DNA of 46,342 bases from Anoxynatronum buryatiense (lineage in GTDB: Bacteria > Bacillota > Clostridia > Peptostreptococcales > Tindalliaceae): assembly GCF_900182905.1 (NCBI RefSeq), contig NZ_FXUF01000021.1, forward strand, positions 1 to 46,342, written 5' to 3'. This document shows, piece after piece, positions 1-46,342 of the stretch; position 1 is the first letter of the stretch; every line of letters starts with the position of its first letter. A program made the position numbers and the translations under genes. Under the pieces are notes generated by a model. That model was not told the origin of the DNA. It ran no database searches and was given only the letters and a program-made list of their open reading frames with translations.

Positions 1-93
1 TTCCCGATACACTAAGGGGTCGGTTACTTGCAAGTACATAACTTTCAGCCACTTACAGACAGGTTATCCGTCAAAAGTTGGTGGGAAAGTTGA

Positions 94-159
<66 letters not shown>

Positions 160-262
160 CCATTATTGCAAAAGTATCAGCAGTATGTTAAGCCTTTGCC
201 ATCACTTGCTCTTTTCTCTATTCCAAGTCTATTTCGAACTCATCTTCCAACTCATCAACCAC

Positions 263-835
263 TTATCGTACCCAGCTTCGATCGGCAACGAGATTGTTGT
301 TCTGACTGAAGCTTGTGTTCACTTGATCACGCCAATTTTCCTTGTTTTCAACAAGTATGAGTATTTTACCCTGTTCAATCTGACGTTCATATTCCTTGGC
401 GTCTTCTTCCCTGACTCCCAGTTGAACCAACCCGCCTACCAGTCCACCGGCCACACCGCCTGCAACGACGCCTCCCAATATGCCCGCAATCGGACCCATA
501 GCCAGAAAGGGACCTATTCCTGGTATTGCCAACAGACCCAGTGCCGGCAAAGCTGCAGCAATGCCACCCACCGTTCCTCCTACAACAGCACCTGTGCCAG
601 CTTTTTCAGCACCGCCATGCGTTTTTGTCTTGGTATCAGTTGTATTGTCAAGGTGCTCCATCTGTTCCTTGTCTTTCGCTACCACCGTAATTTCATCTTC
701 CTGGTATCCCATCTCCGTCAACTGCTTGACAACGTTAATGATTTCATTTTCTGTTTCGAATATGCCGACCATAACTTTATCTTTATCACTAATATCGCGG
801 TCTATGTTCATATCATTTCCAAACTGATCTTTCAT
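263..835 (-). CDS. General stress protein, GSP17M/YflT-like with glycine zipper
   Basis: A 190-residue protein. Residues about 20-60 (VMVGIFETENEIINVVKQL, then GYQEDEITVVAKD) match the start of the general stress protein 17M/YflT domain. Residues about 75-140 are an alanine/glycine-rich hydrophobic stretch with repeated GxxxG spacing, a glycine-zipper membrane segment. The C-terminal part (GKILILVENKENW) resembles the end of the same fold. The start ATG follows AAGGAGGACTATAA. It lies downstream of csbD on the same strand, consistent with a stress-induced set, and a SigB-like promoter lies upstream of the pair. The molecular activity of the family is unknown. The family call is from motif resemblance only. 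Confidence 0.8.
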   Translation of the reverse strand: MKDQFGNDMNIDRDISDKDKVMVGIFETENEIINVVKQLTEMGYQEDEITVVAKDKEQMEHLDNTTDTKTKTHGGAEKAGTGAVVGGTVGGIAAALPALGLLAIPGIGPFLAMGPIAGILGGVVAGGVAGGLVGGLVQLGVREEDAKEYERQIEQGKILILVENKENWRDQVNTSFSQNNNLVADRSWVR

Positions 836-918
836 TTATAGTCCTCCTTGGTCAATCATAAAAAGCTCACATGCAGACATCGATATTCTGTAGTTCTGCA
901 ACTGCCCTTTTTGGCAGG

Positions 919-1119
919 CTACTTTTGCTCTTTCTCAAATTCTCTGACTTCCTCTTCTGCTTCTTCCTTGCTTTTGCCGTATTTTTCCTGAATAATACCT
1001 ACAAGCTTTTGAGCATCCCCTTCGATCATATCAAGATCATCGTCAGTAATCTCACCCCAACGTTTTTTAACGCTTCCCATCATTTGATTCCACTTTCCTT
1101 TTAAAACTGATTCATTCAT
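919..1119 (-). CDS. csbD: CsbD family stress protein
   Basis: A 66-residue, highly charged protein. It has the CsbD hallmarks: an N-terminal LKGKWNQMMGSVKKRWGEIT, then DDLDMIEGDAQKLVGIIQE, then a glutamate-rich helix ending in EFEKEQK. CsbD of Bacillus subtilis is a SigB-controlled general stress protein of unknown biochemical role. Length is normal for the family. The start ATG is preceded by AAAGGAGGATTAAA, a strong ribosome binding site. The gap to the general stress gene at 835 is 83 bases, so the two may share a transcript. Identification is confident; function is not known. Confidence 0.93.
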   Translation of the reverse strand: MNESVLKGKWNQMMGSVKKRWGEITDDDLDMIEGDAQKLVGIIQEKYGKSKEEAEEEVREFEKEQK

Positions 1120-1218
1120 TTTAATCCTCCTTTTGCTCAGTTACCAGCTATATCATAAGTTAATGACTCACATGCCGTCCGGCTACGAGTCCTGCTTTTA
1201 ATGTAATCATCAAGAGAT

Positions 1219-1341
1219 TCAAGAAAAAACAAACAGAACTTTTACTGTTTCAATAACCGCACTTTCGATCCCAACAAATCCACTAATTGCAGTAATGAGC
1301 GCTATTATCAACACACATCTACCTTCTTCAGCACACAGCAC
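1219..1341 (-). pseudogene. DUF1328-like small membrane protein, probably frameshifted
   Basis: On the minus strand a short frame reads LIIALITAISGFVGIESAV and then VKVLFVFS before a TGA. This resembles the DUF1328 (YtjA) small membrane proteins, whose core is LIIALIAxxLGFGGIA followed by AKxLFFIFLVLF. The reading stops at a run of six T; adding one base continues hydrophobically (FLNLLMITL). No ATG is present; the only in-frame starts are GTG at 1341, which overlaps its own AAAGGAGG, or TTG at 1311. I read it as a decayed copy, though a functional short peptide cannot be excluded. Neighbours are stress genes, where DUF1328 proteins often occur. Confidence 0.35.
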
Positions 1342-1365
1342 CTCCTTTCATTCACTTCAAAGCAA

Positions 1366-1390
1366 GCGCCCATTATGCTGATTATTAAAC
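1366..1390 (-). promoter_or_regulatory. SigB-like promoter upstream of the stress cluster
   Basis: On the minus strand GTTTAA (1385-1390) is followed after 13 bases by GGGCGC (1366-1371). The -35 is a perfect SigB match and the -10 keeps the GGG but not the TA. It points to the DUF1328-like remnant, csbD and the general stress gene. Inferred from consensus only. Confidence 0.35.
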
Positions 1391-1650
1391 TGTTTGGTAT
1401 ACTTGTATACATGCCCGTATTCCTTATTGCTAAACATTATCGATTAACTTCGATGCGAATGCGCAAAAGCACATTTAACATCGTTGCGAATTAAAAATGT
1501 CCTGGCTCGCTCCACCACGCCGCCTTCTCAACTATGAGAATTCAATTGAATCAAAGCTTTGCTTTTTATCAATGCACAATATGAGGTATATGACCCATCC
1601 CAAAATTCTGTGGTGCGTCAAGAAGCATTTGCTCAGTTTATTAAAATAAA

Positions 1651-1695
1651 AAAGCTTTCGGTTGCCGGCAAATCAGCCGCGACACCGAAAGCTTT
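1651..1695 (-). terminator. Rho-independent terminator of the 22-residue peptide gene
   Basis: A perfect 12-bp stem (AAAGCTTTCGGT / ACCGAAAGCTTT) encloses a 21-base loop that can form a small inner stem (CGGC / GCCG). On the minus strand it is followed by TTTTTATTTTAA. It begins 25 bases after the stop codon of the small gene at 1720-1788. Geometry and T-tract make this a convincing terminator, which also supports the small gene being a real transcript. Confidence 0.85.
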
Positions 1696-1719
1696 GATCA
1701 ATCAATCAATGCTTCTCTT

Positions 1720-1788
1720 CTATAGTATTCTCATAATAAGCATTACGAGAATAATGACAACAACGATGATTCCAATCGCACGAAACAT
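1720..1788 (-). CDS. 22-residue single-span hydrophobic membrane peptide
   Basis: Reads MFRAIGIIVVVIILVMLIMR and ends IL-stop. After the first three residues it is almost wholly aliphatic, with two arginines, so it would form one membrane helix. The ATG is preceded by GTGGAGGGATCATT, an excellent ribosome binding site at proper spacing. A SigB-like promoter lies about 80 bases upstream and a strong terminator begins 25 bases downstream. The complete promoter, ribosome site, frame and terminator set is the main evidence that it is a gene. I recognise no named family; it could be a stress-induced membrane peptide or a type I toxin-like peptide. Function is unknown. Confidence 0.6.
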   Translation of the reverse strand: MFRAIGIIVVVIILVMLIMRIL

Positions 1789-1864
1789 AATGATCCCTCC
1801 ACATGCAATCTCAACGGCCGTAAGCCCATTCAACAAAGTATCCCAACGGCCTTTCATTGAGAGT

Positions 1865-1890
1865 ATACCCTTAAAGCATGGGGATCAAAC
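1865..1890 (-). promoter_or_regulatory. SigB-like promoter for the 22-residue membrane peptide
   Basis: On the minus strand GTTTGA (1885-1890), a 14-base spacer and GGGTAT (1865-1870) closely match the SigB consensus GTTTAA-N12-14-GGGTAT. It points to the small gene starting at 1788. The same type of motif lies upstream of the csbD group. Whether this organism has SigB cannot be seen in the window. Confidence 0.55.
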
Positions 1891-1990
1891 GACACCCTGT
1901 CCACTTAACCTTCCCGGATAAGTTCAGAAAGACTGCCGCCTTTGATTGAAAAACCGGCATTCGATGAAGCGCTGCACCATCGGGTCAACA

Positions 1991-3658
1991 CTATTTATAA
2001 TTGGGATCCAACAACGTAATAACCCCTAGAATCACCATGCCAATGAAAATAACAATCCCCCCATACGCCATGGAGATACCGATGTCATAATCATGCAATG
2101 CATTGACCATGGCAATTGACACGGGTCGGTTGTGCACGCCATATAACAGAGCTGAAATGGTGTATTCTCCCAAAGAACGCATAACCACCAGGGAAAAAGC
2201 GCTGATAATACCGGCTGATACCATGGGCATAAACACATGAATAAAGGTCTGCGTTCTGGTGGCCCCCAAGTTTCGGGAAGCTTGTTCGTATTCCCGATTA
2301 AAGTTTTCGAAGGCGGAGTAAATGCTTTTTGATGCAATGGTGATCCCTGCCAACACATAGGTAATGGGAAGAATCCAGTAAGTGCCAATCAGTGACTGGT
2401 TGAACAGAAACCACTGACGTCTGTTGAATGCCAAAATCATGTTAACTCCCAGGGTACTGGCAGGGATTGCCATGGGCAGCAACACCAAAAAATGCAGCCA
2501 CCGTGAAACCATCCCTTTGTTTCTGAGAACTAAGAACGCGCTGACAGCACCAATGGCAGTGGCCATGAGTCCAGCCTGCAAAGACATTTTCAGCGAGTTA
2601 ATGATAGGATCCAGCACCCGTGGCTGAGCTAGAATACGCCGATAGTTTTGCAGCCCAAACTCAGAAGGAATAATCTCAGTCATCCAACGGCTGGAGTCTG
2701 CAAAAGAAAGAATCATCACACCCACAATGGGCACCATAATCAACGCAGTGATGATCCCCGCCACCAGATGCATGGTTCCTCTTGCCACAGGATGCCGAAC
2801 CCGCACCCGACGAAACTTTTTTGTTTTTGTTGTGCGGGACTGAAAGCTCTGATGATTGTAATAGCTGTACAAGCCCATGGTCATAAACACTAACACCATG
2901 AGCAGGGTCACCTGAGCTGCTGCCATGCTCATCTGGTTGTTCATTTTTGAATGAAGAATCTGGGTACTCATCATTCGATAGCCGCGACCTATGAGGTAAG
3001 GTGCAGAAAATGAACTGACCCCCGTAGCAAAAGTCATGAGGGCCGATGTCACCAAGGCCGGGGCCAGGTGGGGCAAGAGCACATCCTTAAAGACCTGCCA
3101 ACGGGACGCGCCCAGATTTCGGGCCGATTCCACCAGGGAGTAATCGATAAAAGCAATGGCAATTTTCGTGTTGATGTAAAAATAAATATACTGGGTGAAA
3201 CTGTGAACAAATAAAATACCCCAAAACCCGGAAAATCGCAGGGGTGGATTTACGAGGTGAAAAGCAGTCTGCAACAGGTGGTTGATAATCCCCATTTCAG
3301 CATATAGCTGAATAAAGGCAATAACAATCATCACACCGGGCAGCATCACTGCACTGAGCATCACCATGTGAGTCAGACGCTGAAAAGGCGTTTTGAAATA
3401 ACTGGTATAGAATGCCATCGACACACCCACCACCAGGCAAGCTGCCACCGTGAAAATACCCACTGTAATGGTATTGCGCAGAGCCATGAGATTGGTAGGG
3501 GTTGAAAAAAAATGAACATACCAATGGAAAGAAAATCCCGATCCATCATATTGCAAAGAACGCCAGATGGTGTTACCAATAGGGAAGACCACAAAAACAG
3601 CCACCAGATAAAAAAGCAGGGTATACACCAGGCTTTTAATCACTTTGTCCCTGTTCAT
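1991..3658 (-). CDS. ABC transporter permease, fused two-domain (FbpB/PhnU-like)
   Basis: A 555-residue membrane protein with two binding-protein-dependent permease modules in tandem, each with several membrane spans. Each half carries an EAA-type loop that contacts the ATPase: ESARNLGASRWQVFKDVLLP in the first half and EQASRNLGATRTQTFIHVFM in the second. Fusion of both permease halves is typical of the iron (FbpB), thiamine and 2-aminoethylphosphonate importer families. The start ATG overlaps the stop of the ATPase gene by four bases (ATGA), implying translational coupling. With the upstream lipoprotein and ATPase it forms a complete importer. The substrate cannot be fixed from the permease. 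Confidence 0.92.
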   Translation of the reverse strand: MNRDKVIKSLVYTLLFYLVAVFVVFPIGNTIWRSLQYDGSGFSFHWYVHFFSTPTNLMALRNTITVGIFTVAACLVVGVSMAFYTSYFKTPFQRLTHMVMLSAVMLPGVMIVIAFIQLYAEMGIINHLLQTAFHLVNPPLRFSGFWGILFVHSFTQYIYFYINTKIAIAFIDYSLVESARNLGASRWQVFKDVLLPHLAPALVTSALMTFATGVSSFSAPYLIGRGYRMMSTQILHSKMNNQMSMAAAQVTLLMVLVFMTMGLYSYYNHQSFQSRTTKTKKFRRVRVRHPVARGTMHLVAGIITALIMVPIVGVMILSFADSSRWMTEIIPSEFGLQNYRRILAQPRVLDPIINSLKMSLQAGLMATAIGAVSAFLVLRNKGMVSRWLHFLVLLPMAIPASTLGVNMILAFNRRQWFLFNQSLIGTYWILPITYVLAGITIASKSIYSAFENFNREYEQASRNLGATRTQTFIHVFMPMVSAGIISAFSLVVMRSLGEYTISALLYGVHNRPVSIAMVNALHDYDIGISMAYGGIVIFIGMVILGVITLLDPNYK

Positions 3659-4671
3659 GAGTTCACCTGCAGGCCATGCACCGCACCATCTTTCACTGAT
3701 AGCCAGACTTTTTCACCGGTTTCTCTGGGCTTCATTCCCTGTATATGCTCCACAGAAACCTTAATGGTCTGTTGTCTGCTAATACAGTCATACATCACAG
3801 TACTGCCAGTGAATTCCACAACCTTGATCTGTGCTTCCACCTGGCCACGGCCCCCTATATGAAGCGCATTGGGACGTATGCAGGCCTTCATTTCCTTCAC
3901 CCCCGAAAACCATTCAGGAAACACTTGGCAGCTCACCAGGTTAGATTCACCGATAAAGCGTGCCACAAACTCATTAACAGGTTCATTGTATATGTGCATA
4001 GGGTGACCTGCCTGCACCAGGCGGCCCTGATGAAAAACAGCGATACGATCAGACATGGTCATGGCTTCCTGCTGATCATGCGTCACAAAAATAGTGGTGA
4101 TGCCCACTTCTTTTTGCAAAGCCCGTATCTCACGTCGCATGCGGTCACGCATGTTCGCATCCAGATTGGAGAGCGGTTCATCCAACAGCAGTACCTTTGG
4201 ACTGACAGCCAGTGCCCTCACCAGGGCTATGCGCTGCTGTTCGCCACCGGAGAGTTGACTGATGTCTCGTTTTTCAAACCCCGTCATGCCCACCAAATTG
4301 AGTAATGATTTGGTTCTTTCCATGATCACATCCCTTGAAATACGGCGCACTTTCAGTCCATAGGCCACATTTTTTTCCACATTCATATTGGGAAACAAGG
4401 CATAGTGTTGAAATACCATGGAAATCTCCCTTTTTTCCGGAGGAATCGAGGTGATGTCGTGCCCATCCACCCACACCCGACCCTGGTCTGGCGACTCCAG
4501 ACCGGCCAAAATGCGCAGCAAGGTTGTTTTGCCACACCCCGAGGGGCCCAAAAACGTAAAAAGCTCTCCCTGTTCAATGGCCAGTTCAATGTCATTCAAA
4601 ATCGGTTTGTTATCAAAGGATTTTGTAATGTGGTCAAATAGAATCATAGACTGATGTTTCCTTTCTCCCAT
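3655..4671 (-). CDS. ABC transporter ATP-binding protein (PotA/FbpC/PhnT family)
   Basis: A 338-residue ATPase. Visible in order are Walker A GPSGCGKTT (about residue 42), Q-loop VFQHYALFPNMNV, signature LSGGEQQRIALVRAL, Walker B VLLLDEPLSNLD and the H-loop IFVTHDQ. The C-terminal region from about residue 240 is a TOBE-type domain, as in the CUT1/spermidine/iron subfamily. It powers the fused permease encoded immediately downstream with a four-base overlap, and follows the binding-protein gene after a 57-base gap that holds a hairpin. The start at 4671 (MGERKHQSM) has no strong ribosome site of its own; the internal ATG of MILFDHI follows GGAAAC and is a possible alternative. Confidence 0.93.
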   Translation of the reverse strand: MGERKHQSMILFDHITKSFDNKPILNDIELAIEQGELFTFLGPSGCGKTTLLRILAGLESPDQGRVWVDGHDITSIPPEKREISMVFQHYALFPNMNVEKNVAYGLKVRRISRDVIMERTKSLLNLVGMTGFEKRDISQLSGGEQQRIALVRALAVSPKVLLLDEPLSNLDANMRDRMRREIRALQKEVGITTIFVTHDQQEAMTMSDRIAVFHQGRLVQAGHPMHIYNEPVNEFVARFIGESNLVSCQVFPEWFSGVKEMKACIRPNALHIGGRGQVEAQIKVVEFTGSTVMYDCISRQQTIKVSVEHIQGMKPRETGEKVWLSVKDGAVHGLQVNS

Positions 4672-4678
4672 GCCAAAA

Positions 4679-4712
4679 GCCCCACCGGCACAAGAAGCGA
4701 TACCGGCAGGGC
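4679..4712 (-). terminator. Intercistronic hairpin between binding protein and ATPase genes
   Basis: On the minus strand GCCCTGCCGG pairs with CCGGTGGGGC (one mismatch and a wobble) around a loop of about 14 bases, followed by TTTT. Hairpins here commonly stabilise or attenuate transcript so that the binding protein is made in excess of the ATPase and permease. Role inferred. Confidence 0.45.
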
Positions 4713-4728
4713 GTCAACACATGATGGT

Positions 4729-5841
4729 TTACATATCTTTTCCAGCGTCTCTAATCTCCGTATCCCACAGGTTCAGCCATTCCAATTCATGCTGAGCCAC
4801 ATTGCCCCAATCCACATCCATGGCCTTAAAGGGCTCTTTCATCCAATCCGGACCCGCTTCAATGGCCTCTGCCAGGGTAGGCATTCTGTCATATTCATTG
4901 GCAAGCAACACCTGCACTTCCAGACTGCCTGCATACTCAACAAAAGCAGCGGCCGCATGGGGGTGAGGGGCATTGTTGATGGCTGCTATAGCATCGGTGA
5001 TGACGATGGCACCTTCTTCAGCGTCCACAATAGCCAAAGGCATGTCATTGTTATTTCGGTTGTCCATCACTGCACTCAGCACTCCATAACTGATGGGCGA
5101 TTCGTTTCTTCCCACAGACTGAAAATGAAGGCTGCCACTTCCGTAGTAATTTTTGGTGTTGCGGTCCAGGGCTTTCAGATAATCAACACCCTCTTCAAAG
5201 GTGGCATTGCGCTGATGGTAGTCCAGCAGTGCCACAATAACTGCCCGCTGTGAAGATGACACATTGTCACGAGATACAATCATGCCTTCATACTCAGGAT
5301 CTGCCAGTGCCGCCCAGCTTTGGGGAACCTGATCCCCTTCCAGGGCGTCTTCGTTGTAGAATATAAGCACAGGAGTCTGCATGGTGCCAAACCACCGGCC
5401 GTCAGCATCTTTGAAAATAGGATCAATGGAAGACTGCCATGATGGTTCAAGGCTTTCAAAGATCCCTTCTTCAGCCATGGTAATGTAGAGGGATGAAGGA
5501 CCGCCAAACATGATGTCCGCCTGGGGGTTTTCTTTCTCTGCCCGTACCCGATCCGCCAGTTCACCTTTCAGATTGATAAAATCCACAGCCACACCGGTTT
5601 TTTCTGTGAAACCTTCGGCAATCAATGCCAGCATTTCTTCACCGTGGGTGGAATAGATGACCAGTCTGTCTTCCAGAGTCATCGCCTCTTCCCGGTCACC
5701 AGCCTCATCAGCAGGACCCTCCTGATTCACTTCGGGTTCCTGTTCTTCGGGTGCTTCTGAAGCACCACCGCATCCAGCCATCACTGCCACTGTCAAGAAT
5801 AAAATCATTGTGTATAACAGCCATTTTTGCCTTCTAATCAC
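4729..5841 (-). CDS. Extracellular solute-binding lipoprotein of ABC importer (AfuA/Fbp-like)
   Basis: A 370-residue protein with an N-terminal lipoprotein signal: MIRRQKWLLY, a hydrophobic core, then the lipobox VMAGC with the lipidated cysteine at residue 24. An acidic linker rich in E and P follows to about residue 50. The mature part starts with LVIYSTHGEEMLALIAEGFT, typical of the iron/phosphonate-type periplasmic-binding family (cluster D-like). Later segments such as ADIMFGGPSSLY and SPISYGVL fit this fold. The gene is between the PHP phosphoesterase gene and the ATPase gene. Iron has no obvious tyrosine pair that I can assign, so an organophosphate or phosphonate ligand is at least as likely, given the PHP neighbour. 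Confidence 0.9.
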   Translation of the reverse strand: MIRRQKWLLYTMILFLTVAVMAGCGGASEAPEEQEPEVNQEGPADEAGDREEAMTLEDRLVIYSTHGEEMLALIAEGFTEKTGVAVDFINLKGELADRVRAEKENPQADIMFGGPSSLYITMAEEGIFESLEPSWQSSIDPIFKDADGRWFGTMQTPVLIFYNEDALEGDQVPQSWAALADPEYEGMIVSRDNVSSSQRAVIVALLDYHQRNATFEEGVDYLKALDRNTKNYYGSGSLHFQSVGRNESPISYGVLSAVMDNRNNNDMPLAIVDAEEGAIVITDAIAAINNAPHPHAAAAFVEYAGSLEVQVLLANEYDRMPTLAEAIEAGPDWMKEPFKAMDVDWGNVAQHELEWLNLWDTEIRDAGKDM

Positions 5842-5875
5842 GTTATCTCTCCTCTTTAATGTTGATAATGAACCG

Positions 5876-6529
5876 CTACACAGCTACTTCCCGATTAAAA
5901 TAATCATCATATGAGCGGTAAGCCCCCCCGGTATAATGCACCGGAGAAACACCGCCTGCCTTAATGCCTTCCGTCAAGTCTTTCATATCCCTCACGCTTC
6001 CTTCAAAAAGAGTGGCATACATGCCAACCCTTTCCAATAGGTGGGCGTCACTGCTGCCCAACAGAGGTATATCCATGGCAAGGGCCGTTTCCCGAGCCTG
6101 GGCGTTCAAATGATACGGAGTGCTTCCATTAAGACCTTCTATCCCCGCCAAACCCTTTAGGGAATACAGGCCGTCTCCAATGCCTCGCCCATTTTTTCGA
6201 TAAGGGTGGGCACTGACAGCCACACCTCCGTGCTGGTTGGTCCAGTCGATGAGTTGCTGGGCCTGCATCATTTCACCCGGTATGTGGTCCACACCAAAAA
6301 CCAGTATATCACCTTGATAGGTTAAAATTTCCGCCCCAACAAACACAGGAAAGTTCATCTCACGGCTGACTTGGGCTGCTTGATCCACCAATCCCATGCT
6401 GTCATGGTCGGTGATACAAATGCCATCCAACCCCATGGACTGAGCCTTGCAGATAATCTGCTTCAACTCAATAAAACTGTCATCTGAATAGGTTTTCTCA
6501 TGAATATGCATGTCAATCAGCATGCTCAT
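5876..6529 (-). CDS. PHP domain phosphoesterase
   Basis: A 217-residue single-domain PHP protein. Metal-binding motifs are intact: DMHIHEKTYSDDS (HxH, residue about 7), ITDHDSMG (about 40), VSAHPYRKNG (about 105) and GSSDAHLLERVG (about 158). Family members hydrolyse phosphomonoesters or cyclic phosphodiesters using two or three metal ions. It is the first gene of the importer operon, 34 bases before the lipoprotein gene. This context suggests that the imported solute is an organophosphate or phosphonate, or that the enzyme processes it; compare PhnPP, a PHP enzyme acting on a cyclic phosphate in phosphonate breakdown. That role is inference. AAAGGAG lies just upstream of the ATG. Confidence 0.88.
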   Translation of the reverse strand: MSMLIDMHIHEKTYSDDSFIELKQIICKAQSMGLDGICITDHDSMGLVDQAAQVSREMNFPVFVGAEILTYQGDILVFGVDHIPGEMMQAQQLIDWTNQHGGVAVSAHPYRKNGRGIGDGLYSLKGLAGIEGLNGSTPYHLNAQARETALAMDIPLLGSSDAHLLERVGMYATLFEGSVRDMKDLTEGIKAGGVSPVHYTGGAYRSYDDYFNREVAV

Positions 6530-7111
6530 CCATCTCCTTTAGTGTCGTGCCCATCACAAATCTTCTTCAGAACAGCTGGGCCTCTTGATATAAACGGTAA
6601 TAACTGACATTATACACCTAGGCCAGACGGGATGAAAGTCGATTTCAATTGAATTTTTCTATCGGATAATCCAACTGAATAGAAACCACCTATTCCACCT
6701 CAATGAAATACCATCATTTCACAACAACAAGAAAAAGCACAAGCGAAACGTCACGCTGTCCCTGGCTGCTTTCTGCTGGGAAAGAGACGCTCTCCTTTTG
6801 ATCGCCTCGAAAAGGGGTATGACCATACTACATGATAAAACCTGACAAGGAGTGTGACGAATGACCTTTGGTATACATCCACCTAACCATGATGCGTTCT
6901 CGATTTACTCAAGTATATGCCTATGGTATACTGTTTTCACCGATGAATGGAAGCTTTATTCTGTGTGGTGATGGCAACAGTTAATTATCTTTTTGACTCA
7001 ATAATCCTGACAAAACGTTTATCAGAGTATCATGATGTGATCGACCCGACACCACATTCATCAATGCCACCGTTATAAGTGCAAAAATTCTTCCATAGAG
7101 GGGATTAATCC
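6530..7111. other. Intergenic region between divergent genes
   Basis: This 582-base stretch holds no convincing gene. Nearest the PHP gene is a TATAAT on the minus strand (6609-6614) with only a poor -35 seventeen bases upstream, a weak promoter candidate for the importer operon. At 6745-6764 is a GAAACGTC..CTGTCC repeat unit, and at 6808-6864 a leader-like repeat that recurs before the M20 peptidase gene. A 36-codon frame from 6861 looks random. Confidence 0.6.
6808..6864 (+). repeat. Direct repeat copy A of the M20-peptidase leader
   Basis: This segment ends CAAGGAGTGTGACGAATGA and matches 10039-10091, which ends CAAGGAGTGTGACAAATGA just at the M20 start codon. Upstream bases also agree (GGGTAT, then CATACTA against CTTACTA). 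After the ATG the two diverge completely. Both are preceded by a GAAAC-type hairpin repeat. It appears to be an orphan copy of a gene leader. Confidence 0.6.
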
Positions 7112-7555
7112 ATGACCATTCCTGAAAAACTGCTTGATTTGCTGGAAAAAGAAAAACTCTGTTTTCTATCCACCAGTCACCAGGACCAACCCCATGTAAG
7201 CCTCATGAATTTCACGTATCTGCCTGAAAACGATCTGATCATTCTGACCAGCCGTGCCAATACCACTAAAATGTCATACATAAACCATAACCCTTGTGTA
7301 GCATTGCTGTTTACCTCTTTATCGGAAACTAAACATCCACCGGTCAGTTGCACAGTGTATGGAAAAGCCCATGTGACAAACCCAAATCAGGATGATTTCT
7401 ACCGGCAAGCCCATCTGCAACGGCATCCGGGCATGGAGTCTTTTATCATAGGCGAGCACATTGCAGTGGTAACTGTCCAAATTCAACACGGTACCATTGC
7501 CAACATCCAAGACCAAGTCTCCAACTGGTCAGCAGAAGATGCCACCAGCCTATAG
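7112..7555 (+). CDS. Pyridoxamine 5'-phosphate oxidase family, FMN split-barrel protein
   Basis: A 147-residue protein of the flavin-binding split-barrel fold. The N-terminus (LLDLLEKEKLCFLSTSHQDQPHVSLMNFTYL) and following ILTSRANTTKMSYINHNPCVALLF match small PPOX-like proteins that bind FMN or a related cofactor as dimers. Length is right for a single-domain member. The ATG is preceded by GAGGGGATTAATCC. It is the first of three plus-strand genes whose products handle flavin or redox groups, although a probable terminator separates it from the next one. Substrate is unknown; many such proteins reduce small electrophiles or bind haem. Confidence 0.85.
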   Translation: MTIPEKLLDLLEKEKLCFLSTSHQDQPHVSLMNFTYLPENDLIILTSRANTTKMSYINHNPCVALLFTSLSETKHPPVSCTVYGKAHVTNPNQDDFYRQAHLQRHPGMESFIIGEHIAVVTVQIQHGTIANIQDQVSNWSAEDATSL

Positions 7556-7711
7556 TTTCAGGGTTGCTTTACCTCCGTCCCACCCAATCCTGCTGCTTAA
7601 GTCACCATCCAGTATAAATGGATCTGAGCCCTTAATCATTATCTATGCCGATCACCAATCACACCATCGAACAGGATGGGGGAAACTTCCCGCTGTCCCT
7701 GTCTCCAAAAG

Positions 7712-7745
7712 GAAAGACTGGCTATCTAAGCAGTCTTTCTTTTTC
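7712..7745 (+). terminator. Rho-independent terminator after the flavin split-barrel gene
   Basis: GAAAGACTG pairs perfectly with CAGTCTTTC around a 10-base loop and is followed by TTTTTCTGTT. It lies about 155 bases after the stop codon of the 7112-7555 gene and closes that transcript. Confidence 0.8.
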
Positions 7746-7885
7746 TGTTATAATACCTCGATAGTTAGGACATATGACACTTTTAATTTGAGGCATTAGC
7801 CATTTTGTTTGTGTCTTTTAACCCTAACATCTGGTATTCAGCAAACGTTTTCAAAATTATGTGTTAGAATACAAGTTGCATTTTA

Positions 7886-7905
7886 TTTGATAAGTACTTA
7901 TCAAA
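7886..7905. promoter_or_regulatory. 20-bp perfect palindrome, probable operator
   Basis: TTTGATAAGTACTTATCAAA is a perfect inverted repeat about 100 bases before the likely start of the triple FMN_bind gene. A TTGCAT hexamer sits just upstream and could be part of a -35 element. The site looks like the target of a dimeric regulator controlling the FMN_bind and selenoprotein genes. The spacing does not fit FNR/CRP (TTGAT-N4-ATCAA) and the regulator is not identifiable. Confidence 0.5.
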
Positions 7906-8005
7906 CAATGCTACCCCTAATTGTCAAAAAAGCCGATGTCACGTGAATCGATTCGGCGCTAAAGTTACTTGCAGTAAAAACTGTCTTAAGAAAGGGATTG
8001 AGTGC

Positions 8006-9076
8006 ATGGACAAAAAACAGATAGTGTCAGCAGTGGTTCTGGTGGTCCTGACTGTGGGTATACTCTTCAACTTAAATGCTATGAACGCCAATGTTTCAGC
8101 GGATGCTGCAAGTTATGAAGTGACAGCGGAAGGTTACGGCGGTCCTATTCGTCTTATGGTCTACGTTAAAGACACAGAAATTGTCAACATTGAACTCTTG
8201 GAGCAAAATGAAACTCAAAACATAGGAGACAAAGCAGTTGATGAGATGATAGCAAAAATTCTTGAAAAGCAATCTGCAAATGTTGACGTACATACCGGAG
8301 CGACAGTATCTTCCAATGCAGTCATCTCTGCGGTAAATCATGCCCTTGCTGAAGCAGGTGTGCCCCTGGAGGGAGCTGGTGCAGCTCGCGAGGAGACTGG
8401 TGACGAACCTTCCGCTGACGCTGACTATGAGGCTGAAGGAATCCTTGCCATTGGTTCGGGATACGGCGGAGACGTTGTCCTTGATGTTGTGATGGATGGT
8501 GAGGAAATAGTAAACATTAAGTTGCTGGATCAAAACGAAACAGGAAATCTTGGAGATGTGGCAATTGATGCCATGATTAAGAAAATTCTCCAGGCTCAAA
8601 GCCCTGATGTAGACGTTGAATCCGGAGCTACGGTTTCGTCTCAAGCTGTTATTAAGGCTGTGGGTACGGTCACCGGTCAACAGATATCTGAGGCTGAAGC
8701 ACCCCAAGACCCTGCTGCAGCATATGATCTGGAATCTTATGAGCCGGAAGGGATCTTGGTGTCTGGCAAGGGATTTCAAGATCGTTATGACATCTATATG
8801 GACGTCATCTTTAACGGAAGCGAAATTGCAGAAATTCGCGTTATTGAACATAGGGAAACCAAAGGATTTGGTGACGGAGCATTAAGAGTAGTACCGGAAA
8901 GAATCGTTAACCAGCAAACCACCGAGGTTGATGTACAGACCGGCGCAACATGGACTTCGAATGCTGCGATGAAAATTGTTCAACAAGCAGTTGAACATGC
9001 CGGGGTATCACTTGCAGAACGTAAAAATGGAGAAGTTTCAGCGCCAACGGCGAGTAGCAGTGGAGGCGGCACCTGA
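8006..9076 (+). CDS. Membrane-anchored protein with three FMN_bind domains
   Basis: A 356-residue protein. Residues 6-24 form one membrane anchor, so the rest faces outside. Three FMN_bind repeats follow, at about 35-118, 140-222 and 247-333. Each ends in a flavinylation motif, TGATVSS (Thr100), SGATVSS (Thr209) and TGATWTS (Thr315), where ApbE-type transferases attach FMN covalently to threonine, as in NqrC and RnfG. A Ser/Gly tail ends the protein. I start it at ATG 8006, preceded by AAGAAAGGGATTGAG, not at the upstream in-frame ATG 7943 that lacks a ribosome site. It likely passes electrons outside the membrane to or from the selenoprotein encoded 105 bases downstream. Known relatives include extracellular electron-transfer flavoproteins such as PplA. 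The partner assignment is inference. Confidence 0.92.
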   Translation: MDKKQIVSAVVLVVLTVGILFNLNAMNANVSADAASYEVTAEGYGGPIRLMVYVKDTEIVNIELLEQNETQNIGDKAVDEMIAKILEKQSANVDVHTGATVSSNAVISAVNHALAEAGVPLEGAGAAREETGDEPSADADYEAEGILAIGSGYGGDVVLDVVMDGEEIVNIKLLDQNETGNLGDVAIDAMIKKILQAQSPDVDVESGATVSSQAVIKAVGTVTGQQISEAEAPQDPAAAYDLESYEPEGILVSGKGFQDRYDIYMDVIFNGSEIAEIRVIEHRETKGFGDGALRVVPERIVNQQTTEVDVQTGATWTSNAAMKIVQQAVEHAGVSLAERKNGEVSAPTASSSGGGT

Positions 9077-9181
9077 TAGACCTCTGTCTGCGGGTTCGTA
9101 GACATAATTGATTGCTCTGCTAAAAGCAAATTTATCCAGAATCACATCTTCAATATCCTTATCAAAAGGGGAGGGTCACAT

Positions 9182-9856
9182 GTGGGTGACGAAATGAAAA
9201 ACATAAGCCGAAAAGACTTTTTAAAGAAGATGGGTACCACCGTTACAGGAGTTGCTCTTCTGGGAGGAATGGGCAGTATTCTCACGGCATGCAGTGAAGA
9301 AGAGATGACCGAAGCAGCGGTGCAAATGGGACTGGATCCGGAACAGGTTCAATATCCGGTTCCTTATGTAAGAATTGATCCCGACAAAGCTGCAGAAAGA
9401 GCCTATAAGTATTATAAAGAAAAAGGTGGCTGAGGTGTTGGTACAGCCGAAGGTCTTTTCGGCTACTTAGCGGAAGAGGTAGGTTACCCTTATAACCAAA
9501 TCCCCACGATGATGTATCGTTCTTTTGCTGGTGGATTTGCCCTGGAAGCTTCTTTATGCGGAACACTTGCAGTGGCCGCCGGTTTTATCGGTTTAGTTGC
9601 CGGTGACAAACAGAATGTATTGGTAAAGGAACTTTTTGATTGGTACAAACTTGCAGAACTGCCAGTATATAACCCAGACTACCCTGACCACGCCATTACT
9701 GTTGCCGAATCCACTTTGTGCTATGATTCGGTTTCTAAATTTATTGAAAAAGAAGGGGTCGCTTTTGGCTCTTCTGAACGATCCAGCCGCTGTGCCGGTG
9801 TTGCTGCAGAAGTTGTTCGCACAACTGCAACAATCTTAAACCGAGAACTAATTTAA
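9182..9856 (+). CDS. C_GCAxxG_C_C family selenoprotein, exported (UGA = Sec at codon 84)
   Basis: A 224-residue protein if the in-frame TGA at 9431-9433 encodes selenocysteine. The frame continues without a break for 141 codons to TAA. The UGA falls where family members have their first redox cysteine (KEKGG-U-GVGTAEGLF). Later conserved parts follow: SLCGTLAVAAGFIG, LCYDSVSKF and SSERSSRCAGVAAEVV. A SECIS hairpin lies right behind the UGA. The N-terminus has a Tat-like signal (SRKDFLKKMG, one arginine replaced by lysine) and a lipobox LTAC with Cys37, so the protein is probably exported and lipid-anchored. Start GTG 9182 has GGGGAGGG seven bases upstream; ATG 9194 is too far from it. Partner is probably the triple FMN_bind protein. 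The redox reaction is unknown. Confidence 0.88.
9445..9464 (+). other. Bacterial SECIS element
   Basis: AGCCGAA and TTCGGCT form a perfect 7-bp stem around the loop GGTCTT. The GGTCT starts 18 bases after the UGA. In Escherichia coli fdhF the loop motif GGUCU also starts 18 bases after its Sec codon. Loop sequence, stem and spacing all match what SelB recognises. Confidence 0.88.
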
Positions 9857-10038
9857 CAAAAGAAGCATATTTAAAGCTGAAGAAACAGCACCAGTTAACT
9901 ACTGAAACGTCCGCCCAAAACTCTCATCAATCGATGGAAGCTTTGGTCGGACTATTCTTTTTTACGTCCAAAATCTTCATAAGGCTGTTAATTCATTGCG
10001 CGGGCAAGGGAAACATCTCCCTTTCCCTCTTAATCCTC

Positions 10039-10091
10039 CCGAAGATGGGTATATCCTTACTATCAAAAAGGTCAAGGAGTGTGACAAATGA
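10039..10091 (+). repeat. Direct repeat copy B, leader of the M20 peptidase gene
   Basis: The functional copy of the repeat at 6808-6864. It contains the ribosome binding site AAGGAG and the ATG of the M20 gene. A GAAAC-type hairpin repeat lies shortly upstream (10010-10029). The rest of 9857-10087 shows no gene. Confidence 0.6.
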
Positions 10092-11332
10092 TCAAAGCAA
10101 CAGACTATTTCCAGCGCCAAGAGTTAATCGACCTCACCAAAGACCTGCTTCGCATCCCCAGTCACACAGAGGTGGCGACCCAGGAAAAAGAAATAGCCGC
10201 CTATATGCTGGCATTTTTCAACAGGCACGGCATACAAGCTCATCTTCAACATGTGGAAAAAGAGCGGAGCAATGTGATTGCCTTCATCAAAGGGAAAAAA
10301 TCGCCGGAAGGAAAAAGCCTGATGCTCAACGGGCACATTGACACTGAAAAACCGGATGATATGAATGAAGACCTGTTTGGTGCCGAAATGAGTTCTTCAA
10401 ACATGTTTGGTGGAGAAGTCAGGCAGGGATATATCTGGGGCAGGGGGGCCGTGGATATGAAGGGCCCCGTCGCTGCCATGATGATGACGCTGGTGGTATT
10501 AAAGCGGGCAGAGCAGGAGCTGGACGGCGACATCGTTTTTTCCGGAGTGGTGGGTGAGGAAACCCGCAGCAAAGGCATGGAAAGCCTTGTGGCCTGTGAA
10601 AAATGTCTGAGTCAGCATGATATTGCACTGGATGGCGCCGTGGTGGGTGAACCCACCGACTTTCAATATGTGGCCAGCCACCGTGGCTTGGTATGGCTGG
10701 ACATCAAGTTTAAGGGTAAAGGAGCCCACAGCGGCAAACCTCATCAAGGCGTCAATGCCATCGAAAAAGCCGTCGCGTTTTTGAACATCGTCAAAGAGGA
10801 ACTATATCCCAAATTACGGGAGCGCAGGCATGATTTTATGGGCACCTCTGTGATGAATATTGGTACCATCAAAGGAGGCACCGGCCAGTCAACAGTGGCG
10901 GAGGAAGCCCTTGTGAGGCTGGACCGCCGCTATGTGGAAGGAGAAACCCTGGATTCTGTCATTCAGGAATACCAAGACATTGCCAACAAAATGACTCAGG
11001 AAGATCCCAGCTTCAGCATTGAAATCAGCCGCACACCAGAAAGCGTTTCGGTACTGCCCCATCCGCCCCTTCATACAGAGATGGATGAATCCATCGTTTT
11101 GGCCGTTAAGAGGGCCCTCCAGCAGGTGCTGGGGCACGAGCCGGAAGTACACACAGAATATGGCTGGACAGACGGTGCACTGATCTCCAAATACATGAAA
11201 ATACCCACCGTGGTCTTTGGTCCTGGCGACATTGCACTGGCCCATACAGCAGAGGAAAAAATTGATATCGACGACCTGGTGAAAAGTGTGGAAGTGTACA
11301 CCCATATCGCCGACGAATTTTGTGTGTTTTAG
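10088..11332 (+). CDS. M20 family zinc peptidase/deacylase (ArgE/DapE-like)
   Basis: A 414-residue enzyme. Zinc ligands and catalytic residues are in place: LNGHIDTEKP (His83, Asp85), WGRGAVDMKGPVAAM (Asp123), VVGEETRSKGM (Glu157/Glu158), VVGEPTDFQYV and a C-terminal GDIALAHTAEE histidine. The dimerisation domain lies at about 195-310. Members hydrolyse N-acyl amino acids or small peptides in the cytoplasm; the exact substrate is not evident. It could relate to the 5-oxoprolinase genes nearby, since both handle acylated or cyclised amino acids, but that is speculative. The ATG follows CAAGGAGTGTGACAA. Its stop overlaps by four bases the stop of the convergent GyrI-like gene. Confidence 0.92.
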   Translation: MIKATDYFQRQELIDLTKDLLRIPSHTEVATQEKEIAAYMLAFFNRHGIQAHLQHVEKERSNVIAFIKGKKSPEGKSLMLNGHIDTEKPDDMNEDLFGAEMSSSNMFGGEVRQGYIWGRGAVDMKGPVAAMMMTLVVLKRAEQELDGDIVFSGVVGEETRSKGMESLVACEKCLSQHDIALDGAVVGEPTDFQYVASHRGLVWLDIKFKGKGAHSGKPHQGVNAIEKAVAFLNIVKEELYPKLRERRHDFMGTSVMNIGTIKGGTGQSTVAEEALVRLDRRYVEGETLDSVIQEYQDIANKMTQEDPSFSIEISRTPESVSVLPHPPLHTEMDESIVLAVKRALQQVLGHEPEVHTEYGWTDGALISKYMKIPTVVFGPGDIALAHTAEEKIDIDDLVKSVEVYTHIADEFCVF

Positions 11333-11799
11333 CAGAGAATCGGTACCACCATCTGGGTCAACAGTTCACTCTCAGAGCGGTTTTCATCATTTAGATAATA
11401 ATGGTATATACCGCCTTGTTGCTCATACCCTTGTGCTGCGATCCACTGCAAAATTTCCATCATCAACGGGTCGGTATCCGTGTATGCGCCTAAAAAAATG
11501 CCTGTCACCACTTTCCGGGCAGGGATAACAGATCCCCCAATATCACCTTCCCCTGTCATTGGTTTAGCAACAGGAAAGCCCATTTCCACATCCAGATTCG
11601 CAAGATCAACATTATGAAAGCAGACAAATGGACCGCCGGAGAACAGCAGACCGTTTCGATCTGCATACGCCATTATTTTCCCATAGGCTTGCCCGGCAGT
11701 ACTTGGGTAATCATCGAAATGGATGGTGGTGCGAATTGACAGAACATGCTGCTCCGGTTGCTCAAATAGGTTTATCTTTGAAATGATTGCCACATTCAT
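11329..11799 (-). CDS. GyrI-like small-molecule-binding domain protein
   Basis: A 156-residue stand-alone effector-binding domain of the GyrI/SbmC superfamily. It has the pattern HVLSIRTTIHFDDYP, an AGQAYGKIMAYADRNG helix, then DVEMGFPVAKPMTGEGDI and a C-terminal GGIYHYYLND segment, matching the two SHS2-like modules. Stand-alone members bind or hydrolyse small hydrophobic compounds. It starts 10 bases after the AraC-type regulator gene on the same strand and has its own GAGGAGGTAATGA ribosome site, so the pair forms an operon in which both products carry GyrI-like domains. Ligand unknown. Confidence 0.82.
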   Translation of the reverse strand: MNVAIISKINLFEQPEQHVLSIRTTIHFDDYPSTAGQAYGKIMAYADRNGLLFSGGPFVCFHNVDLANLDVEMGFPVAKPMTGEGDIGGSVIPARKVVTGIFLGAYTDTDPLMMEILQWIAAQGYEQQGGIYHYYLNDENRSESELLTQMVVPILC

Positions 11800-11809
11800 T
11801 ACCTCCTCA

Positions 11810-13162
11810 TTATTTCCTTTTTATCCCTCTTCGAATGGCGATACATTGCTTAACATCCTCCAACACTGCATCCTCTGTCACATGAATCATAAGCCACTTC
11901 TGGCCCATACCGATTTTCGTTTCATGATACAACTGCTGGAGGTATTCTGTGAAAAATGGGAGCATCATTTCGGTCTCTGCCCGTTCGCGTTCGCCAATCA
12001 CAATGAGGGCAATAAAAGATCCCTCCATGGGATAGAGGGTGCACAAAGTACGACCAGCCTTTTTATACTTCACATTCCATCCATGCTGCATGGAACATCC
12101 GCTGTATTCCAGCACCGGTTTGCTCTGATATGCCGTCTCCACATACGTACACAATTGTTCCCATAACGGGCTATTCACATACTGACTGATGGTTTCTGGT
12201 GACGGCTTCTGTGTTCCGTTGCTTTTATCCCACGTTTCCCGCCTTCTCATCTTCTTTTGCGATGCACTTAACGGTATCCACTGTTCCATATAACTTGCGT
12301 CAGGACTCTTACCGTCATACAACTCCACCACGAAATCACCACAATCCAGGCTGTGCTTTTTCATCCAACCGCTCATGAATGCGGCCGCTTTGAAAACTGC
12401 AGAACCGATCAACTCTTCAAAATTTTTCGCCTCAAAACAGCAAACAACATAGTCGCCACAAGGAAGCGTGTAAGAAGTATATCCCATTGTCTCCACATCT
12501 CCGGCCGTTTCGGCTCCGGCCATGTAGGTACAGCAGCCTTCTCTGGCATCTCCCATATACAGAACACCGCACTCATTGCCATTCGGAAGCAAATGTGGAA
12601 GGCTCATTTTTTGACGGTGAAAGTCGTCCCATATGATCCCTGTGGTGGCAATGCCGGTGGTTTTGCCACCAGCCAATTCCGTAACAGGTACTTCGCCTGC
12701 AATTCCGATAAAAGTGCGCGGTTGATTCAGCCTTCTGCGAGTTACTTCAACGACGATTCCATCTGCAATCAACGGTACATCTTCGTCGACCATAACATAG
12801 TTTAAAAGCAGGTCCGGTTTGATAAATTGATTGAGGATCACAGGTCGATCCCGATATTCCTTCGGTGTCATGCCGTAAAGCTCTTTAAACGTTCGGGTAA
12901 AATTGGCATGGTCTGAAAATCCACAATTAAGCGCCACATCGATAATGCGTTTTTCTTTATTTTTAAGTTCTTCCGATGCTTTTGCCAGTCTGCGCAACTT
13001 CACATACTCTTGAACCGATTTCTTTACCAGGCGCCGAAACAGGCGCTGAAAATAGTATGGTGATAAATCTGCCACACTGGCAAGAATCTCGATTTTAATG
13101 TCTTCCGATAAACTTTTCTCTATGTAATCCAGCGATTTTTGTATGGCTTCCCATGCGTGCAT
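11810..13162 (-). CDS. AraC-type regulator with GyrI-like and DUF3788-like domains
   Basis: A 450-residue protein with three parts. Residues 1-110 are an AraC DNA-binding domain (two helix-turn-helices: SPYYFQRLFRRLVKKSVQEY and DVALNCGFSDHANFTRTFKE with the closing YGMTPKEYR). Residues about 125-285 form a GyrI-like effector domain. Residues about 300-450 resemble DUF3788 (LEYSGCSMQHGWNVKYKKAG, RTLCTLYPMEGSFIALIVIG). The ATG is preceded by GGGAGGAGGTGAGTAG. The N-terminal position of the DNA-binding domain is usual for Rob/SoxS-related GyrI fusions. It probably senses a small hydrophobic or cationic compound and controls itself and the GyrI-like gene behind it. The ligand is not known. Confidence 0.88.
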   Translation of the reverse strand: MHAWEAIQKSLDYIEKSLSEDIKIEILASVADLSPYYFQRLFRRLVKKSVQEYVKLRRLAKASEELKNKEKRIIDVALNCGFSDHANFTRTFKELYGMTPKEYRDRPVILNQFIKPDLLLNYVMVDEDVPLIADGIVVEVTRRRLNQPRTFIGIAGEVPVTELAGGKTTGIATTGIIWDDFHRQKMSLPHLLPNGNECGVLYMGDAREGCCTYMAGAETAGDVETMGYTSYTLPCGDYVVCCFEAKNFEELIGSAVFKAAAFMSGWMKKHSLDCGDFVVELYDGKSPDASYMEQWIPLSASQKKMRRRETWDKSNGTQKPSPETISQYVNSPLWEQLCTYVETAYQSKPVLEYSGCSMQHGWNVKYKKAGRTLCTLYPMEGSFIALIVIGERERAETEMMLPFFTEYLQQLYHETKIGMGQKWLMIHVTEDAVLEDVKQCIAIRRGIKRK

Positions 13163-13500
13163 CTACTCACCTCCTCCCTGATCTACAGGATAACAGAAAT
13201 CAAGCCTGTTCACTTGTCACACAATGCTCTTTTTGAATTTCGAATGTTCTTTCAGCTCTTTTACCATCCCATAGTCTTACCGATTCTCTGATTTAATGGC
13301 CTAGAGACTGGTCCACAGCATACCCACCATCTCACCTTCAACCTCAGCCACCAGGCTTATATGTATCTACAACTCAATCCTTGCCACATCTTCCAGCATC
13401 TTTTTCAGAATACCCTTGAATCGACACGACATACTTAGAGAAAAACAGGAACAGGGACAGGAGAAACGTCCTCCTGTCCGAAAATAATGTCTCCTTGTTC
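13163..13500. other. Intergenic region, no gene seen
   Basis: The 338 bases between the AraC-type gene and pxpA hold no supported gene. The only structure I see is the GGACAGGA / TCCTGTCC hairpin at 13455-13479. Confidence 0.6.
13455..13479. repeat. REP-like hairpin repeat unit
   Basis: GGACAGGA pairs with TCCTGTCC around a 9-base loop GAAACGTCC. The loop and right arm (GAAACGTCCTCCTGTCC) resemble units at 6745, 7682 and 10010, so this is a dispersed short repeat as well as a possible terminator after pxpA. No T-run follows on either strand. Confidence 0.55.
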
Positions 13501-14253
13501 TTATTCGTTGAGGTTGGCGATCATCACATTGTTTTCCCGCAACACTTCATTCACTTTCCTGGCCACTTCCACGGCATTGGGTGCATCGCCGTGGAGGCAG
13601 ACGGTGACGCCGTTGGCCTCAATCACTTTTCCGCTGATGGTGTTAATCTTTTTCTCCCTGGCCACCATCAAGGCCCGTTCAGCCACTTCTTCCGGCGTTC
13701 TTGCTTTTTTTGTCCGTTCAATAACCCAGTTGCCTTCATCGTCATAGCTCAGGTCTATGAGGATTTCCGGTGCCAGCTTCATCCCCAGTTCTTTGCCCCT
13801 TTCGAAAGCGGGGGCGCTGGGGGGCAGCATGATCCAGAGATCCGGGTTGTATTCACGAATTGCCTGGTAAAAGGGGTCGATGTACTCCTCATACTCAGTC
13901 ACCATGCGGTACAGGATGCCATGAGCTTTGACATGCTGCATTTCCATGTTGTGGATTTTCAAGAAGGCTTCCATGGCGCCGATTTGGTACAGGGTGTCTG
14001 TGCGCAGTTCATCCGGGGTGATTTTCATTTCCCGCCTGCCGAAGCCTTGCCGGTCGGGCAGTCCCAGGTGGGCGCCCACGGCCACATTGTATTGTTTGGC
14101 CCATTTAATGGTTTTTTCCAGCACAAGGGGGTCTCCGGCATGAAAGCCGCAGGCAATGTTTGCAGAAGATATGTACTGCATGACTTCTTCATCATTGCCA
14201 AGGGTGTATCTGCCAAAGCTTTCCCCCATATCAACGTTAATGTCAATCTTCAT
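13501..14253 (-). CDS. pxpA: 5-oxoprolinase subunit PxpA (LamB/YcsF family)
   Basis: A 250-residue protein of the LamB/YcsF family. The start MKIDINVDMGESFGRYTLG and the segments SSANIACGFHAGDP, VGAHLGLPDRQGFGRR and VKAHGILYRM are family signatures. With PxpB and PxpC it forms the prokaryotic ATP-dependent 5-oxoprolinase that opens pyroglutamate to glutamate; PxpA acts on the phosphorylated intermediate. I start it at ATG 14253, which has GGGAGGG seven bases upstream; an upstream in-frame ATG at 14331 lies within pxpC and lacks a site. The gap to pxpC is 22 bases. It is the last gene of the operon. Confidence 0.95.
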   Translation of the reverse strand: MKIDINVDMGESFGRYTLGNDEEVMQYISSANIACGFHAGDPLVLEKTIKWAKQYNVAVGAHLGLPDRQGFGRREMKITPDELRTDTLYQIGAMEAFLKIHNMEMQHVKAHGILYRMVTEYEEYIDPFYQAIREYNPDLWIMLPPSAPAFERGKELGMKLAPEILIDLSYDDEGNWVIERTKKARTPEEVAERALMVAREKKINTISGKVIEANGVTVCLHGDAPNAVEVARKVNEVLRENNVMIANLNE

Positions 14254-14275
14254 CTTTGTTCCCTCCCTTCCGGGT

Positions 14276-15262
14276 TTACCGTTCCACCACGTCTTCTGTG
14301 AACAGTTTTCGCTGCGCTTTTCTGGCTTCAACCGCTTCTTCCATGGTCACCTGTTTAAATTTGACGTAGTCTCTGCCTGGGGCACACTGACCAATTTTCC
14401 ATAAATCCGCGTTGATGATGTTCAGGGCGCACATATACCCTCCCAGGGTGGGGCCGTCTGCAATCAAGATCACCGGAGTGTTGCCGGTGATGTTAAGGGC
14501 CCCCCGCATGTTGTAAGCGTGGTCCACAATATTGGAAGGGTGGCTTCCCCCAACGCCGCCACTGTCCCTGGCAAAGAAGTAATCCGGCAGGGGGTCCAAC
14601 CGGCAGGCCGACCGATTGGATTTTTCTGACACCTGGAAGGGGGTGCTGAACAGGTATTCCATGCCTTCCAGGGTGGCAAAGTCAGGGTATGCGTTCATCC
14701 CCACCACCGAGCGCACTTCAAACTCATTGGAGTATTCCGGAATCACACTTTTCTTAAGTTTTCGCCCTGCCAGTTGCTCCAGTTCTTTTGGGGGTGTTCC
14801 GATCTTCAGCTCATCCCCTTCTTTCAGCTGCCTTCCTTCATACCCTCCATAGCTGCCAAAGATACAGGTGGATTTACTGCCCAGGTATACTGGTACGTCG
14901 ATTCCCCCTGCAACGGCCAGGTATGATCTGAACCCGGTTTTTCCATAAATACCGCACTTAAGCACATCGCCTTTGTTTACTTTAACGGATTCCCACAGGG
15001 GCATTGGTTGGTTGTTTAACCTGGGTTTCATGTCGGTACCGGTGATGGCAATCACCGCAGCCTTTTCAAAGCTTACCCAGAATTGCCCCACGGCAATTTC
15101 CAGGCCCGCTTCACCCACGTCATTGCCCACCAGCAAATTGGCATATTCCAACGCCACATTGTCCATGGCGCCTGACGGGGCCATACCCTTTCCCAGGTAC
15201 CCCAGCCGGCCGGGCCAGTCTTCCACAAGTGTTTGGAATCCTCCTTTGATTACTTTAAGCAT
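14276..15262 (-). CDS. pxpC: 5-oxoprolinase subunit PxpC (KipA-like carboxyltransferase fold)
   Basis: A 328-residue protein of the KipA/urea amidolyase carboxyltransferase family. Recognisable parts are LKVIKGGFQTLVEDWPGRLG at the start, GMAPSGAMDNVALEYANLLVGN, GIYGKTGFRSYLAVAGGIDV and IADGPTLGGYMCALNII. With PxpB it forms the kinase-like part of 5-oxoprolinase. The ATG follows AGGGAGGTTATCAA. It lies 42 bases after pxpB. The fold is shared with biotin-dependent carboxyltransferases, which matters because a biotin-carrier gene is in the same operon. Confidence 0.95.
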   Translation of the reverse strand: MLKVIKGGFQTLVEDWPGRLGYLGKGMAPSGAMDNVALEYANLLVGNDVGEAGLEIAVGQFWVSFEKAAVIAITGTDMKPRLNNQPMPLWESVKVNKGDVLKCGIYGKTGFRSYLAVAGGIDVPVYLGSKSTCIFGSYGGYEGRQLKEGDELKIGTPPKELEQLAGRKLKKSVIPEYSNEFEVRSVVGMNAYPDFATLEGMEYLFSTPFQVSEKSNRSACRLDPLPDYFFARDSGGVGGSHPSNIVDHAYNMRGALNITGNTPVILIADGPTLGGYMCALNIINADLWKIGQCAPGRDYVKFKQVTMEEAVEARKAQRKLFTEDVVER

Positions 15263-15304
15263 TTGATAACCTCCCTGCTTTTCGTCTCTGGATATCGCAG
15301 CCCT

Positions 15305-16291
15305 TTACAGCTTGGGAGCTGTGGCAGCACCTTCCGCCTGTTTTTTCAGATAAGCTTCTGTTTCACTCTTGATGTCTTCCCGGTTCAGCCATTCAATATA
15401 GTCTTTCACCACAATACTGCCTTCTTCAATGTCGTACCGGTAATCTGTCTTGTCGTGAACATGGTCATAAATATCCAGTACTTCCTTTTCGGTGGCTTCG
15501 AAGAAGCGAATGCGGTCGGCGTTTCGGTAGAGGAAAGGCCCCTCCTTAAACTGGGGGTGCTTCATGGCAAACTGGAAGGTGGGGATGGTGCGTCCAAAGA
15601 GCTGGTACCCGCCGCCGGTGGCCGTGGTGTAGGTGAAGACACAGGGGCCGCCGATACCCACAGAACCTTCCGGTGTCCATGTGCGGGGCGGGTTGTATTT
15701 GGGCACCACCAGGGCGCACCGGGGGTCCAGGGGCCAGAAAAAACCGCCTCCCGGCCAAAACCCGCAACCGCTGTTAAACCATTCTGTTCCCAGCAGCATC
15801 TTCTTCACTTCTTCTTTGGTCACCCCATTGCACAGAGCAATGTATTCCAGGTTATATCCGTCGATGATATTGGGGGCATCAGGTCGAATGCTCTGGGCAT
15901 ATTTTTCCACGGCTTTTTTCGTCTCGCTGTCTTCAAAGGCGATGGGCAGGTTGATCAGCCGGGATTCAACCACCACATCGTCAATGCCTTTAAAGGATTC
16001 TTCCGTTTCTTTGATTACTTCAATCAGTTCCTGTGCGGTGATTTCTAAAGGGTCAAAATGAAACATGTTGGTACGCAGGCCCGGTACCGTCTCAATCAGG
16101 CCTTTAACATGTTTCTCTTTGATGGCGCTGTCAACCGCCAGCATGCGGAAGGAGTCTGGCACATACAGCACTTGCTCATGGCCGTATTCCACCTGCAAAA
16201 ATCCATCTCCAGCCTGTCGGAACAAAACTTCTTTCCTGTCATTGTCCTGGGGCAGGGTATCCATTATCGTTTCATAGCCTTGGGGTTTCAT
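15305..16291 (-). CDS. pxpB: 5-oxoprolinase subunit PxpB (KipI-like)
   Basis: A 328-residue KipI/allophanate hydrolase subunit 1-like protein. The C-terminal half holds the family core: NGVTKEEVKKMLLGTEW, GFWPGGGFFWPLDPRC, VPKYNPPRTWTPEGSVGIGG and TGGGYQLFGRTIPTFQ. At 328 residues it is longer than the usual 220-250, with about 100 extra N-terminal residues of a second lobe (FLQVEYGHEQVLYVPDSFRM). I choose ATG 16291 because AGGAGG lies six bases upstream; the in-frame ATG at 16318 has none. It lies 33 bases after the biotin-carrier gene. It pairs with PxpC in pyroglutamate cleavage or a related carboxylation. Confidence 0.93.
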   Translation of the reverse strand: MKPQGYETIMDTLPQDNDRKEVLFRQAGDGFLQVEYGHEQVLYVPDSFRMLAVDSAIKEKHVKGLIETVPGLRTNMFHFDPLEITAQELIEVIKETEESFKGIDDVVVESRLINLPIAFEDSETKKAVEKYAQSIRPDAPNIIDGYNLEYIALCNGVTKEEVKKMLLGTEWFNSGCGFWPGGGFFWPLDPRCALVVPKYNPPRTWTPEGSVGIGGPCVFTYTTATGGGYQLFGRTIPTFQFAMKHPQFKEGPFLYRNADRIRFFEATEKEVLDIYDHVHDKTDYRYDIEEGSIVVKDYIEWLNREDIKSETEAYLKKQAEGAATAPKL

Positions 16292-16324
16292 GAACAACCT
16301 CCTGTTCTGTCCATCCATTCGCCA

Positions 16325-16543
16325 CTATTCCAGCACAACCAACACGTCGCCGGCCTGAACAGCGTCTCCTTTTTTTACCCGAATCTCTTTTACCGTTCCA
16401 TCCACTTCAGCCATGATTTCATTTTCCATTTTCATGGCTTCCAAAATCAATACCGTGTCGCCCTCTTTCACCTGTGCTCCCACTTCCACTTCCACTTTCC
16501 AGATGGTGCCGGGCAGCGGTGCTTCAATTTGTCTCAAATCCAT
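16325..16543 (-). CDS. Biotin/lipoyl carrier domain protein (BCCP-like)
   Basis: A 72-residue single biotinyl domain. The biotinylation motif EAMKMEN is at residues 35-41, with the lysine as acceptor, between two beta repeats ([20 protein letters not shown] and [18 protein letters not shown]). The N-terminal IEAPLPGTI is also typical. Stand-alone carriers pass carboxybiotin between a biotin carboxylase and a carboxyltransferase. Here it sits directly before pxpB and pxpC, whose folds are related to biotin-dependent carboxyltransferases, but no biotin carboxylase is encoded in the window. The ATG has AAAGGAGAATGGCCC upstream. Either the system borrows AccC or the carrier serves another enzyme. 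Confidence 0.92.
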
Positions 16544-16644
16544 GGGCCATTCTCCTTTCTTTTAAGGCTGCCAGGGAGTTATTTCCACCGGCAGCCATCT
16601 GTCATCCATAGGTTATCCGCCAGCCACCGGCGGCATCAATCCAT

Positions 16645-18486
16645 CTATTGTAATCCGAGTTCCTGCAGCTTTTCATCAGAAGGCAAGCCTGTATCTAAAT
16701 GCCATCCCATGGCTTCATAGAACTCGTCCAGCATGATCGCTTCATTGGCCACATTGCCTTTGCCAAGACCATCCACTGCCGGTTCTTTACTCAATCTGAC
16801 AGGCAGTTTTTCGTCTTTTCTGTCAAACCCTTCCCGCGCATTGAACATTCTTTCCAGATTAATGACTCTCTCTGCGCATTTCAACATATTGGTCAGATTT
16901 TCTTGATTTCCTGTCGCCGCATTATACAAACCCGTCCAGGTACTTCCCTTCACAGCTAATGTAATACTGGCAAACAAGCAAACGCCCAGAAGATTTGTCA
17001 GCATGGAAAGCTCCATAAAAGGCTTCACCCACTTTTTGTTGCTGTCTTCAAATGGTGACACCTTTTCATTGATCCCCAGCTCCGGTTCCAAATAACCAAA
17101 AGCATCAATCACTGAAGCAAAAGGCCTCAAATGATCTGCTCCTCTGGCTGATATCAGATGTGACAGTGCTTCCCCCTTGCTGGCCCTGACACCGCAAGAC
17201 GCCAGCTCCATCCCTTTTATCTGGAATACATAATCTTGTGCATTCTTGCCAATTTTTTCCGCTGCCCGATAGGAACCCTCTGCCAGAACATCCCCATATC
17301 CTTTTCTCATGGCAATGTGACGCACCATTTCAACCATGCTTTCAGCATTTCCAAACTCCAGGGGTATCCCCTCTGTTGTCTTATCGTCTATTAAGCCTTT
17401 TTCATACCATTCCATGGCAGTTGCAATAACTTGCCCAGTCGAAATCGTGTCCATTCCCATTCTGTTGCAGATATAGTTGGCCATGGCAATGGCGTTCAGA
17501 TCCTTAATGTAGCACTTTGCACCGAATGCTCCGAGAGTCTCATATTCCGGACCACCGCCAGATTCGCCTTTATATTCACCGTCTTTGATCTCGGTGTGGC
17601 GACCACATGCAATGGGACAGCCAAAACATGCCCACGGCTTAACATTTAGATGTTCGTGATATGCCACGTGACCCAAGGTATCCATCGCGTCAAAAGTGGT
17701 ATGTTGCCAGTTCTTTGTCGGTAATAGTCCCAGGGCATTGATGGAGTCCATAAAGGATGGTGTGCCAAAGGGTTTCAATGCTCCCGCCGCAAACGCTTCA
17801 TCTTTCAATTCTTGTCTTGCTTTTTCGGCAAACTCATTCATGCTGTCCATATTGTCAACATGTAACTGTCCACTTCCAAAACAAGCCATCGCCTTCAGGT
17901 TTTTACTTCCCATAATAGCACCAGCCCCACCTCTTCCAGCGGCTCTGTGCCGATCAATCATAATCGCTGAAAACTTGACCAGATTCTCGCCTGCTGGCCC
18001 AATCTCTGCAATTCTTACTTTTTCATTTCCCAGTTCTTCTCTGATCCTGTCTTCTGTTTTTTCTGTGTCCAGTCCCCACAAATGCGAAGCATCCTTAAAC
18101 ACTACCTCATCGTCATTGATATAAATGTAGACCGGATTGTCACTTTTACCTTCCACAATGATAACTTCATATCCAGCTTTTTTGATCATTGGTGCCAGAT
18201 GTCCTCCCACATTGCTCATGCCAATAGTGCCTGTTAAAGGCGATTTAAAACCAATACACAATCTGCCTGAACAGGGGGCTTTCGTTCCTGTCAATGGCCC
18301 CGTGGTGAAAACGAGCATGTTTTTTTCACTGAGGGGATCTAATCCGACTTCTAAGTGATCATATAATATCTTGGCAGCAAATCCCTCACCGCCGATGTAA
18401 TCCCTATACCACTCGTCACTTATTGTTAGTCGTTCTGTTTTTTGATCTGTCAGATTAATTTTTAGCATTTGCCCCTTATCACTCAT
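16645..18486 (-). CDS. aor: Aldehyde:ferredoxin oxidoreductase, tungsten type
   Basis: A 613-residue enzyme, the usual length for this family. It oxidises aldehydes to carboxylic acids with ferredoxin as acceptor, using a tungsten bis-pterin and one 4Fe-4S cluster. The pterin-binding segment RAAGRGGAGAIMGSKNLKAM is at about 181-200. Cluster cysteines are CFGCPIAC (Cys287, Cys290, Cys294) and the distant GVCLFAS (Cys503), so all four are present. The ATG follows GGAGGATCAGG. It leads an operon with the biotin carrier and pxpBCA genes and lies behind a MerR-type promoter, with a decayed gene in between. Substrate unknown; no moaD-like or ferredoxin gene is adjacent. Confidence 0.95.
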   Translation of the reverse strand: MSDKGQMLKINLTDQKTERLTISDEWYRDYIGGEGFAAKILYDHLEVGLDPLSEKNMLVFTTGPLTGTKAPCSGRLCIGFKSPLTGTIGMSNVGGHLAPMIKKAGYEVIIVEGKSDNPVYIYINDDEVVFKDASHLWGLDTEKTEDRIREELGNEKVRIAEIGPAGENLVKFSAIMIDRHRAAGRGGAGAIMGSKNLKAMACFGSGQLHVDNMDSMNEFAEKARQELKDEAFAAGALKPFGTPSFMDSINALGLLPTKNWQHTTFDAMDTLGHVAYHEHLNVKPWACFGCPIACGRHTEIKDGEYKGESGGGPEYETLGAFGAKCYIKDLNAIAMANYICNRMGMDTISTGQVIATAMEWYEKGLIDDKTTEGIPLEFGNAESMVEMVRHIAMRKGYGDVLAEGSYRAAEKIGKNAQDYVFQIKGMELASCGVRASKGEALSHLISARGADHLRPFASVIDAFGYLEPELGINEKVSPFEDSNKKWVKPFMELSMLTNLLGVCLFASITLAVKGSTWTGLYNAATGNQENLTNMLKCAERVINLERMFNAREGFDRKDEKLPVRLSKEPAVDGLGKGNVANEAIMLDEFYEAMGWHLDTGLPSDEKLQELGLQ

Positions 18487-18513
18487 CCTGATCCTCCATT
18501 CTTACCTGGACTC

Positions 18514-18765
18514 TTACCAGGCTCTTACCTGAGTTCCTGCCCCAAATTCACTCGCTTTTGAAATAGCTGCACCGAACACTTCTTCAAATAGGCTTTCGTC
18601 TGTTCCCACGGATCTTTATGTGGCCGGGCCCACCTCCTTCCATTCTTCTGGGTTTCCACGGGCCAGGTCATCTTTGTCAAAACAAAGGATAAAAAAAATC
18701 CACCCATGCACACTCCAAAATGAAGTGTGATGAATGAATTCCTTTGCACCATGGCAGGCAGCAAA
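18514..18765 (-). pseudogene. Decayed unidentified gene upstream of aor
   Basis: On the minus strand one frame reads FDKDDLARGNPEEWKEVGPAT, an in-frame TAA, then GTDESLFEEVFGAAISKASE and FGAGTQVRAW-stop. Further upstream the same frame gives ACHGAKEFIHHTSFWSVHGW before a T8 run. These stretches have protein-like composition but are broken by a stop and by frame changes, so I call it a remnant. A different frame is open for 90 codons (18525-18797) but reads less like protein. I do not recognise the family. It is the first unit behind the MerR promoter and may have been the original target gene. Confidence 0.4.
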
Positions 18766-18865
18766 ATCACTTTTGCGACCCTATCGTTTCGAACCACTAC
18801 AGGAGCCGTTCGAAATCGGAATTCCTGATCACCGTGATTAACGACATACTTTTCTCTATATTCAG

Positions 18866-18896
18866 ATTATAAAGTCTATGGTAACCATAGAGTCAA
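18866..18896 (-). promoter_or_regulatory. MerR-type promoter with 19-bp spacer and dyad
   Basis: On the minus strand TTGACT (18891-18896) and TATAAT (18866-18871) are 19 bp apart, longer than the normal 17 and typical of MerR-activated promoters. The spacer holds an interrupted palindrome TCTATGGT-T-ACCATAGA (18875-18891). The -35 overlaps the stop codon of the merR gene (CCTTGACT). Transcription runs toward aor. Both hexamers are near consensus, so MerR-type control by DNA distortion is very likely. Confidence 0.85.
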
Positions 18897-19726
18897 GGGG
18901 TTTTTACCTTAATTTGCAATTTAATAAACATATTCCGCTCCTCCTGGCGAAACAACGGCAGCTCCGTCACCACTTCGCACAGGTAATGGCCGTCAATGGC
19001 ATATCGCTGTTCTTTTACCGCCTGAAAAAGCCGCTGGGCACAATCCCATTCTTCCTCGAATGCGCAGCAATAGGCACACAGGTAGTGACCACCTGCCACA
19101 GTCTCCAGCAACTCACCGGGAATCAGCCCTTCATCCATAAACAGGAAGGTTTCTGTGGATACAAAACGGTCTGCCATCAGGTCTTCATACCGAACAACGG
19201 TGCCCACATTACAAAAATAGACCATGGGCACATGCTGCAAGATCGCCTGTTGCTTCAGCTGCCGAATCATAATTTCATAGGTATCCAGTGTGTTCGAGTA
19301 TAGATCAATGCCGCTGTCATGGCAGAAAATTTTTCGCTCGGGAATGTGCTGCAGATTGATGGCTCCCTTTTGGGACACTCTCAGGTAACGGTCAAGATTA
19401 TGAACACATCTTTCCGCCGCCCTGTGCTTCAGTTGATAGTCCTGTATTTGTTCTTCCAGCCAGGACTGATGCTCTCGCAGGGTGTCCCGAATCACCATGG
19501 CATCTTTTTTGTCAAATTTCTCTTTAATCTTATCCAGCGACATGCCCATGCTCTTGAAATACTGAATCAAATCCAATTTGGCACTCTGACGAATATCATA
19601 GTACCGGTACCCTGTTTCTTCATCCACATAGGCAGGTTCCAGCAGACCAATCTGGTCATAATGCCGCAGGGTTTGCACCGTGACACAGTTCATCGTTGCC
19701 ATTTCACCAATGCGAAGCCGGTTCAA
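18893..19726 (-). CDS. MerR family transcriptional activator with effector domain
   Basis: A 277-residue regulator. The N-terminal winged helix is typical (RLRIGEMATMNCVTVQTLRH, YDQIGLLEPAYVDEETGYRY), followed by a coiled-coil dimerisation helix (about 75-120). Residues about 125-277 form a GyrI-like ligand-binding domain as in BmrR/TipA-type multidrug sensors. I choose the TTG at 19726, nine bases after GGGAGG; the GTG at 19750 has no ribosome site. Its 3' end overlaps the -35 of the 19-bp-spaced promoter, so it most likely activates the downstream decayed gene and the aor-pxp operon. The inducer is unknown, probably a hydrophobic or aldehyde-like compound; that part is speculation. Confidence 0.9.
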   Translation of the reverse strand: MNRLRIGEMATMNCVTVQTLRHYDQIGLLEPAYVDEETGYRYYDIRQSAKLDLIQYFKSMGMSLDKIKEKFDKKDAMVIRDTLREHQSWLEEQIQDYQLKHRAAERCVHNLDRYLRVSQKGAINLQHIPERKIFCHDSGIDLYSNTLDTYEIMIRQLKQQAILQHVPMVYFCNVGTVVRYEDLMADRFVSTETFLFMDEGLIPGELLETVAGGHYLCAYCCAFEEEWDCAQRLFQAVKEQRYAIDGHYLCEVVTELPLFRQEERNMFIKLQIKVKTP

Positions 19727-19788
19727 TGCGTCCAACCTCCCTTCACCCACACCTCAGCACAAGCTGCATCATCTGTGTAAATCACTGA

Positions 19789-20310
19789 CTAGGAGCAAGC
19801 TGCATATAAAAATCGTCCACACCCTATTTCCGCCGCATTTTTCATTAATTCTCCGTTTAACCAAAGTGCAATATCGACAAATTCCCTGTCTTCAAATGGC
19901 CATTTTGCATACTGCTTTAAATGATAATCTTCCTCCGACAACTCATCTAATTTTGATACCCATTCATCGTGGAGCAATGCTAACACTTGTTTTGCTTTTT
20001 CAACATCTCCTGGCCAAGGGATGTCTTTTTTATCTAAAGTGCCATCCCCAAAGTTATAATCCAGTGCAGTGGTCCACCAATAAATCATATGCCACATCGT
20101 CCAGGCAATGCTGGGTGGCCCGATCTCATAGCTTTCAGTTTCAGGCCAATCGATGCACCACCCATCGTCTTGCCTGCGTACCTGGAGAACAGTGGGGCCG
20201 AATGCCCAATACGCCTCAGTTTCATCCAGATTTTCAACATGGTAAGAATAAAGCTGCCAGCACATGTTTAGCTGAAACAATATATTCTCTTTTATTCCAA
20301 TACCGCTCAT
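19789..20310 (-). CDS. DinB superfamily protein
   Basis: A 173-residue predicted four-helix-bundle protein. The ending helix and the segments SIAWTMWHMIYWWTTALDY (with a histidine in the metal-site position), LDKKDIPWPGDVEKAKQVL and LLHDEWVSKLDELSEEDY match DinB-like families common in Firmicutes. DinB proteins bind a divalent metal by three histidines and may act as thiol-dependent transferases; most have no known substrate. Start ATG 20310 is preceded by AAGGGGTGTTATAATCG. It is isolated from its neighbours by gaps of about 60 and 160 bases. Confidence 0.78.
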   Translation of the reverse strand: MSGIGIKENILFQLNMCWQLYSYHVENLDETEAYWAFGPTVLQVRRQDDGWCIDWPETESYEIGPPSIAWTMWHMIYWWTTALDYNFGDGTLDKKDIPWPGDVEKAKQVLALLHDEWVSKLDELSEEDYHLKQYAKWPFEDREFVDIALWLNGELMKNAAEIGCGRFLYAACS

Positions 20311-20469
20311 CGATTATAACACCCCTTCATTACACTTATCCCGCGTCTTGCTTCCCATATCAATTATAAGCTTTCTCAGCCATCTTTTTTATAGAGACTC
20401 TGTAATTGTTTCTTGGGATGATGGTCTTTCATTAAAGCATCTGAAAAAGCCCGTATCGTCAACATGCAG

Positions 20470-20820
20470 TTAGTTTATCCCTTTATCAGCTAAGTGGTTT
20501 GGGGATTGGTCATTTAAGTTCAGAAAGAAACTTGGGTACATTTTTTTCTCAACCGTTTTCGGAATCACCAGCTGTTTAAACCCTTCTGTTTCTTCGCTGG
20601 CCATCATGCGCCCGCTGGCCAGTTTTTCATCTTCTTTTGACCGCCAGTACAAAATGAGTATCCATGCATCATCATTCGCCTGAGCCGCATTCATGCCAAA
20701 GTACCCTTCCTGTGCTTGGTAAAAAGCATCTAATAGTTTAAACGCTTCCAACGCTATCATCTTTTCTGTACCTTGCATTACATCAAACCTGACAATTTCC
20801 ACGCAACCTTCTTTCATCAC
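20470..20820 (-). CDS. Antibiotic biosynthesis monooxygenase-like (ABM fold) protein
   Basis: A 116-residue small protein of the dimeric alpha/beta-barrel type. It starts with a beta strand (VEIVRFDVMQG), a helix (ALEAFKLLDAFYQAQEGYFG), two strands (DDAWILILYWRSKEDEKLAS) and a further helix, the usual ABM/HmoA order. Such proteins are oxygenases or non-catalytic binding proteins; here no haem or flavin ligand can be named. AAAGGAGGAAATGTG precedes the start. It is encoded 77 bases after the AraC-type gene on the same strand. Family call is moderate. Confidence 0.6.
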   Translation of the reverse strand: MMKEGCVEIVRFDVMQGTEKMIALEAFKLLDAFYQAQEGYFGMNAAQANDDAWILILYWRSKEDEKLASGRMMASEETEGFKQLVIPKTVEKKMYPSFFLNLNDQSPNHLADKGIN

Positions 20821-20897
20821 ATTTCCTCCTTTGTGCTTTTCTCAGTTTAAGCATATCGGAAAAAGGTTGGTGAAAATTGTAAAAAAGCGACACGTTT

Positions 20898-21737
20898 TCA
20901 CATATTGCCGCTCTGACTATATAACCCTTTCGATTTCAACAGCTTGAATTTTACCGCCGGATCATTGGTTCGAAATGTTCCCGGTGTGTAGTCAGTGTAT
21001 TTTTTAACCTGCCTGATAAAATGGGACTGGTCATAGAACCCACTGGCAAAGCCAATTTCAGTCAGATCCACGTGTCTGCTCCCATAGATCATTTCTCTTG
21101 TCGAGTCTTCAAACCGCAGAATCTGCAAAAATTTTTTTGGGCTGACACCGACGCAGCGAAGAAATAACCGTTCCAAATGACGCGTGGATATTCCCACCTC
21201 TTTGCAAAAATGCCTGATATTCTCTGGTTTTTGTTCAGCAAAGGAACGAAGCATGGGAATGAACTGCGTGGGTGCTTCTGATGCTGACGCAAATGAGTGT
21301 ATCAGGTAATCCATTTTTTTAGCCGCATGTTGATCCAACTGACCGCCGCCCCCATGGATTTCAGCAATCTCTCTGCTGAAATCAGTGGAGAACTGTTGGA
21401 GTGAATGAATGCCATCAAACAGCTTGTTCATTTCCACATTGAAAAGAAGATAAAGTCCCCACGGCTGAAAACTGACACCCCACACCTGCGCTTTCCTAAG
21501 AACTTTGACCTGCACACTGTGAAGCCGCATTCCGTGAACATGAAAGTCCTCAGGCACGATTAGCCGACCATCCATGTGATACTCAAATGTGCCGGGTGGC
21601 GCCACAATCAGGTCCACATGGTCCATGGGCATGAGAATGCCTTCGCCACGACCAACGTTGGTGGTTACCGACCAATAGTGCCGCACCACATTTCCTACCA
21701 GCCTTTCATCAGCTGCAAGCTTAGTGAATCGACTCAT
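20898..21737 (-). CDS. AraC family transcriptional regulator
   Basis: A 279-residue regulator. Residues 1-160 form an N-terminal cupin-like sensor of the DUF6597 type (VVRHYWSVTTNVGRGEGILM, DLIVAPPGTFEYHMDGRLIV, VWGVSFQPWGLYLLFNVEMN). Residues about 175-270 are the AraC DNA-binding domain: KEVGISTRHLERLFLRCVGV, PKKFLQILRFEDS, EIGFASGFYDQSHFIRQVKK and TDYTPGTFR. It is encoded 27 bases after the vWA gene on the same strand and could be cotranscribed with it and the monooxygenase-like gene. Ligand and targets are unknown. Confidence 0.9.
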   Translation of the reverse strand: MSRFTKLAADERLVGNVVRHYWSVTTNVGRGEGILMPMDHVDLIVAPPGTFEYHMDGRLIVPEDFHVHGMRLHSVQVKVLRKAQVWGVSFQPWGLYLLFNVEMNKLFDGIHSLQQFSTDFSREIAEIHGGGGQLDQHAAKKMDYLIHSFASASEAPTQFIPMLRSFAEQKPENIRHFCKEVGISTRHLERLFLRCVGVSPKKFLQILRFEDSTREMIYGSRHVDLTEIGFASGFYDQSHFIRQVKKYTDYTPGTFRTNDPAVKFKLLKSKGLYSQSGNM

Positions 21738-21764
21738 GCGGCGCCTCCCTGACCTTTTTCATGA

Positions 21765-22409
21765 TCACCTGCGACTCTTAAAATCTTCATCAATCCGTTT
21801 TTTCCAGTTCTTATCAATCCTGTTATTGGCCCTCAGGCTGCTGACAGCTTCTCCCACCACCAGATAGTTCAGCTGGGTGCCCCGAATGTCGGCATGGTAG
21901 TTGACAGCCTTTTCTTCACAAATACCGAAGTGCTTTGCCGCGGCCACTGCATCGATGTTGGCTCCCAAAAAGAGAAACTCCCAGTTGTAGTGTTCCTTCT
22001 GGTGTTCGATCATCCGACGCACCTGCTCATATTCAAACTCTCGGCTGGCATTTTCCATGCCATCGGTGGTGATGACAAACAGGGTGTTCTGGGGCTGCTG
22101 CTCCTTGGGTGTCTGGCGAGTTTGTTCCACCACCTTGTTGATGGTAGTTCCCACTGCATCCAGCAAAGCTGTGGTGCCCCGAACGTAATACGTCTCGGCT
22201 GTCATGGGCAGGATCTCCTGCAGGTGCAGCCTGTCGTGTAACACCTCCACCCTGTCGTCAAACAGGACCGTGGTTACCAGTGCCTCCCCCGGCTCCTGCT
22301 TCTGCCTTTCCAACAGATTGTTGTAACCACCAATGGTGTCTTGCTCCAGGCCACTCATGGACCCGCTTCTGTCCAGAATAAACACCAGTTCTGTTAATGC
22401 TGTTTTCAT
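21765..22409 (-). CDS. von Willebrand factor A domain protein
   Basis: A 214-residue single vWA domain. The metal-ion-dependent adhesion site is intact: DRSGSMSG at about residues 13-20, the threonine in RGTTALLDAVG and the aspartate in VITTDGMENA. There is no signal peptide, so it acts inside the cell. Stand-alone intracellular vWA proteins usually serve as partners of AAA ATPases or of TerD/stress systems. Here the neighbour upstream, 78 bases away, is a macro-domain protein; no MoxR-type ATPase is nearby. Function beyond metal-dependent protein binding is unknown. Confidence 0.9.
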   Translation of the reverse strand: MKTALTELVFILDRSGSMSGLEQDTIGGYNNLLERQKQEPGEALVTTVLFDDRVEVLHDRLHLQEILPMTAETYYVRGTTALLDAVGTTINKVVEQTRQTPKEQQPQNTLFVITTDGMENASREFEYEQVRRMIEHQKEHYNWEFLFLGANIDAVAAAKHFGICEEKAVNYHADIRGTQLNYLVVGEAVSSLRANNRIDKNWKKRIDEDFKSRR

Positions 22410-22487
22410 GGTTTATCCCTCCGTTCCCTGATTTATATCAAGGATAACACCTTCACAGGGAACCATGGTCGCCTGGCAAGCGACACA

Positions 22488-23519
22488 TCAAATCCCCAGA
22501 GTAGGCTGATCGAAGGCGAAGAGAGCTTCGTTAATCTCGAACATATTATAGTTTTCTCTTTCAATGAAATACTGAACAATCAAATCAGCACGGCTGCTTC
22601 GTGACAGGGCAAAACCTGCCCGCAGCAGCAGGTCATTGGTTTCATCCAGGCTCAGCTCCAGGGCAATGGCGAAAGCCAGCACTGTCCGCTTGCTGGGTTT
22701 GTAGTGAATGTCGTTTCGAATCTTGGAGAACAGCTTTCGATCCACATTGGCTTTCTTGTAGGCTTCGGTGTCCACAAGTCCCTTCTCATCAATTTTCCGC
22801 AGCAGCATCTGAGAAAAAGTTTCTTCTATCCGGATCACCAGCTCTTCAAGAATGTGTTGGGATAGAAGCTCTTCCCCGGGTGCTTCCTGTAAATGATTTA
22901 TCTTGTAATCCAGTTTGGTCTCTTCTGCTGCAAGAAGCTCCAACCGTCTTGGTATATCCCGTCTGCTGATGGTGATGGAAACGAGATGTGCTTCAACGTA
23001 CCGGTCGTCAACATACTGTTTAATGGCGTCATGATGTTTTTCCGACAGGGCAACGGTCGCTTTATCATACACCACCAAGATCACTTCCATGTCATGCTGT
23101 AGCAAAAAATCACCAATGGCAGCAACAGCCACCTGCAGCGCCTGGTCTTTGGGATATCCAAAGGCACCGGCAGAAATCAGGGGAAAGGCAACACTCTCCA
23201 GACTGTATTCTCTGGCAATATCAAGAGAGTTGCGGTAACAAGCCTTCAGCAGTTCTTTTTCGCCCTTATGGCCCCCCTGCCACACCGGCCCCACCGTATG
23301 AATCACATGTTTGGCCGGCAGCCGGTAGCCTTTGGTGATCTTCGCCTGGCCCACCTGGCAACCGCCCAGGCCGCGGCACTCTTCCAGCAGTTCCGGCCCC
23401 GCCGCTTTGTGAATGGCCCCATCAACACCACCTCCCCCCAAAAGTGTCTCGTTGGCAGCATTCACAATGGCATCTGCCCGCACCTTGGTAATGTCGTTTT
23501 GGATCATTTTCAATGGCAT
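22488..23519 (-). CDS. Macro domain protein with helix-turn-helix-like C-terminus
   Basis: A 343-residue protein. Residues 1-180 form a macro domain with ADP-ribose contacts [27 protein letters not shown] and [12 protein letters not shown], as in YmdB-like O-acetyl-ADP-ribose deacetylases. Residues about 215-343 are helical and include [20 protein letters not shown] and [19 protein letters not shown], which look like an XRE-type helix-turn-helix. This second half is not part of YmdB. The protein may remove ADP-ribose from a target or sense ADP-ribosyl signals. The vWA gene follows downstream. The C-terminal assignment is by pattern only. Confidence 0.88.
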
Positions 23520-23672
23520 GTGGCATCCTCCCGTTTTCTGAAAGCCTCTCTGTCAATCCCCTTGCCTTCGTAGGCATATACCTTCGCCCTGGTTCTTGTC
23601 AACGTCATTGGTGTTAGTGTTTTTCCTTTGCCAGCCTATCCCATTGGGAATATGGGCATACAGCCATCGCTA

Positions 23673-24134
23673 TTAATCTGTCGGCGGGTTATTAATTGCT
23701 TCAATAATCATCATTTCCCAGGTCTGCCCATTGTACTTCGCAGTCCAGGGTTCGTCGTCGACTAAAAAAGTAAACTCAACAATCCAAAGAGGCACCCTGA
23801 AGACATTATTATCAATATCAAAGGTAACTGCCACCTCGTACTTGGCTGAGTGACTCTCTATGCCAGTGACAGCTCCTTGTGGGCCGTCATACTGGACCAC
23901 TCTTTCAGCTTCGCTAAAATGCCAGGTTGCCGGATCTTCATGATCAACCATTGCTGCCATCCATAACTTGCCTGAATCTCTAAAAATCAACTCGTTGACA
24001 TCTGATGGAACAACAAAAACGGCGTTTTCTGGGTGATAAATCACTGAAACCGGCTGAACGTCACTCACTTCACCATCTGGGGGAGCGGAAAGCGGCTTCA
24101 TAATAAAGGCCGTCTTCGTAATCGAAACCCTCAT
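23673..24134 (-). CDS. Hypothetical protein, possibly 5'-truncated
   Basis: A 153-residue frame that I do not recognise. It is rich in beta-type segments (VSVIYHPENAVFVVPSDVNE, FRVPLWIVEFTFLVDDEPW) and tryptophans, with no signal peptide, membrane span or cysteine. No ribosome binding site precedes the ATG at 24134 or the ATG of residue 12, so the gene may be truncated or start elsewhere. It stands alone between the macro-domain gene and the peptidase gene, with a hairpin separating it from the latter. Confidence 0.5.
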   Translation of the reverse strand: MRVSITKTAFIMKPLSAPPDGEVSDVQPVSVIYHPENAVFVVPSDVNELIFRDSGKLWMAAMVDHEDPATWHFSEAERVVQYDGPQGAVTGIESHSAKYEVAVTFDIDNNVFRVPLWIVEFTFLVDDEPWTAKYNGQTWEMMIIEAINNPPTD

Positions 24135-24241
24135 CGCCGATGATAAAAGGTGCAGTGAAAAATCTTAACTTTCTGATACCTCTTCCATTATATCTCACAA
24201 ATCATTCGGGTCAATGCGCTAATTTCGAACTGCCGATAAGT

Positions 24242-24267
24242 AAAGGCGAGCCCTGGGGCCCGCCTTT
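24242..24267. terminator. GC-rich hairpin after the M13 peptidase gene
   Basis: AAAGGCGAGCCC pairs with GGGCCCGCCTTT (one mismatch) around a two-base loop. It lies 36 bases past the stop of the minus-strand peptidase gene and is its likely terminator. The T-tract is short on both strands, so direction is uncertain. Confidence 0.55.
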
Positions 24268-24302
24268 TGCGTTTGCTTTACGACTGCGTTTCAGCTGTCA
24301 TC

Positions 24303-26636
24303 TTACCAAATACCCACTCGTCGATCTTGTGAAATGTACATATCGTCATCTTCGTTTATATCGTAAGCTGTATAGAACTCGTCAAAGTTGCTGAGGATCC
24401 TGTTCACCCTTACTATTTCATTGGAATGAACACCCGACTTGTTCCAGTAATCTGTCCTTTCACGGGTCATGATCGACTTCCACATACGCGCATAGCTTTC
24501 AAAGAATTTTGTGAGATCTGCATTTTCATCCTGCATCGCAACGGCGAGCGCGCATTTCACGCCTCCCAAATCTGCTATGTTTTCACTGATGGTATTAGCG
24601 CCATTGCTGAAAATACCGGGAATAATCTCAATGCCGTCAAACTCAGCAATCACCTTACCCTGCAACGCTTCAAATGTAGCAAGGTCTTTCTCTGTCCACC
24701 ACTCATTTGCATTTCCATCTTTATCATACTTAGCACCATTATTGTCAAAGGAATGTGTGATTTCGTGGGCAATAACCGCACCAATGGCGCCCAGATTTTC
24801 TTCCCTAAACCGATTGAAGTCATAAAACTCACCCTGTAATATGCCTGCCGGGAAGATGATTTCGTTTGCCATCGGATTGTAATATGCGTTTACCTCGTAA
24901 ACCGTTACAGTCCATTTTTCTCTGTCCACAGGCTGGTATAGTTCCATTTTGCTATTGCTTTTCTGAGCCTTCAACACTGCAGCATTGTTCTCAAAAACCT
25001 TGTCTTCCACTATTATCACATCATCTAATGCTGTATCCCACTGATCAGGATACCCGATTTTTACAGTGATGGCTTCAAGTTTTTCAATCGCTTTTTCTTT
25101 GGTTTCCTCAGACATCCACGTGTTTTCTGAAAGCATCACTTGATACTGGCCAATAAACTCCTGAACCATGGCTTCCACATCAGCCTTCGCTTCTTCTGAA
25201 AAATAGTTCTCTGCATAGAGTATTCCGATATAGTCGGGAAACAGTGATTTTTCTTTCTCAACAGCCTTTTGTTCAAGCGTTTTTTCACCCTCAATGCCGT
25301 ATGCCCTTTGATTAAACTCTTCCATGGCTTTCACGTGCTCTTCTCCAAGCACATCACTAAACGCATTGAAAAGTCTGACCTTCGACATCATTTTAAGCGT
25401 CTCTAAATTGTCCTGTGTCATAAGCTCTGCTGATCGCTTTACCGCCTCTTCATCAAAGACAATGATGGTGCCTGAATGCTCAAACCCGAACAACTTCAAT
25501 GCCTTTTCAAAATCAAACCCAGCAAAATACTCAGCCAGGCCAGCGGTGCTGTAAGGATTATAGTACTTATCTACATTATAGTAGTCCTGAGGTTCAAGAG
25601 ATACTTCCGCTATCTTTTTTTCCAGATCATACAACGCCTGTGCATCATTTTTATCGCCCCCCCAAAAGCCAAGAACCGTGGCTAAATAATCGAGGTACGC
25701 TTCTGTAAACCCTTCTTCCGGCTCTACATATTCAGCTTTTCGATTATTATAAAAAAGTCCGAAATAGTAAAGGGCATTTTTGCTGCTGTCCATGCTGTCG
25801 TTCATGATGTAAAAATAAAACAATGTTTCAACGCCCAGATTGTTGCTGAAAAAAGCGTCAACCTCAACCAATTCATCCACCGTTTTGGCCGCATCAATCA
25901 TATTAATATATTCATTTAAGGGTTCAATACCAATCCTATTTCTTTCCTCCATGTTGACAAAGGATTTGTAAAAATCACCGATTTTCTGAGATGCCGATCC
26001 TGTTTCAGAAACTTCTTCTGCAGCGGCAAGAATAACTTCTTCAATCTTCTCGTTATTTTGAAGTTGAATTTCTGTGAAAGTATCAAACCCAAATTCTCCC
26101 GGTGGAATTTCAGCCGTTTCCAGCCATTCCATGTTGACAGCCGTAAAAAAATCATCTTTGGGATTTGTTCCAAGATAGGTGTAAATCTTGCTTAACATCC
26201 GCCGCAGTTCTGCTGTGGTGATGGTGCTTTTGTCAGCCACTTCTTCCTCTGTCACAATGCCCAGGGCAGATAATTGTTGTATGTACCGGTCTTCGACGCC
26301 AGTATCATTCAAAAGTGTTTCACTAAATATGCCATTGCGCAAATTATTCCCTGTGGGTGCATCGGATAAATCGAATGCATGGGCCAGCATGGCATAGCTT
26401 TCAGGCTTGGTGACAAACCTGCTTTTGCCCGTTTCTCTTTGTACCTGAGCGTAAACAGCTCTCAGTGCTGATTTCGTGATCGCATCGTTGTAATTTGCTG
26501 CAGCATTGTAAATCATTTCCACTGCCTGGGTGTGATTTAGTGGAGCGTCCGGGTCAATGGCAGGTTTTTCGGAAAATCCGACCAACAGGGAAGATAGTAA
26601 TACCACTACCATCAGTAATGCAGTCATTCTTTTCAT
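24303..26636 (-). CDS. M13 (neprilysin/PepO) family zinc metallopeptidase, secreted
   Basis: A 777-residue protein with a signal peptide (MKRMTALLMVVVLLSSLLVG). Residues about 30-160 are not part of the peptidase; they contain two SLH-like repeats (HTQAVEMIYNAAANYNDAIT and LSALGIVTEEEVADKSTITT). The M13 domain runs from about 160 (TNPKDDFFTAVNMEWL) to the end. The zinc site is AHEITHSFDNNGAKYD near residue 620, and ENIADLGG supplies the third ligand. The C-terminus DRRVGIW keeps the tryptophan seen in the family. It cleaves short peptides outside the cell. The ribosome site is GGAGGAAGAAT. No operon partner. Confidence 0.93.
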   Translation of the reverse strand: MKRMTALLMVVVLLSSLLVGFSEKPAIDPDAPLNHTQAVEMIYNAAANYNDAITKSALRAVYAQVQRETGKSRFVTKPESYAMLAHAFDLSDAPTGNNLRNGIFSETLLNDTGVEDRYIQQLSALGIVTEEEVADKSTITTAELRRMLSKIYTYLGTNPKDDFFTAVNMEWLETAEIPPGEFGFDTFTEIQLQNNEKIEEVILAAAEEVSETGSASQKIGDFYKSFVNMEERNRIGIEPLNEYINMIDAAKTVDELVEVDAFFSNNLGVETLFYFYIMNDSMDSSKNALYYFGLFYNNRKAEYVEPEEGFTEAYLDYLATVLGFWGGDKNDAQALYDLEKKIAEVSLEPQDYYNVDKYYNPYSTAGLAEYFAGFDFEKALKLFGFEHSGTIIVFDEEAVKRSAELMTQDNLETLKMMSKVRLFNAFSDVLGEEHVKAMEEFNQRAYGIEGEKTLEQKAVEKEKSLFPDYIGILYAENYFSEEAKADVEAMVQEFIGQYQVMLSENTWMSEETKEKAIEKLEAITVKIGYPDQWDTALDDVIIVEDKVFENNAAVLKAQKSNSKMELYQPVDREKWTVTVYEVNAYYNPMANEIIFPAGILQGEFYDFNRFREENLGAIGAVIAHEITHSFDNNGAKYDKDGNANEWWTEKDLATFEALQGKVIAEFDGIEIIPGIFSNGANTISENIADLGGVKCALAVAMQDENADLTKFFESYARMWKSIMTRERTDYWNKSGVHSNEIVRVNRILSNFDEFYTAYDINEDDDMYISQDRRVGIW

Positions 26637-26780
26637 ATTCTTCCTCCTCTTTTCTTTCCGTTATGCAGGCTTAACGCACCTGGTTTTTTAATGCAAACAA
26701 ATATTCTTCTTCCATTTCTTTATTATATCAGAAATGTAAGGTCATAACCGCTATTGGGGCAGATACCAGGAGATGGCCGT

Positions 26781-27926
26781 TCAGACAATATCCCTTCTCA
26801 CCATCAGTCCCAAAGCCCCCATCACCAAAAAGAGCACCCCCAAACCGCCAAAGGTGAAAGACGCGTGAAGCGTGTCGAAGGCCCCCATCAACGGTGGCAG
26901 CACCGCCAGGGAAAAAGACCAGAACAAGCCGATAAAGGCCATAGCGGTGCCCATGAGGTTTTTGGGCATCACCTCTCCCACAAAAACCAGGGCAACTGTC
27001 TGTAAGGCACCACTTGAAAAACCAATGAGGCAGATAATGAGCACCTGCAGGCCGAAATGGCTGGTGAGGGGAATGAGGAAAAACCCTGCCGCCCCCATGA
27101 GAATACTGCCCAGAAACATTCCTCTAAACTTGATTTTTTCAAGGTAAATACCGCTCAGAAAACCGCCTGGTGCCGAAGAAAGAGCCCGAAGCCCCACCAG
27201 CAGCCCCACCAGGGTGGAAGAAAAGCCCAGCTGGTTCTGCATATAAATGGGGTAAAAGGAACTGACCAGCGCCCAGGAGGTGGCCCCGCAAAAGGTGGCA
27301 ATCCCGGCAAAATACAAAGGTTTCTTCCTGACCACCACCATCATGGATTCCATCAACCCCATGGTATGGCCCGTGGTGTCACCCTTGTGAAGCCGGGGCA
27401 GGGCCAGGGTGACCAGCATTAACACCACCGACACCCCCAGCAGCACATAGAGTGATTTTTCAGGCCCAACCAGGTCTTTACTGTACCCGCCCGCCAAAGG
27501 CCCCACAATACCGGCCACTCCTGTCAACAAATTGAGCATGCCCATGCGGTACCCCAGGGTTCGGTGACTCATTGACACCACATAGGCCTGGGCGGAAGGC
27601 CAGAACAAAGTTGAGGAAATGCCGGAAAACAATTGAATAATGATGAAAAATGGCAACAGGGGCCTGGCAAAAAAGAAAATGATGGACAAAAGAAATGTGG
27701 CGCTGCTCAGCTTGGTGGCGTTGTGCTGACCGATTCGGTCGATACAGGCACCCATGGGCAAACGAAGAATCACCTGAAACACGGCAGAAACCGATACCAG
27801 CACCCCAATCACCATGGGACTGAACACCAGGTGATCCAAATATAATGGAAACAGGAATAAGTACATGGATAAAGCCAAATTATACAAAATGACCACCGCA
27901 TAGATGGATTGAGCCGCCATTGTCAT
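26781..27926 (-). CDS. Major facilitator superfamily transporter
   Basis: A 381-residue membrane protein with about 12 hydrophobic segments and the MFS loop motif after helix 2 (LRLPMGACIDRIGQHNATKL). A second similar loop occurs in the C-terminal half (LSGIYLEKIKFRGMFLGSIL). It lacks a signal peptide. The general pattern is that of drug or sugar efflux carriers; substrate cannot be told. The start ATG follows AGGGGGAAAC. A 39-codon open frame ends 24 bases upstream on the same strand and could be a leader or small partner gene. Confidence 0.88.
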   Translation of the reverse strand: MTMAAQSIYAVVILYNLALSMYLFLFPLYLDHLVFSPMVIGVLVSVSAVFQVILRLPMGACIDRIGQHNATKLSSATFLLSIIFFFARPLLPFFIIIQLFSGISSTLFWPSAQAYVVSMSHRTLGYRMGMLNLLTGVAGIVGPLAGGYSKDLVGPEKSLYVLLGVSVVLMLVTLALPRLHKGDTTGHTMGLMESMMVVVRKKPLYFAGIATFCGATSWALVSSFYPIYMQNQLGFSSTLVGLLVGLRALSSAPGGFLSGIYLEKIKFRGMFLGSILMGAAGFFLIPLTSHFGLQVLIICLIGFSSGALQTVALVFVGEVMPKNLMGTAMAFIGLFWSFSLAVLPPLMGAFDTLHASFTFGGLGVLFLVMGALGLMVRRDIV

Positions 27927-27950
27927 GTTTCCCCCTATTTGCTCTCCCGA

Positions 27951-28070
27951 TTAGCTATCTTCCTTTGCACTTCTTCTAAAACGCAGCTCGCGCAGCAGCA
28001 TCCCAACTTCCTGGATCGCTTCCTCATCACCCCATTTTCCCTTGCAGTACAGAAGCCGATGGTCTTTCAT
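27951..28070 (-). CDS. Small 39-residue protein upstream of the MFS gene
   Basis: Reads MKDHRLLYCKGKWGDEEAIQ and continues EVGMLLRELRFRRSAKEDS-stop. The composition is protein-like, with an amphipathic charged helix. The ribosome site is weak (CAAGGTCGA). It is followed closely by the MFS gene on the same strand. It could be a real small gene or the tail of a lost regulator. I recognise no family. Confidence 0.3.
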   Translation of the reverse strand: MKDHRLLYCKGKWGDEEAIQEVGMLLRELRFRRSAKEDS

Positions 28071-28165
28071 TCGACCTTGCTATTTCACAGGTAATTTTCC
28101 GCTTTTTTTACCTATGTTCTATTTACATGGATAAATTTGCATGATAAACTACCCATGAGAGAGAG

Positions 28166-29245
28166 GTGTTGGAAGTGAAAGATTATCAATTACCCATGTT
28201 GCCGCCAGCCGTTGAACTGGAAACAAAACCCGTGTTAAAACAGCTTGCAAGGGCAAACCGTGCACTGGCAGAACTTAAAGGGTATGCTGACACCATTCCC
28301 AATAAACACATCCTCATCAACGCCGCTATGATCAACGAGTCAAAGGACAGCTCTGCCATCGAAAACATCATCACTACCCACGATGATCTTTACAGAGCCA
28401 TGAGCAGCGATGTGGGAGGAACCCCAGCGGCCAAAGAGGTAGCCAATTATCGTAAGGCTCTTTGGCACGGTTACCAGCTAATCAAAAAACACGAAATGAT
28501 TACCACCATTATGATAGTGGAAATCCAGGGACTCATTGAAAACAACCGGGCCGGCATCAGAAAGCTCCCCGGAACTGTGCTGCGCAATGACCAAACCGGC
28601 GAAATCATCTACACGCCGCCTTCCTATGAAAGTGAAATCAGAAAACTGCTAACCAACCTGGAAAAGTACATCAATACCGACGACAACACTGTTGATCCTC
28701 TCATCAAACTGGCCGTCATCCATTACCAGTTTGAAAGCATCCACCCCTTCTACGATGGCAACGGCCGAACCGGCCGAATCATCAACATTCTTTACCTGGT
28801 GTTACAAGAACTGCTGGACAGCCCCATCCTGTACCTGAGCGGTTATATCATCCGGAACAAGGCTGCCTATTACAGACTCTTCCAACACGTGCGTGTGTCC
28901 GATGACTGGGAAGCCTGGATTCTCTACATGCTTCAGGGCATTGAAGAAATGTCGGTAGAGACCCTGAAACTAGTGAAACACATCAATGCCGAAGTGGAAA
29001 AGATGAGCACTGAAATCAAGTCTACCTTGCCTAAAATCTACTCCAGGGAGTTGATCGATTTACTCTTCCACGAATTCTATACAAAAATTGTCTATGTCCA
29101 GGAAGGGCTTGGCGTCACAAGAAAAACCGCTGCCGGCTACCTGGATTCTCTCGAAAAGCATGGTTTCCTTGTCTCTGAGAAGATTGGAAAGGAAAAAATC
29201 TATCAAAACCGGAGATTGTACGATTTGATTAAGACGCCGACATAA
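28166..29245 (+). CDS. Fic family protein (AMPylator, class II) with winged helix
   Basis: A 359-residue protein. The Fic motif HPFYDGNGRTGR is complete at residues 193-204, with catalytic His193 and the phosphate-binding loop, so it should transfer AMP from ATP to a target hydroxyl. The N-terminal region carries SSAIEN at residues 62-67, matching the inhibitory helix motif [S/T]xxxE[G/N], so activity is self-restrained. Residues about 295-355 form a winged helix (GVTRKTAAGYLDSLEKHGFL). GTG 28166 is the longest start; GTG 28175 has a better distance from GAGAGAGG. The region before it has no partner antitoxin gene. Target unknown. Confidence 0.92.
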   Translation: MLEVKDYQLPMLPPAVELETKPVLKQLARANRALAELKGYADTIPNKHILINAAMINESKDSSAIENIITTHDDLYRAMSSDVGGTPAAKEVANYRKALWHGYQLIKKHEMITTIMIVEIQGLIENNRAGIRKLPGTVLRNDQTGEIIYTPPSYESEIRKLLTNLEKYINTDDNTVDPLIKLAVIHYQFESIHPFYDGNGRTGRIINILYLVLQELLDSPILYLSGYIIRNKAAYYRLFQHVRVSDDWEAWILYMLQGIEEMSVETLKLVKHINAEVEKMSTEIKSTLPKIYSRELIDLLFHEFYTKIVYVQEGLGVTRKTAAGYLDSLEKHGFLVSEKIGKEKIYQNRRLYDLIKTPT

Positions 29246-29273
29246 ACTGCGATCGGGAACATCACCCCTTCTC

Positions 29274-30023
29274 CTAAGCTGCCTTTTTCACAAACACCAG
29301 CTTCCTGACATCAGATAAACTTTCTTCAAAGACATAACCCAGCCGGTTAAAGCCTTTCAAACCCGCCAGATCCTTCACACTGTTTTCCGCCAAGAACCGT
29401 ACCATCTCTCCCCTGGCCATTTTTACCAAGGTGCCCTTTTCAATGACCTTATTCCCTTTCCATTCACCAAAAATGCAGGTGGTCAACTGAACCTCCTGGG
29501 GCAGGTAGGGTGAAACGGCCCTACTGTATTCTTCTGAAGCCAGATTGACAATCCAGCAGGTTTCAGCACACAGCTGGTCAGCCAGTCTACGGCCCCAAAA
29601 GTCATACAGAGAGTTCACCCTGTTTCCCCTTACCTTTGCTTGCATCTCCAGTCGGTAAGGGGTTACTCCGTCAAAGGGGCGCAGTATACCGTAGAAGCCG
29701 GACAATATGCGTAAATGCTCTTCAATATACTCGAAGTCCCTGTTTTCAAAAACAATGGGTGCCATGTACTTGTACTGTATGCCTTCATAAGCCAGAATTG
29801 CCGGCGTCAAGTGACGGTACAGATCCATTTTGCCAACCCGCGCTGTGTTGAGGGCAGCAATTTTATCACTACAGCGCCAAATGGCTTTTAGCTCTTCATA
29901 GGTTTTGCCCTTCAGTTCTTCCAACAGCACCTGAGCCTCTTCCATAAAAATTGGAAGCTGCTGGTGTGAGAGTACATCATTGGCTGTGTGCATGGCTTTC
30001 GCCGGAGATATGATAATGCGCAT
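29274..30023 (-). CDS. yaaA: Peroxide stress protein YaaA
   Basis: A 249-residue YaaA/DUF328 protein. It starts MRIIISPAKAMHTANDVLSH and contains YKYMAPIVFENRDFEYIEEH, LSGFYGILRPFDGVTPYRLE and LYDFWGRRLADQL, all family signatures. In Escherichia coli YaaA lowers free iron during hydrogen peroxide stress and binds DNA. Length is normal. The ATG follows AAAAGGAGCACACC. A 31-codon fragment of another yaaA copy sits at 37528-37620, 7.5 kb away. Confidence 0.95.
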   Translation of the reverse strand: MRIIISPAKAMHTANDVLSHQQLPIFMEEAQVLLEELKGKTYEELKAIWRCSDKIAALNTARVGKMDLYRHLTPAILAYEGIQYKYMAPIVFENRDFEYIEEHLRILSGFYGILRPFDGVTPYRLEMQAKVRGNRVNSLYDFWGRRLADQLCAETCWIVNLASEEYSRAVSPYLPQEVQLTTCIFGEWKGNKVIEKGTLVKMARGEMVRFLAENSVKDLAGLKGFNRLGYVFEESLSDVRKLVFVKKAA

Positions 30024-30040
30024 GGTGTGCTCCTTTTGTT

Positions 30041-30172
30041 TTAATGCCGCCTATTCTCAATGGTCATGGGGTTTAAATGTTTCACAACCTCCGTCTCCCG
30101 CATACACGTTTCCACATACATGAAATGCAAAATGTACGGCTCCAGGCCCTTGTCCAAAATCATATTGAGCAT
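30041..30172 (-). pseudogene. 43-codon remnant upstream of yaaA
   Basis: The frame reads MLNMILDKGLEPYILHFMYV and ends MRETEVVKHLNPMTIENRRH-stop. The 20-odd bases coding NPMTIEN are nearly identical to the N-terminus of the NERD-helicase gene (residues 9-15 of that protein), so it looks like a recombination scar carrying a piece of helicase start. The rest I do not recognise. It ends 17 bases before the yaaA start. Confidence 0.3.
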
Positions 30173-30216
30173 CTTATGGTATTCTTGTACAATTGAACCA
30201 GAGAGGGTGAACATTC

Positions 30217-30423
30217 ATGAGCATAAAAGTTACTGTAGTCGTTCAAAAAGAAGAAAATTGGTATGTGGCCAAATGCATTGAAAACAGTGTCGCCTCACAG
30301 GGAAAAACCATCGAGGAATCACTTGTAAATCTAAGGGAAGCATTGGAACTCTACTATGAGGATACCCCCCACGATACCGATACCGTTCCTACCTTTATCA
30401 CCACGGTGGAGGTAGCCATTTAA
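30217..30423 (+). CDS. HicB family antitoxin-like protein, orphan
   Basis: A 68-residue protein with the HicB partial RNase H fold: VTVVVQKEENWYVAKCIENS followed by VASQGKTIEESLVNLREALE and LYYED. HicB proteins neutralise the HicA mRNA interferase encoded beside them. No hicA frame is present on either side: upstream is the yaaA region and directly downstream is a REP element. It has no DNA-binding domain added at its C-terminus. GAGAGGGTGAACATTC precedes the ATG. It may be an orphan left after loss of hicA. Confidence 0.85.
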   Translation: MSIKVTVVVQKEENWYVAKCIENSVASQGKTIEESLVNLREALELYYEDTPHDTDTVPTFITTVEVAI

Positions 30424-30576
30424 CGACGCACAAGGGGACAGTTCTTTTGTGCGTTTTCTTTTGTGCGTTTTATATGTTTCTTATCACGCCAAAGCTAACA
30501 CCCGTCAATCGTTCGATCCGTCTTATGGACAGCCCTTTTTTCTTAATAACACAAAAGAACCGTCCCGTTGTGTTTA
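30424..30576. mobile_element. Internally deleted REP/RAYT element
   Basis: The arms ACAAGGGGACAGTTCTTTTG (30430-30449) and the inverted AACACAAAAGAACCGTCCCG (30548-30567) are the imperfect terminal REP repeats. The inside is only about 100 bases and still carries the last codons of a REP-associated tyrosine transposase. It is inserted between hicB and a relE-like toxin fragment. Confidence 0.75.
30470..30541 (-). pseudogene. C-terminal remnant of RAYT (Y1) transposase
   Basis: The minus strand reads GLSIRRIERLTGVSFGVIRN and then I-stop, the typical closing helix-turn-helix of REP-associated Y1 transposases (GLSIRQIERLTGISRG). Everything before it, including the catalytic HUH and tyrosine motifs, is deleted, so the copy cannot move by itself. 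Confidence 0.75.
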
Positions 30577-30759
30577 CATGCTGGAAATGCCAAAACCGGC
30601 GACTTAAGAGGGATATACTCACTTGATATTCGCCACAACAAGGTTAATTACGAACTTGCCTATCGAATATCACAGCTTCCTAATGGTCAAATAGTGGTTG
30701 TGATCATGGCAGGAACACGAGAAAACTTTTATAATGAACTGAAACGATACATGGAATAA
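30568..30759 (+). pseudogene. RelE/ParE-type toxin, 5' end lost
   Basis: The frame reads YSLDIRHNKVNYELAYRISQ, then PNGQIVVVIMAGTRENFYNE and LKRYME-stop, the C-terminal half of a RelE/YoeB-like toxin. About 45 N-terminal residues are missing; the frame now starts with a TTG inside the REP arm. The insertion of the REP/RAYT element probably removed the 5' part. No cognate antitoxin with DNA-binding domain follows. Confidence 0.7.
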
Positions 30760-30772
30760 CGTGTGTCGCTTT

Positions 30773-32425
30773 TTACACCCGCCAATCCTCCCGGTGAAAC
30801 ACATACAGCATAAACCTGGCCCGGGAACTGCCCACATACACATCCGCCGGGGAGGCCACCGGGGTGTCGGGACAAACGCCAATGAGAAAGGCAATGTCCG
30901 ACTCCAAGCCCTTGAACTTGCGGATGGTGGTGAATTTAATGCCATCAGAACGAGGGTTGCCGCTGTCATCAAGCGCCCATTCCTTAATGTGGGTCACATC
31001 TTTAAAACTGCTGTTTTCCTTCCGGTGGGTGGATAGCACCGTGATGCGCCGGGGTTTCACCCCCTGGCTCACCAGCCGGGTAATTTCTTTTTTCACCAGG
31101 GTCAGTTCTTCCTCCGGTGTTTTCCAGGCAAAGGCCTGCACCTCCGGCCCCTGGGTCAACCGGTCCCGCAGCTTCAGCCCGGGAATCACCTTTTGCAGCC
31201 AGTGGTTAATCCGCCGGGTGTTCCGCAGGTTCAGGGTCAGCTTGTGACGTGACACAGGAAAAGAATCCAGGTTAATCAGCTGTTTTCGAAACAGGTTCTG
31301 GTCCGGGTCGGCAAAGATGTAAAACTCCCCCGGCTCCCGGAGCATCATCTCCAGCAGGGCCACCCAATCATTAAGAAAGTCCTGGCCCTCGTCAATGATC
31401 ATGGCGTCAAAGCGCTGGTCATCCTCCAGGTAATCCAGGCATTCAAGGACCCTGTCCGGCATCATCCGGTCATAATAAAGGGACAGTTCCCCGGAACGAC
31501 CCTGGAAAAAGGCTTCCTCCACACCACAGCTGCGCAACACTTCCTCCAGCAGCCCGTGGAAGTGAATGGCCTTGATCCCCTCCACCTCTTGGGGAAACAC
31601 ATAACGGGCCAGGTTAATGTTAAAACAGGTCAGCAGCACCCGCTTGCCCTCTGCCGCCAGCATCCTGGCCTTCTCCATGGCCAGAAAGGTTTTCCCCGTA
31701 CCGGCGCCTCCCAGAAAAATCTTCCGCTTGTCGTATTCCGTTTCCTCCAAAATCCGACTCTGTTCCTCCGTCAGCACTTTTTCTGCATTCCAGTGGAAGG
31801 CTGCCAGCTGGTCTTCCCAGGTGGCAAAGACATTAAACCGGGGGTTTAACACTTTGTCCAAAAGTAATCGACAGGCCTCCGGCTCCTGACGGCCGCGCTT
31901 GCCCCCAAAAACAGCCACAAGGCCCTCTTCCAGGGCCTCCGGGTTGGTCAAGTGCTCTTCCAACAAAACACACTCCCGTCCCAGGGCCTCAGGCATGTTA
32001 CCGCTGAGGCGCATACTGTCAGGAAAACACAGGGCATACTTGATCTTCAGGGGAAACACCCTCTCCCCAGATTTTTCCTGGTACTGATGAAGCACCCCAT
32101 ACATGGCGTCGCTGGCCTGTTTCACAGGGTCCTTCTTCATGGCCTGGTACTGGCCCCGGCTCTTCAGTTCGTGGAAGACACCGTCCCGGTACATCACATC
32201 CCCCTGTTTCACCTCAATGGTCACAAACCCCATGGCAGGGTGCACCACAATAAAATCGATCTCCCAGATGATGTCCGGCGCCTGGGCAGCTTCATGGTCT
32301 TCTCCATACTTGTACCCATACAGCACCGTGTACTCCGCCGGCAAATCCATGGCAATGGTATAGAAGCACCGCTCGCCCTCGTTCTCAATGGTCATGGGGT
32401 TCACATCGGGAATCATCTTGGCCAT
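30773..32425 (-). CDS. NERD nuclease-domain UvrD-like helicase
   Basis: A 550-residue protein. Residues about 15-125 form a NERD nuclease-related domain with EIDFIVVHPAMGFVTIEVKQ (Asp57 and the Glu71-x-Lys73 pair). From about 215 a superfamily I helicase core follows: Walker A GGAGTGKT (239-246), IIDEGQDFLNDW (Asp345), LTLNLRNTRRINHW, TTIRKFKGLESDIAFLIGV and VGSSRARFMLYVF. It is likely a DNA helicase-nuclease, perhaps for defence or repair. The start ATG is preceded by AGGAGGTTTCCCCC. A 41-codon basic peptide ends 21 bases upstream. Pieces of another copy of its ends occur at 30041 and 33456. Confidence 0.9.
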   Translation of the reverse strand: MAKMIPDVNPMTIENEGERCFYTIAMDLPAEYTVLYGYKYGEDHEAAQAPDIIWEIDFIVVHPAMGFVTIEVKQGDVMYRDGVFHELKSRGQYQAMKKDPVKQASDAMYGVLHQYQEKSGERVFPLKIKYALCFPDSMRLSGNMPEALGRECVLLEEHLTNPEALEEGLVAVFGGKRGRQEPEACRLLLDKVLNPRFNVFATWEDQLAAFHWNAEKVLTEEQSRILEETEYDKRKIFLGGAGTGKTFLAMEKARMLAAEGKRVLLTCFNINLARYVFPQEVEGIKAIHFHGLLEEVLRSCGVEEAFFQGRSGELSLYYDRMMPDRVLECLDYLEDDQRFDAMIIDEGQDFLNDWVALLEMMLREPGEFYIFADPDQNLFRKQLINLDSFPVSRHKLTLNLRNTRRINHWLQKVIPGLKLRDRLTQGPEVQAFAWKTPEEELTLVKKEITRLVSQGVKPRRITVLSTHRKENSSFKDVTHIKEWALDDSGNPRSDGIKFTTIRKFKGLESDIAFLIGVCPDTPVASPADVYVGSSRARFMLYVFHREDWRV

Positions 32426-32446
32426 GGGGGAAACCTCCTGTTTTGT

Positions 32447-32572
32447 CTATTTGAATAGTTTCTTAATCACACTGAACACATCAAAGGTGGTTTTCTTGTA
32501 GATCTTGTTCTTAATGGCCCGCTTGGGGTTCTTGGCATAACCCATGCCCTTCATGCCATAGAGAGGGTTCAC
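32447..32572 (-). pseudogene. Small basic NPKRA-tail protein or fragment, copy 1
   Basis: Reads GMKGMGYAKNPKRAIKNKIY and then KKTTFDVFSVIKKLFK-stop. The GYAKNPKRAIKNKIYKKTTF core resembles the C-terminal tail of small uncharacterised Firmicutes proteins. Copies occur at 34837-34917 and 37587-37796. The 5' part is missing: just upstream lies the broken AbiEii gene. The frame has GTG 32572 but no ribosome site. It ends directly before the NERD-helicase gene. Confidence 0.45.
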
Positions 32573-32575
32573 CGC

Positions 32576-32797
32576 TTAGTCTCTAAGCAGCACGTCCATA
32601 TCCACAGTTGTTCTTTGAGAGATCCCAATGATATTGGAAAGAATAAAGCCTCCTTTAAAAATAAATTGTTCTGCATGAGAAGAGGCAATTCTTTTCTAAA
32701 CCGCTTCAAGAAAAAAATAAACCAGCGTCGTATTAAAACTCAGGTTGTTCTCTCCTGCAACTCGATGGACCAGGAATGTCATTTTCTGTTTATTCAT
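32576..32797 (-). pseudogene. AbiEii-like nucleotidyltransferase toxin, broken
   Basis: Starts MNKQKMTFLVHRVAGENNLS, continues FNTTLVYFFLEAV, an in-frame TAG (32696-32698), then FIFKGGFILSNIIGISQRTT and VDMDVLLRD-stop. These match the first 75 residues of AbiEii toxins, including the KGG and the VDMD nucleotidyltransferase motif, but the rest (about 180 residues) is gone. Its ATG overlaps the stop of the antitoxin gene (ATGAATAA), the usual arrangement of the AbiE pair. Not functional. Confidence 0.8.
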
Positions 32798-33383
32798 AGT
32801 AGACCTCCATCAACCTCTGCACATCTTCAGTAATCCCCATCTTCTCTGCATAGTTAAATAGCACCATCATTTTTTTGTCTGTGCTTTTTCCATACATCTT
32901 CACAGTTTGTGCAAAAAGTTCTGATGACACTTTTTCTCTGTTATAAATCAAATCACAGAGTATGCGTTCCATATCATAAGCTCGGACAATGTTTCCAAAA
33001 TTTGTTTTGACGTCAGTGATCCCTAGTTCATAAATCTCCCTGTTAACATAATGAACAGTCACACTGTTAGGCAGACGATGGGGATTGTACCCTTTGTACA
33101 CGGTCACATCAAGAGATTGGGGTGTCTGATCTGTTCTACCCTGCAGATAAAGGGCCGACAGGTAAGAATAAATGCATTTGGTATGGGTCATTTGAAAAAA
33201 ACAAAACTCGTCATAGTCCCCAGTTTCATCAATATAGATGCCTCTCCCGACTTTGGTCAAGGTTCCGTCCTGCTCCATTCTATGGAGATATATACTTGGA
33301 ATGGCGTTATTTTTGCACCATGACGCTGTCACAACGCCATGGTTTTCTTTAAGATAACGCAGAATTTGTTCTCTGTACTTCAT
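32790..33383 (-). CDS. AbiEi-type antitoxin of type IV toxin-antitoxin system
   Basis: A 197-residue protein. The N-terminal winged helix (MKYREQILRYLKENHGVVTA, LHRMEQDGTLTKVGRGIYID) and the C-terminal domain (YSYLSALYLQGRTDQTPQSL, DMERILCDLIYNREKVSSEL) match AbiEi antitoxins of Firmicutes. Such proteins repress the abiE promoter and silence the AbiEii nucleotidyltransferase. The reading frame is intact although its toxin gene is broken, so it is an orphan antitoxin or solitary repressor. AAAAGGTGATGAA precedes the ATG. Confidence 0.88.
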   Translation of the reverse strand: MKYREQILRYLKENHGVVTASWCKNNAIPSIYLHRMEQDGTLTKVGRGIYIDETGDYDEFCFFQMTHTKCIYSYLSALYLQGRTDQTPQSLDVTVYKGYNPHRLPNSVTVHYVNREIYELGITDVKTNFGNIVRAYDMERILCDLIYNREKVSSELFAQTVKMYGKSTDKKMMVLFNYAEKMGITEDVQRLMEVYYE

Positions 33384-33455
33384 TTCATCACCTTTTCAAT
33401 TATGTTGCTTTCGTGCGTATAGTTTATCATTTTGTAAGCACATATGCAACATTAT

Positions 33456-33492
33456 CCTACCCGCCAATCTTCCCGCTGAAACACAACCAGCT
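33456..33492 (-). pseudogene. C-terminal scar of a second NERD-helicase gene
   Basis: The minus strand reads KLVVFQREDWRVG-stop, against FMLYVFHREDWRV-stop at the end of the helicase at 30773-32425. The DNA agrees in 29 of 33 bases. It marks the former 3' end of another helicase copy, now replaced by the AbiE genes. Confidence 0.6.
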
Positions 33493-33532
33493 TTCATAAC
33501 ATCAGCTCCTTCCGAGTTTGTGCCATATGTAT

Positions 33533-34081
33533 TTACTCTTCATTCATCAGCTCTTCCAGGTGTTCCATTAAATACCGTTTGCCCGTATCATTCATCACCA
33601 ATTGTTCATACTCCCGCCCTTCATAGCTTCGTGTCGTCATCTCAAAACCATATTCCGCCGATTTTTCATTGGTCACAGTCTGGCGTTTCTTGTCTTCCGT
33701 TACTCTCTCCCCCAAAATTTCCTTTTCCTTCAATGCTTTGTTGATTGTCACCGCACTGGCCTTCCTGCTTTTCAACACATCCACCTGTTGGTTTACGCAC
33801 TTGGCAAACTCGCTCATGCCGATGAGCTCGTCCCTGAACACAACCCGTGCCTTTTCCTCATCAGTCATCACAAACCGTTGCTGTTTAGAACTTTTACCGA
33901 AGTTGCCCTTGGCAACATCATCCAGCACCTGGCTCACAAAGAAAAAACACCGAATCATCCGGGGATCATGCAGAAAATGATCTCCCACAATCTCTTCACC
34001 AGTTACCGGGTTAATGCCGTTAGCAATTTTTTCCATCACCGCTTTCGCTTTTCGGATTTTTTCCATTTCGGCAGTCTCCAT
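33533..34081 (-). CDS. Conserved hypothetical protein
   Basis: A 182-residue protein. The N-terminal part (AVMEKIANGINPVTGEEIVG, DHFLHDPRMIRCFFFVSQVL) resembles short Firmicutes proteins with the pattern GINPxTGEEL...DPxxIRAL found near superfamily I helicases. The rest is charged, and the C-terminus may be a winged helix (TINKALKEKEILGER). I choose the ATG at 34081, which follows AAAGGAGGCGATTCC. The helicase-type scar lies just behind it, so it may have been in an operon with that helicase. Function unknown. Confidence 0.7.
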   Translation of the reverse strand: METAEMEKIRKAKAVMEKIANGINPVTGEEIVGDHFLHDPRMIRCFFFVSQVLDDVAKGNFGKSSKQQRFVMTDEEKARVVFRDELIGMSEFAKCVNQQVDVLKSRKASAVTINKALKEKEILGERVTEDKKRQTVTNEKSAEYGFEMTTRSYEGREYEQLVMNDTGKRYLMEHLEELMNEE

Positions 34082-34158
34082 GGAATCGCCTCCTTTGTTC
34101 ATTTTCAGAATCAAACCGGACGAATATCGGACGATTTATCAGATGAATCCCGGATGAT

Positions 34159-34705
34159 TTAGCGCACTTTGCTAACAACATATTGTGTCAAGCGACCTTG
34201 CCCAACAGCAGTGATGAAGCCCAGAGAATGGAGTTGATTGATCAAATCGATGATTTGCGATTTTTTGCCCAACCCAACTTTTTTCAATGTGCAACCGGGC
34301 GATTAATCCGTTGTTTTCGATGAGGCGATAGATCATCGCCTCCTTCTCTGACGGCTGGCTTAAGCTGCACCCTTGTGAGATGTCCGCTTTCCCTACTCGG
34401 TGGTAATGCGGGGCAAAACTACCAAAATACTGTTTTCAGCCACATAAAACTGAGGCTTAAGAACAGCATCTCTGGAGTAATACGTATTCTTCAAGTGTCG
34501 GTTGCCAACTTTAAATGATTCTTAGCTGATAGAAAACGTCCGCCACAATTTGATTCCCGGGCAAGCAAATCCTTCCCTGGATGTACTCCTCAAAGTAACG
34601 TTGACAGCAATAGTTTTCACAAGTTAAAGGAAAATACAATGACAAAGTGAAGCTGCGTGTTCGTTTTTCATTAAGCAACCTGTGACTAAGCGAAGACATA
34701 CTCAA
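34159..34705 (-). pseudogene. COG2865-type ATP-binding transcriptional regulator, decayed
   Basis: Pieces of one protein appear in changing frames: CLPGNQIVADVFYQLRII, then FKVGNRHLKNTYYSRD with LKPQFYVAENSILVVLPRI, then SEKEAMIYRLIENNGLIARL, then KKSQIIDLINQLHSLGFITA and VGQGRLTQYVVSKVR-stop. This order (HATPase_c_4 end, substrate strand, winged helix) matches the C-terminal half of AlbA_2/HATPase_c_4 regulators. At least two frame breaks and stops separate the pieces. The N-terminal part is absent. The frame at 34511-34705 is only one fragment of it. Confidence 0.6.
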
Positions 34706-34836
34706 TATCCCACTGTTTATGGCTGATTAGGCGGACAGGCTCATCGACATGGTGATGTAATCAGTTCCGAATTTTTCACAACCTCCGGCCCCATGTAACT
34801 GGCCCGGTTTCTTCCCCATCCTTCATTCGAATCGAT

Positions 34837-34917
34837 TTATATCCCATCGAAAAGATCGAAGGTAATCTTCTAGTAGATCTTGTTGGGTACTGCCCATTTA
34901 GGGTACTACACATACCC
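34837..34917 (-). pseudogene. NPKRA-tail fragment, copy 2
   Basis: The minus strand reads GYV-stop-YPKWAVPNKIY-stop-KITFDLFDGI-stop, a decayed version of the NPKRAI.NKI.KKITF tail at 32447 and 37587. It sits just behind the end of the helicase-S24 gene in the transcription direction. Confidence 0.5.
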
Positions 34918-34998
34918 TATAAGCTCCCACCTGAAATTCAGTTTCACATTTTCCTTCATCTCACGAAATTGGCCGTTGAGAGAGCTCACAGTTGTACA

Positions 34999-37437
34999 TC
35001 AACGGGAAACCTTCTTTAACACACCAATGACGACTCCATTTATACGCACCTGATCAGGCTTCACGTTGATGGGTTCGTATTTGGCATTTTCCGGGATGAG
35101 CAATACACTGTCGCCCATCTGCAAGTACTTCTTCAGCGTGGCTTCCTCGTCCAGAAGGGCTACAACGATCTGGCCATTATCAGCGTATTCCTGATGGTTC
35201 ACCATCACAAAATCACCCACATCAATACCAGCGTCTTTCATGCTGTCTCCCGCAACCTCAAGCAGAAATGTGTTCTTGCTATGAGCAATCCACTTCCGGG
35301 GCAATGTGAAGGAATCCTTCATCGCAGCGTTGACGTCCTTGGGCAATCCGGCAGCCACATCTCCAAACACCGGCACCTCTGTTACCTCTTCAACGTCCAA
35401 TGTCAGACCTGAATCAATAGATTTAAGGGTAATCACACCCGGTTCATTACTGTCCCGTTCATAAAGCATGTCCGGATGGTTTCGGTAACTCTTAAACCGG
35501 TACCGCTCAATGGTATCTGGCAACATGGAGTAGTTGAACCGGGGCAAATCATCCAGCTCATCCATGTCTCGGTCAAATATTTTCAAATCATATCCGTCCG
35601 TCACCAGACAGTAGCGAACTGTCGCCAATGCCTGCATATAAGAAGCCGCCTGCTTGACAGCGTCTGCGATTCCTGCCTGGTATTTCTTGGTTTCTACCAA
35701 CACATAAGGCACTTGCCTACCCTGATGATAGATGCTTACCACCAAGTCAGCGTACCCTTTTTGGGAAAAAGCCACCACCGGATACTCTAGCACGATCATT
35801 TCTTCTTTGTAGCCATAGGAATCTATCAGCTCCTTTAACACCCACTGGCGAATAACTTCTTCCTTTGCGTAGAGATCCAGGATCTTATCCTTCTTAAGAA
35901 ACGCTGTTACAGCCACCCGGTAAAGGGGTTTAAGGCAGCAGTCACGGCGAAACCGCAGACAGTTCACATCAATTTCTCTGATGAAACTGGAAGGCTTCTT
36001 ATGACTGCTTAGATACAGGATTTCATTGGCCCGAGTCATACCCACGTAAAGTAAACGCCTGTCATCCGACTCCATCAATGAATTATCTTCTTCCAGAGCC
36101 CCGCTGGTGTATGGAATCACACCGTCATTAAGGCAGATGATAAACACAACCCGAAACTCCAAGCCCTTAATGGAGTGCATGGTGGTCACTTTCACCTTGT
36201 CACTGTCAAAAGAAGGGTCATTTTTGTCCAGGTAAGCACAGGGAACTTGATATTTTACCAAAAACTGTTGGGCTTCTTCCGCTGCACGCTTCTCCTTAGC
36301 AATGATACAGATCTCATTCAATCGGTACTCTCCCAGCAAGCTCTGGATAGATGATTTCACATGCTCCAGTTCTTCCTCCATGGTTGCAAAGTGCCGATAA
36401 ATGGGGTAGCTACCCTTCCTGTCCACTAGCGATGGCTTCACATAATCCGTGTCTAATTGCAGATTGACGTCTTTTTCCAGGAGAGAATAGGCAGCCTCTG
36501 AAATCTGAGTGGTAGTCCGGTAGTTCTTAGCCAGAGAGCGGCTTTTGCCACTCATATCCAGGCCCAGCGTAGTATAGCTTCTCCCCTTACCCAGCCACGA
36601 ATGGGGATAAATGCTCTGCGCGTTATCGGCAATGAACATGAGGCTGGAGTACTTCTTTGTCTTGTACAACCGCTTTACCATCTCCAACTGAGCCCGGGTC
36701 AGGTCCTGGCTTTCGTCAATAATAATATGGGTATATTGCTCCGATTCCCGTATCGGCACCGTCAGCGCCACCTTATTCATCATACGAAAATCCGAAAAAC
36801 TCTCCTGAGCCAACAATGACTCATAGGCTTCTTTGACCTTAAAGACCGCCGCTCTCACCTCAGAATTCTTCAACAACTTCTGAGGGGTTTTTTCCATCAC
36901 GTTGGTAGCTCTCCCAATCCTATCTACCTGCTGGTATTCCTCTAATGTCTCAATCAAGCAGGCATCCATCCACCCCACTTCGTCAATGAGGAACTGCACG
37001 TTTTTCTGGTTAATGATTTTGTGGGTTTTTTCTTTTTCTGCCATCAAATGAATCGCTTTGGACATGATGCGATAGCTATCACTCGTCGAAGCTATTTTCA
37101 CATCTGCCCCCGGTTTTGCTTTGCGGTAGTAGGTAAACACCAGGCTGTCAATGGTGCGAATATCCACTTTCACTTCTTCCGCCATCATCTCTGCCATGCC
37201 AACTTGCTCGTCTGGGTTTTCCACTTTCTCATACAGGTATTTTATGTAATTCAGCAGTGTCTTGTTGAAGGTCACCAGCAAAATCTTGTCATCCTTCTCG
37301 TGACAATACTGATTCATCAGAAAAGGTACCCGGTGAATGGCCACCGTGGTTTTACCACTGCCAGCCACCCCTTTTACCAAGCAGTGACCCGACGGTTCCA
37401 GTTGGATTAGTTTCTTCTGTTCCAGATTCAACTGCAT
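34999..37437 (-). CDS. UvrD helicase fused to HSDR_N-like nuclease and LexA/S24 domain
   Basis: An 812-residue fusion. Residues 1-490 are a superfamily I helicase: GVAGSGKT (23-30), IIIDESQDLTRAQ (DESQD 241-245), LAKNYRTTTQ, VTTMHSIKGLEFRVVFIICL and RRLLYVGMTRA. Residues about 530-625 resemble the HsdR N-terminal PD-(D/E)xK nuclease (YADLVV, Asp564; VLVETKK, Glu582-x-Lys584). Residues about 688-812 are a LexA/S24 peptidase with cleavage site VAAG (Ala696-Gly697), Ser732 in GDSM and Lys769 in TLKKY. It probably acts on DNA and can cut itself, perhaps on RecA filament signals; that is inference. Start ATG 37437 follows GGAGGTGTATCC; the upstream in-frame ATG lacks a site. No LexA box seen. Confidence 0.92.
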   Translation of the reverse strand: MQLNLEQKKLIQLEPSGHCLVKGVAGSGKTTVAIHRVPFLMNQYCHEKDDKILLVTFNKTLLNYIKYLYEKVENPDEQVGMAEMMAEEVKVDIRTIDSLVFTYYRKAKPGADVKIASTSDSYRIMSKAIHLMAEKEKTHKIINQKNVQFLIDEVGWMDACLIETLEEYQQVDRIGRATNVMEKTPQKLLKNSEVRAAVFKVKEAYESLLAQESFSDFRMMNKVALTVPIRESEQYTHIIIDESQDLTRAQLEMVKRLYKTKKYSSLMFIADNAQSIYPHSWLGKGRSYTTLGLDMSGKSRSLAKNYRTTTQISEAAYSLLEKDVNLQLDTDYVKPSLVDRKGSYPIYRHFATMEEELEHVKSSIQSLLGEYRLNEICIIAKEKRAAEEAQQFLVKYQVPCAYLDKNDPSFDSDKVKVTTMHSIKGLEFRVVFIICLNDGVIPYTSGALEEDNSLMESDDRRLLYVGMTRANEILYLSSHKKPSSFIREIDVNCLRFRRDCCLKPLYRVAVTAFLKKDKILDLYAKEEVIRQWVLKELIDSYGYKEEMIVLEYPVVAFSQKGYADLVVSIYHQGRQVPYVLVETKKYQAGIADAVKQAASYMQALATVRYCLVTDGYDLKIFDRDMDELDDLPRFNYSMLPDTIERYRFKSYRNHPDMLYERDSNEPGVITLKSIDSGLTLDVEEVTEVPVFGDVAAGLPKDVNAAMKDSFTLPRKWIAHSKNTFLLEVAGDSMKDAGIDVGDFVMVNHQEYADNGQIVVALLDEEATLKKYLQMGDSVLLIPENAKYEPINVKPDQVRINGVVIGVLKKVSR

Positions 37438-37527
37438 GGATACACCTCCATTTGAATAGCTCGTCCCCAATAAATACCCCTGGACCATCGCAAAGAAAGC
37501 CGATGATCTTTTCGTCTCAAGCAAAAC

Positions 37528-37620
37528 CTAGATCTCTTCCGCGAAAGCAGGAAACTGCTGATGAAACATGAAATCATTGGCTGTGTTCATAGTTTTCGCA
37601 GGAGAGATAATGATTCGCAC
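37528..37620 (-). pseudogene. 5' fragment of a second yaaA
   Basis: The minus strand reads RIIISPAKTMNTANDFMFHQ then QFPAFAEEI-stop, matching the first 30 residues of YaaA (MRIIISPAKAMHTANDVLSH) at about two thirds identity. The remaining 220 codons are absent; the helicase-S24 gene follows 90 bases later. Confidence 0.8.
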
Positions 37621-37796
37621 AGTCTCTTTCTCATCCTTTGCTTGAATAGCTTCTTAATCACACCAAATAGGCCGAAGGTAATCTTCTTGAAAATCTTGTT
37701 GGATATTGCCCGTTTGGGGTTCTCATGCCGAATTTCATAAGAGGCCTCCTCATCAGTCCATAGGTTTTTCCCCTTGAACACCTCTAGTAGAGGCAC
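37587..37796 (-). pseudogene. NPKRA-tail fragment, copy 3, joined to yaaA fragment
   Basis: Reads LEVFKGKNLWTDEEASYEIR then HENPKRAISNKIFKKITFGL and FGVIKKLFK before running out of frame into the yaaA fragment. The tail matches copy 1 at 32447-32572. An in-frame TGA lies shortly upstream. The apparent 69-residue protein is a chimera of two remnants. Confidence 0.55.
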
Positions 37797-37850
37797 GTCT
37801 GCCGGTGCCAGGTCATAAAGTCATTTCCTCCAAGCATATATTTCGTCGTA

Positions 37851-38114
37851 CTATATGTCCAAAAATGTCGACTCAATGATGTTTTTAATTAACAATGCAC
37901 TTTCTTTATCCATTTGAATTGACTGACTTACTCGACCTTGCATTTTTCTTGTCCCTTTTCCATAGGTATCAATTTGAAGAATCGTATTCGATTGATCATC
38001 TTTGAAAGAGGTGTAGGTCCACTCAACATCATCATGAACTCGAGTTTTGTAATTTTTTCCATTGCTAAACCATTGCTTTTTCCAATAAACGCCATAATTT
38101 ACACTCCTCCTCAT
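37851..38114 (-). CDS. Small hypothetical protein at the end of the McrBC operon
   Basis: An 87-residue protein without a family that I recognise. The C-terminal two thirds are protein-like (DDVEWTYTSFKDDQSNTILQ, MDKESALLIKNIIESTFLDI). The start is unclear: ATG 38114 has only a weak site, and AGGAGGAGTG lies within its first codons, ahead of an ATG in another frame that gives a less natural 55-residue peptide. It follows the McrC gene by 21 bases on the same strand, so it may be an accessory of that restriction system. Confidence 0.5.
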   Translation of the reverse strand: MRRSVNYGVYWKKQWFSNGKNYKTRVHDDVEWTYTSFKDDQSNTILQIDTYGKGTRKMQGRVSQSIQMDKESALLIKNIIESTFLDI

Positions 38115-38135
38115 TCTTTCATCATTACCGCAAAA

Positions 38136-40457
38136 TCATTCTTGTTCATCTGGATTACCAATCAATCCAAACCTTCTTTCTCTTTCACTCTCCCTTAAAC
38201 CACGAAACTGCTCCTTTGATTTACAGTAAAGCTCTGAAACCACCTCTGAAACATCCAACAATCGTCTATTGGTATAGAAGTTACTCCTGGTTCCTGCACC
38301 TTCGATCCGGATAGGATTAGGAAGTTCCATCCATTTTTTGATTTTGAAATAGTAATAGATTTCGACTGAATGAGAAGGCAATTCTATGATGCCGTGACGC
38401 GGTAGCTCTTTCAGGGCTTCAATTTCTCCTGTAAAGCGAATCCCCGCATTGCCGTTAAACAAGTTGATGGATTGATACAGGGCAATATACTTGATGTTAA
38501 GTCGCTGATCAGCAACCAGTTTCTTTGGAATGTAATAAAAATTTTCCTCCATGCACTTGTTGAATTGCTCAATGCTTTTTAGCATCCCTACCAACACATT
38601 GCGATCTTCAAAATCAATTCTTTCCAGGTAGTCATAAACGCCTATTGGTAGAACCGCTTTGTCAAAGGCGGTATCTGATGAACTTTCGACCAAATCCTTG
38701 ATCAAACCGGAAACCAAATTCGTGGCACCAGGCAAAAAAGGCAAACCACCTATGTTAACTTCTTCAATACTTTTGTAAAAACGGTGCTGTTGATAGAGTT
38801 GTTCTTCTCGATAAGGGAATAGCACATAGGCACCATACATTCTGTGATGGAAAACATCTTCACTATGACGATTCTTCGTCACAATGGCATCTCGATATCG
38901 ATGCATGGTGTTAATATCTTCTTCTTCCGGACCCGGGTTGCGATAAGCTCGGTAATATGATGTGTCCTCGATGGCAGGATTAATGCGGTATTTTGCATCG
39001 AAAATGTACTCGTACTCATTTTGTGAACCGTTCTTTTCAATGGATAAGATGCTATCCGGACGCTGTGAAACTGTGGGCATGCTCTTGTTGCTTGGGTTGT
39101 ATGTAATTCTGATGCGTTCATCTGTTGCAGGCACACGGTACTGAACAGTTGAACTAACACCTTTTATAAGATTAACCGTCAATCCAGAATAATCAACTTT
39201 TATACAGTCTTGTTTAATAAGCTCGTAGTCTCTATTGACCATCAAACCATTTAGCTTTAAAAAGCACCAGTATTCATAAAGCTCTGATACATTTTTCATG
39301 GACAGCTGATAGATTTCTCCATTGACCGACAGACCTTTTTGGAGCATCAGGTAATACTTGTAGATGTCTTTGTAACCAGGCGCCATGTTCAGCACAAGTG
39401 AAAGTGATTGGGCTGTATGAAGATTTCCCACCTCGCGTAAAACTGAGAACTCCAACCGCTGATTCACCTCTTTGGTCATCCCGCTTAAAAGCTGGATTAC
39501 CAAGGGATCTTTTTCTCGATTGATGGCAGCATATCTCCGAAGAATTGCATCGATTTTTCGTTTCACCGACGTTGCAACAAATTTAACAAATCGGTTTTCG
39601 TAAGTGTCAAATGAGATGCGTTTTTGAACTGAGAGTGCTTTTTGAGGAATTAACTGGTGTTTCACCCTCTCTAAATAATGAGAGTTCTTTTCAATCCACC
39701 GGAGTGTTTTCCCATGGGATCGCTTAATTTTATGGAATGGAACCACTTCTACTTCTTCATGTAAAATATGGTGTGGCCGTTGCAATACGTAATCCACACT
39801 CTTCATGAGTTTTTCAAAAATCAGGCGAAGCATATGGTAATACTCGGCTAAGCTATTACCAACGTATTGGTTGGGCGATGCAAGCTGGTATGTCTTTTTC
39901 AAAAATTCGAACGCCAAGTTATGGATTTCGCAGTTCACATCTTCAAGCAATGAATAATAATCGTCCTGATAGTCCAGTTTTGATGGAAAAACCTCTATTT
40001 TGATTTTCATGGTTTCTTTTTGGTCTGCCAAAATAACCAATTCAGTGTAACCAATTTCTGAACCAAAGTTAAGTATACCCGTCATCAAACGTCCACGATT
40101 ACCCACCGGTTGAACCTGTCGCCGAATTAACTGGCTCTCATGCCAAAAGTCGATCTCTTGAAATCCATTCTTCTCAATAATCAGTTCATAAGATTGTTCT
40201 TCGAAAAAACAGGGTCTTATTTGGTATTGGCCATAATACGTCTGCTTTTCTTCTTTTTCCTCAGCATCCATAGACGGATGAAAAACATCCGCCTGAAAAG
40301 GTATCTTGCTGGTTATCCGCATTTTTGATTGTGCATCACTGGTTCGAAGCTTCTCATATTTTGGATGAACTGGTTTCCCTTTTATGGTAATATCAAATGC
40401 TTCAGTTGTGATGCTAACCAGCTTCTCAACATTAGATCCAGAATGAGGTGAAGCCAT
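38136..40457 (-). CDS. McrC-like nuclease subunit, DUF2357 family
   Basis: A 773-residue protein. The N-terminal half is the DUF2357 region (AFEFLKKTYQLASPNQYVGN, VDYVLQRPHHILHEEVEVVP). A PD-(D/E)xK nuclease core follows: QRPDSILSIEKNG and EYIFDAKYR (Asp468, Asp487-x-Lys489 from this start). DUF2357 proteins are the McrC-like nuclease partners of McrB-type NTPases. The gene overlaps the end of mcrB by 26 bases. I take ATG 40457, ten bases after GGAGG; a TTG at 40466 is too near the site. Together the pair should form a type IV, modification-dependent restriction complex. Confidence 0.87.
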   Translation of the reverse strand: MASPHSGSNVEKLVSITTEAFDITIKGKPVHPKYEKLRTSDAQSKMRITSKIPFQADVFHPSMDAEEKEEKQTYYGQYQIRPCFFEEQSYELIIEKNGFQEIDFWHESQLIRRQVQPVGNRGRLMTGILNFGSEIGYTELVILADQKETMKIKIEVFPSKLDYQDDYYSLLEDVNCEIHNLAFEFLKKTYQLASPNQYVGNSLAEYYHMLRLIFEKLMKSVDYVLQRPHHILHEEVEVVPFHKIKRSHGKTLRWIEKNSHYLERVKHQLIPQKALSVQKRISFDTYENRFVKFVATSVKRKIDAILRRYAAINREKDPLVIQLLSGMTKEVNQRLEFSVLREVGNLHTAQSLSLVLNMAPGYKDIYKYYLMLQKGLSVNGEIYQLSMKNVSELYEYWCFLKLNGLMVNRDYELIKQDCIKVDYSGLTVNLIKGVSSTVQYRVPATDERIRITYNPSNKSMPTVSQRPDSILSIEKNGSQNEYEYIFDAKYRINPAIEDTSYYRAYRNPGPEEEDINTMHRYRDAIVTKNRHSEDVFHHRMYGAYVLFPYREEQLYQQHRFYKSIEEVNIGGLPFLPGATNLVSGLIKDLVESSSDTAFDKAVLPIGVYDYLERIDFEDRNVLVGMLKSIEQFNKCMEENFYYIPKKLVADQRLNIKYIALYQSINLFNGNAGIRFTGEIEALKELPRHGIIELPSHSVEIYYYFKIKKWMELPNPIRIEGAGTRSNFYTNRRLLDVSEVVSELYCKSKEQFRGLRESERERRFGLIGNPDEQE

Positions 40458-43400
40458 CTTCTTCAAACCTCCGCATCATGTAAGTGAGCTTTACGGCTGA
40501 TTGTATATATGCCTTTCCATCATCGTTCGTCTTAATCATTTGCTCCATCTCGGGGTGAATGATGCTCTCTGGGTTAAGCCCACTTGATGTGTCGTTGATG
40601 CATACTTTAAATAGATCAAGTAGGGCTCGCTTTATGGCAGGGCTGCTGCCTTGGATTCGGGGCAATATTTTCTGGAGTATCATCCGATCAATGGCCTCTT
40701 CAAAGCTTATGAGATTACTTTCTTTATTGTAAAGTGCGTAGAAACATATCTCGTCCCTTACTCGATAACCAAAATGTAGCTGTGCAGCTTTCAGTTTTTC
40801 ATTGATAATGGTCAGTTCCTGTACCACTTCATTCACAAAGCTGCTTTCTTCAAGACAATCATTAAGAATCAGGTATTCACTCTTTAAGAATTTGTTCGGC
40901 AGGGTTTTCACTTGCACATCTGATAATTCTTGGTTATCTGGTAGACTAAGATCCACATATGAAAATTCAATGGTATTGGCACGGTCCAATACTTTTTTGC
41001 TAAAAGGGAATGTGGATTCGTCCATGTTGACAGTACCAACAAAGTAGAGGTTTTCAGGAAGTCCAAGGTAGCGATAATTGTTAATAACTTCTGAGTCCGA
41101 GCCCAAGTATTCTAAGGGAATAAGAGGATCCGTTTGAATCTTTACACCTTCAGCTTCAAACTCTCGGGTTTCTAAGATTGATAGTATGTCACTAAAATAG
41201 TATTCCACCCGAGCCAAGTTCATTTCATCAAGGCACATAAAGTGCGGTATTAATGGGTTTTCTGCAGCTTTTTTCACAAAGTTCGTGAGAACACCCTGGT
41301 GGAAATTGCCGTTCAAGTCCCGATAGCCCAACAGATCGGTGGCATCGGACCAATCAGGCTTGACTGGAACCATTTTAAACCGGCCATTGTTGACGGTTGC
41401 TCCCATCGCCTCTGCAAACAACCGAATAAGCTTTGTTTTGCCTGTGCCGGATGTGCCTGCAAGCAAAACAAAAGGTTTCGATTTCAAACATAAATACAGG
41501 TTCTCAACGAGACCCTTTTCAAAGGAGAAACCTTTATTGCTGATATAATTACTTATTCTGGCAATTTCTTCAGCAACAGAATTGTATGAATCAATATGAA
41601 TGACCATTGGATCCTCTACCCCTGCTTCTGTCTTCTCTCTTTCTTGTTCTTCAGTTTGAGGGTCAACGTTAATTACTGGGTTCTTTTCCCGAGACCACCT
41701 GAAATACTGTTCGTAAAGACCGACAAAGGTTTTGAGGTCTGAAAAAAGCACATCATCCGGTGGCAAATGACCGACTTCATACAGTTTGTAAGCTATTGTA
41801 CCCTTCTCATAGTATTCATGCCCAATCTCAACATCACAATCCATTTGAATTGATGGATCTGCTCCTTGAAAAAGCTTCCTAACTTCCCTACTGTGTTCTT
41901 TCATGTGGTTTATTGTTGCATTTTGTCCAAGTTGTTCATAGGTTTTTGTATAACCTTGATTAAGAGTCAAGTATAGCTTTGTCATGTCCTCCGAGAAAAC
42001 ATACACGATATAGACCCCGTCTTGAATGGTTGTGGTAATTTCTTGATTAAAAACTGCTATCCACGGAATTTTTGCCCAATTACCTTGCCCCGGACTTCCT
42101 TTCACACCATAGATGGTTTGATCAATAAATGTTTGTCCAGCGATAAGATCCGTAATATCCTTACGAATTTTACGTGCAAGTTCATTTCTACCAAAAGGTT
42201 CGTAATCGCGAGCATGAACATATTGATCCATGATTTCCACTAAGAGATCACGAAAACTCGAGTTATTGTCAACAACGTCTACTTGCCCTTGGTTTGCATA
42301 GTAATATATAAGCTTTTGTTCTAATAATTCAACCAATCTGGTTTTTTCATCATCACTTAATTGCTCGACGATTTCTTGATGCAGATAGAAATATTCTTCA
42401 TTCTTTTCGTTTTCGTCAGCTACCAACTCCATAAAGCCATTCTTGCTGAAGGACTGGTATGGGTTTCCCTTGAAATGGTTCAGCACTTGCTCCACCGAAG
42501 AAGATTGGATTCTTGAGATAATCGTACTCACATCATAGTCAGGAGACAATCCGCGGTTCACTCTACCTTCGTAATACTCCTTGCATTTTCGTGCTAAATC
42601 AGTGGCTTTTATCTTACCTTCATGATCCATGTGCTTCAGCATTTCAAGAAGCATTACCATCTTGTAAGATTTTTGATAGTTTCGCAAGTCTTTTTCATCG
42701 CCAATATGCTCTAAAAAAGAGCGGTACACGTTGAGGCCAGCTCCGGCCTCAATTGCAATGTCCATGAGGGAATAAAACTCCTCACGTGTTGCTATAAAAT
42801 TAGTGCCCTGGTTTCCTCCTTTGAAACCTTGTAATTCAGGCTTTTCTAAGATGCTACTCTTTAGAATGGGCTGATATGCCAGGTTGACTTCAACCTCAAC
42901 ATCACATCGGAGACTCTCTTCTTTACTTATATCGTTATCTTTGTAATAATGCCTTTCTTGCTCTCCATCCACAGTGACATACGGGTTCGACACAACTCTT
43001 CCCAATCCATAGCAACCTGAATCATTTCCAGTTACCCAGAAAATGACTTTATCACCTGGTTTTATCTTGTCCTTATGAGCTGTGACTGTCCATTTCTTCA
43101 CGTGCTTATTTGCTATGGCTCTAACAATATCATACTTACCAGGGTTTCCTTGAAATATCCAGTAGTTATGCTCACGAGGTTTTACGTTAAAAATATATCT
43201 GAAGGGTTTGTTAGTTCTTTCAATTTCTATGTATTCGGCCTCCTCATCCGGGACCAGAATGGACACTTTTTTCTGATTAGACTTTGAAACTCTTCCACGA
43301 ATTATGTGGTAAAAACTGCTTGCAAAGATATCCTTCATTACTTTTTTAAGCTCTCGATTACTATCGTAGCGGATTTGGAGATGATATTTTTCTTCAGAAT

Positions 43401-43641
43401 CTTGCCCAGTTTGCCTAATTGCTCTTAGCTCTGCCTCATAATCCACATTATTTAAAACGATCGTAGTTTTTGAGCTTCCACCAATGGGCACAAGTTGATT
43501 CATGTTCGCTTCTTCAAAAAAAGGTCGATACTCTAGTGGGATATGAATACCGTACTCAAATATGGACCAATCGACACGCTTGACTGCAATTTGGTTCTCC
43601 TTATTTTTGTTTTTCGACCAACTCTTTGACTCTTTTGCCAT
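40432..43641 (-). CDS. McrB-like NTPase with EVE and DUF3578 domains
   Basis: A 1069-residue protein. Residues about 28-155 are an unassigned, possibly B3-like N-terminal domain (IPLEYRPFFEEANMNQLVPI). Residues about 158-295 are an EVE domain (NYWIFQGNPGKYDIVRAI, GDKVIFWVTGNDSGCYGLGR), which reads modified bases. Residues about 460-640 are the DUF3578/MrcB-N-like domain (FGRNELARKIRKDITDL, AVFNQEITTTIQDGVYIVYV). The AAA core follows: Walker A GTSGTGKT (729-736), Walker B FMCLDEMNLARVEYYFSDIL and VGTVNMDESTFPFSKKVLDR. It translocates DNA for the McrC-like nuclease after binding modified DNA. The ATG follows GGAGGGAGCGATAATA. The first gene of the operon lies 68 bases upstream. Confidence 0.9.
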   Translation of the reverse strand: MAKESKSWSKNKNKENQIAVKRVDWSIFEYGIHIPLEYRPFFEEANMNQLVPIGGSSKTTIVLNNVDYEAELRAIRQTGQDSEEKYHLQIRYDSNRELKKVMKDIFASSFYHIIRGRVSKSNQKKVSILVPDEEAEYIEIERTNKPFRYIFNVKPREHNYWIFQGNPGKYDIVRAIANKHVKKWTVTAHKDKIKPGDKVIFWVTGNDSGCYGLGRVVSNPYVTVDGEQERHYYKDNDISKEESLRCDVEVEVNLAYQPILKSSILEKPELQGFKGGNQGTNFIATREEFYSLMDIAIEAGAGLNVYRSFLEHIGDEKDLRNYQKSYKMVMLLEMLKHMDHEGKIKATDLARKCKEYYEGRVNRGLSPDYDVSTIISRIQSSSVEQVLNHFKGNPYQSFSKNGFMELVADENEKNEEYFYLHQEIVEQLSDDEKTRLVELLEQKLIYYYANQGQVDVVDNNSSFRDLLVEIMDQYVHARDYEPFGRNELARKIRKDITDLIAGQTFIDQTIYGVKGSPGQGNWAKIPWIAVFNQEITTTIQDGVYIVYVFSEDMTKLYLTLNQGYTKTYEQLGQNATINHMKEHSREVRKLFQGADPSIQMDCDVEIGHEYYEKGTIAYKLYEVGHLPPDDVLFSDLKTFVGLYEQYFRWSREKNPVINVDPQTEEQEREKTEAGVEDPMVIHIDSYNSVAEEIARISNYISNKGFSFEKGLVENLYLCLKSKPFVLLAGTSGTGKTKLIRLFAEAMGATVNNGRFKMVPVKPDWSDATDLLGYRDLNGNFHQGVLTNFVKKAAENPLIPHFMCLDEMNLARVEYYFSDILSILETREFEAEGVKIQTDPLIPLEYLGSDSEVINNYRYLGLPENLYFVGTVNMDESTFPFSKKVLDRANTIEFSYVDLSLPDNQELSDVQVKTLPNKFLKSEYLILNDCLEESSFVNEVVQELTIINEKLKAAQLHFGYRVRDEICFYALYNKESNLISFEEAIDRMILQKILPRIQGSSPAIKRALLDLFKVCINDTSSGLNPESIIHPEMEQMIKTNDDGKAYIQSAVKLTYMMRRFEEDGFTSFWI

Positions 43642-43709
43642 TATTATCGCTCCCTCCTCTTCTCAAAGGAAACATTCAAAGCAAGCAAAACAAATTTGAC
43701 TAAATTCTT

Positions 43710-44183
43710 CTATTTCTGAATCGAATAGGATAAACTTCCATCCGTATTAAGGTGGTAATCAATGCCTTCTGCCTGGAACAATCTAATGATGACTTCCGTC
43801 CGCTTATTCATTATAAAACTCAGTTCATCTGTTATTTCAGACCACTTTAACCTGCGGTTATTATCGTATGTTCCACCACTCTCATATACAAGAATCACCA
43901 AATCATATGTGGCTTTTGCTATGTCCTGATTTCTCATTCGCATTTCACGATAACTATCATGTTCAATGGGTATCATCTTTTTCACATCTTCGATTTCATA
44001 TAACATATCAAGAAGCTTCGCAACATCATGATTATTGCTCTGTATCATGTTAACCAGGTCTGTAATAATTTTATAGGCCATCATCTCAACCCTAGCTGTT
44101 ACATCAAGATATTCTTCAAACCGCATTGCTGTATCTGCATCAATGGTATTAGAACTCCGAATGTCAACGAATTTCTGAGCCAC
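43710..44183 (-). CDS. Hypothetical helical protein, first gene of McrBC operon, 5' end altered by IS21
   Basis: A 157-residue frame with no family that I recognise. It is mostly helical (RVEMMAYKIITDLVNMIQSN, YREMRMRNQDIAKATYDLVI) with a C-terminal segment like a small DNA-binding wing (KWSEITDELSFIMNKRTEVI). The apparent start GTG GCT CAG AAA TTC at 44183 lies inside the IS21 end repeat and has no ribosome site, so the original start and promoter were probably removed. An internal ATG at 44126 also lacks a site. Its position just before mcrB suggests a regulator or accessory subunit. Function unknown. Confidence 0.55.
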   Translation of the reverse strand: MAQKFVDIRSSNTIDADTAMRFEEYLDVTARVEMMAYKIITDLVNMIQSNNHDVAKLLDMLYEIEDVKKMIPIEHDSYREMRMRNQDIAKATYDLVILVYESGGTYDNNRRLKWSEITDELSFIMNKRTEVIIRLFQAEGIDYHLNTDGSLSYSIQK

Positions 44184-44229
44184 GTGCTGATGAATTTTTG
44201 AGCCATTGTGCTCGCGAATTTATGAGCCA
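44170..44229. repeat. Three repeats of the IS21 terminal region
   Basis: AATTTCTGAGCCA (44170), AATTTTTGAGCCA (44193) and AATTTATGAGCCA (44217) lie 23-24 bases apart. Multiple repeats of about 20 bases at the ends are typical of the IS21 family and serve as transposase binding sites. The exact IS boundary is not visible. Confidence 0.7.
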
Positions 44230-44408
44230 ATAGCTTCGTTACTGTCTTTGCTTTTGATCTTTGACAAAGTAAAACAAAAAGTTCGTCGTCAAGGCTGTTA
44301 AGATGTGGTCAACGCCAGAGGCGTTGTCCAAGCGGTTGTGGGCTCTGTGGGTAACTACACTTGGGGAGTTATCCATAGAATCCACAATTGCGGCAACTTA
44401 ATAGCCTG

Positions 44409-45134
44409 TCACCCCTGCTCCATTCGATAAGACGGATTGTTCATGTTAAGTATGTGGGAACGAAAAGTAAGTCGATCCACCAATGCCGTAATCAGTGTTG
44501 GATTTTCAAAAAGCTCTGTCCACCTAGAGAATTCAAGGTTACTGCTGATCATAACACTGCTTTTTTCTGCCCGGTCAGAGATGACTTTGAATAAGAGTTC
44601 TGATTGATGGCGGTTGAAACTCAAATATGATAGCTCGTCAATGATGAGCAGTTCAACTTTCTTAAGTTGCTTTTCAAGCTTTTGCAGCTCTCGTTGATCT
44701 TTTGCTTCCACCAACATGGTGGCCAAAGTAGCAGCTGTAAAGAACTTTACCCTAAATCCAGCTTCACAGGCTTTTAGACCAAGGGCTATGCTTGTGTGGC
44801 TTTTACCACCACCTGAATTGCCGATCATGACGATGTTTTGCCGATTCCGGATGAAATCACAGCAGGCCAGTTCATGAATGAAGGCCTCTTCAACGTGCAG
44901 AAGTCGGTTTAGATCCAATTCTTCCAATGTTTTTTGATGTGGAAACCCAGCTGCTTTAATACGTCGTTTTTGCTGATTGATTCGACGGGATTCCAGCTCT
45001 TGCTTCATCATGGCTACAAGAAAGTCTTCATAGCCTACCTGTTCACTCTGACGTAGGATTTCCTGATACCGTGAAAAGCTGGGTATACGCAGTTGTTTTG
45101 CATACAGGGCAATGATTTCTTTCTTCCCGTTCAT
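44409..45134 (-). CDS. istB: IS21 helper ATPase IstB
   Basis: A 241-residue AAA+ ATPase. Walker A is GNSGGGKSHTSIALG at about 105-119, Walker B is VELLIIDELSYLSF and sensor region VMISSNLEFSRWTELF follows. IstB assembles on DNA with ATP and directs the IstA transposase to target sites. The N-terminus (KQLRIPSFSRYQEILRQSEQ) matches the family. Its ATG overlaps the istA stop (ATGA), the standard IS21 arrangement. The frame is undamaged. Confidence 0.93.
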   Translation of the reverse strand: MNGKKEIIALYAKQLRIPSFSRYQEILRQSEQVGYEDFLVAMMKQELESRRINQQKRRIKAAGFPHQKTLEELDLNRLLHVEEAFIHELACCDFIRNRQNIVMIGNSGGGKSHTSIALGLKACEAGFRVKFFTAATLATMLVEAKDQRELQKLEKQLKKVELLIIDELSYLSFNRHQSELLFKVISDRAEKSSVMISSNLEFSRWTELFENPTLITALVDRLTFRSHILNMNNPSYRMEQG

Positions 45135-46342
45135 TGTCCCACCACCTTGTATTTACGGTCATAGGCCGTAAGGTCAATGGTGTTCACTGAGATAGCCCCA
45201 GTGAGATGTGGCATTGGTTCAATGGGCGGATTTAGTTCGCTTCTGACCAGTTCGATAGAGGGCTTAATACCTGCCGGCAATTGGTCACGAACTGCTAAGA
45301 GACGGTTAACCCCATACTCAACACTTAACTTTAGTAATTTAACCGTATCTTTTGCATCATGAGGAAAGGTTTTTCCCCAGTCCAATAGTTCGACAGCAGC
45401 AGATTTTCGAACGGGTTTAGAATGATACACTGACCGGGGCTTTTGTTCCAGCAATGGCAGATAATGCTCCAACTGAAACAAAGTGTCTGATCGGCCATAA
45501 CAGCGTGTGTGATGGGCAATTTTTTCTGCATTGTGGTAACAGGTAATATGATTGCCGTAAGCTTTAATGCTTATCTGACGACCAACCAGCTCGACTGGTA
45601 CTGAATAACGGTTTCGGTCAAACTGAACAGTACTGTCATCGTATACACGAGCTGGTACACTTTTACTGGTGTCAAAAACGTAGGCCGGGAGTCGGTGAAG
45701 AGCAAAACAGTCTGTTTCTGACTGCTGACCCACGGTTTGGCTTCTGCCCTGTATTTGATGATGACGGTACTCCAGACAACCGGCCAGTAGAATGTTGTTT
45801 AATTCTTCAATGGTTTCAACTCGTGGTACTGGGACCAGTATGTTTCGCCGGGACCAACCCACAAGGTTTTCCACCAGGGATTTTTCGTTTCCACTGTTAA
45901 TGTTGGTGAAATGCATCGTAAAAGCATAGTGTGCACTGAGTGCCTGATAGGCAGCCTGGGGCTTGGCGTAAAGGCCGAATCCTTCTTTAACGGCCACTCG
46001 TGCGTTGTCGAAGATGATTTTTCCTGGCACGCCGTTAAAATGGGTAAAGGCGTCTACATGGCCTTCCAGAAATGATTCTTGGTTCTGGCGATAGAAGGCT
46101 TTGACAAAAATATCTGCACTGTAGCAGGGGCGGTAACAGAATAGCTGTACTTTTGTTTTGTTGCCTTTGATGTAAACTGTTGCTTCTCCCCAGTCCACTT
46201 GGGCAGCTTCACCTGGATCAAATTCCAGCGGCATAAAAGCTTCTTTGTGTTTAGGTCTCATTTCATTGACAATATTTCGAATGGTGGATTCGCCACCGGT
46301 AAAGGCTTTTTCACGTTTTAGGCGGTGATAGATTCGCCTGGC
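45131..46342 (-). CDS. istA: IS21 transposase IstA, 5' end outside window
   Basis: A 403-codon portion visible; the frame continues past the window edge, so the N-terminal helix-turn-helix is missing from view. The DDE catalytic core is present: AAQVDWGEATVYI (first Asp), GKIIFDNARVAVKEG (second Asp) and GNEKSLVENLVGWSRR (Glu). The beta-barrel region follows (RNRYSVPVELVGRQISIKAY). The ATG at 46261 is internal, since coding continues upstream (STIRNIVNEM). IstA is the integrase-like enzyme that cuts and joins the IS ends. Confidence 0.93.
   Translation of the reverse strand, partial: ARRIYHRLKREKAFTGGESTIRNIVNEMRPKHKEAFMPLEFDPGEAAQVDWGEATVYIKGNKTKVQLFCYRPCYSADIFVKAFYRQNQESFLEGHVDAFTHFNGVPGKIIFDNARVAVKEGFGLYAKPQAAYQALSAHYAFTMHFTNINSGNEKSLVENLVGWSRRNILVPVPRVETIEELNNILLAGCLEYRHHQIQGRSQTVGQQSETDCFALHRLPAYVFDTSKSVPARVYDDSTVQFDRNRYSVPVELVGRQISIKAYGNHITCYHNAEKIAHHTRCYGRSDTLFQLEHYLPLLEQKPRSVYHSKPVRKSAAVELLDWGKTFPHDAKDTVKLLKLSVEYGVNRLLAVRDQLPAGIKPSIELVRSELNPPIEPMPHLTGAISVNTIDLTAYDRKYKVVGQ

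Follow-up and report, generated by a model that had tools for sequence, protein, structure and literature searches.

An internal UGA that very probably encodes selenocysteine in a probably exported protein of Anoxynatronum buryatiense related to split-Soret cytochrome c

The stretch of DNA analysed here, which we refer to as the window, is a contig of 46,342 nucleotides (NZ_FXUF01000021.1, contig C21) in the 4.16-Mb genome of Anoxynatronum buryatiense (assembly GCF_900182905.1). A preliminary description, made from the letters alone, had noted an in-frame TGA at 9431, and our analysis bears this out: when TGA is translated as selenocysteine (Sec, U), a single frame runs from 9182 to 9856 (Table 1). 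The number of sense codons following the UGA is 140, one less than the 141 first counted. Conventional ORF calling splits the gene into two short frames, 9182-9433 and 9509-9856, as had been anticipated. The start codon is likely the GTG at 9182, because the box GGAGGG lies 6 nt ahead of it and because it aligns by eye with an ATG start behind GGAGG in two homologues (L029 and L031). A five-codon frame from ATG to TGA (window positions 9180-9197, with ATGA at 9194) overlaps the start region of the gene and may be due to chance.

Table 1. Coordinates of the candidate selenoprotein gene, its elements and the upstream neighbour in the window
Feature	Position	Strand	Remarks
FMN_bind neighbour gene	7943..9076	+	directly upstream; hydrophobic N-terminus, three FMN_bind stretches
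Ribosome-binding box GGAGGG	9170..9175	+	6 nt 5' of GTG 9182
Probable selenoprotein gene	9182..9856	+	224 aa, U84; GTG start, TAA stop; one frame with TGA read as U
Tat-like motif SRKDFLK	9206..9226	+	R and K in 24/24 rows of alignment A1
Lipobox L-T-A-C (C37)	9281..9292	+	Cys in 22/24 rows of A1; absent in L022 and L023
UGA, probable selenocysteine codon (U84)	9431..9433	+	in frame; same column in homologues
SECIS hairpin	9445..9464	+	conserved stem of six pairs inside 9446-9463; GGTCTT loop at 9452-9457; outermost A-U pair weak
Cys126 (CG motif)	9557..9559	+	conserved
Cys180	9719..9721	+	conserved
Cys204	9791..9793	+	conserved

With the base composition of the window, 141 open codons would arise by chance with a probability of about 9e-4. 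The open frame alone is thus weak evidence, and it is conservation that decides. We searched the taxonomic order with the protein and obtained matches in 24 of 297 genomes, which make up 37 match rows. Exactly one in-frame TGA is present in 31 of these rows; one row has a TAA (a C-terminal fragment), and the five rows without a stop comprise L052, which is a full Cys paralogue, a pair of pieces from a single copy in genome G079 that lacks the Sec segment, and two short C-terminal pieces. The UGA stands at the Sec column in all 28 of the 31 TGA rows that were read (the other three are L050, G030:C63:29528 and G028:C13). A search of the phylum gave 91 match rows from 53 of 398 genomes. The 12 best rows below the window's own have one TGA each, and the corresponding loci (L059-L070) carry it at the Sec column; the next 17 loci (L071-L087) have Cys at this column in 16 cases and Sec in one (L086). 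These 29 rows and the window's own were read at the column, and among the remaining 61 an in-frame TGA occurs in 11, one of which also contains a TAA. The homologues at greater distance, among those read, have Cys at the column. All homologues read carry either UGA or Cys at this position, with the exception of one copy from which the segment is deleted. Locus L051 (G079:C42, near 2496-3020 on the minus strand) is a tandem copy in which the stretch containing the Sec site is deleted and the frame is left open. A search of plasmids with the selenoprotein gave no match.

The UGA is followed by a hairpin with a stem of 7 bp and the loop GGTCTT, and the distance from the UGA to GGTCT is 18 nt. This spacing equals that of the Escherichia coli fdhF SECIS element, measured on NC_000913, whereas the stem sequence is different. 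The bacterial SECIS (bSECIS) model places G at the first two loop positions and the loop 16-37 nt from the UGA (PMC13188914); the window hairpin, with a loop that begins with GG 18 nt past the UGA, agrees with both features. Among the relatives, the first two Gs of the loop are invariant and the other loop positions are not. An alignment of 38 of the 39 Sec sequences (L086 was excluded) gives 228 cells for the six inner pairs, 222 of them paired and six unpaired; the outermost pair is unpaired in 22 of the 38 sequences. The fdhF-like geometry given in the preliminary description holds for the spacing, but its seventh base pair is not conserved. The Cys paralogue L052 cannot pair at two of the six inner positions.

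Both sides of the stem have changed together at three inner pairs: three sequences have C-G for G-C, six have G-C for A-U and two have U-A for G-C. None of 500 shuffles reached the observed number of cells with changes on both sides, the percentage of paired cells or the covariation score; the number of pairs changed on both sides was matched in 20 of the 500 shuffles and the number of pair types in 214, and kinship among the sequences inflates all such counts. In 27 Sec genes, third-position identity at conserved residues was 0.81 in codons +5 to +9 and 0.40-0.62 in the non-overlapping bins, a plain comparison without a significance test in bins that were chosen after the hairpin had been seen. 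Overall, the hairpin shows both protection of its synonymous sites and covariation. The fold of the single sequence is ordinary (z of -1.08, with 30 of 200 shuffles equally good), and an Rfam search of window positions 8500-10500 gave no match.

The genome contains the complete machinery for selenocysteine insertion. The preliminary description had pointed to selA, selB, selC and selD, and all four were found: a tRNA-Sec gene scored 73.4 bits, above its cut-off, and in a profile search of the genome SelB, SelA and SelD scored 390, 600 and 365 bits, respectively, each above its cut-off. The tRNA-Sec, selA, selB and selD genes all lie inside one 14-kb stretch. The GrdA gene of the same genome has an in-frame UGA of its own, in a CFVU context. 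We conclude that the internal UGA is very probably read as selenocysteine; SelB with Sec-tRNA would bind the fdhF-like hairpin 3' of the UGA at 9431, leading to the insertion of Sec84. Two other readings of the UGA were weighed against this one. If it were a genuine stop, the locus would be a pseudogene or would encode two small proteins, with the downstream frame open by chance. An ordinary ORF listing does split the gene, and the single-sequence fold is not significant, but the UGA, the downstream protein and the hairpin are conserved across many genera, and no ribosome-binding box was seen by eye ahead of the ATG at 9509. We rejected this reading as highly improbable in view of the three conserved elements. 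A code in which UGA specifies a standard amino acid throughout the genome, for which we found no supporting point, is less credible still and was rejected on account of the complete Sec machinery; that TGA ends 11 of the 26 long ORFs of the window is a weaker argument against it, because these were called with table 11.

A tree was made of 57 rows (40 Sec and 17 Cys), in which the root serves for drawing only. It leaves aside L025, L026, L027, L030 and L032, which share contigs with L019-L023, as well as L050, the fragment L053, and L055-L057, which are three further PF09719 proteins encoded in the genome. The Sec/Cys label requires three changes on the tree (three to four on bootstrap trees), against a mean of 14.8 for shuffled labels. 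The Cys member L052 falls inside a large group of Sec proteins, whose support is 90/93 (not starred), and L086 stands apart from this group. The gene selB is present in 33 of the 36 genomes with a Sec form (missing from G049, G058 and G464) and in 15 of 16 genomes picked for stop-free homologues, 14 of which were read as Cys (the other two are G681 and G354). Since selB is equally common in both sets, the use of Sec is apparently settled protein by protein. At L086 (genome G403), Sec occupies the same column amid a Cys group and the downstream hairpin is different; this looks like an independent gain.

The protein passed the Pfam cut-off for PF09719 (C_GCAxxG_C_C), with 37.8 bits against 27, and missed that of TIGR01909, the C-GCAxxG-C-C (seleno)protein model, with 13.3 bits against 47.4. 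The family assignment made at the outset stood for PF09719; the motif of the protein, though, is U-CG-C-C and not a literal GCAxxG, and split-Soret cytochrome c is a closer relative of the protein than typical members of the family are. With the split-Soret model NF047622 it scored 123.2 bits, short of the cut-off of 400. Homologues with CxxCH pairs also stayed below this cut-off, five of them Sec proteins (150-183 bits) and one a Cys protein (163.5 bits). The only solved relative found by sequence is the split-Soret cytochrome c of Desulfovibrio desulfuricans ATCC 27774 (PDB 1h21, E of 3.4e-24), and U84, C126, C180 and C204 each align with a Cys of this structure. A predicted model, built with C in place of U (pLDDT 80), matched 1h21 with a Z of 25.1 and an rmsd of 2.7 over 175 aligned residues; the next row of the structural comparison had a Z of 5.6. 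Sequence and predicted fold together suggest that the body of the protein corresponds to the N-terminal, helical domain of split-Soret cytochrome c and lacks the diheme tail found at the C-terminus of the latter, and that Sec84, Cys126, Cys180 and Cys204 would occupy the four conserved Cys places of that fold. The protein of entry 1h21 is a diheme protein whose iron centre is unusual, and the title of the entry names a novel iron centre. The statement that the UGA replaces the first redox cysteine of the family is supported by the homologue alignment as far as the Cys column is concerned; the word redox is unproved, the solved relative being titled for an iron centre.

The window protein differs from 1h21 in having Sec for the first Cys and in the heme tail: it has no C-terminal CxxCH motifs. 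Of the tree's 17 rows with Cys, 13 have two CxxCH motifs and one has a single motif. Sec and two C-terminal CxxCH motifs occur together in L063, L065-L070 and L086, and of these L063 and L065-L070 are apparent selenium-containing c-type cytochromes. Little has been published on the Cys relatives. In D. desulfuricans, expression of the cytochrome is lower under NO (PMC5701242); a relative in Pyrodictium is associated with the cytochrome b subunit of formate dehydrogenase (PMC8105010); and split-Soret mutants of Desulfovibrio alaskensis showed no fitness phenotype (PMC4215793).

The protein is likely exported, and the Tat route is our best guess from its N-terminus. Of the two export elements first proposed, the lipobox is supported by homologues, but the motif is not a twin arginine: R-K stands in its place and R-R is absent (Table 1; alignment A1 has 24 rows and excludes L021). 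The second residue varies elsewhere, with R-T in L021, R-G in L060, R-E in L070 and a twin arginine in L062 and L064-L068, and this greater variability of the motif lowered our confidence in the overall explanation given below. The TAT signal model TIGR01409 was absent among the matches of the protein at E values up to 1. A tatC gene is present in the genome on contig C2 (locus L112 of G000:C2, around 8493-12259 of that locus). Its neighbours encode a nitrate-reductase-delta-type chaperone and a molybdopterin oxidoreductase. Judging from the signal, the lipobox and the tatC genes near the gene in relatives, the protein would be exported in the folded state, most likely via Tat, and lipid-anchored at Cys37. 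Selenocysteine outside the cell had been called uncommon. Exported selenoproteins are less rare than this implies, and they include formate dehydrogenases and NiFeSe hydrogenases.

We also compared the surroundings of the gene at 21 loci, namely the window and 20 relatives drawn from the genomes of 36 relatives with the Sec form. The clusters found near the gene, named after their representatives, were YeeE/YedE (14 loci), LysR (14), TusA (13), TatC (10) and FMN_bind (8), counts that come from mutually related loci without control neighbourhoods. In the closest kin of the window, this recurrence is mostly missing. The set resembles the selenium/thiosulfate uptake genes YeeE/YedE and TusA with a selenium-type LysR, and these neighbours recur at 13-14 of the 21 loci. 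The resemblance is incomplete, however: YedE mostly consists of two separate proteins here, the representative LysR scored 234.8 bits on the selenium-metabolism model NF040786, below the cut-off of 250, and YeeE/YedE lies away from the selenoprotein gene in the window's own genome. There the YeeE/YedE halves are found on contig C5 by a rhodanese-type gene, with another on C1, and of the recurrent neighbours the FMN_bind gene alone adjoins the selenoprotein gene. YeeE/YedE is absent from seven of the 21 loci, five of which are the window and L088-L091; among the five loci fetched from the closest clade of the window, only L092 has it. FMN_bind is near the gene at 8 of 17 heme-less and 0 of 4 heme-bearing loci, a difference that is not significant (Fisher 0.13). 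The adjoining FMN_bind protein is a possible electron-transfer partner. ApbE, the enzyme that attaches flavin to FMN_bind-type domains, is encoded twice in the genome.

Taken as a whole, an exported Sec lipoprotein with a split-Soret-like fold and a site formed by Sec and three Cys is, in our judgement, the probable explanation of the locus. Its parts differ in strength. With somewhat less assurance, we favour the view that an iron or iron-sulfur centre is bound by Sec84 together with the three Cys and is tuned by the selenium; the iron ligands in 1h21 would be the aligned Cys positions. Alternatively, Sec84 might be a metal-free catalytic selenol that forms a selenenylsulfide with one Cys, in a surface reductase of the peroxide or disulfide type. 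Pfam describes the PF09719 family as putative redox-active, and a 2026 review considers redox functions likely for most uncharacterised selenoproteins (PMC13188914), but the four Cys/Sec positions are conserved jointly and match the Cys of a protein whose structure title announces a novel iron centre, so that a metal-free selenol seems to us rather unlikely. Returning to the metal site, the protein lacks a heme tail, and its electrons might tentatively be supposed to pass to or from the FMN_bind proteins encoded next to it. The recurrence of YeeE/YedE, TusA and LysR beside the gene in relatives led us to propose a job at the cell surface, the reduction or delivery of a sulfur or selenium compound; this is a guess, and we grade it low because the window's own clade is where the association with YeeE/YedE is weakest. 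The full chain, in which Sec is a ligand of the split-Soret iron centre in a heme-free surface protein which, in electron exchange with covalent flavins, reduces an external sulfur or selenium compound for import by YeeE/YedE-TusA, is a long shot.

How much of this is new has to be judged against what is already catalogued. WP_012158890.1 is presumably a protein of Alkaliphilus, a genus near the relatives of the selenoprotein. C-GCAxxG-C-C (PF09719) selenoproteins, with this accession, are listed in two reviews, the later of which distinguishes two forms (PMC9312934, PMC13188914). The present clade could accordingly be the published "C-GCAxxG-C-C family protein form 2", with little new past annotation, a view that is compatible with our explanation and to which we assign slightly less than an even chance. 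Against it, the main text of the paper cited for form 2 does not contain "GCAxxG" (PMC2398784), and we found no open-access paper that links split-Soret cytochromes to selenoproteins. The main texts of both reviews do not contain the word "Soret" (PMC9312934, PMC13188914). Sec in the PF09719 family is thus already catalogued, and the exported, split-Soret-like clade is a variant that is moderately new.

For annotation, two ORFs that had been split wrongly become a single conserved selenoprotein family, one of whose Cys relatives has an experimentally solved structure. Natural members of the Sec/heme-less, Sec/diheme and Cys/diheme types allow a possible role of selenium at a metal site to be examined by comparison, and part of the clade gives the split-Soret family a genomic tie to the transport of sulfur and selenium. 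If Sec is indeed an iron ligand, the series of Sec, heme and flavin within one family would show selenium tuning or replacing an extracellular metal site. No NCBIfam model reached its cut-off on the window protein, and such genes may for this reason stay mis-annotated. A further gene of the window, at 10088-11332, encodes an M20 hydrolase that scored 185 bits on the model of the selenium-linked hydrolase YgeY, for which the cut-off is 321.
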